DNA of 42,531 bases, from IMG/VR virus record IMGVR_UViG_3300035698_000133, positions 1-42,531 of that record. The stretch is one strand, 5' to 3'. Origin of the DNA: a virus. This document shows, piece by piece, positions 1-42,531 of the stretch (within the stretch, counting starts at the first letter, position 1; every line of letters begins with the position of its first letter). The translations under genes and the position numbers were made by a program. The notes under the pieces were generated by a model. That model ran no database searches, was not told the origin of the DNA, and saw nothing but the letters and a program-made list of their open reading frames with translations.

Positions 1-714
1 ACGCAAATCACCGATTGCATCCTCTATTGTGGGTTCTTCATTCATTACACCCTCTGGAAATAGAGATGAAATGAGCATCCACGGCATTTCTATATCATCC
101 AAAACATCATTGCGTACTGATATGATGAAAACACGTTGACGCTTCTGAGGCACACCAAAATGAATACCATTGAGTACCTTATATGTAGTGGTATATCCAA
201 GTGCTTCAAAGTCTGTAACCATACGATCTAAATGCTGCTTTGCATATTCCATTGTCAGACCTTTGACATTCTCGCATATAATAACTTTAGGCATCATCTC
301 ACCAGCAATCCGAATCATCTCCCATGTCAAGTCTTCGATGTTCTTCTGCTTCATACCATAGGCCATCTTCTCTTTATTCCAACCCTTCTTTTTAGTACCA
401 GACATACTAAAGGGTGGGCAAGGTGGGCTACCATCAAGAATATCCAATTCATACTTCTGAATTCCTGTCATCTCCATGATTTGTTGTCCAGTGATATTTT
501 TGATGTCACCACAGATATTTGAGGTGCCGGGCCAGTTTGCAAGATATGTATCTACTGCGACTTGCTGAAACTCATTCACGAAACGACAATCACCACCTGC
601 TAGTTTATAACCCGCTGATGAACCACCACCGCCCGCAAAGAATGAAATGTAAGTGAACCTCTTGCGAGATGCACTTTTTTCTAGATCATCTAATGTGTAG
701 CGATAATATCTCAT
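1..714 (-). CDS. C5-cytosine DNA methyltransferase, 3' end outside window
   Basis: Reading leftward from ATG at 714 gives 238 codons open to the window edge, so the C-terminus (target recognition domain and last motifs) is missing. The family transfers a methyl group from SAM to C5 of cytosine. Visible motifs in order: SAM-binding motif I FFAGGGGSSAGYKLAGG (about residues 25-41), catalytic motif IV SPPCPPFS with the nucleophile Cys (about 99-106), motif VI ENVKGL, and motif VIII-like PQKRQRVFII. Its ATG overlaps the gp43 stop as ATGA (711-714), so it is probably translated by coupling to DNA polymerase. The role is unknown: self-protection against restriction, or supplying 5mC for further modification, are both possible. 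Confidence 0.9.
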   Translation of the reverse strand, partial: MRYYRYTLDDLEKSASRKRFTYISFFAGGGGSSAGYKLAGGDCRFVNEFQQVAVDTYLANWPGTSNICGDIKNITGQQIMEMTGIQKYELDILDGSPPCPPFSMSGTKKKGWNKEKMAYGMKQKNIEDLTWEMIRIAGEMMPKVIICENVKGLTMEYAKQHLDRMVTDFEALGYTTTYKVLNGIHFGVPQKRQRVFIISVRNDVLDDIEMPWMLISSLFPEGVMNEEPTIEDAIGDLR

Positions 715-3209
715 CCGAAAAAATCCTCTAAACTACCTTGTGTTCCATAACTATCGTCAATCAACCAGCCAATCTTTTCTGAGATGAATCGTAGTGGTTC
801 AACAAATGCCTTGCTAAATTGTGTTTCCATGTCAATGCTATTCATAATATCCAACTCTCTTGGCAATTTTGTTATAAAAGAAAATGCAGAGGCTTGATAT
901 ATATTGGGTTCCTTCATATGGATAAACCGAATCTTGTCACCTTCTTGAATAAGGGGATACTTGTTGCCCAACTTGTTTTTCTCCACCAGATGATTGTATA
1001 GAATAGCTCCCTTCACATGGATAGGAGCTCCCTTCAGAAACAAACGATCTGTTCCACGAAACTTCTTAACACCATTACAGGAACGGGGATATGCGATATC
1101 TTCTGGTGGCAACGCCATAAACTCCTCACGAAAATCTTGTATAAAGGTATTTAGCATTTTCTCATCACCACTCATAATGATCTTGAGTGCTTCCTTCAAC
1201 TTCTCACGGCATGGTGCAGGGGTTGAAGACTTTACGGCTTCAATGCCCATAATCTTGAGCTTAGGTTCTTTATAACGAACACCTTCCATATCATACACGT
1301 TTAGAATGTAGCGCTTCTTAGCAGTCCACACACCCTTGTCAGCGATGGCTTCACGTCCCATCACCATCTTATTTTCGTATGCGTTGGTTAGTGTAGCAAG
1401 CGCCTGATAACTTTTGTCAATAAAAGGCTCCAACTTCTCTTTTGCAATCTTGTCCAAGAAGGTGATAACATCGTTAGTGTCTGCTCCTTCTTTAAACACC
1501 TTACTAACCAATCTGTCAAAAGTAATGTAGAGCGAATCCGTATCACTAGCAATAACGAAATCCACGTCCCTTGTTTCCAAGATTTTGTTAAGATAAATGT
1601 TGATGCTCTTTTCAATCCAACGAATAGATAACTGGCCAGACGTTGTAATTGCAGTAGCGACCAGCAGATCGAAATACCTAAACCAATTATTCCCAATAGC
1701 ACCATATGCGCTGTTAAGAGAAATCTTCTTCGCCATTTGGATGTTGTTGTATCGGGCAATGTCTTTGAGTAGAGACTTCTTCCCAGTGTTCTCATACTCC
1801 TGTTGAGCGTCGAGCATAAGTCTTTTATATTTGACACGATCATTGTATATACCTTCCATCAGTTCTGGCAAGAAACCCCTTTTGTCCTTGCGAAAGAAAG
1901 CACCATTGGGTGTCATACAATACTCAGTATCGTTGCTGACCCTGCCTTCTAGTATTTTATCAACCATACCCTCAGATGGTTTGATATGACCATTCACCAA
2001 TGTCTCAGGCGAAATATTATATTGCATAATAAGGTGGGAATATAGTGAGTTAAGATCGAAAGACATAACCCACTTGTGCATACCCACCTGTGGGTCTTTC
2101 ACATAAGCACCTTCGAACTTTTCCACCTTCTGGTTATCAGACTTTTGAGGAATAACGATATTCCTCTCACGCAGATAGTTGTAAATCAGGATGTCCCAGT
2201 AGCGCACTGTGCCGAGGATATCAACAAAGTTCACCTTTGCATCATAAGCCATCGTCAATGCAAGTTCCATCAATTTCAACTTGTCTTCTAGATTGTCAAC
2301 AATCTCCACATCTTGAATATTATATTCGATGAACGACTGATAATCTTTGGTATACCACTCACGGAATGTTTCATATGGATTACCATCCTTACGCTCACCC
2401 AGTTCCACAAACGCAATGTGGTCAAGGGTGTATCGTTCCTGATTAGTATATGTAAACTTGCGATACAGATCAAGGTAATCTAGTGCAGAAATACCATCCA
2501 GAGTGTATGTTTGATGAGTTCGGCCCATCTTGTAAACATCACGGGCAAACACATTTTTCCACGGGGACAGACGTTTTGTCTCATCATCATCGAAGACGTT
2601 ACGAATACGATTGACAAGATAGGGAATATCAAAGAACTCAGTGTTCCAACCCGTAATAATATCAGGTGTATTGTTTTCCCAGAATGCTAGGAACTCTTTA
2701 AGAAGATGCACTTCACTCTCGCACTGAATGTAAGTTACATCCTCACGTTCAGTGACGAACTCACCGATACCCCAGACATGGATGTGGCCACTCTGGAAGT
2801 TCTTTATAGTGATGGACAGCATGGGTTCTGCTGCGTCTTCTGGTTTTGGAAATCCGTTCTCACACTCCACCTCAATATCGATGGTGTACATGAGCATCTG
2901 GTCCAAATCCCAATCAACCTGTTTAGGAAACTCATCAGCAATCCAACAATAGGGATACTGTGTGTTACCATAGATGATATCTTGGTTTTCACGAGCAGAA
3001 ACCCACTGTTTAGCTTCTTTGATAGTTTCAAACTTGTGTGGCAGAACACTCTTGCCATCCAGAGTTTTGTATCCAGTTTCCTCACGGGTATTAACTAGAT
3101 CAAAAAGTGTGGGTTCATATTTAACTCTACGAGTCGTGCGCTCTCCATTCCTGACCTCACGGACAAGAATAGAATTGCCGTATTGTAATACGTTTGTGTA
3201 GAAGTTCAT
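711..3209 (-). CDS. gp43: T4-like DNA polymerase, family B (gp43)
   Basis: Replicative DNA polymerase with 3'-5' proofreading, 832 aa (T4 gp43 is 898 aa; marine relatives are shorter). Exonuclease motifs: Exo I YTIDIEVE near residue 110, Exo II NTEFFDIPYL, Exo III YNIQDVEIVD. Polymerase motifs: motif A SFDLNSLYSHLI, motif B KKISLNSAYG, motif C ASDTDSLYI, then the KKRY box. It works with clamp gp45 and loader gp44/gp62, all encoded in this window. The ATG at 3209 has no Shine-Dalgarno sequence and lies only 6 nt after the -10 box of an early promoter, so its own transcript may start at or very near the ATG. Confidence 0.98.
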   Translation of the reverse strand: MNFYTNVLQYGNSILVREVRNGERTTRRVKYEPTLFDLVNTREETGYKTLDGKSVLPHKFETIKEAKQWVSARENQDIIYGNTQYPYCWIADEFPKQVDWDLDQMLMYTIDIEVECENGFPKPEDAAEPMLSITIKNFQSGHIHVWGIGEFVTEREDVTYIQCESEVHLLKEFLAFWENNTPDIITGWNTEFFDIPYLVNRIRNVFDDDETKRLSPWKNVFARDVYKMGRTHQTYTLDGISALDYLDLYRKFTYTNQERYTLDHIAFVELGERKDGNPYETFREWYTKDYQSFIEYNIQDVEIVDNLEDKLKLMELALTMAYDAKVNFVDILGTVRYWDILIYNYLRERNIVIPQKSDNQKVEKFEGAYVKDPQVGMHKWVMSFDLNSLYSHLIMQYNISPETLVNGHIKPSEGMVDKILEGRVSNDTEYCMTPNGAFFRKDKRGFLPELMEGIYNDRVKYKRLMLDAQQEYENTGKKSLLKDIARYNNIQMAKKISLNSAYGAIGNNWFRYFDLLVATAITTSGQLSIRWIEKSINIYLNKILETRDVDFVIASDTDSLYITFDRLVSKVFKEGADTNDVITFLDKIAKEKLEPFIDKSYQALATLTNAYENKMVMGREAIADKGVWTAKKRYILNVYDMEGVRYKEPKLKIMGIEAVKSSTPAPCREKLKEALKIIMSGDEKMLNTFIQDFREEFMALPPEDIAYPRSCNGVKKFRGTDRLFLKGAPIHVKGAILYNHLVEKNKLGNKYPLIQEGDKIRFIHMKEPNIYQASAFSFITKLPRELDIMNSIDMETQFSKAFVEPLRFISEKIGWLIDDSYGTQGSLEDFFG

Positions 3210-3215
3210 TATAAG

Positions 3216-3244
3216 AGTATATCAGGTTTCCGTAGAATTGTCAA
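3216..3244 (-). promoter_or_regulatory. early sigma-70-like promoter for gp43
   Basis: On the minus strand TTGACA (3239-3244) is followed after 17 bp by TATACT (3216-3221). Both boxes are at or near the bacterial sigma-70 consensus with ideal spacing. The predicted start is about 3209-3210, which is the gp43 ATG itself. Confidence 0.75.
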
Positions 3245-3252
3245 GGATTATT

Positions 3253-4677
3253 TTAATCTATTCCGTCTGTTGAATCGCTTCGTTCTGACCAATCAGATAA
3301 AACAAATTTACGATTTGGATTCACCGAAACTTTAAAACGTGTTAGCAAATCCCTATTGATAAGAAAGGTGCTTGCAGCATCTTCAGTTTGAAGTCCGATA
3401 GGAACATCAACATAGTTCATATTATTGAATTTGATATTAACATGAACTATAGGACGCTCAGCCATCTTACCGATATGAGTTGGTTTTGAAATACCCTGCA
3501 ATTTACTTGTAAACTTCTTACCGTTTTTTTCCCACTTAACTGTCTTACCCTGCACATCCAATTTGTCAACGATAAGCATAGATGCCTTCGTACCATTACC
3601 AGTATCAAACTTAGATCGTATGAGTCCATAACCCTCTATATCAAGAGTTTCATGAAATCCAGATTCTTGATTAAAAGCAAACCTTCTATGTAGGGGATTC
3701 TGTAGATATTCAACCATATATTTTATGATACCTTCGTCCTTTGTAGGAACTTGCGGTACTTGCGTAATATCATAATTCTGGAATTTTGAACCAAGGCCGG
3801 GGGAACCATTCACTTCCAGAACGTATATCTTCCCACCAACAATAGCATGATCAACGCCGCACATATAGGCACCTGTTGATCTTGCCGCTGCAATGATCTC
3901 TTCCTTTTCCTTATCACTTAATGTGTAAGGTTCAGTAGTTGCGCCCCTGTGTCTATTGGAACGAAAATCTTTTTCTGGTTTAATTCTCTTGGTTGATGCA
4001 AGAATCCTACCGTTAAAAACAATAGTTCTAATGTCGAAATCGATTTTCAAAAACTCTTGAATAATCAACGGAGCATTAAACTTCCACAATGACTGAATAA
4101 CACTCATCATAGATTCCATGCTTTCAACTTTAGATACTCCGATACCCTGCGTACCAGTTAGAGTTTTGATAATAACAGGAAACTTGCCGCCGATACGTTC
4201 ATGAGCATCAGCAATACTTTTCTCATTATTCACCAATGATGTACGGGGTGTAGGAATGTTACTACGTTCAAAGGCAGTGTAGGATGACATCTTGTTATCA
4301 CATGTCATCATTCCATCACGATCATTGATCATCATACAACCAGCGTTCTGCAAGGTTCCCAACAGGGCAAGGCCGATCTCAGTTCCTAAAGCACCCGCAC
4401 GAACAAATACCACAGTAGAAGAAGTTTCAACTAAAATATCTTTTTCTCCACCGTCATAGTTTTTAATGGACACGGTTGATTTTTCAATATTATTCTCTGA
4501 AACCCAAGCCTCAGTGGTGACAATTCGATAACAAGACAATCCAAGTTCTTCACAAGCAGACATCAACATACCAGTAACAATCTCTGGTTTTTTTGATTTT
4601 GATGCAGTAAGAATTAAGACAGTAATTTTGTCTTTTTGTTCCTTAGCCTCAGTGATGAATGATTTAAACTTTTCCAT
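3253..4677 (-). CDS. RimK-like ATP-grasp ligase fused to a RimB-like retropepsin domain
   Basis: 474 aa with two parts. Residues about 1-310 form an ATP-grasp ligase of the RimK (ribosomal protein S6 glutamate ligase) type: a glycine-rich loop GTQGIGVSKVES and the metal-binding LEVNGSPGLGS. Residues about 320-474 match the 'ATP-dependent zinc protease'/RimB family, a retropepsin-like aspartyl protease fold, with FDTGNGTKAS carrying the DTG. In bacteria RimK adds, and RimB trims, C-terminal glutamates on ribosomal protein S6, so a phage fusion could remodel host ribosomes; that substrate is inference. The gene lies between regA and gp43, which are neighbours in T4. Its ATG shares one base with the regA stop (TAATG at 4677), indicating translational coupling. 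Confidence 0.85.
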   Translation of the reverse strand: MEKFKSFITEAKEQKDKITVLILTASKSKKPEIVTGMLMSACEELGLSCYRIVTTEAWVSENNIEKSTVSIKNYDGGEKDILVETSSTVVFVRAGALGTEIGLALLGTLQNAGCMMINDRDGMMTCDNKMSSYTAFERSNIPTPRTSLVNNEKSIADAHERIGGKFPVIIKTLTGTQGIGVSKVESMESMMSVIQSLWKFNAPLIIQEFLKIDFDIRTIVFNGRILASTKRIKPEKDFRSNRHRGATTEPYTLSDKEKEEIIAAARSTGAYMCGVDHAIVGGKIYVLEVNGSPGLGSKFQNYDITQVPQVPTKDEGIIKYMVEYLQNPLHRRFAFNQESGFHETLDIEGYGLIRSKFDTGNGTKASMLIVDKLDVQGKTVKWEKNGKKFTSKLQGISKPTHIGKMAERPIVHVNIKFNNMNYVDVPIGLQTEDAASTFLINRDLLTRFKVSVNPNRKFVLSDWSERSDSTDGID

Positions 4678-5081
4678 TAGACTTCTTTTTTCTTACCAAT
4701 ATTGTACTTAGTTTCGAGTACCCAATCACTCTTCTCTGCATAAGACAGAACTTTGATTTGGCTGAGGGGAGCAACTTCTCCAATCTCACTAATGACGTTA
4801 ACCAATCCCCAATCAAGCAATAGTTTTGCAATCGTATTCCTACGAGAAATGTCATTGGTAGATAGATTTGTGTTCTTACCATCAAGAGCAAACAACTCCT
4901 TGAAGTGTACAATAAAGTATCTACCCTGCTTGTGCAGAATATGACATGACTGATATAGTTTCTTTTCTTTGCGAGATGCTACTCCAATTCGTGATAGCGT
5001 CTCACGAACTTTAAGAAAGTCATCAGGTTCTTTCAAACCAATTTCTAACATCTGCTCCTGTGTCCAATTAATATCTTCCAT
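4677..5081 (-). CDS. regA: RegA translational repressor
   Basis: Small RNA-binding protein that represses translation of early phage mRNAs by covering ribosome-binding sites. It matches T4 RegA along most of its length, including PDDFLKVRETLSRIG, LYQSCHILHKQG and YFIVHFKELF. The reading frame can be opened at a GTG (5090), but the ATG at 5081 is preferred because AAAGGTGGG lies at good spacing and the protein then begins MEDINW, giving 134 aa (T4 RegA is 122). The ribosome-binding site lies inside a leftover 3' fragment of gp62 just upstream. The gene overlaps by one base with the RimK-like gene downstream. Confidence 0.95.
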   Translation of the reverse strand: MEDINWTQEQMLEIGLKEPDDFLKVRETLSRIGVASRKEKKLYQSCHILHKQGRYFIVHFKELFALDGKNTNLSTNDISRRNTIAKLLLDWGLVNVISEIGEVAPLSQIKVLSYAEKSDWVLETKYNIGKKKEV

Positions 5082-5280
5082 TTTTCCCACCTTTATATAA
5101 TCTTTTTCTTATAGTGGCGAGTTGGTCCTCAGACAATATATCAAGAGCGGCCTTGGCCTTTACATTACTATATCCATAGAACTCTTTAACATACTCTAGA
5201 TTCTCTAATTTATTCGCCTTCAACCACGGGGTAAACCTTTTCCTTGGCCTCAGACTATTTAGGATTTGAGATATTCTAAT
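5068..5280 (-). pseudogene. duplicated 3' fragment of clamp-loader gene 62
   Basis: Between the intact gp62 stop (5336) and regA, the minus strand encodes about 65 in-frame codons that repeat the gp62 C-terminus: RKRFTPWLKANKLENLE, then VKEFYGYSNVKAKAALDIL, then a tail ending LYKGGKNGRY and TAA inside regA. The intact gene reads RKRFTPWIKASK, KEFYGYSNVKAKAALDIL and LFKGGKL. One DNA stretch of about 30 nt (5160-5191 against 5418-5449) is almost identical. There is no start codon in frame after the TGA upstream. The fragment carries the regA ribosome-binding site, which may explain its survival. It looks like the old 3' end of gp62 left after the gene received a new end. Confidence 0.9.
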
Positions 5281-5335
5281 ATCATGACCAATTCTTCTAT
5301 TGTAGAATCATTTTAACTATTTGAGAATAATCAAA

Positions 5336-5725
5336 CTACAATTTACCACCCTTAAAAAGTTTAGATTTAATGATTGTAATCTGTTCATCATTCAATATAT
5401 CAAGAGCGGCCTTAGCCTTTACATTACTATATCCATAGAACTCTTTAATACATTCTAAATTATCCATCTTTGATGCTTTTATCCAAGGAGTAAATCTTTT
5501 TCTAGAACGCAAACTTGTCCGAAGAAAATCAAACTGTAGTTTCTTATCTACATTTGGTAGTTGGTTAATTTCATTCACCAACATGATGGTATCAGGGAAT
5601 GCACCGACACACTTGTTGACAATGAAGGGAACATATTTCCTCTCCCATTCCTCATCTTCACCGTCCATCAAGGGTTCTTTGGTTTGGTTTATAGCCTTGA
5701 GATAGGATTTTAGTTCATAGGTCAT
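5336..5725 (-). CDS. gp62: clamp loader small subunit gp62
   Basis: 129 aa, the short gp62 found in marine T4-like phages (T4 gp62 is 187 aa). It forms the sliding-clamp loader with gp44. Recognised by its position between gp44 and regA and by conserved pieces such as YVPFIVNKCVGAFPDTIML and RSRKRFTPWIKASK. It starts at ATG 5725 with GGGAAGAAG just upstream and overlaps the end of the previous gene by 11 bp. Its 3' third is duplicated downstream (5068-5280). The present end (KLFKGGKL, TAG) differs from the old one, which ran 14 bases into regA. Confidence 0.85.
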   Translation of the reverse strand: MTYELKSYLKAINQTKEPLMDGEDEEWERKYVPFIVNKCVGAFPDTIMLVNEINQLPNVDKKLQFDFLRTSLRSRKRFTPWIKASKMDNLECIKEFYGYSNVKAKAALDILNDEQITIIKSKLFKGGKL

Positions 5726-6131
5726 ATGCTTCTTCCCAAGTCATCATACTCTTTGAATATATGTCTTCACTATTCATCAAATCTAACATAATCAAATCCT
5801 TCTGTAATTGACCAACAAAACATTCCTTTATTTCAATTGATCTTGGAGATGTAAGTTGACAAAACCACCAAACTATTTCTTCGGCTTGTTCACCAATCAA
5901 ATCTTTGATAACCTGCCTATTTTCAACCAACCCACCCTCTGGCATAAAATAAACAGTTCCATACACAGAGTGAAATAAACCAGCATCTTGCATATACTCA
6001 GGACACCCCTGTTCTTTTAATCTGGTACTAGTACCAATCAAATGTTCCAATAAAGTTTGACCACTATGTCCAACCTTATCAGAACCTATCTTTTTTAAGA
6101 AATCAATCTTGGTAGAAGTCAAGTCGTTCAC
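5715..6131 (-). CDS. DUF6817-like HD-fold protein
   Basis: 138 aa. The pattern HSGQTLLEHLIGT, then AGLFHSVYGT and a final acidic helix fits DUF6817, an HD-like metal-binding family common in phages and marine bacteria; the His residues of HSGQTLLEH and the FHSVYG motif are candidate metal ligands. The reaction is unknown. The reading frame opens with GTG at 6131, inside the preceding 2OG-oxygenase gene (29-bp overlap), and no strong ribosome-binding site is seen, so the exact start is uncertain; a TTG four codons on is an alternative. It overlaps gp62 by 11 bp downstream, so all these genes appear co-translated. Confidence 0.6.
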   Translation of the reverse strand: MNDLTSTKIDFLKKIGSDKVGHSGQTLLEHLIGTSTRLKEQGCPEYMQDAGLFHSVYGTVYFMPEGGLVENRQVIKDLIGEQAEEIVWWFCQLTSPRSIEIKECFVGQLQKDLIMLDLMNSEDIYSKSMMTWEEAYDL

Positions 6132-6648
6132 GGTTTGCTGAATCTATCCACAACTTAAATACGATTACACTTCTCAATTCATAACATTCCCTTGTAACAG
6201 GCATAGCCATATGGGGTAAATGTGCATCAAATACAACTAAACTATTACCAATATAAGGAACGAGTTGCCCATCAATTAGCGTACCACCACCCCACTCAGG
6301 TTTCCAATCCATTCGTGGATAGTAAATCATAGTGAAATCACCATCATCATTATGCATTACAGGTTCGACACCATGTGTATGAGCATTCATGTATATGCGC
6401 TTATATGTTTTAACATCATAAGTCTTTTTGAAATCATACTTATGCATGGCAGAATTCCAGATAGGCAGAACCCACTCATAACCATTTGCTACCATCTCTG
6501 TTTCGTCACTGCCGCAAAAGACATGCCAATGAAGTGATGGTTTAAGCTTGTTTGAATGATAATCATATTTCCAAGAAACTGTTTTCATCGATGAATCAAT
6601 CAATTCTGCAACATGACCCTCTACAACATCATCATATATTTTAATCAT
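6103..6648 (-). CDS. 2OG-Fe(II) oxygenase (prolyl-hydroxylase-like)
   Basis: 181 aa. Double-stranded beta-helix oxygenase using 2-oxoglutarate, O2 and Fe(II). The metal triad is visible as HNDDGDFTMIYY (H-x-D) and VVFDAHLPHMAMPV (distal His), followed by the Arg of LRSVIVFKLW that would bind 2OG. The family hydroxylates protein side chains, nucleobases or small molecules; the substrate here is unknown. It starts at an ATG that overlaps the gp44 stop as ATGA (6645-6648), so it is coupled to clamp-loader translation. One of four 2OG-type oxygenases in the window. Confidence 0.8.
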   Translation of the reverse strand: MIKIYDDVVEGHVAELIDSSMKTVSWKYDYHSNKLKPSLHWHVFCGSDETEMVANGYEWVLPIWNSAMHKYDFKKTYDVKTYKRIYMNAHTHGVEPVMHNDDGDFTMIYYPRMDWKPEWGGGTLIDGQLVPYIGNSLVVFDAHLPHMAMPVTRECYELRSVIVFKLWIDSANRERLDFYQD

Positions 6649-7598
6649 TTGAACTTTGTCCTTCCCATAATTTCAGTGAGACAAGCCATCATATTGATTT
6701 CCAGATCAGCAACAAACGCCGCTTTATATTGGTACTCACCCAGTGCCACGACAACATGAGGAATGCTACTAGGGTCAATATAATCATATAGATTATCATA
6801 AACAGCACGAAACAACTTATCTGAATCATTATCCAGATTATCGACAACCCATTTACGAACATTAGTAAACTCCTTCTTCTTCAACATGGCCATCAATTCT
6901 TTGATATTCTTGTCACCAAGATTTACCAGAATACCAGCATCAATCTCACCAGCCACAGAATAGCGTTGAAGTTCATTCAGAACTTTACGCCAGTCTGGAA
7001 AATGACTACTTATGAGTTCTGCAACAACCTTCTCATTGAACTTGATTTCATTCTCGTTGAGGATTCCAATCACCCTATTGAAGAATTGAGTTGCAAGTTT
7101 ATTCTTCTCTGCTTTAGGAATCACAAAGTCAATCACACTACAACGAGATTGTAGTGCAGGGATAATGCGGTTCTTGTAATTACAGGTTAGAATGAATCCA
7201 CAGTTTTTGTGGAACTCTTCAATTAGACCACGAAGGGCTGGTTGCGTTGATTGTGGATTTAGATAGTCTGCCTCATCAAGAATGAGATACTTCTTACCAC
7301 CTTCAAGTGATACAGTAGACGCAAAGTTCTTTATCTTGGTTCTGAGAACGTCAATACCTGACTCCTCAGAACCGTTGATAAACATATAGGTAGCACCAAT
7401 CTGCTCCAACATGGCACGGGCGGCAGTAGTCTTACCAACGCCCGGACCACCTGAGAGAATCAGATTGGGTAGTGTTTCCTTGTCAACAAAGGATTGCAAG
7501 GAATTTTTTAGAGACTTAGGAAGTACACATGACTTGATGTCCCGTGGTCGATAAAGTTCTGTCCAAAGAAACGTGTCTTTCATATTCAATTCTTTCAT
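6645..7598 (-). CDS. gp44: clamp loader large subunit gp44 (AAA+ ATPase)
   Basis: 317 aa (T4 gp44 is 319). RFC-type AAA+ ATPase that loads clamp gp45. Walker A SGGPGVGKTTAARAM, Walker B YLILDEADYL and the SRC arginine-finger box (LQSRCSVIDF) are present. Two starts are possible: ATG at 7598, or ATG at 7583 giving MKDTFLWTELYRP, the usual gp44 N-terminus; neither has a good ribosome-binding site. The gene begins 18 bp after a GIY-YIG endonuclease gene, and a broken older gp44 5' end (8235-8272) lies upstream of that gene, so the present 5' end appears to be a replacement. Confidence 0.95.
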   Translation of the reverse strand: MKELNMKDTFLWTELYRPRDIKSCVLPKSLKNSLQSFVDKETLPNLILSGGPGVGKTTAARAMLEQIGATYMFINGSEESGIDVLRTKIKNFASTVSLEGGKKYLILDEADYLNPQSTQPALRGLIEEFHKNCGFILTCNYKNRIIPALQSRCSVIDFVIPKAEKNKLATQFFNRVIGILNENEIKFNEKVVAELISSHFPDWRKVLNELQRYSVAGEIDAGILVNLGDKNIKELMAMLKKKEFTNVRKWVVDNLDNDSDKLFRAVYDNLYDYIDPSSIPHVVVALGEYQYKAAFVADLEINMMACLTEIMGRTKFK

Positions 7599-7615
7599 TA
7601 TATATTTAAATGTTA

Positions 7616-8194
7616 TTACTGTTCGTTTGTTAATCTACGATATGATCTTTTTTCTCTAAGACGATACCACTCTGTATGCTTAGGATTATCAATCCTTTTT
7701 CTTATAGACTTTGGTTTACCAATTGACTTATAGTGTTGCTCGGCCGAAGCAATACTTGGATATTCAATACCTTCACATATTACAGGATAACTATTTTTTT
7801 TACCTATTGCGGTTTTCGATTCTTCTGTTAGTTTCTTACCAAGCATACCATAAGTAGCATATTCTGATTTTGGTTTTCTTGCGTGATACTCCTTCATTGA
7901 TATCTTAAAGTTTTCAAAGTTGCTCGTATCTCCACCCTCACCCCCCTTAGTCATATTCAATGTTGGCTTCAAAGTTTTAATCCAATATGCTTCATCGGGA
8001 TTAAGAAGTCCATCCTCTTGTATAACTTTAATTGTAAAATTATCAATTCCATATTTATTCATACTATTATACAGATGACTTTTGATATTGTATTTGGCAT
8101 TATATTTATGAGATTGGAAGCGATGTTTTGCTGTAAACTTAGTATATCCAATATAAAAATCGTTAGTAATAATATTCGTAATTTGATAAATCAT
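7616..8194 (-). CDS. free-standing GIY-YIG homing endonuclease between gp45 and gp44
   Basis: 192 aa. The N-terminal nuclease motif is IYQITNIITNDFYIGYT, with the later RFQSHKYNAKY and a conserved Glu (NPDEAYWIKTL). A C-terminal intron-nuclease type DNA-binding repeat is seen in IEYPSIASAEQHYKSIG followed by SIRKRI. Such enzymes cut an unoccupied allele and spread with flanking DNA. The ATG at 8194 follows ACGGAG and has its own late promoter, placed in the loop of a hairpin that would hide the ribosome-binding site in read-through transcripts. It lies between the clamp and clamp-loader genes, next to a gp44 5' remnant. Confidence 0.88.
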   Translation of the reverse strand: MIYQITNIITNDFYIGYTKFTAKHRFQSHKYNAKYNIKSHLYNSMNKYGIDNFTIKVIQEDGLLNPDEAYWIKTLKPTLNMTKGGEGGDTSNFENFKISMKEYHARKPKSEYATYGMLGKKLTEESKTAIGKKNSYPVICEGIEYPSIASAEQHYKSIGKPKSIRKRIDNPKHTEWYRLREKRSYRRLTNEQ

Positions 8195-8238
8195 TTAAAT
8201 CTCCGTTCCTACTACTATTTATAAAAACGGAGATTTAA
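8195..8238 (-). promoter_or_regulatory. hairpin sequestering the endonuclease ribosome-binding site
   Basis: A perfect 13-bp inverted repeat (arms 8195-8207 and 8226-8238, TTAAATCTCCGTT and its complement) encloses an 18-nt loop. The arm next to the ATG contains the GGAG ribosome-binding site. RNA read through from gp45 would fold and hide it; RNA started at the late promoter inside the loop lacks the 5' arm and would be translated. T4 I-TevI is controlled in the same way. Confidence 0.75.
8216..8223 (-). promoter_or_regulatory. late promoter TATAAATA for GIY-YIG gene
   Basis: Exact T4 late consensus TATAAATA on the minus strand, 21 bp upstream of the ATG and inside the hairpin loop. The expected start is about 8210, after the 5' arm of the hairpin. 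Confidence 0.8.
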
Positions 8239-8272
8239 GGACGATAGTTCTCAACTACCTCAAATTAGGCAT
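8235..8272 (-). pseudogene. broken 5' end of gp44 left upstream of the endonuclease
   Basis: Directly after the gp45 stop the minus strand reads FEVVENYRP then TAA; the working gp44 has FLWTELYRP at its N-terminus. An ATG overlapping the gp45 end (8270-8272) gives ATG CCT AAT TTG; one lost T in the T-run would restore M-P-N-F-E-V-V-E-N-Y-R-P, a normal gp44 start. The homology ends where the endonuclease promoter hairpin begins. The sequence shows the match; calling it an old gp44 start is inference. Confidence 0.65.
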
Positions 8273-8927
8273 TGTAAGAAGATTCGGGTTCCAATGCAAT
8301 CCAATACTGCACACCAAGTTTAGTGTTAGTAAAGTGACTAATCTTCTTAGAGGACACTTCAACGTCATAAGAGCCGGGAATAAGTTTTAGGTTCTCAACC
8401 TTGAACCAGAACTTATAGTCAGCAGCAACATCACCAACATCCAGAGATGTCTCAAATGCGTTTGCAGTGCTGTTCTTCTTGTCAGTGACCATCAACTTAC
8501 CACCAGCAAGTGCCATATCAGGAACACCGACAACCGCAGCGGCCTTAGTAATTCTGTCAAGAGTCTCACTGGATAGTGCAAACATCAACTCAGTCGAGGG
8601 CATCGAAATCTCTTTAGATGGAGTCGTCACCACGGATGGGTCAGAGAACCAATATTTGAGAGATTCCGATGTTCCCTCTTCTGTGATAATAACAAAGTCA
8701 TTATTAAATTCTAAATCGGGTTTTCCGAATAGAGAGAGTGCCGATAGGAACTCATTCAAATCATAGATAGCAAAGTCACTGGGAAATTCCTCAGTAACAT
8801 CTGCCTTCGCTACAATGTTCTTCATTGCAGACATAGTGGAAAGACTAGAACCAGCCTTCACCATAAGGTTAGCGTTAATTGTAGAGAAGTTTTTCAGTAC
8901 GGAGATAGTTTCAGTAGATAGTTTCAT
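8265..8927 (-). CDS. gp45: sliding clamp gp45
   Basis: 220 aa (T4 gp45 is 228). Trimeric DNA sliding clamp; processivity factor for gp43 and, in T4, activator of late transcription by gp55/gp33. It matches T4 gp45 in the N-terminus (MKLSTETISVLKNFSTIN), in FAIYDLNEFLSALSLF, in the WFSDPSVVTTPSKEI segment and in the C-terminal VALEPES-like end. ATG at 8927 has GAAGGTG upstream and shares a base with the stop of a short upstream frame. Its 5' leader contains a small hairpin (8947-8965), and a rightward late promoter for the HNH gene lies just beyond. Confidence 0.97.
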   Translation of the reverse strand: MKLSTETISVLKNFSTINANLMVKAGSSLSTMSAMKNIVAKADVTEEFPSDFAIYDLNEFLSALSLFGKPDLEFNNDFVIITEEGTSESLKYWFSDPSVVTTPSKEISMPSTELMFALSSETLDRITKAAAVVGVPDMALAGGKLMVTDKKNSTANAFETSLDVGDVAADYKFWFKVENLKLIPGSYDVEVSSKKISHFTNTKLGVQYWIALEPESSYNA

Positions 8928-8946
8928 TATTTTTCACCTTCAATAT

Positions 8947-8965
8947 ATGACTTGTTAAAAGTCAT
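8947..8965 (-). repeat. hairpin in the gp45 leader
   Basis: ATGACTT (8947-8953) and AAGTCAT (8959-8965) form a perfect 7-bp stem with a 5-nt loop, about 20-40 nt upstream of the gp45 ATG. It could stabilise the leader or affect access to the ribosome-binding site; no function is shown. Confidence 0.5.
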
Positions 8966-8970
8966 ACTAT

Positions 8971-8978
8971 TATAAATA
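8971..8978 (+). promoter_or_regulatory. rightward late promoter TATAAATA for HNH gene
   Basis: Exact TATAAATA on the plus strand, 43 bp before the HNH start at 9022, on the strand opposite to all surrounding core genes. The expected start is near 8984, leaving a leader with AAGGAAG before the ATG. Confidence 0.75.
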
Positions 8979-9021
8979 GTTTTATCATTTAGTGTATTAA
9001 TACTAACACAAGGAAGAACAA

Positions 9022-9576
9022 ATGTCAAGTCACAAACACCATATAATTCCCCGTCATATGGGTGGTCTAAATCATTCATCAAACATAGTAGTCCTTTCCG
9101 TAGAAGAACACGCTGAAGCACACAGAAAACTATATGGAGAGCATGGTAAATGGCAAGACAAGTTTGCCGCTGATATGTTATCTGGGCAAATCAAAAGTGA
9201 TGATGTCCGTAGAGAGATTTGTAGAGCCAGAATGTTAAGTGATGATAATCCCAGTAAAAACCCAGAAACTATGAAGAAGATACTTGAATCTAGAAAATGG
9301 TATAAACCTTCCCAAGAAACAAAAGAAAAAATGTCTGTATCAATGAAGGGAAAGAAAAAATCAAATACTGATAATATGAACAAATCCAAACTCAAAACCT
9401 ACCTTGTGACAACGCCAGATGGGGAAGAACTAATCATAAACGATATGCCCAAGTTCTGTTCTACTAACAACCTACAAGCATCTCTGATGTATCAGGTTGC
9501 TAGTGGATACAATAATAGAAAAGCACATAAGAAGTTTAAGTGTCGCCTTCTTTATCATGAACAAACAGAGCAATAA
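9022..9576 (+). CDS. HNH homing endonuclease with NUMOD3-type repeats, rightward
   Basis: 184 aa. The N-terminal HNH nuclease box reads HKHHIIPRHMGG, then SNIVVLSVEEHAEAHRKLY, close to the start of the second HNH endonuclease in the window (37468-37992). Basic repeats of NUMOD3 type follow (PSQETKEKMSVSMKGKKK) with a C-terminal helical DNA-binding part. It runs against the surrounding operons, with its own TATAAATA promoter and AAGGAAG ribosome-binding site. Its 3' end overlaps the 3' end of the convergent DUF3310-like gene by 41 bp. Being antisense to read-through, it needs no sequestering hairpin, and none is seen. Confidence 0.88.
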   Translation: MSSHKHHIIPRHMGGLNHSSNIVVLSVEEHAEAHRKLYGEHGKWQDKFAADMLSGQIKSDDVRREICRARMLSDDNPSKNPETMKKILESRKWYKPSQETKEKMSVSMKGKKKSNTDNMNKSKLKTYLVTTPDGEELIINDMPKFCSTNNLQASLMYQVASGYNNRKAHKKFKCRLLYHEQTEQ

Positions 9577-9814
9577 TAGAATAATGAAGAATCTTGAGTA
9601 AATCATTTCTATTCTTTCCACCCTTTTTTCCATATCGTTGTGCATATTTCATGATGTTACCGATACAGAAACCTTCACCATGTCCACCATCGATGATGAA
9701 CTCTGTAGCTTGATATTTGTTCTTGCTATAGTGTTCATCATATGTCGAGTCGATGTATTTTTGAAGTTCAACAAGTGTCTTACCTTCATTATATTTGTAA
9801 TCATTCTTCGCCAT
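9536..9814 (-). CDS. DUF3310-like small phage protein
   Basis: 92 aa. The pattern FCIGNIMKYAQRYGKKGG followed by NDLLKILHYSIIAL resembles DUF3310 (SaV-like) proteins, found widely in phages near nucleotide-metabolism genes; no activity is firmly assigned. It starts at ATG 9814, overlapping the preceding oxygenase gene by 14 bp. Its last 41 bp are shared, in the opposite direction, with the HNH gene, so the present C-terminus (FVHDKEGDT) may have been altered by that insertion. Confidence 0.65.
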   Translation of the reverse strand: MAKNDYKYNEGKTLVELQKYIDSTYDEHYSKNKYQATEFIIDGGHGEGFCIGNIMKYAQRYGKKGGKNRNDLLKILHYSIIALFVHDKEGDT

Positions 9815-10415
9815 TATTAACCTTCATTTCATTAATAATATTTTTATAATATTTTGTGAGTTCACGGTGAGAAGTTTTAGCATCCAGAAAACTAAACCAT
9901 CCAGTAGCAATTGTTTTAGTTTGCGTTGGCGATATTACACCCCTATGTGTGTGGGTGAAATCTGTTGGCCAGATAGCAGTCAGCCCTCTTTTAGGTTTCA
10001 CTTGTTTGCCTTGATACAACCATTGAGTTTCACCACCATCCTCAACATCATTGAGGTATGTCATGAAGACAAGAGCCCTCTGATGTGTTAGATGAGTAGC
10101 ACGTTCACAATGCCAAGAAGGAAATCCTTCGCCTGGTTCATAGTGTTGAATAAGCCAAGGTTCGGCATATCCTATAGGAAAAGTAAAAGCATCATATTCT
10201 TTTCGATAACTTTCAACACACGATCCAAGGAAATTTAAATACTTCAAAATAGTAGTATTACTAGAGTTTGGCCAAACTACAACATCGGTTGATTCTTTAT
10301 CTCCACTGTCAGATAATCCACGCTGCTTATATTCAACACTATTGTCATAGTATTTGAGCATATCATCACATAATGATGTATCTTCCATCTGTATCATATG
10401 AATAAAATCGCTCAT
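9801..10415 (-). CDS. 2OG-Fe(II) oxygenase, prolyl 4-hydroxylase type
   Basis: 204 aa. Resembles phage prolyl 4-hydroxylase alpha-subunit proteins: LIQHYEPGEGFPSWHCE supplies the first His with Glu rather than Asp as the second metal ligand, YLNDVEDGGETQW is the typical strand motif, and FTHTHRGVI gives the distal His, followed by a Lys (TKTIATGWFSF) in the 2OG-binding position. Substrate unknown. ATG at 10415 overlaps the previous stop as ATGA, so it is paired with the second oxygenase just upstream; the two may act in sequence. Confidence 0.82.
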   Translation of the reverse strand: MSDFIHMIQMEDTSLCDDMLKYYDNSVEYKQRGLSDSGDKESTDVVVWPNSSNTTILKYLNFLGSCVESYRKEYDAFTFPIGYAEPWLIQHYEPGEGFPSWHCERATHLTHQRALVFMTYLNDVEDGGETQWLYQGKQVKPKRGLTAIWPTDFTHTHRGVISPTQTKTIATGWFSFLDAKTSHRELTKYYKNIINEMKVNNGEE

Positions 10416-11263
10416 TGCATCTCCACATTAATATTTGCAGAGAAAGTTCTACGTTCACCTTCACCAGCGAATGGCATAACAGCATGACGCAACCAAGCAG
10501 GAAATATAATCATAGTTCCAACTTCTGGTTTGACATATTCTTCTGTGATAGGACGAAGCATATTAACATCACGCATACCGTTTACACCCCAACACAAATA
10601 AGTAAATCCATCAACAGCACCACTTGCACCATTGAGTCCTTGAAACCCCGGCGTGACACCAGCAGCAATCATTTCCTCAGATGGAAGGTTAATAGCTTCA
10701 ATCTGAGGGGGAACCTTTAGAAAGAGAATGCAAGACAGGCCCATAAAACTACGAGTGCCATGATCATGCAGAGGATTATAATCACCGGCATAACTATGAA
10801 CAGTCCACATAGTTTGAATATCAGTCTTTATTTCTTTATCATCATCACCAGTATCGGCCAGAGTCTGTTTAATATATGTTTTAGCAAGTTGATTAAGAAC
10901 ATCAGCAAACTGCTCTCCAACTCCATAATTATGAGGAAATAACCATTGAGCAGATTTTTCATTTTGATTAATTTGGCCAACTAATCCACCTGACAAGTCT
11001 TGACCAGCAGGAACAATTACGTCATCGATATGTTGATTCAACTCATCAACAATATTTAACGGAATTTCAGCTCTCATAATATTGACTGCTAACTTATTAC
11101 GCATTGAAACCGAAATACCAGTACTAATATTTTCTACTTCTTCTTCAGAAGGTTTTTCTACAAAATCGTATTCTATAGAGGGATTAACCATTGACTTTGC
11201 TTCCGGGCTGTTTGGATCAACGAATCCGGGATCACCCACCATTCCTGTTGTAAAAGTTACCAT
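10412..11263 (-). CDS. 2OG-Fe(II) oxygenase (PF13759-like)
   Basis: 283 aa from the ATG at 11263, chosen over an in-frame GTG at 11278 because GGAG sits 9 nt before that ATG. The metal site is YNPLHDHG (H-x-H variant) with the distal His in PAWLRHAVMPF, followed by EGERRTFSANINVE, typical of the 'putative 2OG-Fe(II) oxygenase' family frequent in marine T4-like phages. Substrate unknown. It is first in a three-gene unit ending in the DUF3310-like gene and has its own early promoter, whose -35 box lies in the loop of the hsp20 terminator. Confidence 0.82.
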   Translation of the reverse strand: MVTFTTGMVGDPGFVDPNSPEAKSMVNPSIEYDFVEKPSEEEVENISTGISVSMRNKLAVNIMRAEIPLNIVDELNQHIDDVIVPAGQDLSGGLVGQINQNEKSAQWLFPHNYGVGEQFADVLNQLAKTYIKQTLADTGDDDKEIKTDIQTMWTVHSYAGDYNPLHDHGTRSFMGLSCILFLKVPPQIEAINLPSEEMIAAGVTPGFQGLNGASGAVDGFTYLCWGVNGMRDVNMLRPITEEYVKPEVGTMIIFPAWLRHAVMPFAGEGERRTFSANINVEMQ

Positions 11264-11298
11264 ATTATAAATCTCCACTATTAAATTTCATTCTTATA

Positions 11299-11327
11299 AT
11301 AATACACGAAAGGGGTCTAAAAGTCAA
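11299..11327 (-). promoter_or_regulatory. early promoter overlapping a terminator
   Basis: Minus strand TTGACT (11322-11327), 17-bp spacer, TATTAT (11299-11304). The -35 box covers part of the loop and base of the terminator hairpin and the spacer contains one whole terminator arm. Confidence 0.65.
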
Positions 11328-11338
11328 GACCCCTTTCG
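11307..11338 (-). terminator. intrinsic terminator after hsp20
   Basis: Perfect 12-bp stem (CGAAAGGGGTCT with its complement) and an 8-nt loop, 15 bp after the hsp20 stop. The flank after the stem (TGTATTATTATAAG) is AT-rich but not a pure T-run. Confidence 0.75.
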
Positions 11339-11352
11339 CTACTATTTCAAAA

Positions 11353-11793
11353 TTATTTGATTGTAATTTTGCGAGGTTTCTTCTCCTCTGGAACAATACG
11401 CTCAAGGTTAATGTTGAGCATACCATTTTCGAGGGAAGCATCGTTCACCACAATGTCATCTGCAAGGGTGAATTTCCGATTGAACTTACGATATGAGATT
11501 CCACGATAAATGTTGGAATCATTTTCATCATTATCTTTGATAGAACGAACCGTAAGCAAACCTTCTGCTACTTCGATTTCAATATCATCCTTTGAAAAAC
11601 CCGCCAAGGCCATTTCGATGGCATAAGTATATTCACCCCCTTTACGGATGTTATATGGCGGGAACCCTGTTGACGCTGCATTATTTGTAGCGTATGCGTT
11701 AAGTTGATCAAAGACCCGATCAAATCCTACGGCGTAGGGTGTAAGTTGGTTGATATTGTCGAATAGACTTAGTGTTTTCACATTTGTAACCAT
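11353..11793 (-). CDS. hsp20: small heat-shock protein Hsp20
   Basis: 146 aa alpha-crystallin-type chaperone, a common gene of marine T4-like phages. The core reads YNIRKGGEYTYAIEMALAGF, then DDIEIEVAEGLLTVRS, then FNRKFTLADDIVV and the closing GMLNINLERIVPEE motif (usual G-x-L); a basic I-T-I-type end (KITIK) follows. It holds unfolding proteins in soluble form and may help head or tail assembly. ATG at 11793 has AAGGAG at good distance. It lies between the cobS terminator and its own strong terminator, so it is probably a single-gene transcript. Confidence 0.93.
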   Translation of the reverse strand: MVTNVKTLSLFDNINQLTPYAVGFDRVFDQLNAYATNNAASTGFPPYNIRKGGEYTYAIEMALAGFSKDDIEIEVAEGLLTVRSIKDNDENDSNIYRGISYRKFNRKFTLADDIVVNDASLENGMLNINLERIVPEEKKPRKITIK

Positions 11794-11853
11794 TTTGCTA
11801 TCTCCTTATAAAAAGCAAGATTAAACGATGGACCCTTAATGGCATCCACCTAT

Positions 11854-11861
11854 TATATATA
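11854..11861 (-). promoter_or_regulatory. possible late promoter TATATATA for hsp20
   Basis: TATATATA directly follows the cobS terminator stem. It differs by one base from the T4 late consensus, and the same variant precedes the HNH gene at 34541. No other promoter for hsp20 is evident. Confidence 0.35.
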
Positions 11862-11888
11862 GGGATTGAAACATCATATTTCAACCCC
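11862..11888 (-). terminator. intrinsic terminator-like hairpin after cobS
   Basis: On the minus strand GGGGTTGAAA pairs with TTTCAATCCC (one G-U pair) around a 7-nt loop, 14 bp after the cobS stop, followed by TATATATAAT. Confidence 0.6.
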
Positions 11889-11902
11889 CAACATAATCTT
11901 TT

Positions 11903-13063
11903 TTAGAACGGGGGAGCTTCGGCTGGTGATCCAGCGTCAACTACGCTTTCTACTTCACCTTCACCAGTGATAATACCCGCATCAATCTTGGTGTAGAGGT
12001 CAAGGAATGAAACCTTTGTATCCTCATCAAACCGTGCGACACAGAGTTCGATGGCCTGCATCTTGTCACCAAAGATGGCGAACGCTTTCACAATGTGATC
12101 CAGACGGCGAGTAGAGATGACTTCATCAACACCACCATCGTAGAAGGTCTTGCGAATAACGTCAGCCCACGTTACGAGGTTCTTGGCGAACTCATCATCA
12201 TCAACACCATACTTCTTCATGGCACCCTTAACGATTTTGGTTTCAACCGCAACCGAAGCGTAGGGCTGTTCCATCGTGATCGCAAAGCGTTCAAGGAACG
12301 CTTCATTGAGAATGTTAGTTCCAATGAACCGTCCATCATCTGAACCCTTGCCTTTAGTGTTGGCAGTGGCCATGACGTTGAAACCCGCTTTAGGCGTGAC
12401 CCACTTGTTAATCTTCTTGAGGTAAACACCTTTACCCTCAAGGACAGGCTGCAAGCAGAGCAACTTGTTCGAACCTAGATCACACTCATCAAGGAGCAAT
12501 GTGCAACCACGTTCCATCGCTTCGATCACAGGACCGGGAACGAACTTGGTTTCACCGCTCACAAGGCGGAAACCACCAAGCAGATCATCCTCATCAGTTT
12601 CGATGGTGATGTTGACCCGGATCAGTTCCTTATTGAGTTTGGCACAAACTTCTTCAACCATCAGGGTCTTGCCGTTACCAGACAGGCCAGTGATGAAGAT
12701 AGGATAGAACATCCCAGACTTGACAACTTTCTCAATCAGGGAGAAATTGCCCCAAGGCACGAAGCCTTCGAACTTAGCGGGAACGAGATTCTGTCTTTCC
12801 ATATTTGTTGCAACCAGATTTACCATTGTCGCCTCTGCACCAGCAGGAGCAGCAGTGACAGGAGCAGCAACATTGCCACCCTCACTAGGTAATTTATACG
12901 CATTGTAACCAACGCTAAAATCATCACCCTTAAACCATGTCGGGAACGGCACACCGGCCTTCTCAGCAGCAGCGGTCTTCTCCGCTTTGGTAATAACGGC
13001 ACCTTCACCGAACATTTCGGTAGCAGTGTCAACGAAGAGTTTCTTACGAGGGGATAGGTACAT
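11903..13063 (-). CDS. cobS: CobS-like MoxR-type AAA+ ATPase
   Basis: 386 aa from ATG 13063. A GTG at 13090 is in frame but lies at the predicted transcription start, so it is less likely. Walker A FITGLSGNGKTLMVEE, Walker B CTLLLDECDLGS and a sensor region VMATANTKGKG. In bacteria CobS is the ATPase of aerobic cobaltochelatase; phage versions are a common marine T4-like gene and may serve another MoxR-type remodelling role. It is paired with the CobT-like VWA protein upstream, the usual partner arrangement, but has its own early promoter. The N-terminus (LSPRKKLFVDTATEMFG) is the phage-type leader. Confidence 0.88.
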   Translation of the reverse strand: MYLSPRKKLFVDTATEMFGEGAVITKAEKTAAAEKAGVPFPTWFKGDDFSVGYNAYKLPSEGGNVAAPVTAAPAGAEATMVNLVATNMERQNLVPAKFEGFVPWGNFSLIEKVVKSGMFYPIFITGLSGNGKTLMVEEVCAKLNKELIRVNITIETDEDDLLGGFRLVSGETKFVPGPVIEAMERGCTLLLDECDLGSNKLLCLQPVLEGKGVYLKKINKWVTPKAGFNVMATANTKGKGSDDGRFIGTNILNEAFLERFAITMEQPYASVAVETKIVKGAMKKYGVDDDEFAKNLVTWADVIRKTFYDGGVDEVISTRRLDHIVKAFAIFGDKMQAIELCVARFDEDTKVSFLDLYTKIDAGIITGEGEVESVVDAGSPAEAPPF

Positions 13064-13098
13064 ATTCAATCTTTCTGTTTGTTTTCTCACTATAACTA

Positions 13099-13127
13099 AC
13101 TATACCATACGCAATAGGATTTGTCAA
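13099..13127 (-). promoter_or_regulatory. early promoter for cobS
   Basis: TTGACA (13122-13127), 17 bp, TATAGT (13099-13104) on the minus strand. Nearly perfect sigma-70 match, with a start expected near 13092. Confidence 0.8.
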
Positions 13128-13190
13128 AGGAATAATGACCCCTGATGTCGTTTTTTGATATTAGGTGTAAAGTGTGACATTTTTATCACA
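13118..13190 (-). repeat. upstream promoter module, copy A, with TGTGA-N8-TCACA dyad
   Basis: About 73 bp upstream of and including the cobS -35 box is repeated before the 51-aa gene (15689-15760). Both copies share CATTATTCCTTTGAC, ACGACAT and a dyad TGTGA-N8-TCACA (13173-13190) whose inner edge is about 45 bp upstream of the -35 box. The dyad resembles a CRP-family site but has a spacer of 8 rather than 6. Confidence 0.7.
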
Positions 13191-13221
13191 GGGCGTGGGC
13201 GTGACAGTAATTTTTCAACCA

Positions 13222-15435
13222 CTATGCCACCAACTTCACAAATTTATTGAGTAGGACACGGGAATCAACCTTACCCTTCATGGACTTACCAAAGGCAGTC
13301 TTCAGTTTTGACTTCGAAGCACCAATCAGATCGTCGCTCAAACCATCGTTCTCGACCATCATACCCTTCGCAGGAAGGACATACATCTCATCATAGCCCT
13401 TAGATGCGATAGCAAGGAACTTGTTTTTGTTGATGAACCGAACCTGCTCCATGATTTTATCCATAGTCATATCATTCTGTAGAGAATAAAGAGTGCGCTT
13501 GTCAACCCGGCCTGAGCGACCAGAACCCGCAATGTAGAACCCGATCAGGTTCATATCAGGAACACGGTCTTTGAGAATACGAAGCAAACCATCAGTCACA
13601 TCATAACCATTAACTTCATAGGACTTCAAGGTCTTGGGGTCAGTGATCATAATCTTACCACGAATGTCGTCAATGACCTTATCGTGTTCACCAGTATCAC
13701 GATTTAAGCGATAATCGTAAACACCCGGCAGCCGGTTTGAGGCACCGTCAGTCAGGAAAATCGTGTTGACTTTCTGAACACCAGTTTCACGTTTGAACTT
13801 GGGAACGATTTCCATCATTGCAACGATTGCATCATTCAACGGAGTGCCACCCAAATCAAGAAATCCGGGGAAGGTAGGACGAAGTGCAAAACTACCAGTA
13901 TCAGTGTAGTATGAAGGGATCATCCAGAGAACTTCCATCATTGCAATTTCATCCTTAACGGACATTTTGCTAGAGAAGAAATTCAACAGTTTGAAATTAT
14001 TCAGAACAAGGTCACCCGCCTTGAAATCTGGCATTTTTTCACAATCAGCATAATAATTGGGAGATAGGGCTCGATTATCGCTGAACGCATAGACTTCAAA
14101 AGGAATCTGTGTCCGGCGGCAGAACCAAATCAGGTTGTACAGCTGGGACAAAGTACCTTTCAGATTGTCATACATGGAACCGCTCCAATCGACAACCATC
14201 ACCATGCCGTGGTTTGTAGCACCGGGCAGGGTGGTGACTTTCTTGAAGAGGTCTTCATTGTATTTGTAAGTGTGTAACCGTCCCATGTCGAGCGAACCCG
14301 TCTTGGAAACAGAAGCACGGGCATACTGGTCAGCAGCCTTCTTCATCTCAAATTCTTTGACCATGTAACCAACGGTCTTTTTAGAATCATCCTTGATCGC
14401 TGCAACTTCTGCCTTCTTCGCATTGACCCAATCAGTATAGTCTGAGTTATTATAGTGAGCAGTTGCCCGTTCCACAATTACAGAGAAGGGTATAATCAGG
14501 TTTTCTTTAAGAGCAGGGATGCGGCCGTAGGTTCGAACAGCTGCGTTTTTATCAACCAGCATTTCACCAGCATTGTTCGCATCAGTATCGGTTTCTGCCT
14601 TGGGCGGTCCACCTCGGCCAGTAGACTCTACACCACCTTCTTCGGTAGTTTCGCCAGTTTCAGTTTCGGGATTGGCATCATCACCATCATTGGGAACATC
14701 ATCAGTCCCACCAGTAGGAGCATCATTTCCATTTTCATCACCTTTATCATCGGTAGGGGCATCACCCCCACCAGTTTCTTCACCATCGTCACCAGCAGAA
14801 CCATCGCCCTCACCAGTTTCGCCTTCTTCACCTTCACCAGACTTACCGTTAGGATCAATCATGGTTTTCTCGTCATCACCACCTTCTTCTGGGGCGTTCT
14901 CTGCCATCCAAGCGTAGAGCTCTTCAGAGAGATTAAGAACGTCATCAGGAGTCTTGGTTTTTGCAACCCGCTTGACCCAGACCATTTCTTCCTCAGAAAA
15001 ATCAACCTTCTGCTTCTTGAAGAACAGGTTGATCCGATCAATCAGGTTCAACTCAGAAACTTCCTTGTCGGCAATACCAAAGAAATCCTTGGCGGTCAAA
15101 TCATTATATCCCCGATTGAAAACCGCAACAGAGCCGGGATAACGGTCCTGCACCATCCGTTCAATACGGGCATCTTCAACGATATTCACAAAAGAGTGAT
15201 TAATCTTACGAACCGCAGCACTCTCTAGCATGTCGAGAGGCGTCCAGAGTGCGTGAGCAATCTCATGGCAAACCATCAGGTCATAGATATCTTTGGTCAT
15301 CTCCTCATCCTTCCAGATGGGCAGACCCAGTTCCCGTGACTTGGGATTGAAATATGCCGTGTCCATCTTCTTGTGGACAACGAAGATATCCTCTTCAGCG
15401 AGGAGTTTTGCGAGTGTCGATTTATTTTTCATCAT
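13222..15435 (-). CDS. cobT: CobT-like VWA protein with acidic linker and HEIAH motif
   Basis: 737 aa. The N-terminal part has a zinc-peptidase-like HEIAH box (residues 57-61, in MVCHEIAHALWTP). A long Asp/Glu/Gly/Thr-rich linker occupies about residues 180-300. The C-terminal part is a von Willebrand A domain with MIDAS VVDWSGSMYDN, then GGTPLNDAIVAM and IFLTDGASN. CobT is the metallochelatase partner of CobS in bacteria; MoxR/VWA pairs also act as chaperones. Two ATGs in tandem (15435 and 15432) lie 5 nt after the -10 box, with AAGGT between, so the leader is extremely short or absent. A 257-codon open frame on the opposite strand is a by-product of the linker repeats. Confidence 0.85.
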   Translation of the reverse strand: MMKNKSTLAKLLAEEDIFVVHKKMDTAYFNPKSRELGLPIWKDEEMTKDIYDLMVCHEIAHALWTPLDMLESAAVRKINHSFVNIVEDARIERMVQDRYPGSVAVFNRGYNDLTAKDFFGIADKEVSELNLIDRINLFFKKQKVDFSEEEMVWVKRVAKTKTPDDVLNLSEELYAWMAENAPEEGGDDEKTMIDPNGKSGEGEEGETGEGDGSAGDDGEETGGGDAPTDDKGDENGNDAPTGGTDDVPNDGDDANPETETGETTEEGGVESTGRGGPPKAETDTDANNAGEMLVDKNAAVRTYGRIPALKENLIIPFSVIVERATAHYNNSDYTDWVNAKKAEVAAIKDDSKKTVGYMVKEFEMKKAADQYARASVSKTGSLDMGRLHTYKYNEDLFKKVTTLPGATNHGMVMVVDWSGSMYDNLKGTLSQLYNLIWFCRRTQIPFEVYAFSDNRALSPNYYADCEKMPDFKAGDLVLNNFKLLNFFSSKMSVKDEIAMMEVLWMIPSYYTDTGSFALRPTFPGFLDLGGTPLNDAIVAMMEIVPKFKRETGVQKVNTIFLTDGASNRLPGVYDYRLNRDTGEHDKVIDDIRGKIMITDPKTLKSYEVNGYDVTDGLLRILKDRVPDMNLIGFYIAGSGRSGRVDKRTLYSLQNDMTMDKIMEQVRFINKNKFLAIASKGYDEMYVLPAKGMMVENDGLSDDLIGASKSKLKTAFGKSMKGKVDSRVLLNKFVKLVA

Positions 15436-15440
15436 ACCTT

Positions 15441-15469
15441 ACATTACCATACGAAAGAGGTTTTGTCAA
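15441..15469 (-). promoter_or_regulatory. early promoter for cobT
   Basis: TTGACA (15464-15469), 17 bp, TAATGT (15441-15446). The sequence after the -10 box, AAGGTATGAT, recurs at the next promoter upstream (15668-15696). Confidence 0.75.
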
Positions 15470-15482
15470 CAAGAATCTTAGC

Positions 15483-15638
15483 CTAGTTCCAAATTAATTC
15501 GCCAGTGACATTCGGAGTCTTCACAACGTATCCAAAGAAGAAACCTTTTGCTTCCTTGGCAGTCTCAAATTTCTTCTCGAAATTGATCTTACCATACAAC
15601 TTGTATTTGACGGTATATCCTCGTGTTTTCTTAGTCAT
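15483..15638 (-). CDS. 51-aa basic protein, unknown
   Basis: Short gene of 51 codons beginning MTKKTRGYTVKYKLYGKI and ending NVTGELIWN. It is rich in Lys, Phe and Tyr with alternating hydrophobic residues, suggesting a small beta-sheet protein. AAGGAAA lies 8-9 nt before the ATG and a full early promoter with an upstream dyad precedes it, which argues that it is real. It is likely expressed on infection like other small early host-takeover genes. No family is recognised. Confidence 0.7.
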   Translation of the reverse strand: MTKKTRGYTVKYKLYGKINFEKKFETAKEAKGFFFGYVVKTPNVTGELIWN

Positions 15639-15667
15639 CTCTATTTCCTTATTTCTTATCATACCTT

Positions 15668-15696
15668 ACAGTAACATACTGAGTAGGATAAGTCAA
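15668..15696 (-). promoter_or_regulatory. early promoter for 51-aa gene
   Basis: TTGACT (15691-15696), 17 bp, TACTGT (15668-15673), followed by AAGGTATGAT. It lies in module copy B. Confidence 0.7.
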
Positions 15697-15760
15697 AGGA
15701 ATAATGATCCCTAATGTCGTTTTATCTGATATTTAGGGGAAGTGTGATATATTTGTCACA
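15689..15760 (-). repeat. upstream promoter module, copy B
   Basis: Second copy of the roughly 73-bp module seen before cobS (13118-13190), with the dyad TGTGA-N8-TCACA at 15743-15760 and the same CATTATTCCTTTGAC block at the -35 box. The dyad edge to -35 distance (46 bp) is kept within one base of copy A. Confidence 0.7.
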
Positions 15761-15767
15761 ATACCAC

Positions 15768-16091
15768 CTATATGAGCTTTTTCTTATCCCACAATGCAAT
15801 GTTGGTAAACATTTCACCAGTGAGAACCGTTACAGCACAACCTATAACTTTATTCCACACCACGAAAACTGATTTTGTGTCCATGATTTTTATCTTAAAA
15901 ATATCACAATCTCCCTTACCGCCCGGAACAAATTTTCCTGATTTAGAAGCATTTACGATAGCATTTGCCACTTCATTTTTAAAATCTACTACACCCATTT
16001 TCTTAGATATGTAGATAAAATCTTCTTTTTTGAAGCGCTCTTCAAACATTGCGATTACATGAGATATGCAATTTTCTTTGTGTGTTTTCAT
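15768..16091 (-). CDS. hypothetical 107-aa early protein
   Basis: Unrecognised. From the ATG at 16091, chosen over 16097 because AAAGGAA is properly spaced only from it, the protein begins MKTHKENCISHVIAMF. It contains a mixed helical N-terminal half and a beta-rich half (DIFKIKIMDTKSVFVVW, then GCAVTVLTGEMF). No signal peptide or transmembrane segment is evident. It is preceded by its own strong early promoter and a dyad/repeat region, placing it among early accessory genes. Confidence 0.65.
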   Translation of the reverse strand: MKTHKENCISHVIAMFEERFKKEDFIYISKKMGVVDFKNEVANAIVNASKSGKFVPGGKGDCDIFKIKIMDTKSVFVVWNKVIGCAVTVLTGEMFTNIALWDKKKLI

Positions 16092-16124
16092 AACCATTTC
16101 CTTTGTTTTCTCAGTTTATACCTT

Positions 16125-16153
16125 AGTATAGACTAAAAATCAGGCTTTGTCAA
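16125..16153 (-). promoter_or_regulatory. early promoter for the 107-aa gene
   Basis: TTGACA (16148-16153), 17 bp, TATACT (16125-16130), then AAGGTATAAA. The upstream flank GATTTTTGTTGACAAAGCC resembles that of the cobT promoter. Confidence 0.75.
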
Positions 16154-16170
16154 CAAAAATCGTAGCCGCT

Positions 16171-16261
16171 AAGTCATTGATTATAAAGGAAACTTGAAAT
16201 TAATCATAAGTCATATGACCGTCATATGACTTAATCATAAGTCATTGATAACAAAGGGAAA
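16171..16261. repeat. 25-bp palindrome flanked by direct repeats
   Basis: A nearly perfect palindrome (AAGTCATATGAC, 1 nt, and its complement; 16208-16232) is flanked by two copies of AAGTCATTGAT followed by AAAGG and a short A-run (16171-16192 and 16239-16261). It sits between the peptide deformylase stop and the next early promoter. It could terminate the upstream operon or be an operator; there is no clear T-run. Confidence 0.7.
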
Positions 16262-16275
16262 TTTACTATCACGGA

Positions 16276-16866
16276 TCACGGCGATTCCAGTGGAAACATT
16301 GATTTTTTCCTCATCTTTGTAGCTCTGCGTTGGGCCATGTTGAACTTTAACTTGCTGACCCGTTTGGTAAAGTTCGTCCCTTCCATATGGTCATACTCAT
16401 GCTGGAAGATTCGTGATTCGAGTCCATGCATCTCTACCTGTACCAATTCACCATCCACATCGTAGTAGATGCACCGAATACCCTCTGGGCGTTCCACCTT
16501 CAACCACATACCGGGCCATGTCAAACAACCCTCATCCATAATGATCCTTTCAAGGTGATACTCAGTAATCATGGGGTCAAAGCATGTGATTGCTTCTTTC
16601 TTCTTGATATCTGAATACATTATGAAAACACGTTCCTTGACACCAATCTGATTCGCAGACAGGCCAATTCCCTGATAATGCACCATTGCACTATTTAGTT
16701 TTGCCTGTAGTGCCTTACGATCTAGGTCTGCCGAGCATGGTGCAAGGGGTTCTTTTAGAATTGGATCATTTATAGGAACCAAAGGTTCGACCATTATCAT
16801 TCTTTTGATATGATCAATATGACCTTGATTAACTTGCTCTTGGTGCATTATATTTTCGCCTGTCAT
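16276..16866 (-). CDS. def: peptide deformylase
   Basis: Removes the N-terminal formyl group from new proteins. All three family motifs are present: GIGLSANQIG (motif 1), EGCLTWPG (motif 2) and the metal-binding QHEYDHMEG (HExxH, motif 3). The start is taken at ATG 16866, where GGAAGG precedes at good distance, giving 196 aa; a longer frame runs back into the upstream gene. Marine T4-like phages often carry this enzyme, where it may speed processing of phage or host proteins. It lies 4 bp after the methylase-like gene. Confidence 0.95.
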   Translation of the reverse strand: MTGENIMHQEQVNQGHIDHIKRMIMVEPLVPINDPILKEPLAPCSADLDRKALQAKLNSAMVHYQGIGLSANQIGVKERVFIMYSDIKKKEAITCFDPMITEYHLERIIMDEGCLTWPGMWLKVERPEGIRCIYYDVDGELVQVEMHGLESRIFQHEYDHMEGTNFTKRVSKLKFNMAQRRATKMRKKSMFPLESP

Positions 16867-16870
16867 TATA

Positions 16871-17392
16871 TTACCTTCCATAAAAAGTTGTGCCCAAAAC
16901 GGGTGGAGTTTGTTTATCAAACAAATACCATGCACAATTGTCTTTGCCTGTCATATTACCAAACCACTTAATTCTACCCACACTTACAATCTTATGTAAA
17001 AACGGCATGTAAGGTTGACTCTGTTTAGTATGCATCCAATCGGCATCAAATAGGAGCCATGTAGGTTTTAGTAGAGCGAAGTGATCTATCATTGGATGCA
17101 GTATTTTTCTGTTCCATGGCGGATTTGTGATTATATAATTTGATTCCAATAATTCATTTTCTTTTACATCTTTATAATCTTGAGTCGGTATACCTTCATC
17201 CTGCGGTTCAATATCACTTGCCCACATACATACACCCCCCGTTTCAAGATGTTTTATCAATGCACCATTACCAGCACAAGGTTCTGCAAAGGTAAAATGT
17301 TTCGGTAGATGTTCAATAAGAGGTTCTACCGCCTCAAATGGTGTTATATAATAGTCTCTTGGTTTTCTTTCAAAGTCACTACGCTTTCCCAT
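16871..17392 (-). CDS. N6-adenine methyltransferase-like protein
   Basis: 173 aa class I SAM-dependent methyltransferase with motif I TFAEPCAGNGALI and catalytic motif IV NPPW (in YIITNPPWNRKIL). It is short: no clear target recognition domain is visible. It begins RKPRDYYITPFEAVEPLI, a common N-terminus of phage adenine methylases. DNA is the likely substrate, but rRNA or protein are possible. It starts at an ATG sharing a base with the gp46 stop (TAATG at 17392). Confidence 0.8.
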   Translation of the reverse strand: MGKRSDFERKPRDYYITPFEAVEPLIEHLPKHFTFAEPCAGNGALIKHLETGGVCMWASDIEPQDEGIPTQDYKDVKENELLESNYIITNPPWNRKILHPMIDHFALLKPTWLLFDADWMHTKQSQPYMPFLHKIVSVGRIKWFGNMTGKDNCAWYLFDKQTPPVLGTTFYGR

Positions 17393-19101
17393 TATTCCAC
17401 CACATGACTAAAGTTTTTCACTTTCTCAAATTTGATTGTATCTTTGAACTTATCTGCAAGAGTATCCTGTTTATGGCTAATCACAAATACATTCTCATCA
17501 CCAAGGGTATTGAGGATTTTTAGGAACTCATCTGTGCCTGTACCATCCAGCGAGCTATCAAATATCTCATCCAGAATAAGCAGGTTGGTATTGGTGCTGT
17601 TCTTCATCTTTGCAATCGCTCTCCAAGTAAAGAGCAGTGCAAGGTCAATACGCATCTTCTCACCCTCACTGAATGACGCATAGGTAAACTCATCACGATA
17701 CCGGGACTTAATCGTTTCCTCAAAGTTTTCATTCAAGGTGAAATTCACATAGAATTCCATAGACGTTAGATAGGTATTAATCAACTTGTTCATGACAGGA
17801 AGGTATTGCTTGATAACCTTGGTCTTGATACCCGTGTCCTGTAGCATATTCCTTGCAGCCTCTGCATAGGTCTTGTCTTCTCGCAACTTGGACTTCTGCA
17901 TATCAAATCCAGAAAGAGTTTCCTTTAACTCATCCAATTTATTATGGTCATCTTTATTGATTTCACCAGCAACTAATTGGTCAATCTCTGACTGCAAAGT
18001 AGCATTGAATTTCTCAAGTTGAATAAGAGAACTATTCTCCTTTGCAACATGAACTTCATTTTCCCGAATTTTATTAGCAATATCTTTTATGTCGTTCTGT
18101 CGTGATGTCACCTTGTTCAATTCATCTTTAAGTTCTTCTAGTCCACCATTAACCCTATCTGCTTCACCTTGTTTTTTATCAATCATGTCAGCCTTGAAGA
18201 TTTCATCAATATGTTGTTGGCAGGTTGGGCAGTCCTCATTGCTCTCAAAGAAACCGACCAGTTTAGTATGGGCCCTATGTTTCTCTTTTAGTTGTGATTG
18301 AATATCTTTCAGTTTGCTATGTTTTGTATTTACATTATCGTTATCTGTAATTTGATTAAGAAGTTCAATGTTATTTGTGTTGTGGAATTTTATATCCAAA
18401 TTCTTTTTAAAAACTTCTTCTTCATTTCCATCAATCAAAGAAGTCTTCTCTCGAATGAGTTTTTCCTTATGCATGAACATCTCATCAATATATTTTTTCT
18501 GAAGGGTAATCTTTTCACTTGTCAGGGTATATCGATAATCAACCTCACGCATATCATCAACAATAGTCTTCAGCTGCGTCTTGAGGAGCATATTCATTAG
18601 GGAGAAAATCTGGATATCAAGAATTTCCTCAACAACCTCACGGCGGTGTTTAGACTTCAATTGCATGAAGGGAATAAAGGTAGATGAACCTAAAATAACA
18701 ACCTGTGTGAAACTACGATAGTTTAACTTTAGGATTTGTTGCTCAAGATATTTCTGGTAGTCACGGGAGTTTGCGTCTTGGTTATACAACTTACCGTTGA
18801 CATGAATTTCAAACACATTTGGTTTGATACCACGAACAACCCTAACCTTCTTGGTTCCAATACGAAACTCCACCTCTACTAATGCACCGCTACCATTGAC
18901 AGAGTTTAGAAGTTGAGGTTTGTTGATATTACGAAAAGGCTTACCAAATAAACCGAAACATAAAGCGTCAAGAATAGTAGATTTGCCTGCACCATTTTCT
19001 CCAACAATTAACGTGGTTGAATTTCTGTCTAACTGTATTTCTGTAAAGTTGTTACCAGTTGAAAGGAAATTGGCCCATCTAACTTTTTCAAAGTAAATAA
19101 T
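17392..19101 (-). CDS. gp46: recombination nuclease subunit gp46 (SbcC/Rad50-like), ATT start
   Basis: ATP-driven SMC-like subunit that processes DNA ends with gp47 for recombination-dependent replication. The first ATG in frame (18873) would cut off the Walker A motif. Reading on upstream, the frame contains EFVRW-like FEKVRWANFLSTGNNF and Walker A VGENGAGKSTILDAL, and is open back to a TGA with no ATG, GTG or TTG. The homology start (MIYF...) falls on ATT at 19099-19101, 8 nt after GGAG, giving 569 aa (T4: 560). A central coiled coil holds the zinc hook CPTCQQH; the C-terminal ABC signature FSEGEKMRIDLAL and Walker B LLILDEIFDSSLDG follow. Confidence 0.9.
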   Translation of the reverse strand: MIYFEKVRWANFLSTGNNFTEIQLDRNSTTLIVGENGAGKSTILDALCFGLFGKPFRNINKPQLLNSVNGSGALVEVEFRIGTKKVRVVRGIKPNVFEIHVNGKLYNQDANSRDYQKYLEQQILKLNYRSFTQVVILGSSTFIPFMQLKSKHRREVVEEILDIQIFSLMNMLLKTQLKTIVDDMREVDYRYTLTSEKITLQKKYIDEMFMHKEKLIREKTSLIDGNEEEVFKKNLDIKFHNTNNIELLNQITDNDNVNTKHSKLKDIQSQLKEKHRAHTKLVGFFESNEDCPTCQQHIDEIFKADMIDKKQGEADRVNGGLEELKDELNKVTSRQNDIKDIANKIRENEVHVAKENSSLIQLEKFNATLQSEIDQLVAGEINKDDHNKLDELKETLSGFDMQKSKLREDKTYAEAARNMLQDTGIKTKVIKQYLPVMNKLINTYLTSMEFYVNFTLNENFEETIKSRYRDEFTYASFSEGEKMRIDLALLFTWRAIAKMKNSTNTNLLILDEIFDSSLDGTGTDEFLKILNTLGDENVFVISHKQDTLADKFKDTIKFEKVKNFSHVVE

Positions 19102-19103
19102 AG

Positions 19104-20159
19104 CTATAACTCCAAATCTTGCGCTTCAGTGTAAAGTGACCGCATCGTACTCTTCAGTCTGTCCTTACTCAGTGTAACGTCCAGTTGATCAATGTATTTT
19201 TCTAGAAGCGTCATCGTGTCTTCAGTATTCTCCACAATATCATCAGATACATTCTCAGCATCCAACTCAGAGAAGTCTTCAATAATCTTAACTTCATATG
19301 CATCAGCCTGTAGCAATCTGTCTGTGAACTTGTCAAACTGATAAAGGTCTTTCTTGTTTACCACAATCAGTTTTACATACTTCTCTTTATAACCAGATAC
19401 ATCTTCTTTGGTATAATCTTTAACAGTATCATCATAGAAAATCTTTTCATGGATAGTGTATGGATTAATAATACGTTCCAGTTCTCTATTATCTGTATCA
19501 AAGATATGAAAACCTTTCGGGTCATCGTGGTCACTCCATGTAATCTCATACGGGGTTCCCAGATAATATATCTGGCCATCATCAGATTTATGATGAAAGT
19601 GTCCACTAAAGCATAGGTCAAACCTACGGAACAATTCCTTATCATAGGAACCTTCTGCCATATGACCCTTATGCATTTCAAATCCATTTACTTCCAAGTG
19701 TCCCATCAAAATCTGTGCGGGAGAAGTCTTCAATGCATTCATTGCAATGTCATAGTTACCAGCATTAATCCACGGCATGAATTGAATTGGTATACCATCA
19801 AATTCAACAACCGTTGGACCCGTGTATATATTACACTTATCAGAACCTACAAGTTCTTCCATTGAATTGACTTCACTGGTATTTTTATAAAATGTATCAT
19901 GGTTACCAATGATAAGATGAAGGTCAATCCCCAACTCAGAAAATCGGTTGATGAACCTCTTTCTAAAATCACTGGCAGTTTTAAAGCTGATGAATTTTCT
20001 ACGGTCTGTAACATCACCCATATGAACACAGGTAGTAATTCCTCTCTTAACTAAAGTGGGAAAAAATACATCATCATAGAACTTGTAGAAATAATCACTG
20101 AAATTTTGGTTCTCAGCTCTAGCTCCGAAGTGGGTATCGGTAATAATTGCAATCTTCAA
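19104..20159 (-). CDS. gp47: recombination nuclease subunit gp47 (Mre11/SbcD-like)
   Basis: 351 aa (T4 gp47 is 339). Metallophosphoesterase motifs in order: ITDTHFGAR, HMGDVTDRRKF, LIIGNHDTFYKN, MGHLEVNGF and CFSGHFHHK, which bind the two catalytic metals. It acts with gp46 on broken DNA ends and in host DNA breakdown. The start is TTG at 20159, overlapping the gp55 stop (TTGA). Its own stop is 2 nt before the gp46 ATT start. Both nuclease subunits thus use weak start codons. Confidence 0.95.
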   Translation of the reverse strand: MKIAIITDTHFGARAENQNFSDYFYKFYDDVFFPTLVKRGITTCVHMGDVTDRRKFISFKTASDFRKRFINRFSELGIDLHLIIGNHDTFYKNTSEVNSMEELVGSDKCNIYTGPTVVEFDGIPIQFMPWINAGNYDIAMNALKTSPAQILMGHLEVNGFEMHKGHMAEGSYDKELFRRFDLCFSGHFHHKSDDGQIYYLGTPYEITWSDHDDPKGFHIFDTDNRELERIINPYTIHEKIFYDDTVKDYTKEDVSGYKEKYVKLIVVNKKDLYQFDKFTDRLLQADAYEVKIIEDFSELDAENVSDDIVENTEDTMTLLEKYIDQLDVTLSKDRLKSTMRSLYTEAQDLEL

Positions 20160-20722
20160 CGCTCGTCACCAAGTTCCGCAACACCAACAACATCATCTTC
20201 CATAAATTTCTCTAGTCCTTTTTTACTTTTTTTTTCTACCGTCTTAGGTTTATAGACATCTTCCATTGGAAGATTTTCTAGTGCAAAGGAATTATCAATA
20301 CTGTAACTGGTTGAATCACCGGGCATAGTATCAAAGGATTGGTAGTTACTACCCGCTACGATTCTATTTTTAACGTGGGTTTGCTTCTTTTCTTTTTGAA
20401 TTCTTCGGATGAAGGCGTAGTAGATAATTTGCGTAAAGTATGCAAAGGGATTTGATGACTTCTCTGGATTGAAGTTTGAAGCATATTGAAGACAGTTTTC
20501 GATCCCATCAGATACCATGTCATCCTTGTATGTATAATTTATAAAGTTAGGCCGATAGGATAAATGTTGTGCAATCTTGAGAAAACACTCACCCATATAA
20601 TTTGTAACAGGTGGAATACGTTTTTCAGCATCCACTGCTTCTTTGCACTTCTCTTTCCATGCGACCATTTCAACAAGAAATGCTTTATTATCAACGTAGT
20701 GTTCGCCTTTTGCTTTCGCCAT
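20156..20722 (-). CDS. gp55: late-transcription sigma factor gp55
   Basis: 188 aa (T4 gp55 is 185). Highly diverged sigma-70-family factor that directs host RNA polymerase to TATAAATA late promoters, many of which occur in this window. Recognised by the region-2-like segment YKDDMVSDGIENCLQYASN and by NPFAYFTQIIYYAFIRRIQKEK, which binds polymerase and the -10 element, plus the place upstream of gp47/gp46. It begins MAKAKGEHYVDNKAFL at ATG 20722 after GAGGAAAA. A strong early promoter lies directly upstream, as expected for a gene needed before late transcription. Confidence 0.95.
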   Translation of the reverse strand: MAKAKGEHYVDNKAFLVEMVAWKEKCKEAVDAEKRIPPVTNYMGECFLKIAQHLSYRPNFINYTYKDDMVSDGIENCLQYASNFNPEKSSNPFAYFTQIIYYAFIRRIQKEKKQTHVKNRIVAGSNYQSFDTMPGDSTSYSIDNSFALENLPMEDVYKPKTVEKKSKKGLEKFMEDDVVGVAELGDER

Positions 20723-20747
20723 TAGGTATTTTCCTCAATCTTTATAC

Positions 20748-20776
20748 ACTATACTATATTTGTAATATAAAGTCAA
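20748..20776 (-). promoter_or_regulatory. early promoter for gp55-gp47-gp46
   Basis: TTGACT (20771-20776), 17 bp, TATAGT (20748-20753). The -35 box is part of one arm of an inverted repeat (20770-20807). Confidence 0.75.
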
Positions 20777-20807
20777 GGACCATTATAATTTAAAAGTACC
20801 TTGACTT
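20770..20807 (-). terminator. hairpin before gp55 promoter, possible terminator
   Basis: AAGTCAAGG (20770-20778) pairs perfectly with CCTTGACTT (20799-20807) around a 20-nt AT-rich loop, downstream of the 127-aa gene. No good T-run follows, so termination is uncertain. Confidence 0.4.
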
Positions 20808-20857
20808 CGCCTAAAAATGGTGTTATATTATGCTTGTCCTTGGTTCATAGAACTACA

Positions 20858-21241
20858 TTAATGTATTGATTTATTAGATATTTCCAGTTCATCTAATAGT
20901 TCTTCATATATATCCTCATCATCGTAATCATCCACAGTATCAATCAGATCAGCGCCATCTAATTTATTAATTATTCCTTCATAATAGATACTCAATCCGG
21001 GAGATGCGGGTAACATAATAATAACATGTTTAGGATCAATCTCAAAATATTTTTGTTCTGTAAAGGGTTGTACCCATCGTGAGAGCATTAGAGATTCTGT
21101 CATACCTCTTCGTGTCATACTTGGGTGAACATTCATTAGTAGTGGCTTTGAAATTTCATACTTACCATCGCCCTCAGTTAACTCACAAATGATATTTTCC
21201 CCACTAATGAGCTTTAAGATTTTATATGTATCCTTATTCAT
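20858..21241 (-). CDS. conserved phage protein, Sm-like barrel suspected, acidic tail
   Basis: 127 aa, function unknown. The N-terminus (YKILKLISGENIICELTE, then YEISKPLLM) has the strand pattern of a small Sm-like or SH3-like barrel; PKHVIIMLPASPGL closes it. The C-terminal 30 residues are very acidic (DTVDDYDDEDIYEELLDE), which could mimic nucleic acid or mediate protein contacts. It starts at ATG 21241, overlapping the stop of a uvsW 3' remnant as ATGA; AAAGG in the remnant is its ribosome-binding site. A CATAAATA late-type promoter lies 45 bp upstream. Confidence 0.65.
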   Translation of the reverse strand: MNKDTYKILKLISGENIICELTEGDGKYEISKPLLMNVHPSMTRRGMTESLMLSRWVQPFTEQKYFEIDPKHVIIMLPASPGLSIYYEGIINKLDGADLIDTVDDYDDEDIYEELLDELEISNKSIH

Positions 21242-21288
21242 TGTAGTTTTACCTTTGCAATTTCATAGTTGAATTGTTCTAATTCTAT
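21238..21288 (-). pseudogene. duplicated 3' end of uvsW
   Basis: The last 13 codons of uvsW (EQFNYEISKVKLQ) are repeated 55 bp downstream as EQFNYEIAKVKLQ, in frame and followed by TGA. The first 21 nt are identical. The copy's TGA overlaps the ATG of the next gene, so this looks like the original uvsW end, kept because it carries the next gene's ribosome-binding site, while the functional gene has a second end with TAG. Confidence 0.85.
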
Positions 21289-21293
21289 TTATG
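21286..21293 (-). promoter_or_regulatory. late-type promoter CATAAATA between the two uvsW ends
   Basis: CATAAATA, one base from the T4 late consensus, 2 bp after the uvsW stop. A transcript from it would start in the uvsW remnant and carry the 127-aa gene. It may be the relic of an endonuclease cassette promoter. Confidence 0.5.
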
Positions 21294-21294
21294 A

Positions 21295-22770
21295 CTACTG
21301 TAGTTTTACTTTACTAATTTCATAGTTGAATTGTTCTGTGTTATAAATCTGGATGCGTTCTTGAAAGTGATTAAGCGTAAAGTTGTTCTGATTTCTAAAT
21401 GTCAAGTCATCTGCAATATCAAAGATCAAAACGGAATCCTTATTCTCACTGACCCGCAAACCTCTACCGATACTCTGTAACACCCTAATTCTGGATTTAC
21501 TTGGACTTGCGAGCACGATGTTATGAATGTTACGAATATTAATACCAGTACTAAAGGTGCCATACGAAGCGATAGTGATAGAGTTTTTCTCACCCTCAAC
21601 AATAGCTCGTATTTCTTCTCTTTCTGTGGTACTCGTTTTACCATAGATGAAAAATATCTTTCGCAATTTATCATCAAAGTATCCTTCAGCCTGAGTCTTT
21701 AAAACTGCTTCGTGCAGTGGCTTACCATGTTTCTCCACGAGTTGATATAAACATAATGTATTGCCCGGAAGATGCATCAACAACCCAGCAAGAAATGCAT
21801 TTCTACCTTCATGTTCGCCTAGGAATTGTAGTTCCTCTGCATAAGTCATCCTCTCTCGTATATTATAATGTTTTAAAACAATGCATTTGATTTTAAGGTC
21901 AGCAAGAGATTTATTGTCAATTAGTTGCTTTGTGGTAGTTACTTTTTCAACTGGACCAAACAGTCCCTCTAACACAAGCTGATGCGTCTGTGTACCGTCC
22001 AGCGTCCCTGTAAGACCATATCTGTACCTACATTGGTGTAACTTGGTCATTATGCCTGTTAAGGATTTTGCCTTAAACATATGCGCTTCATCACCAATCA
22101 CACAACCAAATTGTTCAAAATATTTCTTTGGTAATTTATAAATGGATTGCCATGTTGATACAACAACGTCTTTTTCAACCTTACTTGAATGTCCCTGATA
22201 TACCTTCTGGCAGTATGTACCAGAGCTCCAACCATAGTCCTCAAAGTCTGAATACATCTGTTCCACAAGTGAAGTGGTGGGAACTAGTATCAGGGTCTTT
22301 AACCCCATCATATGATAATAACGAACTAACGAATAGATTATGAGTGATTTGCCCGAAGCAGTAGGACTAACAAGAAGAGCCCGACCTCTGGAAATAGCGT
22401 GATGTACAGCATCAATTTGATAGTCACGAACTTTGAGAGACTTTCCCCCGGATTTAGGTTTAAGTGACCTGATGAAATCTCTAACAACTTGGCGAACAAT
22501 AACCCGCTCATTTTCAACTCCTTCTTCTAATATATAGTCAATTCCGTTTTTCTGACAAAATCCTCTGATATACTGGAGCAATCCAACATATATCTCACCT
22601 GTTGCTGGGGAGAACAATCGTATCTTTCCATCCCACATTCTATTGCGATACATAGGTGTGAACTTAGCGTTAGGAACCTCAAACTCAAAAAATGAACATA
22701 ACTCCTGTCGAGTAGAATCTTCCATATCATCAAGTATCAAATAGACTTCATTTTTCTTGGAGATTTTCAT
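21295..22770 (-). CDS. uvsW: UvsW RNA-DNA and branched-DNA helicase
   Basis: 491 aa (T4 UvsW is 503). Superfamily 2 helicase that unwinds R-loops and branched DNA, switching the phage from origin to recombination-dependent replication. Motif I LVSPTASGKSLIIYSL, Ia TLILVPTTSLVEQM, II VIGDEAHMF, III YGLTGTLDG, V TFSTGINIRNIH and VI LQSIGRGLRVS are all visible; the N-terminal DNA-binding domain contains FEVPNAKFTPMYRNRMWDG. ATG at 22770, with AAAGGATG inside the end of the endonuclease gene. Both its ends are duplicated nearby: a 5' remnant at 23385-23417 and a 3' remnant at 21238-21288. Confidence 0.96.
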   Translation of the reverse strand: MKISKKNEVYLILDDMEDSTRQELCSFFEFEVPNAKFTPMYRNRMWDGKIRLFSPATGEIYVGLLQYIRGFCQKNGIDYILEEGVENERVIVRQVVRDFIRSLKPKSGGKSLKVRDYQIDAVHHAISRGRALLVSPTASGKSLIIYSLVRYYHMMGLKTLILVPTTSLVEQMYSDFEDYGWSSGTYCQKVYQGHSSKVEKDVVVSTWQSIYKLPKKYFEQFGCVIGDEAHMFKAKSLTGIMTKLHQCRYRYGLTGTLDGTQTHQLVLEGLFGPVEKVTTTKQLIDNKSLADLKIKCIVLKHYNIRERMTYAEELQFLGEHEGRNAFLAGLLMHLPGNTLCLYQLVEKHGKPLHEAVLKTQAEGYFDDKLRKIFFIYGKTSTTEREEIRAIVEGEKNSITIASYGTFSTGINIRNIHNIVLASPSKSRIRVLQSIGRGLRVSENKDSVLIFDIADDLTFRNQNNFTLNHFQERIQIYNTEQFNYEISKVKLQ

Positions 22771-22777
22771 GATGATA

Positions 22778-23350
22778 TCATCCTTTATTTTTACACCGGC
22801 TAAAGTGCCACCTCTTCATATTGGCATGTCCCTTACCAACTTTACCGCAATGAGGACAAACCAACTCAACCCTGTTTTGATCCGTCATTTTGTTAGCGTA
22901 TATATTACTAACCACTGCTAGTCTTTCTGTAGAAACTCGTCCTCTCCGTTTCCATTTGTCTTTGTATCCCGGATTTTCCTCTCTCCACTTTATCCAATAT
23001 TCTTTCCTTGCGATGGAAATGCTGGGCACTTTTTTGCCCTTACACCATGGAATATGTCCTTTTGGAAAGGCGTTAGTTGGTACTCCACCTATACCATTTT
23101 CTTCCATCAAATTAGCAAAGTCATTTGATTCAACGACGCTGAACAGTTCGCTGTAATATAATCCCCATTCCTTTACTTCATCATTGCTTTTACATATTCT
23201 CAACACTTCTGTTGTTACGTCATTCCCGTGTTTACGAATATGATTCTTCCAATAGACACCTGATCCCTTATAAGTATGGGGGTCTTGAGCAGTTTTACCC
23301 AGATACTTTTTACCAGTAACATTGTGGGTTTTGAGATACAAATAGATCAT
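22778..23350 (-). CDS. GIY-YIG homing endonuclease with zinc-finger tail, between speD and uvsW
   Basis: 190 aa from ATG 23350. A longer frame exists, but it runs through the late promoter and the motif starts here: MIYLYLKTHNVTGKKYLGKT is the GIY-YIG core, followed by YKGSGVYWKNHIRKHG with the catalytic Arg/His region. The C-terminus has CPHCGKVGKGHANMKRWHF with a final HFSRC, a zinc-finger-like DNA-binding end. TATAAATA lies exactly 5 nt before the ATG, so the late transcript would begin with AUG. The end of the gene supplies the uvsW ribosome-binding site, and a broken uvsW 5' end lies just upstream. Confidence 0.86.
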   Translation of the reverse strand: MIYLYLKTHNVTGKKYLGKTAQDPHTYKGSGVYWKNHIRKHGNDVTTEVLRICKSNDEVKEWGLYYSELFSVVESNDFANLMEENGIGGVPTNAFPKGHIPWCKGKKVPSISIARKEYWIKWREENPGYKDKWKRRGRVSTERLAVVSNIYANKMTDQNRVELVCPHCGKVGKGHANMKRWHFSRCKNKG

Positions 23351-23355
23351 ACTAC

Positions 23356-23363
23356 TATTTATA
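23356..23363 (-). promoter_or_regulatory. late promoter TATAAATA, 5 nt before the endonuclease ATG
   Basis: Exact late consensus; TATAAATAGTAGTATG places the expected +1 on the A of the start codon. Confidence 0.8.
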
Positions 23364-23384
23364 TTATCCCACATTTACGCACTA

Positions 23385-23417
23385 TAGAAATTCTTCGTTC
23401 TTCTTTGATATATGCAC
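23385..23417 (-). pseudogene. broken 5' end of uvsW upstream of the endonuclease
   Basis: Right after the speD stop the minus strand reads GTG CAT ATA TCA..., giving (V)HISKKNEEFL then TAG. The working uvsW begins MKISKKNEVYL. ISKKNE is identical in protein, but the codons differ at several third positions (ATATCAAAGAAG against ATCTCCAAGAAA). A purine-rich GAGAGGGG at the speD end would have been its ribosome-binding site. Confidence 0.78.
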
Positions 23418-23419
23418 AA

Positions 23420-23770
23420 CTAACCCCTCTCAACATATTTCATTTTAATTTCTTTTGGACTGAAGAAATCCACAATAACTCCAGTTGCAAGACCCGTATC
23501 ATATTTCTTACAACTAAAAATATCAATATAACAGTCACCTGTTTTATCTACAAAGTGTCCTGTGATGTTACTGGTTTCTATCATCTGACAAAAACTGTAA
23601 CCGGCCGCATCAGGGTCGTGTGTTGCAAAGTGTGCAATCATTGGGTCACCATATGATACCATACCAATTGTTGGAACAACATTAGAAATGAATGATCGAA
23701 TATTCTCTTCTGTTAAAGTTTCCTTTGAACAGGATTCGCAATCAAATAGTGTATGATAACCCCAAGCCAT
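23420..23770 (-). CDS. speD: S-adenosylmethionine decarboxylase (SpeD-like)
   Basis: 116 aa. Pyruvoyl enzyme that decarboxylates SAM for spermidine synthesis, known from marine T4-like phages. The proenzyme cleavage region is IETSNITGHF, with Ser67 as the expected pyruvoyl-forming residue and His72 (GHF) nearby; the following CYIDIFSCKKYD matches the conserved strand and Cys acid/base region of the family, and a VDFFSPKEIKMKYV C-terminal end follows. Polyamines could neutralise packaged DNA. Its ATG shares one base with the uvsY stop (TAATG). Confidence 0.78.
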   Translation of the reverse strand: MAWGYHTLFDCESCSKETLTEENIRSFISNVVPTIGMVSYGDPMIAHFATHDPDAAGYSFCQMIETSNITGHFVDKTGDCYIDIFSCKKYDTGLATGVIVDFFSPKEIKMKYVERG

Positions 23771-24201
23771 TATATCATACCCGCTTCAAACTTTTTCCAA
23801 TCAGTGGCATTACGAATATCCCACCCACGATTGTCGATAGATTTAATCACACCCTTGCAGTAGTCTACGCATGAATCGTAGTACCCAATTTTATTTGAAA
23901 TTCTAAGAATGTCCTCGTCGGACTGAATGTACATTGTAAGGTCTGTCTTCATAACCCTAATGTCAAACGGTTTTGCAGCGTAGACTTTTGCATCTGCCTT
24001 ACCACCATAGTACTCCCATTTCTGACGATATAGGAGTTGATGGTCAGTTTTAGCTTTGACCAGTAGCAATTCAAAGTCTGCCTTGAAGTCCAACCATTTC
24101 CGTTTGATCATTTGATTTTTAAAAGATTCCTGATCGATATGTTCTAGATCAGTTATAGGAAGGTCTTCTCTTGCAGTTTTCTTTAGTACTTCTAAATCCA
24201 T
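23770..24201 (-). CDS. uvsY: UvsY recombination mediator
   Basis: 143 aa (T4 UvsY is 137). Loads UvsX recombinase on ssDNA coated with gp32. It matches T4 UvsY over the whole length: KWLDFKADFELL, YYGGKADAKVYAAKPFD, MKTDLTMYIQSDEDIL and the end CKGVIKSIDNRGWDIRN followed by WKKFEAG. It starts at ATG 24201, 14 nt after the T-run that ends the putative small RNA, and is coupled to speD downstream. Confidence 0.94.
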   Translation of the reverse strand: MDLEVLKKTAREDLPITDLEHIDQESFKNQMIKRKWLDFKADFELLLVKAKTDHQLLYRQKWEYYGGKADAKVYAAKPFDIRVMKTDLTMYIQSDEDILRISNKIGYYDSCVDYCKGVIKSIDNRGWDIRNATDWKKFEAGMI

Positions 24202-24215
24202 AATTGCCTCATAAT

Positions 24216-24334
24216 AAAAAAAGTGAGCAGTTTGGTTTCTCTCTTTGATATGTTGACCCTGATGAGTTCGAACGAGTTGTCATCAGAAATTAAGTCTAAG
24301 ATTTGATAAATGTTAAAGCTTACCAAATCTGCTC
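24216..24334 (-). ncRNA. putative structured small RNA with own late promoter and terminator
   Basis: The 141-bp gap between gp3 and uvsY has no reading frame of note but is organised as an RNA gene. A TATAAATA late promoter ends 5 nt before G24334. From exactly that base, GAGCAG-A-TTTGGT pairs with ACCAAA-CTGCTC (24225-24236) as a 12-bp stem with one bulge closing the whole RNA, followed by AC and seven Ts (24216-24222). Inside is a perfect 7-bp hairpin CTGATGA/TCATCAG (24259-24286). The length is about 119 nt. It does not fit a tRNA. No known phage RNA family is recognised. Confidence 0.6.
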
Positions 24335-24339
24335 ATCTA

Positions 24340-24347
24340 TATTTATA
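24340..24347 (-). promoter_or_regulatory. late promoter TATAAATA for the small RNA
   Basis: Exact late consensus overlapping the gp3-like stop codon (the TAA lies in TATAAATA). The expected +1 is G24334, the first base of the closing stem. Confidence 0.7.
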
Positions 24348-24927
24348 CACTCTCAAATTTATAAATTTGATATTTGAATGTTACATCAGCAGTCATATAC
24401 TCAACATCTGTTGCACCCTGTGTATAATTTAATCCACTGAGTGATATTGGAAATACGTTTTGGAAATTTACGTTTAGAATTGGATTATTTTTGTTTGACA
24501 GGATCATAAGAAATGCATCCGAATACATTGCTTTATCAGATACAGCATTACCAACAAGATCAACAGGTTGTTTTACACCCCCGGCCGGAGTGTTTGACGT
24601 AACATCCCTATGTTTTCTAAATTCTGACCTATCTGATGGGAAACCATACCCCGTAATCCAATTGTGTAGGGTCTGATAATTTTCTAGATACTCATCTACA
24701 ATAAATGTGATAGTAAGGTCACTATATGTAAGTTTATCACCCATAATTGGAATATTCTTAAATGGGTTTGCGAAATCTACAGATGCGCCCTCAATACCGG
24801 GCAGGTTTGCATTGGTTGTGAAAAACTCTACCTTTGGTAATTGTTGAATACCAAAGCGGAACTGGGTTGGACTTGCATAGTCTAACTGTTCTGGTTGTCT
24901 TGCGAGTGGTGATTGTGATGTTGCCAT
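24343..24927 (-). CDS. gp3: tail completion / sheath stabiliser gp3-like protein
   Basis: 194 aa. Placed between gp23 and uvsY, where marine T4-like phages carry the gene annotated as gp3. Recognisable pieces are YASPTQFRFGIQQLPKVEFF, LTYSDLTITFIVDEYLENY, the loop LHNWITGYGFP and FPISLSGLNYTQGATD. The strand pattern resembles the tail-tube fold, so it could be a tube-related terminator rather than a true gp3 homologue. It would cap the tail during assembly. ATG at 24927; ACCTAAATAG just upstream resembles a weak late promoter and contains the previous gene's stop. A late promoter for the small RNA overlaps its stop. Confidence 0.65.
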   Translation of the reverse strand: MATSQSPLARQPEQLDYASPTQFRFGIQQLPKVEFFTTNANLPGIEGASVDFANPFKNIPIMGDKLTYSDLTITFIVDEYLENYQTLHNWITGYGFPSDRSEFRKHRDVTSNTPAGGVKQPVDLVGNAVSDKAMYSDAFLMILSNKNNPILNVNFQNVFPISLSGLNYTQGATDVEYMTADVTFKYQIYKFESV

Positions 24928-24938
24928 TATAATACTAT

Positions 24939-25622
24939 TTAGGTCACAGAATTAACCAAATAACCTTTATGTTGTTTTGCTTTACCATTTGCTACCCTTG
25001 CCATATTACCTTGGTCTAAGTTATTTTCTCTACACCACTTCGTCAGATTTATTATCTTAAACTCCTTACCATCAGGATCGATGATAATATATTCTTTACA
25101 TAATGCAGACGCAACCTTATCCTTTTGACATTGTGGTTGTTTTTTTCCAATCCTTGATTGTCTCATTTTTTCTTTAGTTTCTTCTGTAGGTTTCTTGCCT
25201 TTTTTTGATTCACTCATTTTCTTTTTGGTTTCTTCAGATCGTTTTTTACCCCACAAAGGATTATTTTTACCTTTTTTTGATTCACTCATTTTTCTTTTAG
25301 TTTCTGTAGAACACCTTACGGGAGTATAATTCTTGATGTCAGTTTTATTTAGCCAGTCGTTTCTGGTCACCACATGTAATCTTTTTAGAACACCAGATTC
25401 CCAAGTTTTAGCACTATCGGAATCAGTGAAAGTTTTACGAATCTCTATGGTAAAATCGTCCCTGCCATATTTTTCTATGAGTTCTTTAACATATTTTGAT
25501 GAGGTAAAATAGGAAACCCAGAAATCGTCAGGATGACAACCTCTTTTATATCGGACACCATAGTAGTGTTGGCCGGTGGTCTGGGATGTAATACGGTATG
25601 TGTAGGGGGTATAAATAGACAT
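24939..25622 (-). CDS. GIY-YIG homing endonuclease with NUMOD3 repeats, between gp23 and gp3
   Basis: 227 aa. GIY-YIG core at the N-terminus: YTYRITSQTTGQHYYGVRY, then KYGRDDFTIEIRKTF and a conserved Glu in SAKTWESGVL. Three basic repeats of NUMOD3 type follow (KRKMSESKKGKN, KKKMSESKKGKK, KEKMRQSRIGKK) and a C-terminal helical region (LTKWCRENNLDQGNMARVA). The ATG at 25622 has AAGGAG. A TATAAATA late promoter lies 67 bp upstream and the leader can form a 6+4-bp hairpin (25650-25680). Unlike three other sites, no duplicated gene end is seen here. Confidence 0.86.
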   Translation of the reverse strand: MSIYTPYTYRITSQTTGQHYYGVRYKRGCHPDDFWVSYFTSSKYVKELIEKYGRDDFTIEIRKTFTDSDSAKTWESGVLKRLHVVTRNDWLNKTDIKNYTPVRCSTETKRKMSESKKGKNNPLWGKKRSEETKKKMSESKKGKKPTEETKEKMRQSRIGKKQPQCQKDKVASALCKEYIIIDPDGKEFKIINLTKWCRENNLDQGNMARVANGKAKQHKGYLVNSVT

Positions 25623-25689
25623 TGCTGATGCTCCTTATAAGCGTTAGAGTAGGTGGATGCGTCTAACATCGTGACCTACATTTCACTTC

Positions 25690-25697
25690 TATTTATA
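25690..25697 (-). promoter_or_regulatory. late promoter TATAAATA for the gp23-gp3 endonuclease
   Basis: Exact late consensus with start expected near 25684, giving a leader of about 62 nt with GTAGGT/ACCTAC able to pair. Confidence 0.75.
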
Positions 25698-25737
25698 ACA
25701 AAAAAAATTTAAACTCTATGTAGTTAATAGACAAAAA

Positions 25738-25763
25738 AGAGGATGCTGTTTCCAGCACCCTCT
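25738..25763 (-). terminator. intrinsic terminator after gp23
   Basis: On the minus strand an 11-bp stem AGAGGGTGCTG/CAGCATCCTCT (one G-U pair) with a GAAA tetraloop is followed by TTTTTTG. It is enclosed by a second inverted repeat, TATGTAGTTTAATA (25793-25806) with TATTAACTACATA (25717-25729), so the whole 90-bp block may fold. Confidence 0.9.
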
Positions 25764-25813
25764 AAGTTTTTAGTCAAGTTTCTTATTGTAGTTATTAAAC
25801 TACATAAGGTTGA

Positions 25814-27163
25814 TCACATGAGATTCGTGACTTTTACACGCCTGTACCAAGCATTGGTATTTGCCTCCAATGAAGCATCGGTATTAACCGTGTCATCAGC
25901 AGCAACCGCTCCCGCACCAGCGAATGGGTTAGCAGCAAGACCATAACGAGTCTTGAAACCAATCTTAGGCTGGAAGGAGTTCTCACCAACCGCACGGACC
26001 ATCTGTAGTGGAACGTATGGGCAGTAGAAGAACCCGGCGTCATAAGGTGATGTGCCCTTATAACCACAAACATAATACTGACTAGCAGCAACATTTGCAG
26101 AATATGGATCAACATATACCTTGAAACGACCATTCATCGTACCAGCGAATGTGGAAGATGTGTCATCAACTGCGAGGTTGTTGTTAAGAGCAGGTGTGTA
26201 ATCAAGAACACCAGCCATCTGAAGAGCAGAAGCAACGTCAGCTGAAACGATCAGCATGTTACCCTTGCCCCGACGAGTCTGTTGACCAATCGCATTGGCG
26301 TCACGTTCAATCTGGTACATTAGACCCTTGAACTTCTCAACTGACCAACGACCATTTGAGTCAGTGTCAAGATCAAAAGTACCAGAAGTAGTTGTATTAA
26401 CCTGAGCACCAGCCACGGCAGTGACATATAGTGAACGAACAACTTCACGGTTAATTTCAGCAAGGAGTTCTGTAGAAAGAATGTTGCTGAGTTCTGTCTC
26501 GGCGTCAAGACCATGAATTACCTTCAAGTCCTGTGCAAGTTCCATCGTGTACTCAGCTTTGAGCGCACGGGAAACGGCAGTAACCGTAGACTTTTCAATG
26601 CTGAATGACATTTCAGCGAAAGCGTTCGTACCGCCATCACCAAGTGCTTCAGCCTGACTTCGTGTCATACCTGTTGCGGAAGTATATGTTCCCGGCGAGG
26701 CATCATTAAGAACAGCAGGGTTAGTCTCTGTAGCACCAACATCACCACCGCCGATTGTACCGGCAGCGTTCTGGTTGGAGATATCAGGCATTGACTCATC
26801 AACGAGGGCTTCTGCACCATCCTGTGAGGCGAGTGTAGAACGCATGGCAAAGATAAGTCCGGTTGGACCTGTCATTGGCTGCACACCACAAATGTCATAA
26901 GCAATGAGGTTAGGCATTGCACGACGAACTAGGGAAATTAGAATTGGGTCCCATGTGTCCATCTGTCCGCCACCCATGCTATTAGTTGGTGCGGCTTCTG
27001 AAAGATATCCACGGCTAAAACCGTGGTCTTCTCTCATTGCTTTTTCTTGGTTTTCTAGAATCAGAGTAGTAACTGCCCGCTTGTAAGAATCCGTGATCCG
27101 TGGTAGATCGGGGTGTTCTAGGACTGGCTGCCACTTTTCTTGTAGATGTTCTGTCTGAAACAT
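25814..27163 (-). CDS. gp23: major capsid protein gp23
   Basis: 449 aa HK97-fold head protein of T4-like phages (T4 gp23 is 521 aa; marine forms are shorter). Typical parts: an N-terminal delta domain removed by gp21, WDPILISLVRRAMPNLIAYD, GVQPMTGPTGLIFAMRS, the helix FSIEKSTVTAVSRALKAEY, LSTELLAEINREVVRS and the C-terminal MVRAVGENSFQPKIGFKTRYG. ATG at 27163 has AAAAAGGAG. Base composition is less AT-biased than in the accessory genes, as expected for a highly expressed gene. Followed by the strongest terminator of the window. Confidence 0.98.
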   Translation of the reverse strand: MFQTEHLQEKWQPVLEHPDLPRITDSYKRAVTTLILENQEKAMREDHGFSRGYLSEAAPTNSMGGGQMDTWDPILISLVRRAMPNLIAYDICGVQPMTGPTGLIFAMRSTLASQDGAEALVDESMPDISNQNAAGTIGGGDVGATETNPAVLNDASPGTYTSATGMTRSQAEALGDGGTNAFAEMSFSIEKSTVTAVSRALKAEYTMELAQDLKVIHGLDAETELSNILSTELLAEINREVVRSLYVTAVAGAQVNTTTSGTFDLDTDSNGRWSVEKFKGLMYQIERDANAIGQQTRRGKGNMLIVSADVASALQMAGVLDYTPALNNNLAVDDTSSTFAGTMNGRFKVYVDPYSANVAASQYYVCGYKGTSPYDAGFFYCPYVPLQMVRAVGENSFQPKIGFKTRYGLAANPFAGAGAVAADDTVNTDASLEANTNAWYRRVKVTNLM

Positions 27164-27191
27164 TTTTTTCTCCTTTTTAATTACATCTGTT

Positions 27192-27199
27192 TTTTTATA
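27192..27199 (-). promoter_or_regulatory. possible late promoter TATAAAAA for gp23
   Basis: TATAAAAA in the 39-bp gap before gp23, one mismatch to TATAAATA, about 29 bp before the ATG. Position is right for a late head-gene promoter; sequence support is modest. Confidence 0.35.
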
Positions 27200-27202
27200 A
27201 TA

Positions 27203-28423
27203 TTATTGGGCACGCTCTTTGTTACGACTAATTGCCGACATGTAAGCGCCCATAGCTTTAGTCGTATCAATGTCCTGTGCGGTGCCACCATCTTCATCAT
27301 CAAAAGTTTGTTCAACAATCGTCTTTGGGAAATAACTTTCCTTCAAGGTGTTAAGTTTTGCTTTGAAGGACTCTTCGTTAACAAAATCAACATCTTCGGT
27401 AAGAGACTTGAACTTTTCAATTTCGGTATCGGTCAACTCTTCGCAAGCTTCAGAGATAACCTGTTCCCGAACTAGACCAGACTTAACTGTGGAAAGAGCA
27501 ATATTCTGCTCCATAACACTATTAACCTTTTCCTCTAGTTCAGCAATCTTTTCAGACTGTGCTTCGAGAATGTCATATTTCTCATCAGGCACGTCAATAT
27601 AATGATCTTCAAACAACTGTTTCAGTCCAGAGATAAAGTCTTCTGCAATCTCGCCCTTTAGTCCACGCTCGATTGACAACTCGTTCTCTTTAGTCCATTC
27701 CTCTACAACGTAGTTGAGATAAGTATCTACTTTTTCTGTAAGAGTATCAACTGACTCTTCTAGTTTTACTTCAAAATCGGAAGTCATTGATTCGTAAATA
27801 CGAGCAATTTCCTCACGGGTCTTTGATTTAACAGCAGCTTCAAAGATTGTTGCTGCCTTGTTCTTAAACTCTTCAGAGAGGTCTTCACCATCAACAAGAG
27901 CGGCAACGTCTTCCGCAACATTAATGGACTTGATCTTCTCTTCGATTTCTGCCTTGGCATCTTCGAGTTTCTTCAACTCTTCTTCTGTCTCAGCATTTTC
28001 TGCTTCAGCAAGAGAGGAAGCGTGTTGAGCAAGCATCTCTTCGATGTCGCCCTTCTTCATCTTTCCGATTTGCTCTAGAGCCTGTGCCTTAGTCATCTTC
28101 TTTGACTCAGCAACAACCTCACCGTCTGGTTCAAATCCAGCTGCAAGCTTCTGAGGACCATCTGCTTTACCCTCACCCTTTTGCTGATCATCACCACTGA
28201 TTTTTTTTGCTTTCTTTCCAGCAACATCTGTTGGTGATTTCTTTGCATCAGGTTCTACTACGGCAGGCCCACCATCTTCGGTTTCGCCACCGGGGGTTAC
28301 TGCATCGATTTTCTTCTTTGGTTCAGCAGGAGTAGCACCCTTCGTCTGGGCATCACTTGCTTCTTCGAGTTCTGCAAGCACTTCTGCTTCCAACTCTTCA
28401 ATTGTCTGTTCTAGTTCTGACAT
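27203..28423 (-). CDS. gp22: prohead core scaffold gp22
   Basis: 406 aa, longer than T4 gp22 (269). Highly charged, Glu/Lys/Ala-rich and mostly helical/coiled coil, typical of the internal scaffold digested by gp21 during head maturation. The N-terminal 130 residues are a low-complexity acidic/Lys region (GGETEDGGPAVVEPDAKK). The C-terminal half carries the recognisable scaffold part: VVEEWTKENELSIERGLKGE, FEDHYIDVPDEKYDI and KAKLNTLKESYFPK. ATG at 28423 follows AAGGAG and a TATAAATA late promoter. Confidence 0.9.
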   Translation of the reverse strand: MSELEQTIEELEAEVLAELEEASDAQTKGATPAEPKKKIDAVTPGGETEDGGPAVVEPDAKKSPTDVAGKKAKKISGDDQQKGEGKADGPQKLAAGFEPDGEVVAESKKMTKAQALEQIGKMKKGDIEEMLAQHASSLAEAENAETEEELKKLEDAKAEIEEKIKSINVAEDVAALVDGEDLSEEFKNKAATIFEAAVKSKTREEIARIYESMTSDFEVKLEESVDTLTEKVDTYLNYVVEEWTKENELSIERGLKGEIAEDFISGLKQLFEDHYIDVPDEKYDILEAQSEKIAELEEKVNSVMEQNIALSTVKSGLVREQVISEACEELTDTEIEKFKSLTEDVDFVNEESFKAKLNTLKESYFPKTIVEQTFDDEDGGTAQDIDTTKAMGAYMSAISRNKERAQ

Positions 28424-28452
28424 AGGGTGTCTCCTTACCTAGTTCTGTTGAT

Positions 28453-28460
28453 TATTTATA
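28453..28460 (-). promoter_or_regulatory. late promoter TATAAATA for gp22-gp23
   Basis: Exact late consensus 29 bp before the gp22 ATG, overlapping the gap between gp21 and gp22. Confidence 0.85.
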
Positions 28461-28462
28461 AA

Positions 28463-29110
28463 TTAAAGTCTTTTAAGAAACTTAGCAAAGGCTAATGCTT
28501 CTTTAGTTGCGTTTCTCTGACGTTTCTTAACATCAAACTCTCTCTTCATCTCCATCATTTCTGATTCCAACAACGCACCGTTGTTCCAAACCCACTCTTT
28601 ACCTTCCATAATACCTTCTACGAAAGCATTTGGTGCAGAGGGGTCAGCAACAATATCTGCTGCTGTTGCGAGATAGAAGTCATCCCGCACATAGTTTGCA
28701 CCACCTTTTTGATCTAGACTGCCCATTCCCCGTGAGGAAACGCCCAGTTTTGCACCTTCATCCATAAGACTCTTCACAATCTCACCCATAGGCGTAGACA
28801 TAATCTTCGCCTCTCCAATAAAATTCTTTCCTTCTGGTACAAGGGATGTGATCATATGTGATACACGTTCCAGATTGACGGTTGGCCCGTCTGGATGGCC
28901 CAGTTCACCAAATGCACGTTTCTCTTTAATAAAGTTCTTGTTATATTTAATAACTTCATTATTGAGTATTTCCATAGGATACACCCGACCATTGCGGTTC
29001 TTGATGTCAGCCTGCATAAAGATACCACGAATCTTGTAGGACTTACTACCGTCTTCCTTTGCTTCACAGATATACTCTACGTCTTCGACTGCCTCTGAAA
29101 ATAGTTTCAT
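28463..29110 (-). CDS. gp21: prohead core protease gp21
   Basis: 215 aa (T4 gp21 is 212), serine protease that matures the prohead by cleaving scaffold and capsid proteins. Key segments: NRNGRVYPMEILNNEV, FGELGHPDGPTVNLERVSHM with the catalytic His, and GVSSRGMGSL with the Ser of the S-x-R-G-type motif. ATG at 29110 lies 9 bp after the unknown 139-aa gene. Position between gp68 and gp22 matches T4 apart from the extra gene. Confidence 0.95.
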   Translation of the reverse strand: MKLFSEAVEDVEYICEAKEDGSKSYKIRGIFMQADIKNRNGRVYPMEILNNEVIKYNKNFIKEKRAFGELGHPDGPTVNLERVSHMITSLVPEGKNFIGEAKIMSTPMGEIVKSLMDEGAKLGVSSRGMGSLDQKGGANYVRDDFYLATAADIVADPSAPNAFVEGIMEGKEWVWNNGALLESEMMEMKREFDVKKRQRNATKEALAFAKFLKRL

Positions 29111-29119
29111 TGTTTTATC

Positions 29120-29539
29120 CTATGCCGTCCAAGCTTTGTCTTTTTTAAATTCTAAGATAACAAAACCAGAAGTACCCCTTGTTTCTCCGTTAATATCGGA
29201 TGATGTTGCTGTTGTATTTGTTGCAGTTCCTTTGACTAGTCCAGCAGAACCATCATAATGTCCTGTACCAGCAAGTTGTAATGCAACTACATTTGCTGAA
29301 GAACCAACAAACTTAATGATCAAATCACCAGTGTTTGCTGCGGCAGTACCCTGAGTAAGAGCCCACCAAACACGGGACAGGTCTAACTTACAACCGTTTG
29401 CAAATCCAGAAAGTCCGTCTGCATTAAGAATGAGATTGTCAGCAGTATCATTATCAAAAATTGTTTTTACCGTTACGATACCACCAGCAGCTGGGGCATT
29501 CACAACCGTATCTCTTAATGTTGTCGTTACAAATGACAT
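29120..29539 (-). CDS. unknown beta-rich protein in the head gene cluster
   Basis: 139 aa, not recognised. It is rich in Gly, Ala, Thr and Asn with short alternating strands (TLRDTVVNAPAAGGIVTVKT, then LSRVWWALTQGTAA and TGDLIIKFVGSS), ends in FVILEFKKDKAWTA and lacks charge clusters. Composition and setting suggest a virion surface protein such as a head decoration or fibre-like protein, but this is only inference. It interrupts the T4 order gp68-gp21. ATG at 29539, 9 bp after gp68, with AGGAGAGA upstream. An infection-stage proteome could place it in the particle. Confidence 0.6.
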   Translation of the reverse strand: MSFVTTTLRDTVVNAPAAGGIVTVKTIFDNDTADNLILNADGLSGFANGCKLDLSRVWWALTQGTAAANTGDLIIKFVGSSANVVALQLAGTGHYDGSAGLVKGTATNTTATSSDINGETRGTSGFVILEFKKDKAWTA

Positions 29540-29548
29540 CTATCTCTC

Positions 29549-29797
29549 CTAGATCGCTAACATTTCTTTTTCGAAGTATCCCATAAGTTCCCTCTCAGGG
29601 ACTTTATATTTCTTAGATACATCGGTAATGGTTCTTTCGAAACTATTTAGGAAATCTGAAGGTTTCGCATCCATCTGTTTAAACAAATCGTCTACAGCAT
29701 CCTTCATTTTGGGTGAAAGGCGCTTATATTGCTGCGATTTCTTATGCTCATCCCTCTCTACGACTGTAGTTTCATAGATTTCATCAATCCGTTTCAT
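29549..29797 (-). CDS. gp68: prohead core protein gp68-like
   Basis: 82 aa from ATG 29797. A longer frame from 29935 is an out-of-frame reading of gp67 and is discarded. Mostly helical and charged: KRIDEIYETTVVERDEHKK, then LSPKMKDAVDDLFKQMD and KKYKVPERELMGYFEKEML. Identified by position between gp67 and gp21, as in T4, and by similar size and helix content; direct sequence similarity to T4 gp68 (141 aa) is weak. It overlaps gp67 by 14 bp, so it is co-translated. Confidence 0.65.
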   Translation of the reverse strand: MKRIDEIYETTVVERDEHKKSQQYKRLSPKMKDAVDDLFKQMDAKPSDFLNSFERTITDVSKKYKVPERELMGYFEKEMLAI

Positions 29798-29960
29798 TAA
29801 CGTCCGCTTCCTTGTCCTGATATTTGACAAAAGTATTGGCCAATTCCCGCCGTTTAACTTCCAAAGCATCACCAACCCTACTGGCCATTGTGATACTGAA
29901 TGCTTTCTCAGCTTCGATATTGTTACCAGATACAAGAGCGTCTACAAATTCTTTACTCAT
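29784..29960 (-). CDS. gp67: prohead core protein gp67-like
   Basis: 58 aa. It begins MSKEFVDALVSGNNIEAEKA and continues MASRVGDALEVKRRELANTF. T4 gp67 starts with the same pattern (LIEAIKSNDLVAARKLFAEAM, then RTIDLIKEEKIAIARNF), but the acidic tail of T4 is reduced here to EADVNETD. It assists core assembly and head shape. ATG 2 bp after the gp20 stop, with GGAGG inside the gp20 end as ribosome-binding site. Order gp20-gp67-gp68-gp21 is exactly that of T4. Confidence 0.8.
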   Translation of the reverse strand: MSKEFVDALVSGNNIEAEKAFSITMASRVGDALEVKRRELANTFVKYQDKEADVNETD

Positions 29961-29962
29961 AA

Positions 29963-31603
29963 TTATTTTCCTCCATTAAACTTTTGATCATCATTTGGTT
30001 TACCATCTTGCTCAGGTTCTTCATAGTCTGGCATCTGATCTGGTGGAATAACACTACCATCGCCATCCTGTGGATACCTTGTGATACCATCACCACCATC
30101 TGGCATATCAATTCCACCATCCAATGGATCAGTATCAAGTTCTTTCTTCATCTGAGCTCGCATTTCTTCAACCTCAGCATCAGTCATATTTAGTACCTTC
30201 TTCAATACATATTCTTTACTGAAGAATGTGCCAATGTAAGACTGAATGCTATCAAGTGTCTGGATGCGATCATTAAGAAGTTCTGCATCCTTCAACTCTG
30301 CAAAGTGACCATCTTCCATGAAGTCATACTGAATATGCTCTTGCATACGAGGCCAATCTTCTGGCGCAATTATTCCTTTAAGGAGTAGGTTAGTTTTGAG
30401 CAAGTCAGTGAATAGGGGGGTGAATTTCTTACGAATACGTTGTACGAACTTAGTAAATTTGAGTTCATCTCTGGTAATTTCTGATGCTCGTCCCATACTG
30501 AATCCGTTTTCGGCTTCAAGTCTTGAAATCGGCACGTTAAGTGAACGGTATAGTTTTCGTTGGAAGTATACGATATCATCTATTTCCCCAAGGTTAGAAC
30601 CACCGGGAAGTGTGCTAATTTCGGTTCCACGACCACCTTCACGGCGAGGGAGCCAAAAATCTTCAAGCATCGACATATGATTTCGGTCATCCCGAATTTC
30701 ACCTGTGGTTGCATCGTAAACTAACTTGTTACGATAACGGTTCATCACATCTTTTAGATATTGTTCTGCTTTGACCTTTGGTAGATTGCCAACATCAATG
30801 TAGAAAATTCTACGCTCAGGTGCTCTAGAAATACGATAGATAACAATCGCATCCTCAATCATACGCAACTGGTTAACTGGTTTGATTGCTTTGTGTAGAT
30901 ATGAGATAACTCTACCTGAGTTATTGTCAAGCAACCCTGATGGGACAAACACTATCGAATCAGCCGCAATCTTAATTCCTTGATTACTGCCCTGTGAACC
31001 AGATGATGAAAATGATTTATCATTGTAGATATAATATTCATCTACTTTAATAACCATCTCAATACCATTGACACTTGGATCAGGGTCTTTTTTTGTTTCT
31101 CGAACCTTACGAATTTTGGTTGGGTCAATAAACCTCAACTGTGTTAGACCCTTCTGGGGGTCTTTGTTATCGATAACTTTGTGATAGAATATTCTTCCAT
31201 CAATATACCACCGACGAAAAATGTCATGACCCTTCTCATTAAAATTGAGAAGACGCAAGACTTCACTGAACTCTGTCCTAATACGCTTTTTAATTTTATC
31301 ACTGTAAGGTAAGTTGGTTAAGTCTATGTTAACTGGAATATCATTTAGATTTGAAATGATACCTTCATTCACGATATCTTCAATCGCAGCATCACACTCC
31401 GATTGCATAGAAATATCTCTATAACGACGAATAAGGTCAAGCTCATTGCGTTCCCGCCCATCTGTATCTAGTACAGATGAAAAGAAACCACCGCCTGCAA
31501 TCTCAATTGCGCCGTCATCAGAAGTGGGGTCCGTGAAAGTTTTCTCACGGGCCCCCGCATCCTTTTGTGCTTTTTGTATTGTAAAGCCGAATAGTTCTGC
31601 CAT
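29963..31603 (-). CDS. gp20: portal protein gp20
   Basis: 546 aa (T4 gp20 is 524). Dodecameric head portal for DNA packaging and tail attachment. Typical segments: DAAIEDIVNEGIISNLNDIPV, RWYIDGRIFYHKVID, IRMIEDAIVIYRISRAPER-like (RMIEDAIVIYRISRAPERR), NRYRNKLVYDATTGEIRDD, HMSMLEDFWLPRREGGRG and RLEAENGFSMGRASEITRDE. A C-terminal acidic Asp/Gly/Pro-rich tail (about 50 residues) is seen. ATG at 31603 with AGGAGA upstream; ACTAAATA in the short gap before it may be a late promoter variant. Confidence 0.97.
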   Translation of the reverse strand: MAELFGFTIQKAQKDAGAREKTFTDPTSDDGAIEIAGGGFFSSVLDTDGRERNELDLIRRYRDISMQSECDAAIEDIVNEGIISNLNDIPVNIDLTNLPYSDKIKKRIRTEFSEVLRLLNFNEKGHDIFRRWYIDGRIFYHKVIDNKDPQKGLTQLRFIDPTKIRKVRETKKDPDPSVNGIEMVIKVDEYYIYNDKSFSSSGSQGSNQGIKIAADSIVFVPSGLLDNNSGRVISYLHKAIKPVNQLRMIEDAIVIYRISRAPERRIFYIDVGNLPKVKAEQYLKDVMNRYRNKLVYDATTGEIRDDRNHMSMLEDFWLPRREGGRGTEISTLPGGSNLGEIDDIVYFQRKLYRSLNVPISRLEAENGFSMGRASEITRDELKFTKFVQRIRKKFTPLFTDLLKTNLLLKGIIAPEDWPRMQEHIQYDFMEDGHFAELKDAELLNDRIQTLDSIQSYIGTFFSKEYVLKKVLNMTDAEVEEMRAQMKKELDTDPLDGGIDMPDGGDGITRYPQDGDGSVIPPDQMPDYEEPEQDGKPNDDQKFNGGK

Positions 31604-31625
31604 AATGTTTTTATCTCCTACTGTC

Positions 31626-31633
31626 TATTTAGT
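31626..31633 (-). promoter_or_regulatory. late-like promoter ACTAAATA before gp20
   Basis: ACTAAATA followed by GACAGTAGGAG, 22 bp before the gp20 ATG. A very similar ACTAAATAGAACAGGAG occurs at the old gp17 start (about 38057-38070). Two bases differ from TATAAATA, so it is tentative. Confidence 0.3.
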
Positions 31634-31642
31634 AGGTTCAAA

Positions 31643-32179
31643 TTAGAAGTTTACGCCGGAAGCTTCGAAGTGCTGATATCTCCAAGTAACGTCAAAATTC
31701 TCAGCTTCATTCTCAGTATCCATACTCATTTCAATTGCAGAACCACTTGTCTTTGGCCATGCATTTCGAAGAATATAAGTTTTCAAAACCGTTTCGTCAC
31801 GATCCAATTGTTCAATAGTCAAGTCTGTCTGATAATCAGCAGGAGAAACAACACCAGTATTAAGAGCAAAATCATTGATACCGTTTGACCAGCGTTCAAT
31901 TGCGTTTTTAATCATAAAGTCAGTATCATTTATAAATGTGGTTGTCCACTCTTCTGGTTCAGTTGCATCACCCGCCATGTAAATTGTACGACCACGGAAT
32001 TTCAAAGGAATTTCAGTGATACCCCTACTAGGTAAAGACGATGCTTTTACTAGAAACGAAGTTCTACGAGTATCAAGACCGATTGCGATCCCTGATGGTG
32101 GAGTAATAGTTACCCTAAATTGGTTAGCTCTTGCACCACCACCGATTAGATTTGCTTTAAAGTCATCTATATTAGCCAT
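31643..32179 (-). CDS. gp19: tail tube protein gp19
   Basis: 178 aa (T4 gp19 is 163). Forms the inner tail tube through which DNA passes. Typical parts: FKANLIGGGARANQFRVTI, FLVKASSLPSRGITEIPLKFRG, the tube strand WTTTFINDTDFMIKNAIERW and the end AENFDVTWRYQHFEASGVNF. Start ATG 32179, 2 bp after the gp18 stop, with GGAGGTTAATC upstream in the gp18 end. Order gp18-gp19-gp20 is as in T4. Confidence 0.95.
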   Translation of the reverse strand: MANIDDFKANLIGGGARANQFRVTITPPSGIAIGLDTRRTSFLVKASSLPSRGITEIPLKFRGRTIYMAGDATEPEEWTTTFINDTDFMIKNAIERWSNGINDFALNTGVVSPADYQTDLTIEQLDRDETVLKTYILRNAWPKTSGSAIEMSMDTENEAENFDVTWRYQHFEASGVNF

Positions 32180-32181
32180 GA

Positions 32182-34428
32182 TTAACCTCCTACCTCACTA
32201 AACGCAACACCAGTTCGAACGGCGATGAAGTTTAGTGTAATAAAGTTGATTGACCTTGCTGGTTTGATGTAGATGTCACCAATAAACTCGTTACGGTCAA
32301 TGACCTCACCAGTGTTGTTAGTTGTATCACAAACTACCTTAAAGTCGAAAATACCTCTACGACCCTGCACATCCCGCAAGAAGGGTTCTACCAGATTACG
32401 GAACTGTGCCCTTGTGAATTCATCATTGAACTCAAAGAGTTGGAACTTAGCAGCAGTGGCAATTGCCTTCTCAAGAACAAGGAACAGCCGCCGCACGTTA
32501 ATGCGGTCAAATGCACTTGGTTTCGAAAGAGCAGTCTTGTCACCAAAGAGTGTAACACCCTGGCCGGGGAAATCAACCACTGGGTTGATCCGGGCCTTAT
32601 AGAGAATGTCACGATCTGCTTTCTGTGGGTTGTAAGAAAGTTTAATTGCACCACGAACAGCGCCACGATTGTAACCCGCTGGTGAGAACCAAGGGTCAGC
32701 AACCATATCTGTAAATGCACAAAGGCCAGCAGTATCACCGTTCAAAGGAACAAATCGATACACATCATTATATTTGTCATACATATACTTGTATCCACTG
32801 TCGAATACCATATACGAAGACGATGGGCATTTGTCAAATGCTGCTTTAACATTAGCTGTCTGGGTGATGGATGATGTAACACCAACTGTTGCCGCACGAT
32901 AAGGAGATACGAAACCAACGCAATCCCTACGCAATTCAACAAGGTCTGTGATCATTGTTACCAAGGTATCTTGACCTGCTTCTGTGTCTGCAACACCAGA
33001 ACTTGGTCCACCCATAACTAGGTTGATATCAAGATTTTCTGTGTCATTAAACTTATCATATGCAAGTTCAAGTTCACCAGCAGTAACAGAGTAATCATCT
33101 GTTCCACCTGTTAGAGTGGCAATAACAACACCGGGCACTTTTGTATAGTCCGTACCTGTTGCAACATCTGTACCCCAGTTAGTACCAGCAGAATTATGAT
33201 CTGTCCAGTAGATGTAGTTAGAACCACGGAAGATAACATCCGGGTAGTAATTATTACCGCCCTGAGTTGTCTTTGCAGATGAGTTCTTAGACATATTCGA
33301 CCAAACTTCAATAACTGAAGATGTACGTTGTCCCTTAACATCAACATCATAACCTGTGATGTCACCTGTTTTGTCATAAACTGCAACATGTATTTCATCT
33401 AGTTCACCACGAGCATTCGCAATTGCCCAATCTGATGTGCCGGGAGCAGCATCAAATAGATCGCTGAAACGCCAGCGCCGACGAATTAGAGAGTTATCAG
33501 GAATAACTGTCTGAAGTCCGGCACCAGCAGGATCATCAAGAACCCGAATGGTTAGAGTGTCTGATGAAATTGCAGTGACTTCGTATTCTACGTTACCTGA
33601 TTCAACCTTAGTATGACCAGCTGCAGCTGAAAACACTAGAGCTACATCGTTGGCAACTGTGATTGCTTTATCTAGAACAACAACTGATATAACCGAACCA
33701 GCACCACCACTCTGCGAAGTAACTGATTCAATCTTAACAACTTCGTCACCATCTGAAATACCAGCACCAAGCACTCTTTGTCCTGCTGCAACTGCACCAG
33801 TTCCACCATCAGTAGTAAGAGTTTTACTTGCAACTGTGATTGCACCGTTAACTACTCCAACAATAGCACTTGCTGTGTAGAACTGAATGATGTCCCCAAT
33901 TACGATTGATGCGGCAGTTGCATTTTGGTCATCTACTGTAATAGATAGATCACCAATTGCACCAGCACCATTAACTAGGTTAAGAGAACCAAGTTGTTGT
34001 GAAAATGCTGCCGGGCTTCCACAGATATCAACACCGATTGAGTTACCTAAAGTACCAGCTGTACGAGCGGTCCAATCGCCGTGAGAACCTTGTCCTGTTG
34101 AAAAACTAGCTTCATAGTGGTCATCGTCACGAATGAGGATAGCACTGCTTGAACCAGCGTTTAGAATGCCTGATTCTGCACGAACCACACGAAGAGCGTC
34201 ACCATACTGCAAGAAGTTTGCAGCAGTGAACCACCACTCAAAATTTGAACTATTTGGCTTACCGAATGTCTGTAGAAGCTGTTCTTCCGAACTAATGGCG
34301 GTAACTGCACTTACTGGACCTTTTGCGAAGGGTCCGGCAATTGCGCCAATAGAGGTAGATACAGCAGGAACAACATTTGTAAGATCGATTTCCCTAACGT
34401 GAACGCCGGGTGAAACTAGAAATCCCAT
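32182..34428 (-). CDS. gp18: contractile tail sheath gp18
   Basis: 748 aa (T4 gp18 is 659). The N-terminus FLVSPGVHVREIDLTNVVPA and PFAKGPVSAVTAISSEEQLL, with the C-terminal block RAQFRNLVEPFLRDVQGRRG and GDIYIKPARSINFITLNFI, are diagnostic of T4-like sheath. The middle (about residues 150-330) contains an extra Gly/Ser/Val-rich beta domain, probably on the outer surface. ATG 34428 with TAGGAGT. Preceded by a consensus late promoter, and probably cotranscribed with gp19 and gp20. Confidence 0.97.
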   Translation of the reverse strand: MGFLVSPGVHVREIDLTNVVPAVSTSIGAIAGPFAKGPVSAVTAISSEEQLLQTFGKPNSSNFEWWFTAANFLQYGDALRVVRAESGILNAGSSSAILIRDDDHYEASFSTGQGSHGDWTARTAGTLGNSIGVDICGSPAAFSQQLGSLNLVNGAGAIGDLSITVDDQNATAASIVIGDIIQFYTASAIVGVVNGAITVASKTLTTDGGTGAVAAGQRVLGAGISDGDEVVKIESVTSQSGGAGSVISVVVLDKAITVANDVALVFSAAAGHTKVESGNVEYEVTAISSDTLTIRVLDDPAGAGLQTVIPDNSLIRRRWRFSDLFDAAPGTSDWAIANARGELDEIHVAVYDKTGDITGYDVDVKGQRTSSVIEVWSNMSKNSSAKTTQGGNNYYPDVIFRGSNYIYWTDHNSAGTNWGTDVATGTDYTKVPGVVIATLTGGTDDYSVTAGELELAYDKFNDTENLDINLVMGGPSSGVADTEAGQDTLVTMITDLVELRRDCVGFVSPYRAATVGVTSSITQTANVKAAFDKCPSSSYMVFDSGYKYMYDKYNDVYRFVPLNGDTAGLCAFTDMVADPWFSPAGYNRGAVRGAIKLSYNPQKADRDILYKARINPVVDFPGQGVTLFGDKTALSKPSAFDRINVRRLFLVLEKAIATAAKFQLFEFNDEFTRAQFRNLVEPFLRDVQGRRGIFDFKVVCDTTNNTGEVIDRNEFIGDIYIKPARSINFITLNFIAVRTGVAFSEVGG

Positions 34429-34469
34429 ATCTTTACTCCTAACTTAAAGAGAGTTATTTGTTATACAGA

Positions 34470-34477
34470 TATTTATA
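34470..34477 (-). promoter_or_regulatory. late promoter TATAAATA for gp18-gp19
   Basis: Exact late consensus 41 bp before the gp18 ATG, in the gap behind the rightward HNH gene. Confidence 0.85.
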
Positions 34478-34527
34478 AAAAATCTCTTTTACATAACTCG
34501 ATTTTATAAGTGTTATATCATCTAATG

Positions 34528-34535
34528 TATATATA
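34528..34535 (+). promoter_or_regulatory. rightward late promoter variant TATATATA
   Basis: TATATATA-GTAAT-ATG: one base from the late consensus and exactly 5 nt before the start at 34541, the same spacing as at three leftward endonuclease genes. Confidence 0.55.
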
Positions 34536-34540
34536 GTAAT

Positions 34541-34840
34541 ATGAATGACCATTATGAAAAATATAAAGATACCATCAAGAAGGTTTCACGAAGAAATTAT
34601 CAGAAGCGGGTATACCTTCTAAATGAATTCCTCACAGAAAAATCATGTATTCACTGTGGTGAGGCAGAGCATGTCTGTCTCAAATTCTGGCCCCATGATG
34701 CAGAGATACGCAAGGTATCCAAGAGAGTTGGAACAAGCGATGATAGCCGCAAAGAGGTATTTCACCTAATTGATAAATCTGTTATCTTATGTTCCAATTG
34801 TTATATCAAAAAACATAACGATCTAATCGAATTTATTTAG
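34541..34840 (+). CDS. small HNH-like endonuclease, degenerate, rightward
   Basis: 99 aa. Two zinc-binding CxxC knuckles (CIHCGE and CSNCYIKKHN) frame the usual HNH layout, but the central His-His pair is replaced by KFWPHD and the final CxxCH has Tyr in place of His, so catalysis is doubtful. A Lys/Arg-rich N-terminus (KKVSRRNYQKRVYLL) would contact nucleic acid. It lies between gp17 and gp18 on the opposite strand, ends 4 bp from the gp17 stop, has no ribosome-binding site and sits 5 nt after TATATATA. A free-standing homing enzyme or its relic is the best guess. Confidence 0.65.
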   Translation: MNDHYEKYKDTIKKVSRRNYQKRVYLLNEFLTEKSCIHCGEAEHVCLKFWPHDAEIRKVSKRVGTSDDSRKEVFHLIDKSVILCSNCYIKKHNDLIEFI

Positions 34841-34844
34841 GATA

Positions 34845-35996
34845 TTACCAACTTCCAGAACTGTCTCTCACAATAGGTGCCCAACGAGTTCCATATTCGT
34901 CTACCATTTCTCCAATATTTTCATCCTCAAGCCCATTTACTATGAAACCAAAGGGTGCCATATCCTGTTCTAATGCATCTTGTTGTTCAGACATCATCGT
35001 TTTACGGATATCATTATTAGTTAATTCTTTGAAATACTGTTGGTCTGTAACCCATGCAAAGATAAAGAGACATGCAACAAGGTCATCGTTACACCCATCA
35101 TCAGCCTCAAAGGATGAACCCTTAACAATAAAGGTTGATAACTCATTGATACATTCGTAATCCTCAATAATCAGTTTATTATCTTCAACCAACTGCTTGA
35201 GGTTTGAACAACCAATCTTCTTTGTTGCCTTTGTGGTTCTTACCCCCAACTGCGCTCTACCACCACTGAAGCCCCCTCCAAGGACTTGTCCCGCACGGCC
35301 ACGCATACTTGCCATAATAAGGTTGTCATACTCCAAGTCAAACTGCATAGCGTTAGCAACCTGTTCTCCAATGTCATTAACCTCAATCAATACAAAGGCT
35401 TGATTGTATGCTCGTGCAGTGTCATAGATTTTAGATGGGAATATGAGAGGTTTGATTTCATTGTCACGAAATTTTGCAACGACCCTATATGGTATTTCAC
35501 TCACATCCACAACCACAAATGCTGAGTAATCGTTTGATGTTCCCCGTGAAACATCAGCAGTGAGAAGATATGTGTGACCTTCTTGTGGTAGAACATGAAC
35601 ATCAAGCCCCCCACTAGACTGCTTAGGTGCTCGATATGTTAACTGTTTAAGTTTATGGGGTGCAATCAGTGTATCAATAGAGCCAAGGAACTCACAATTG
35701 TGTGATACTAATCCGTTGGTGTAGTAAAGATTTCCATTGGCAACATTTAACAAATCATATAAATCAATATCATCCTCAACATCTTCTGCATACAGTATTT
35801 TTTTACCCTGAAGCTCTGTGCCGTGATGGAGTGTTGAGGCTACTATTTCCTCTTCACCAAATCTATGATTTAACGAACATTTGATTTCTGTGCCATCATC
35901 AAAAATAAAATGTCGATATTTGCTGCGTGTTATTTTTTGAATACCAGCAAAATCCACAAACCCTGATGGTGATAACACTTTATAACTTTTAGACAT
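34845..35996 (-). CDS. gp17: large terminase gp17, C-terminal half: C-intein plus nuclease domain
   Basis: 383 aa from ATG 35996, which is preceded by GGAAG and overlaps the endonuclease stop; an upstream ATG (36011) is possible. Residues 1-100 are a C-terminal split intein (ends TNGLVSHN). From Cys101 (CEFLGSIDTLI) the protein is the second half of T4-like gp17: the end of the ATPase region, then the RNase-H-fold nuclease with TADVSRGTSNDYSA, VLIEVNDIGEQV and the acidic DDGCNDDLVACLF. After trans-splicing to the N-half, the motor would have about 552 residues and cut and package DNA. Confidence 0.93.
   Translation of the reverse strand: MSKSYKVLSPSGFVDFAGIQKITRSKYRHFIFDDGTEIKCSLNHRFGEEEIVASTLHHGTELQGKKILYAEDVEDDIDLYDLLNVANGNLYYTNGLVSHNCEFLGSIDTLIAPHKLKQLTYRAPKQSSGGLDVHVLPQEGHTYLLTADVSRGTSNDYSAFVVVDVSEIPYRVVAKFRDNEIKPLIFPSKIYDTARAYNQAFVLIEVNDIGEQVANAMQFDLEYDNLIMASMRGRAGQVLGGGFSGGRAQLGVRTTKATKKIGCSNLKQLVEDNKLIIEDYECINELSTFIVKGSSFEADDGCNDDLVACLFIFAWVTDQQYFKELTNNDIRKTMMSEQQDALEQDMAPFGFIVNGLEDENIGEMVDEYGTRWAPIVRDSSGSW
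35697..35996 (-). other. C-terminal half of split intein (IntC, 100 aa)
   Basis: Starts MSKSYKVLSPSGFVDFAGIQ, has the block B-like HxxH-region KCSLNHRFG, and ends LYYTNGLVSHN before Cys+1, with the penultimate His and terminal Asn needed for cyclisation. Recalled similarity to the AceL-TerL IntC is strong (ILSPNGF, HIIFDDDTEIKTSINHPFG, LYITNGVVSHN). Confidence 0.9.
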
Positions 35997-36561
35997 CTTT
36001 CCAACTTCCATTTAAGACTATTTTTTTTAATCCCTGTAAAGTTAATCCATAATCATTATGATATGTCTTACAAAAACCTTGCACATAAGACATCGCCCGG
36101 CCGTTTCCTTGGATTTCACCAACACCATCAATATGAGGTTGTTCATCATACAACTTTCTTATTTCTCTAACAGTATCAATATCTACTTTGGAAGAGTGTC
36201 TTACACCCTTTCTTTTAGCAGACCAACGAGCAATAGTTTCTTCACTAAAACATCCCTTCATCCCACGGTTCCAAGCTTTAGTTCCTTTTTTCACACCACC
36301 AATACCTTTCCTAGAATACCCCGAAAATCCCTCACCGCCGGGGGTTTTATTCCATCCAAAAAGATAACAATCATTTTCCCTAATCAATCGTATCTCCATA
36401 TCCCTTGCTTCTATGCGGTCATTAGTATTGTCTATGATATGGAATGTATGTTTAGGTTTTTTATTTTTGTGACATGTTTTTCTTACATCAGGATTGATTG
36501 TCTGCCCAACATATTTGATTTTGTTTGTATCGTCTTTTAATGCGTAGATATGATAAACCAT
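35989..36561 (-). CDS. GIY-YIG homing endonuclease inside the split terminase intein
   Basis: 190 aa. GIY-YIG core MVYHIYALKDDTNKIKYVGQT, with RKTCHKNKKPKH and the conserved Glu region RDMEIRLIREND; a NUMOD3-type GVKKGTKAWNRGMKGCFSEET region and a C-terminal helical DNA-binding part (YNDYG-like HNDYGLTLQGLKKIVLNGSW) follow. It separates the N- and C-intein genes of gp17. TATAAATA lies 5 nt before the ATG, with the N-intein stop codon inside the promoter. Its stop overlaps the start of the C-half gene by 8 bp, so the C-half is probably translated by coupling to it. Confidence 0.88.
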   Translation of the reverse strand: MVYHIYALKDDTNKIKYVGQTINPDVRKTCHKNKKPKHTFHIIDNTNDRIEARDMEIRLIRENDCYLFGWNKTPGGEGFSGYSRKGIGGVKKGTKAWNRGMKGCFSEETIARWSAKRKGVRHSSKVDIDTVREIRKLYDEQPHIDGVGEIQGNGRAMSYVQGFCKTYHNDYGLTLQGLKKIVLNGSWKDV

Positions 36562-36566
36562 ACACC

Positions 36567-36574
36567 TATTTATA
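36567..36574 (-). promoter_or_regulatory. late promoter TATAAATA, 5 nt before the endonuclease ATG
   Basis: TATAAATAGGTGTATG. The TAA stop of the terminase N-half lies within it. The expected +1 is the A of the ATG; this promoter would also drive the C-half of the terminase. Confidence 0.8.
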
Positions 36575-37481
36575 CATCCAAAGAACTCACACTCACCATT
36601 TCTTCAATATTTACATTAATAATCTTTCCTGTATCATTGTCTTTGAGAGTAACCTTTGTATCACCAGAAACACACTCAAACTCCGTGTTAAACTGAGATT
36701 GGGAAGTGTTTCTGATTGTTTCTTCTTTCCACTTCTCATCCCGGCCGGGAACTTCACTCCAATGAACCTCAATTGGTATATAATTGTTACGACCTTCCTC
36801 TGCATCCACCCATAGTTTATAGAACATATTCATACCGTGGGGAGTAGAAACAATCATAACTTTAGTTGTTTTACCAGATGAAATTGTGGGATACACTGAA
36901 CTAAAGAACTGTTCAGCTACGTTTGCAGGAACATAAGCAAACTCATCAAGGAAAATAATGTTATATGAACCACCACGAACAGCACTAGCTGAAGTGGAAC
37001 TTGCCAGTATTTTAGAACCATTTTCTAACTCCAAGGAACCTTTGTTCCAACTCATTACCCCCTGTTGTAACCATTTGGGTAGGTGTTCATACGCAAGTTG
37101 TAAACGTGACAGTAGATCACGAGCAGTTGCTGCCTTATTTGCAAGGATTGCGATATTAACATTGGGGTTGAATAGTGCATAATGTAACAGATATGAAACC
37201 ATAACTGTAGACTTACCGGACTGTCTGGGTAGTTTGCAAATAGTGAAACGATTGCTGTGGAATGTACCAACCATTTCCTTCTGAAAGTCATACATCTTAA
37301 ATGGAACAAGGCCCTCATCAAGATTAATAATCTTGACATAGTTTTCTATGAAATATTGTGGACTCTCCATGCATTCCTGATACTCAACAAGGTGTTTTTT
37401 AGTCCAGTTCTGTGCGACATTAGCCTTTTTCAGATTCGGGTTACCAGCATAGGTTTGCGGACCAGTATCAGGTTTTGCCAT
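36570..37481 (-). CDS. gp17: large terminase gp17, N-terminal half: ATPase plus N-intein
   Basis: 303 aa. Residues 1-269 are the packaging ATPase: the adenine-binding MYDFQKEMV, Walker A KLPRQSGKST (about 83-92), Walker B NIIFLDEFAYV and coupling motif MIVSTPHGMN, ending TEFE. Residues 270-303 are a short N-intein (from CVSGDTKVTL). Without the C-half it has no nuclease. ATG 37481 lies inside the end of the HNH gene (14-bp overlap), whose last codons supply GGGAGG. An older, broken gp17 start lies upstream of that HNH gene (38003-38047). Confidence 0.94.
   Translation of the reverse strand: MAKPDTGPQTYAGNPNLKKANVAQNWTKKHLVEYQECMESPQYFIENYVKIINLDEGLVPFKMYDFQKEMVGTFHSNRFTICKLPRQSGKSTVMVSYLLHYALFNPNVNIAILANKAATARDLLSRLQLAYEHLPKWLQQGVMSWNKGSLELENGSKILASSTSASAVRGGSYNIIFLDEFAYVPANVAEQFFSSVYPTISSGKTTKVMIVSTPHGMNMFYKLWVDAEEGRNNYIPIEVHWSEVPGRDEKWKEETIRNTSQSQFNTEFECVSGDTKVTLKDNDTGKIINVNIEEMVSVSSLDV
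36573..36674 (-). other. N-terminal half of split intein (IntN, 34 aa)
   Basis: Begins with catalytic Cys1 (FE|CVSGDTKVTLKD), block A of inteins, and ends after only 34 residues at the TAA of the late promoter. The unusually short N-part is the hallmark of the atypical AceL-TerL split intein (25-aa IntN). Confidence 0.88.
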
Positions 37482-37992
37482 CGTTCCTAAACCTCCCCAT
37501 TTTCCAATCCCACTTGGAACTTTTTATTCTATTATAGACAGTTGGCATCGAGCATCCAAATGTTTCCATTACACTATCTAATCCCAAGTATTCTTTTCCT
37601 TCTATAATATATGTCTTCTTTTGCCAAGGTCTGTCTTTTATTTTAGACCAATATTCTTTGTTAGACTTAGACATTCTTTTTTTATTTTCTTCCGTGTGTT
37701 TACTACCTCTCCACACCTCATTTCCCTTTATACCATTTTCCAAAGCTGCCTCTAATTTTCTTCCAGTTTTTTTTCCTTTATTAGCCATACTTTGTGCCTG
37801 TTTAGTTGCTTCTGCAAAACTTATAGAACCACTTAAAGCTTTCCACGCAACCCTATCTTCCCACCTACCATATTCTTCATATAACTTACAATGAGCTGCA
37901 GCGTGTTCTGGTATAGTCAATACTATAATGTTTGATGGGTCATCAGTACCACCAGCATGTCTTGGTATGATGTGGTGTTTATGTGTAATCAT
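37468..37992 (-). CDS. HNH homing endonuclease upstream of the terminase
   Basis: 174 aa. HNH box HKHHIIPRHAGG, then SNIIVLTIPEHAAAHCKLY, paralogous to the rightward HNH enzyme at 9022-9576. A basic NUMOD3-like middle (HTEENKKRMSKSNKEYW) and a C-terminal repeat (YLGLDSVMETFGCSMPTVYN) with helix-turn-helix character follow. TATAAATA lies 5 nt before the ATG. Its last 14 bases overlap the gp17 start and hold the gp17 ribosome-binding site. A degenerate copy of the gp17 start lies directly upstream. Confidence 0.88.
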   Translation of the reverse strand: MITHKHHIIPRHAGGTDDPSNIIVLTIPEHAAAHCKLYEEYGRWEDRVAWKALSGSISFAEATKQAQSMANKGKKTGRKLEAALENGIKGNEVWRGSKHTEENKKRMSKSNKEYWSKIKDRPWQKKTYIIEGKEYLGLDSVMETFGCSMPTVYNRIKSSKWDWKMGRFRNDGKT

Positions 37993-37997
37993 ACTAT

Positions 37998-38005
37998 TAT
38001 TTATA
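37998..38005 (-). promoter_or_regulatory. late promoter TATAAATA, 5 nt before the HNH ATG
   Basis: TATAAATAATAGTATG. It begins exactly where the old gp17 5' homology ends. Confidence 0.8.
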
Positions 38006-38047
38006 AGTTTGGGTTTCCTAATGCATTAAATAAACTCCATCAGCCAT
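38003..38047 (-). pseudogene. broken 5' end of gp17 upstream of the HNH gene
   Basis: After the preceding gene there is AGGAG, then ATG GCT GAT GGA GTT TAT TTA ATG CAT TAG (MADGVYLMH). Shifting frame, ALGNPNL follows and then TAA. The working gp17 begins MAKPD and has YAGNPNL at residues 11-17. The GNPNL codons differ from those of the working copy at almost every third position. The match is short, so this is probable rather than certain. Confidence 0.55.
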
Positions 38048-38065
38048 TATTATCTCCTGTTCTAT

Positions 38066-39058
38066 TTAGTATCTAACGTATGTACCATCTTCATACACAA
38101 TCTTATTAAGAACATAATGATTAGAAGATACACCTTCATATCGTGGTTGTTTATTTACTGAACGAAATGAACTTTCTTTTTGTTTTGTATATAAGTAATC
38201 TTCATTTTTATCATAATCATATATGTATTTTTTCATTGGCCATTTGTATGTTCCATAGTCACCATTATGTCCAGCATATGGATTAGACAAAGCCCACTTC
38301 TCAAAATAATCTGTATAGAAAAATGGATATTCTAGATGATACACAGATGGGTCTTTGAGAAATCTTGGTGAGAGGTATCTTGATAACAAATCATCTATAC
38401 TCCTAGCAAACCACCAAAGTAACTCCCAACATGTTTTTGGTTTGTATGGAGACATATCAATATATTTCTCAGTAGTGTTTAACATATCAGAATCTTTCAT
38501 AACATTAATCCAATCGTGGTCTTTAATTTTGAAAAATTCCTCTATAGATGTATATGATGATATTGCGAGAAATAATTCATCTCCCCCGCCACCATTCACA
38601 TTAATTGTTTGGTCATTCCACAACTGATCATTATCATAGATATAGTCTTCGTGAGAATGCCACTGCAAATTAACTTTCTTATTGACTAATAAATCATAGA
38701 AACGTGGATTTTCTTGTACACTAGCTTTTGATAGATACACAGTAAGACTTGTATCCAACCTTTTAGTTTTCAGCAGACTTACCAATGCACATGTGCTGTC
38801 TATACCACCTGACCACCACAATCTTATTGGTTTGCCAATATCCCATAACTCTACAGCCCTACGATTAGTTAACTCTTCGAATGTTGATGTAAAATTTGTA
38901 GGAAAATTTGTAAGGGGGTTCTCTATCAAATCAAACTGGTTGTCAAAACCAAATCTAAAACGAGGAGAGTGTAATCCAAAACTAGTTGCTAATTTATACT
39001 CATCTCTTGCACTTATTTCTGGAAAGGAATTGAGATGATAATAAAGAACCTTACTCAC
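38066..39058 (-). CDS. asparagine-synthase-like PP-loop enzyme without glutaminase domain
   Basis: 330 aa. PP-loop RLWWSGGIDSTCALVSLL (about residues 79-96) and the second AsnB-type motif VNGGGGDELFLAIS are clear, so it should adenylate a carboxylate and form an amide. The N-terminal glutaminase domain with Cys2 is absent; ammonia or an amine must come from elsewhere. AsnB relatives of this kind also make beta-lactams, cyclise lasso peptides or amidate sugars; the substrate here is unknown. It overlaps the AMP-ligase gene by 8 bp and its stop lies in ACTAAATA. Confidence 0.78.
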   Translation of the reverse strand: MSKVLYYHLNSFPEISARDEYKLATSFGLHSPRFRFGFDNQFDLIENPLTNFPTNFTSTFEELTNRRAVELWDIGKPIRLWWSGGIDSTCALVSLLKTKRLDTSLTVYLSKASVQENPRFYDLLVNKKVNLQWHSHEDYIYDNDQLWNDQTINVNGGGGDELFLAISSYTSIEEFFKIKDHDWINVMKDSDMLNTTEKYIDMSPYKPKTCWELLWWFARSIDDLLSRYLSPRFLKDPSVYHLEYPFFYTDYFEKWALSNPYAGHNGDYGTYKWPMKKYIYDYDKNEDYLYTKQKESSFRSVNKQPRYEGVSSNHYVLNKIVYEDGTYVRY

Positions 39059-40328
39059 TTTTACCTTTCAACATTTCTTGTTTTATTATTTCTGTCATCT
39101 TAATTCTATCAATCTTACCCAATGACATCTCTGGTATTTTTCCTTGCCATAAATGGTTTATGCGTATCTTCAAAGTTTCCTCTATATAATTTCTGGGATC
39201 GATATCATCCTCAACACATAAATATAGAACCCCATCAATTCCTATAAGACATGATTTGCCAGAACAAAGAGACTCAACTTCTAAAGGATTTATATCTCGA
39301 CCACCAAGAGATATAAGAAGTTTTTTTCTGCCTGTTAAAACTAAATACCCGTCTTCATCGATTCTACCAAAGTCACCTATATTATACCAATCACCATTAA
39401 ATTTAGTTGGCATGAAATCGTGCAAAAAATCTCTGGATATCAATACCTCTCCATTTTCACCAAGCCTTATCTTATCCGTTTCTATTTTACCAATAGTTAA
39501 AAATCTTTTGTCTTGCGTATCATCAATACTACACATATGAGCCATAAATCCCTCAGCTATTCCATACCTGTTCAATACCACACCAGATATTTGATTCTCT
39601 ATTTTTAAGGCATCTTCGTAATTTAGTGGTGCTCCAGCAGTACTCCATACTCTAGGACTCAGTTTTATATTATTAACTTTAGCTATCTCAGATATTGTAA
39701 GGGGTGAAGATACAACAACACTTGGTTGGTATTGACTGATGTCTAAAATATATTCCTCTATTTTTTTGTTCACCCGTTGCAAATCATTGTTACAATAAAA
39801 AGTAGCACCAGAGATAAGTGTCATTATCATGGTTATGTCACCAATGGCATATGTCGTATGCACTGGACAAAAAACAGTATCATTTGGAATTATTTTAAGA
39901 CGCTCAGCAAGTTGACGTGCATAGAAAACTCTATGAGATTGTTTGACAAAAAAGAACTTAGCTTTATTCGTTGTTCCACTACTTACTTTTATTTGAAAAC
40001 CATCAGGAATGGGATGGAAATTTTCTTTTAAAAATTTATCTTGTAACGATGATTCATATTTTGATGCGGAAGGATGGCGAGCTAGAAAAGGTTTTTTAAT
40101 AAAGGCGTGAGCTAAAAATTCAATAGCACAATCAATACCATCAGGTAAACATATTATACCATATGGTGTATCATCAATGTTCTCAGACCTCATCTCCGAC
40201 TTTTCATACAGAGAAAGATATGTGATTTCTCTTCCTGTGTTTAGTTCTTTTACTGCAATATGATTTGGATTATTTTTAACAACATTTTTTAAAGCATTCT
40301 GTATTGATGAAACATCATTCATTTTCAC
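39051..40328 (-). CDS. AMP-forming acyl/aryl ligase (ANL superfamily)
   Basis: 425 aa, short for the family (about 500). Motifs in order: the P-loop-like VSSGTTNKAKFFFV (A3), NRYGIAEGFM (A5), WYNIGDFGRIDEDGYLVLTGR (A7-A8, split here as WYNIGDFG and DGYLVLTGR), KLLISLGGRDINPLEVES, and GKIDRIKM (A10, catalytic Lys). It should activate a carboxylic acid as an acyl-AMP, then pass it to CoA or an amine; no carrier protein is seen nearby. It overlaps gp16 (14 bp) and the AsnB-like gene (8 bp), so the two enzymes are made together from the terminase operon. Very unusual in a phage late region. Confidence 0.82.
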   Translation of the reverse strand: MKMNDVSSIQNALKNVVKNNPNHIAVKELNTGREITYLSLYEKSEMRSENIDDTPYGIICLPDGIDCAIEFLAHAFIKKPFLARHPSASKYESSLQDKFLKENFHPIPDGFQIKVSSGTTNKAKFFFVKQSHRVFYARQLAERLKIIPNDTVFCPVHTTYAIGDITMIMTLISGATFYCNNDLQRVNKKIEEYILDISQYQPSVVVSSPLTISEIAKVNNIKLSPRVWSTAGAPLNYEDALKIENQISGVVLNRYGIAEGFMAHMCSIDDTQDKRFLTIGKIETDKIRLGENGEVLISRDFLHDFMPTKFNGDWYNIGDFGRIDEDGYLVLTGRKKLLISLGGRDINPLEVESLCSGKSCLIGIDGVLYLCVEDDIDPRNYIEETLKIRINHLWQGKIPEMSLGKIDRIKMTEIIKQEMLKGKSE

Positions 40329-40746
40329 TTTTACCTTTCAACATTTTTTGTAACTCAGCAGTACTACCGACGAACAATGCATTCGTAACACTCTTCGGTG
40401 CGTTATTGGGAACCTCTTTGAGTTTTTTCATTTTCTCTTGCAGGTCACCTAGTTTCTCAGTTACCTCTGCGACATTCTTGATTAATTGACCAGCAACCTC
40501 ATATGCCCTTGGATGCTCACCCTCTTTCGCAAGTTCAAGGATGCCCTCAATTGCAGCTGAACCTTGTTCAACCAAGCGATAGAAGTTCTCCCTTTGATAC
40601 TTATAGTCCTCATCAATATCTTCGCCACCCTCTATCTCTGTTGGATAACGAGAAACATCAGACATTTTGGCGTTTGGGTTCAAAGATGCTTCTGGAGGAA
40701 TAATATCCCCAACCACTCCAAGCGCTTTGTCAATTTCATCTACCAT
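40315..40746 (-). CDS. gp16: small terminase subunit gp16
   Basis: 143 aa (T4 gp16 is 164). DNA-recognition subunit of the packaging motor. Recognised by the marine-phage pattern YKYQRENFYRLVEQGSAAIEG, ILELAKEGEHPRAYEVAGQL and VAEVTEKLGDLQEKMKKL, the coiled coil forming the ring. It overlaps the PP-loop gene upstream by 11 bp and the AMP-ligase downstream by 14 bp. It normally lies next to gp17; here three genes separate them. Confidence 0.88.
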   Translation of the reverse strand: MVDEIDKALGVVGDIIPPEASLNPNAKMSDVSRYPTEIEGGEDIDEDYKYQRENFYRLVEQGSAAIEGILELAKEGEHPRAYEVAGQLIKNVAEVTEKLGDLQEKMKKLKEVPNNAPKSVTNALFVGSTAELQKMLKGKSENE

Positions 40747-41536
40747 AATTATCTCCCATATAAATTAAGTAAGGCAATTTTCCATCCTCATTTCGACCCC
40801 TATACATGTACGTTTCTGGGTCAGCTTCATGTCTCCAAGGACCATAACTACCGTGTTTAGCACAATACAAATCAAAGTCTCTTCCTGTTTTACCCTCACT
40901 GATAAATTTTTGATATGTTCGCCAGTATGCAACTTCACGTCCATTACGACTCTCTGAATTATATCTAATACACAAATCTCGCAACTCTTTTGGTAAGAAC
41001 TCATACTGTTCAAACCTACCCATCATATGTTTTGCGACCTCATTATAGTTAAAATCATCTCCAGTGGCCACTGGAACCAACTCTCTCACACCACCCAAAT
41101 ATATATCAACACCAATATTTTCAATACCAGATTCACGGCGACTTACTTCATAACCCTGAGTTGCTGTATTTTCTAAACATATTCCTATGGATATTCCATC
41201 TGCTCCTGTTTCAAAACACCAATTGATATATCCAGCATAACGTGGTCTAAGAGCACCGATATCATATTTTCCTTTTTTAAATCCCGGCCAGATCGGAATC
41301 TGTTCCTTTACATATTGTTTAGGAAACTCACCCAGTTCTAAATCAAAATCACGATATTCTTTTTTAAGGAAGTGTGATAAATTTTGAACTCTTTCAAGTT
41401 CTTCTGAACGGTAGTCATCATTTTCAAAATGATCAAATCCATATCGAACAAAAATATCAGCATTAGTCTCAGTCAACCAACGATAAAGTGAATATGTTGA
41501 ATTTATACCGCCAGAGAATGGTATAAGTATTTTCAC
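40736..41536 (-). CDS. PP-loop ATPase of unknown substrate
   Basis: 266 aa. The N-terminal PP-loop LIPFSGGINSTYSLYRWL (SGGxNS) places it with N-type ATP pyrophosphatases such as QueC, GuaA and ThiI, and GADGISIGICLENTATQGYE resembles the second conserved strand of QueC-like enzymes. The Cys cluster that binds zinc in QueC is not seen. The C-terminus (YGPWRHEADPETYMYRG) is not recognised. It starts with GTG at 41536, one base after the 2OG-oxygenase stop, and overlaps gp16. Together with three neighbouring enzymes it may form a biosynthetic set. Confidence 0.7.
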   Translation of the reverse strand: MKILIPFSGGINSTYSLYRWLTETNADIFVRYGFDHFENDDYRSEELERVQNLSHFLKKEYRDFDLELGEFPKQYVKEQIPIWPGFKKGKYDIGALRPRYAGYINWCFETGADGISIGICLENTATQGYEVSRRESGIENIGVDIYLGGVRELVPVATGDDFNYNEVAKHMMGRFEQYEFLPKELRDLCIRYNSESRNGREVAYWRTYQKFISEGKTGRDFDLYCAKHGSYGPWRHEADPETYMYRGRNEDGKLPYLIYMGDNYGR

Positions 41537-41537
41537 A

Positions 41538-42362
41538 CTAATCCCATAAATTTGTGTTGACCTTTACAAGAAAACAGTCTTTACCAAAACAATCTTCCAT
41601 ATAAGAACTACAATGAATTCTTGAAGTCTCAAACATAACAACTTGACCAATATTCCAAGGAATGGATGCTGCAAAACTAAATCCATGTAACATCTCAATT
41701 GGGTGCTGTTGCAGGTGTTCTACCCAAACATCTGAATCAAAGGGTTTGTTAGTGTATCCTACTAAATCACTATAATCATGATCCAATTGCCATCCCTTTG
41801 GACCATGATCTCTATAGAACTTTTGATCGTCACTCTCAATATCAATTCCAGATTTTGCAGACCAAGGAGTTTTTTGGTCAAAGTATACAGTCTCAGTTGT
41901 TCCCACACTCCCATCTTCTTTGTAACATCTTAGTGGAAAGAATACTGTTGTGTTTGCAGGCCGAGGTTTTTGTCCTGTTCTGTTGTGCGATTTCCAATCA
42001 TCACCTAAATAATTTTCACCATCATTATGTATATGAATTGCTTCTTTGTAATATCCATACCTACCTTGAGTATTTGGTTCATACCCAACAATTGGTTTTA
42101 GAATTTCATTAAAAAGTTTGACCGAATTAGCCTTTTCATCTTCAGTGAAAATTTCTAAATTAGTGTGACCCTGTAGAGAATCACTCATCTCATCTATTGG
42201 CAACCCACTATCAGATATTTTTCTATATCCCAAATAATTTGGATCGATTTCTAGTCTAAATTTTCGAGCTCGTTCTAAAACTTGTAGTTCTTCTTCTAAA
42301 TTTATTAGATTATCAATTACTGATAAAGGAACATCTGCATAATGAAACATGTTATCACTCAT
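41538..42362 (-). CDS. putative 2OG-Fe(II) oxygenase in the terminase operon
   Basis: 274 aa from ATG 42362; GTG at 42368 is also in frame. A possible metal site is AIHIHNDGENYLGDD (H-x-D), with a distal His in FETSRIHCSSYM and a basic residue after it (CFLVKV). PRPANTTVFFPLRCY and IGQVVMFETSR form the expected core strands. Weak family assignment, substrate unknown. The start overlaps the end of the upstream tail gene, and the PP-loop gene follows after one base, giving a continuous translational unit into gp16. Confidence 0.55.
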   Translation of the reverse strand: MSDNMFHYADVPLSVIDNLINLEEELQVLERARKFRLEIDPNYLGYRKISDSGLPIDEMSDSLQGHTNLEIFTEDEKANSVKLFNEILKPIVGYEPNTQGRYGYYKEAIHIHNDGENYLGDDWKSHNRTGQKPRPANTTVFFPLRCYKEDGSVGTTETVYFDQKTPWSAKSGIDIESDDQKFYRDHGPKGWQLDHDYSDLVGYTNKPFDSDVWVEHLQQHPIEMLHGFSFAASIPWNIGQVVMFETSRIHCSSYMEDCFGKDCFLVKVNTNLWD

Positions 42363-42531
42363 CTTCACCCGTCACTGCGTTATAATTTTTTGCATCTTCA
42401 AAGAATGATGTCACCTCATTGAAACCAAAATCATCATCAGCATCAGCACTGGTTGGGTTTGGTGTAACTGTAAGTCTCTGCTGTCGTGTGGGTGATTTGT
42501 CGGGCAGATCAGTATATGCATCAACCTGTAC
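42355..42531 (-). CDS. C-terminus of a structural gene, perhaps gp15, 5' part outside window
   Basis: 58 codons open from the window edge to TGA at 42355. The visible residues include RQQRLTVTPNPTSADADDD and FNEVTSFFEDAKNYNAVTGEDE, acidic and probably disordered. In marine T4-like phages gp15 (tail terminator) stands before gp16, so this is its likely identity, but the sequence alone does not prove it. It overlaps the following gene start by 8 bases. Confidence 0.5.
   Translation of the reverse strand, partial: VQVDAYTDLPDKSPTRQQRLTVTPNPTSADADDDFGFNEVTSFFEDAKNYNAVTGEDE

Follow-up and report, generated by a model that had tools for sequence, protein, structure and literature searches.

A conserved structured RNA with a predicted late promoter in front of uvsY in marine T4-like phages

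What lies in the gap between a gp3-like gene and uvsY in a marine T4-like phage genome, an ordinary promoter with a hairpin between two genes or the gene of a structured RNA, and if an RNA, is it a product of its own or the leader of the gene behind it? The locus sits in a viral DNA of 42,531 nucleotides (IMG/VR record IMGVR_UViG_3300035698_000133, analysed at full length and called here the window). A first-pass annotation had proposed a compact small-RNA gene with its own late promoter and terminator. The elements of the locus are as follows.

24343 to 24927, minus strand: gp3-like tail completion/tail tube gene, upstream of the RNA (phrog_45 tail tube, E 3e-34)
24340 to 24347, minus strand: late promoter element TATAAATA, T4-type, identified from sequence, overlapping the gp3 stop codon
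24216 to 24334, minus strand: proposed RNA of 119 nt, +1 at G24334 and 3′ end at the U-run, from the covariance model and homologues
24216 to 24222, minus strand: U-run (7 T) of the predicted intrinsic terminator, identified from sequence
23770 to 24201, minus strand: uvsY, recombination mediator, directly downstream of the RNA (Pfam UvsY, 7.5e-31; phrog_231)

The gp3-like gene (24927-24343) also has a tblastn match to marine T4-like gp3. The RNA 5′ sequence GAGCAGAUUUGGU starts five bases past TATAAATA (24347-24340, minus); its first base, G24334, opens the closing stem, whose other strand is ACCAAACUGCUC, and after that strand comes ACUUUUUUU. The annotation had placed the expected +1 on exactly this base of a 12-bp stem, downstream of a TATAAATA overlapping the gp3 stop, and this holds to the base on the minus strand. 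The element at 24347-24340 has the form of a T4-type late promoter, a TATAAATA-like −10 box with a predicted start about 6 nt downstream. In the window, and also in Melnitz, a cultured phage of Methylophilales, several late promoters take the form TATAAATA-N5-ATG of an ORF; if these genes are leaderless, transcription would begin at the sixth base past the box, and at this locus that base is the first of the stem. Three such promoters in the window (38005-37998, 36574-36567 and 23363-23356, all minus) stand exactly 5 nt from the ATG of homing-endonuclease-like ORFs and apparently give leaderless late transcripts.

Elsewhere in the window we observed that the gene for the terminase large subunit is split into two ORFs within 34845-37992 (minus), with a GIY-YIG gene between them; Terminase_6N lies in 37481-36570 and Terminase_6C in 36011-34845. 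With CVSGDTKV... at the end of the first ORF and ...GLVSHNCEFLGS within the second, the arrangement resembles a fractured gene bearing a split intein; profile searches for intein domains in the two ORFs returned no confirming match.

On the window alone, the gap might hold no more than an ordinary late promoter and, between the two genes, a terminator hairpin of a generic kind or due to chance. TATAAATA occurs 10 times in the window against 3.55 expected, late promoters being common there, and the fold of the window sequence by itself is only moderately unusual (z −2.55). The annotation had considered the fit of start, stem and terminator hard to explain by chance; the single sequence gives this only moderate backing, and it is the homologues that settle the matter against chance.

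Several hundred loci were fetched through gp3 and UvsY protein searches together with a DNA pattern. In the first locus set, 45 of 47 distinct gp3-uvsY gaps contained the element. A covariance model, R1, built from 20 RNAs, matched the window at 24225-24334 with 77.5 bits (the window being in the seed) and gave 99 matches in a set of 100 sources picked for a TATAAATA-like box upstream of uvsY, nearly all of which had one copy. A detector blind to the promoter found 103 distinct matches in 265 fetched loci; every one of the 103 carried TATAAATA, TCTAAATA or TATATATA upstream, and in 96 of them the spacing from promoter to stem was exactly 5 nt. These data support a fixed RNA start, at the base with which the closing stem begins, with promoter and start locked together as far as sequence can tell, and together with the compensatory pairing described below they bear out the proposal of a compact RNA gene with a putative late promoter of its own.

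Melnitz carries the RNA between gp3 and uvsY (L263:3561-3643, E 6e-7, not in the seed), with the G of GAGCAG at about 129850 in the Melnitz EXVC044M record. This phage was reached through its gp3 protein and then matched by the covariance model; nucleotide BLAST against isolates returned no homologue. Searched with the model, neither the window nor the Melnitz genome showed a further copy, and in the sequence examined the RNA unit was single-copy and found at no other locus. It was absent from the pelagiphages Mosig and HTVC008M and from the cyanophages checked. A host-derived RNA was considered and set aside, as the exact promoter-plus-RNA pattern, searched in its strict form only, had no match in a bacterial and archaeal genome collection. 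The RNA measures 110 nt to the end of the closing stem in the window and about 81-119 nt in relatives, and uvsY begins within 60 nt behind it in 303 of 309 detected loci.

Where genes are inserted between gp3 and the RNA (L026, L141 and duplicates), the promoter stays with the RNA, and where genes are inserted downstream (two genes in L256; a gene of 456 aa in L208/L216) the RNA is intact. The gp3-side insertion in L141, L188 and L292 spans about 2.2 kb; its genes include one for a possible 2OG-oxygenase and one for a large protein that looks structural, and the promoter-RNA unit beside uvsY is undisturbed; the insertion between RNA and uvsY in L256 (11349-13888) holds, by eye, asparagine-synthase-like and tryptophan-halogenase-like genes. 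Three loci without the RNA (L067, L077, L268) have a sigma70-like promoter of TTGACA or TTGATT type directly before uvsY, and L071/L072/L074 have both the RNA and a sigma70-like promoter.

The fold of the RNA is built around a closing stem, P1, in which GAGCAG(A)UUUGGU (24334-24322) pairs with ACCAAACUGCUC (24236-24225) over 12 bp with one bulged A, and an internal hairpin, P3.

24329 to 24334, minus strand: P1a 5′ strand GAGCAG, the first 6 nt of the RNA, pairing with 24225-24230
24225 to 24230, minus strand: P1a 3′ strand CUGCUC, pairing with 24329-24334
24322 to 24327, minus strand: P1b 5′ strand UUUGGU, core GGU at 24324-24322, from core pairing and covariation
24231 to 24236, minus strand: P1b 3′ strand ACCAAA, core ACC at 24236-24234, from core pairing and covariation
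24315 to 24318, minus strand: P1c 5′ strand CUUU, within the conserved CUUUAACA, pairing with 24239-24242
24239 to 24242, minus strand: P1c 3′ strand AGAG, in the conserved purine run AAAGAGAG, pairing with 24315-24318
24255 to 24296, minus strand: P3 hairpin, core GAC at 24296-24294 with GUC at 24257-24255
24280 to 24286 and 24259 to 24265, minus strand: P3 extension, CUGAUGA (24286-24280) with UCAUCAG (24265-24259), in long forms only

Each helix is maintained in relatives by changes on both strands. The P1a helix is paired in 94.7% of cases and shows the compensatory change from GAGCAG/CUGCUC to GAGUAG/CUACUC. The core pairs of P1b are formed in 99.7%; its middle pair shows 46 double changes from A-U to G-C among 99 sequences, and has four independent coupled events on the uvsY tree. 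P1c is paired in 96.1%, with relatives passing from ACUUU/AAAGU to ACUUG/CAAGU and ACUUA/UAAGU; a CUUU/AAAG contact entertained as a pseudoknot with the alternative hairpin P2 (below) was dropped, since it is nested inside P1 as P1c. In P3, 94.3% of cells are paired over the 99 aligned RNAs, and an A-U/U-A pair of the core has 42 double changes and about six coupled events on the same tree. Because P3 stood one column out of register in model R1 and was counted in the right register, this support was not built in by the model. The annotation's internal 7-bp hairpin, CUGAUGA/UCAUCAG, is real as the P3 extension but restricted to long-form lineages, and its pair of similar AACATnTATCAAA segments did not survive: the second reads CAAUAUA...AAAGAGAG in homologues, so the similarity is not conserved and looks like chance in this genome. 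Two segments, CUUUAACA and CAAUAUA, are conserved and unpaired.

Over all pairs, 95.8% of pair cells hold in the 99 aligned RNAs, and pairing falls to about 40% when the partner is slid by one column. Double-sided changes number 117 cells against 41.5 ± 9.1 in shuffles, so that compensatory changes exceed chance as in structured non-coding RNAs generally. Letter-shuffle tests ignore relatedness, and this objection is answered by counting coupled changes on a tree built from the uvsY genes rather than from the RNA: four for pair 18-128, about six for pair 57-98 and about four for pair 4-138, as a parsimony count without a null of its own. We regard the covariation, read from sequence alignments, as decisive for a conserved RNA fold, and the conserved pairing in homologous gp3-uvsY gaps that the annotation had proposed as a check was thus found in P1a, P1b, P1c and P3. 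The chance-hairpin reading is contradicted by these compensatory changes in four helices, by the fixed 5-nt spacing and by retention of the RNA while UvsY proteins drift to about 42% identity; we consider it barely credible. By contrast, we are nearly certain that the locus encodes a genuine structured RNA whose transcription is late and from a promoter of its own.

The mismatch pattern also bears on strand. Cells with G-U outnumber those with A-C by 99 to 9, or by 34 to 9 when one mostly U-G column pair is removed. An excess of this size points to selection on the RNA of the minus strand and rules out a DNA inverted repeat or palindrome as the conserved object. The gene neighbourhood is that of T4 ori(uvsY)/oriF, which uses a middle promoter and is shut off late (PMC3016281), and it speaks for a role at the level of DNA, as an origin of replication or an R-loop site. 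The T4 origin transcript is likewise a promoter-proximal RNA in front of uvsY. T4 ori(uvsY) combines a MotA middle promoter with an R-loop, whereas here a promoter of late type precedes a conserved folded RNA, and with the G-U asymmetry added we find a DNA-level role very improbable.

Two results go beyond the first-pass annotation: the wide phylogenetic spread, which includes a cultured phage, and a second hairpin, P2, that shares the 5′ strand of P1.

24319 to 24330, minus strand: P2 5′ strand AGAUUUGGUAAG, a nascent hairpin mutually exclusive with most of P1
24299 to 24310, minus strand: P2 3′ strand UUUAUCAAAUCU, pairing with 24319-24330

In the window P2 is a 12-bp nascent hairpin (5′ half z −3.2). 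Among 26 diverged sequences the P2 strands score higher with their own partners than with swapped partners (1 in 5000 permutations); the same is true of P1b and P1c and not of three control segment pairs, and the 5′ strand is complementary to the 3′ strands of both P2 and P1 beyond swapped controls. P2 is strong (5′ part z < −1.5) in 19 of 39 representatives, about half of the lineages, and weak or absent in several (L442, L448 and L432 types). By computed energies, P1 is favoured over P2 in 38 of these 39. P2 tends to be somewhat stronger in members with a U-run behind P1 (Spearman −0.37, p 0.02, uncorrected for phylogeny). In about half of the lineages P2 and the closing stem draw on one 5′ strand, so that the RNA could swap folds there.

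The terminator is the part of the original proposal that stands only partially. After the 12-bp stem come A, C and the seven T that had been noted (ACUUUUUUU, 24224-24216; the T at 24222-24216), and the stem encloses a loop of about 85 nt, which is unusual for a terminator; a terminator scan passed over this stem because its loop limit was 8 nt. Stem and T-run are thus present in the window, but a T-run of at least 5 right after P1 occurs in only 23 of 54 diverged representatives (about 40%). Lineages missing the U-run would have the RNA without an intrinsic terminator, as the 5′ leader of the next gene, and a start codon does lie about 9-28 nt past P1 in nearly all representatives. In Melnitz-type members (L263, L396, L420 and others) the P1 end CUCAC has a complement, GUGA, close to the ribosome-binding site of uvsY; this is a possible link, not universal, between P1 and translation.

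The constant site before a start codon, the many lineages without a terminator and the P1/P2 exchange favour a cis-acting switch or leader whose folding would set read-through into the next gene, uvsY; we give this reading a little short of an even chance. Late RNA polymerase with a gp55-type sigma would start at G24334, 5 nt past TATAAATA, and the nascent 5′ half would fold P2 (and P3) first. Once the 3′ strand is exposed, GAGC at the free 5′ end could serve as a toehold by which the more stable P1 rod displaces P2, an order suggested by computed energies, and P1a, P1b and P1c would then close the RNA from its first nucleotide onward. With UUUUUUU behind P1 in this genome, part of the transcripts would end as the 119-nt RNA when P1 forms, formation of P2 would favour transcription continuing into uvsY and the recombination genes that follow, and in lineages without a U-run the element would stay as a structured 5′ leader of the next gene. 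Exclusivity of P1 and P2, which an attenuator would need, is supported; more than half of the lineages have no U-run, however, and several have a weak P2 or none, so attenuation cannot hold for all of them. The RNA stays intact at loci with genes between it and uvsY (L256; L208/L216), which counts against this reading, as a leader dedicated to uvsY would have no use for that.

A discrete, end-sealed RNA acting in trans late in infection, by binding a protein (RNA polymerase, the ribosome or a phage factor) or another RNA, would fit several of the same observations: the 5′ and 3′ ends are paired to each other, the RNA has its own promoter and in about 40% of lineages a predicted intrinsic terminator, the unpaired CUUUAACA and CAAUAUA segments are conserved, and the RNA is kept with uvsY 2.5 kb away (L256) or another gene behind it (L208, L216). 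Lineages without a U-run would then get their 3′ end by processing. Those many lineages, and the unvarying locus with a start codon 9-28 nt behind, speak against it, as does a limited search for antisense duplexes over the start regions of the window and Melnitz, in which the best hits were no better than those of shuffled queries. Given its end-sealed form, the predicted terminators and its persistence at loci where uvsY lies farther off, we consider an RNA acting in trans possible rather than probable.

A leader might also be passive, its 5′ sealing protecting the late mRNA, or might direct the polymerase during elongation. The putRNA of phage HK022, which has a different structure, comes from an early lambdoid promoter and suppresses termination. 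It offers a precedent as a nascent phage RNA that acts on RNA polymerase (PMC9378689), and by analogy both would be structured RNAs at the head of a phage transcript, working co-transcriptionally if the leader reading is right. The stem here does begin at the very first nucleotide and the element heads a late transcript. The uvsY-side RNA is late and often has its own predicted terminator, however, and 3′ terminator U-runs in many lineages would be odd for an antiterminator; furthermore, in Melnitz and the window most of the remaining late promoters are followed by leaders of 5-60 nt that lack the element, the RNA unit being the exception. We regard a passive or polymerase-directed leader as improbable.

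The annotation had recognised no known family, and we agree: the window RNA had no match in Rfam 15, either at the gathering threshold or at E up to 5, and Rfam searches of 13 loci with distant homologues gave nothing over the RNA. ARAGORN found no tRNA or tmRNA in the window. Attenuators and riboswitch leaders likewise have a 5′ strand with two alternative downstream partners, one of them followed by a U-run, but here the terminator stem is outermost, starts at +1 and encloses a large loop, the U-run is not universal, and there is no known ligand or ribosome-stalling peptide. The rod with closing stem, internal loop and apical hairpin resembles 6S RNA, in appearance only, the RNA here being shorter, at another locus and without an Rfam 6S match even at E up to 5. 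Structured RNAs have been described in the same phage group at the ssrA region (PMC9004378); the uvsY-side RNA lies at a different locus and lacks an Rfam match. For Melnitz, late promoters, terminators, a glutamine riboswitch and a tmRNA have been published, and the RNA goes unmentioned in the passages covered of that paper and of related papers. We rate it a candidate new family within the structured leaders and small RNAs of phages. Tentatively, and with more doubt than confidence, we would go further and see in it a new class of phage non-coding RNA, so far found only in marine T4-like phages, that acts in trans or on the late machinery through strand exchange from P2 to the rod.

The T4-like phages that infect marine heterotrophs rank with the most abundant viruses. 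An RNA present in one copy, with a base-exact start and conserved despite the drift of UvsY, very likely matters late in their infection, and its presence in the cultured phage Melnitz makes it testable at once. If the switch reading is true, late transcription would be tied to uvsY and uvsW by RNA folding alone, in genomes that are otherwise stripped-down in regulation.
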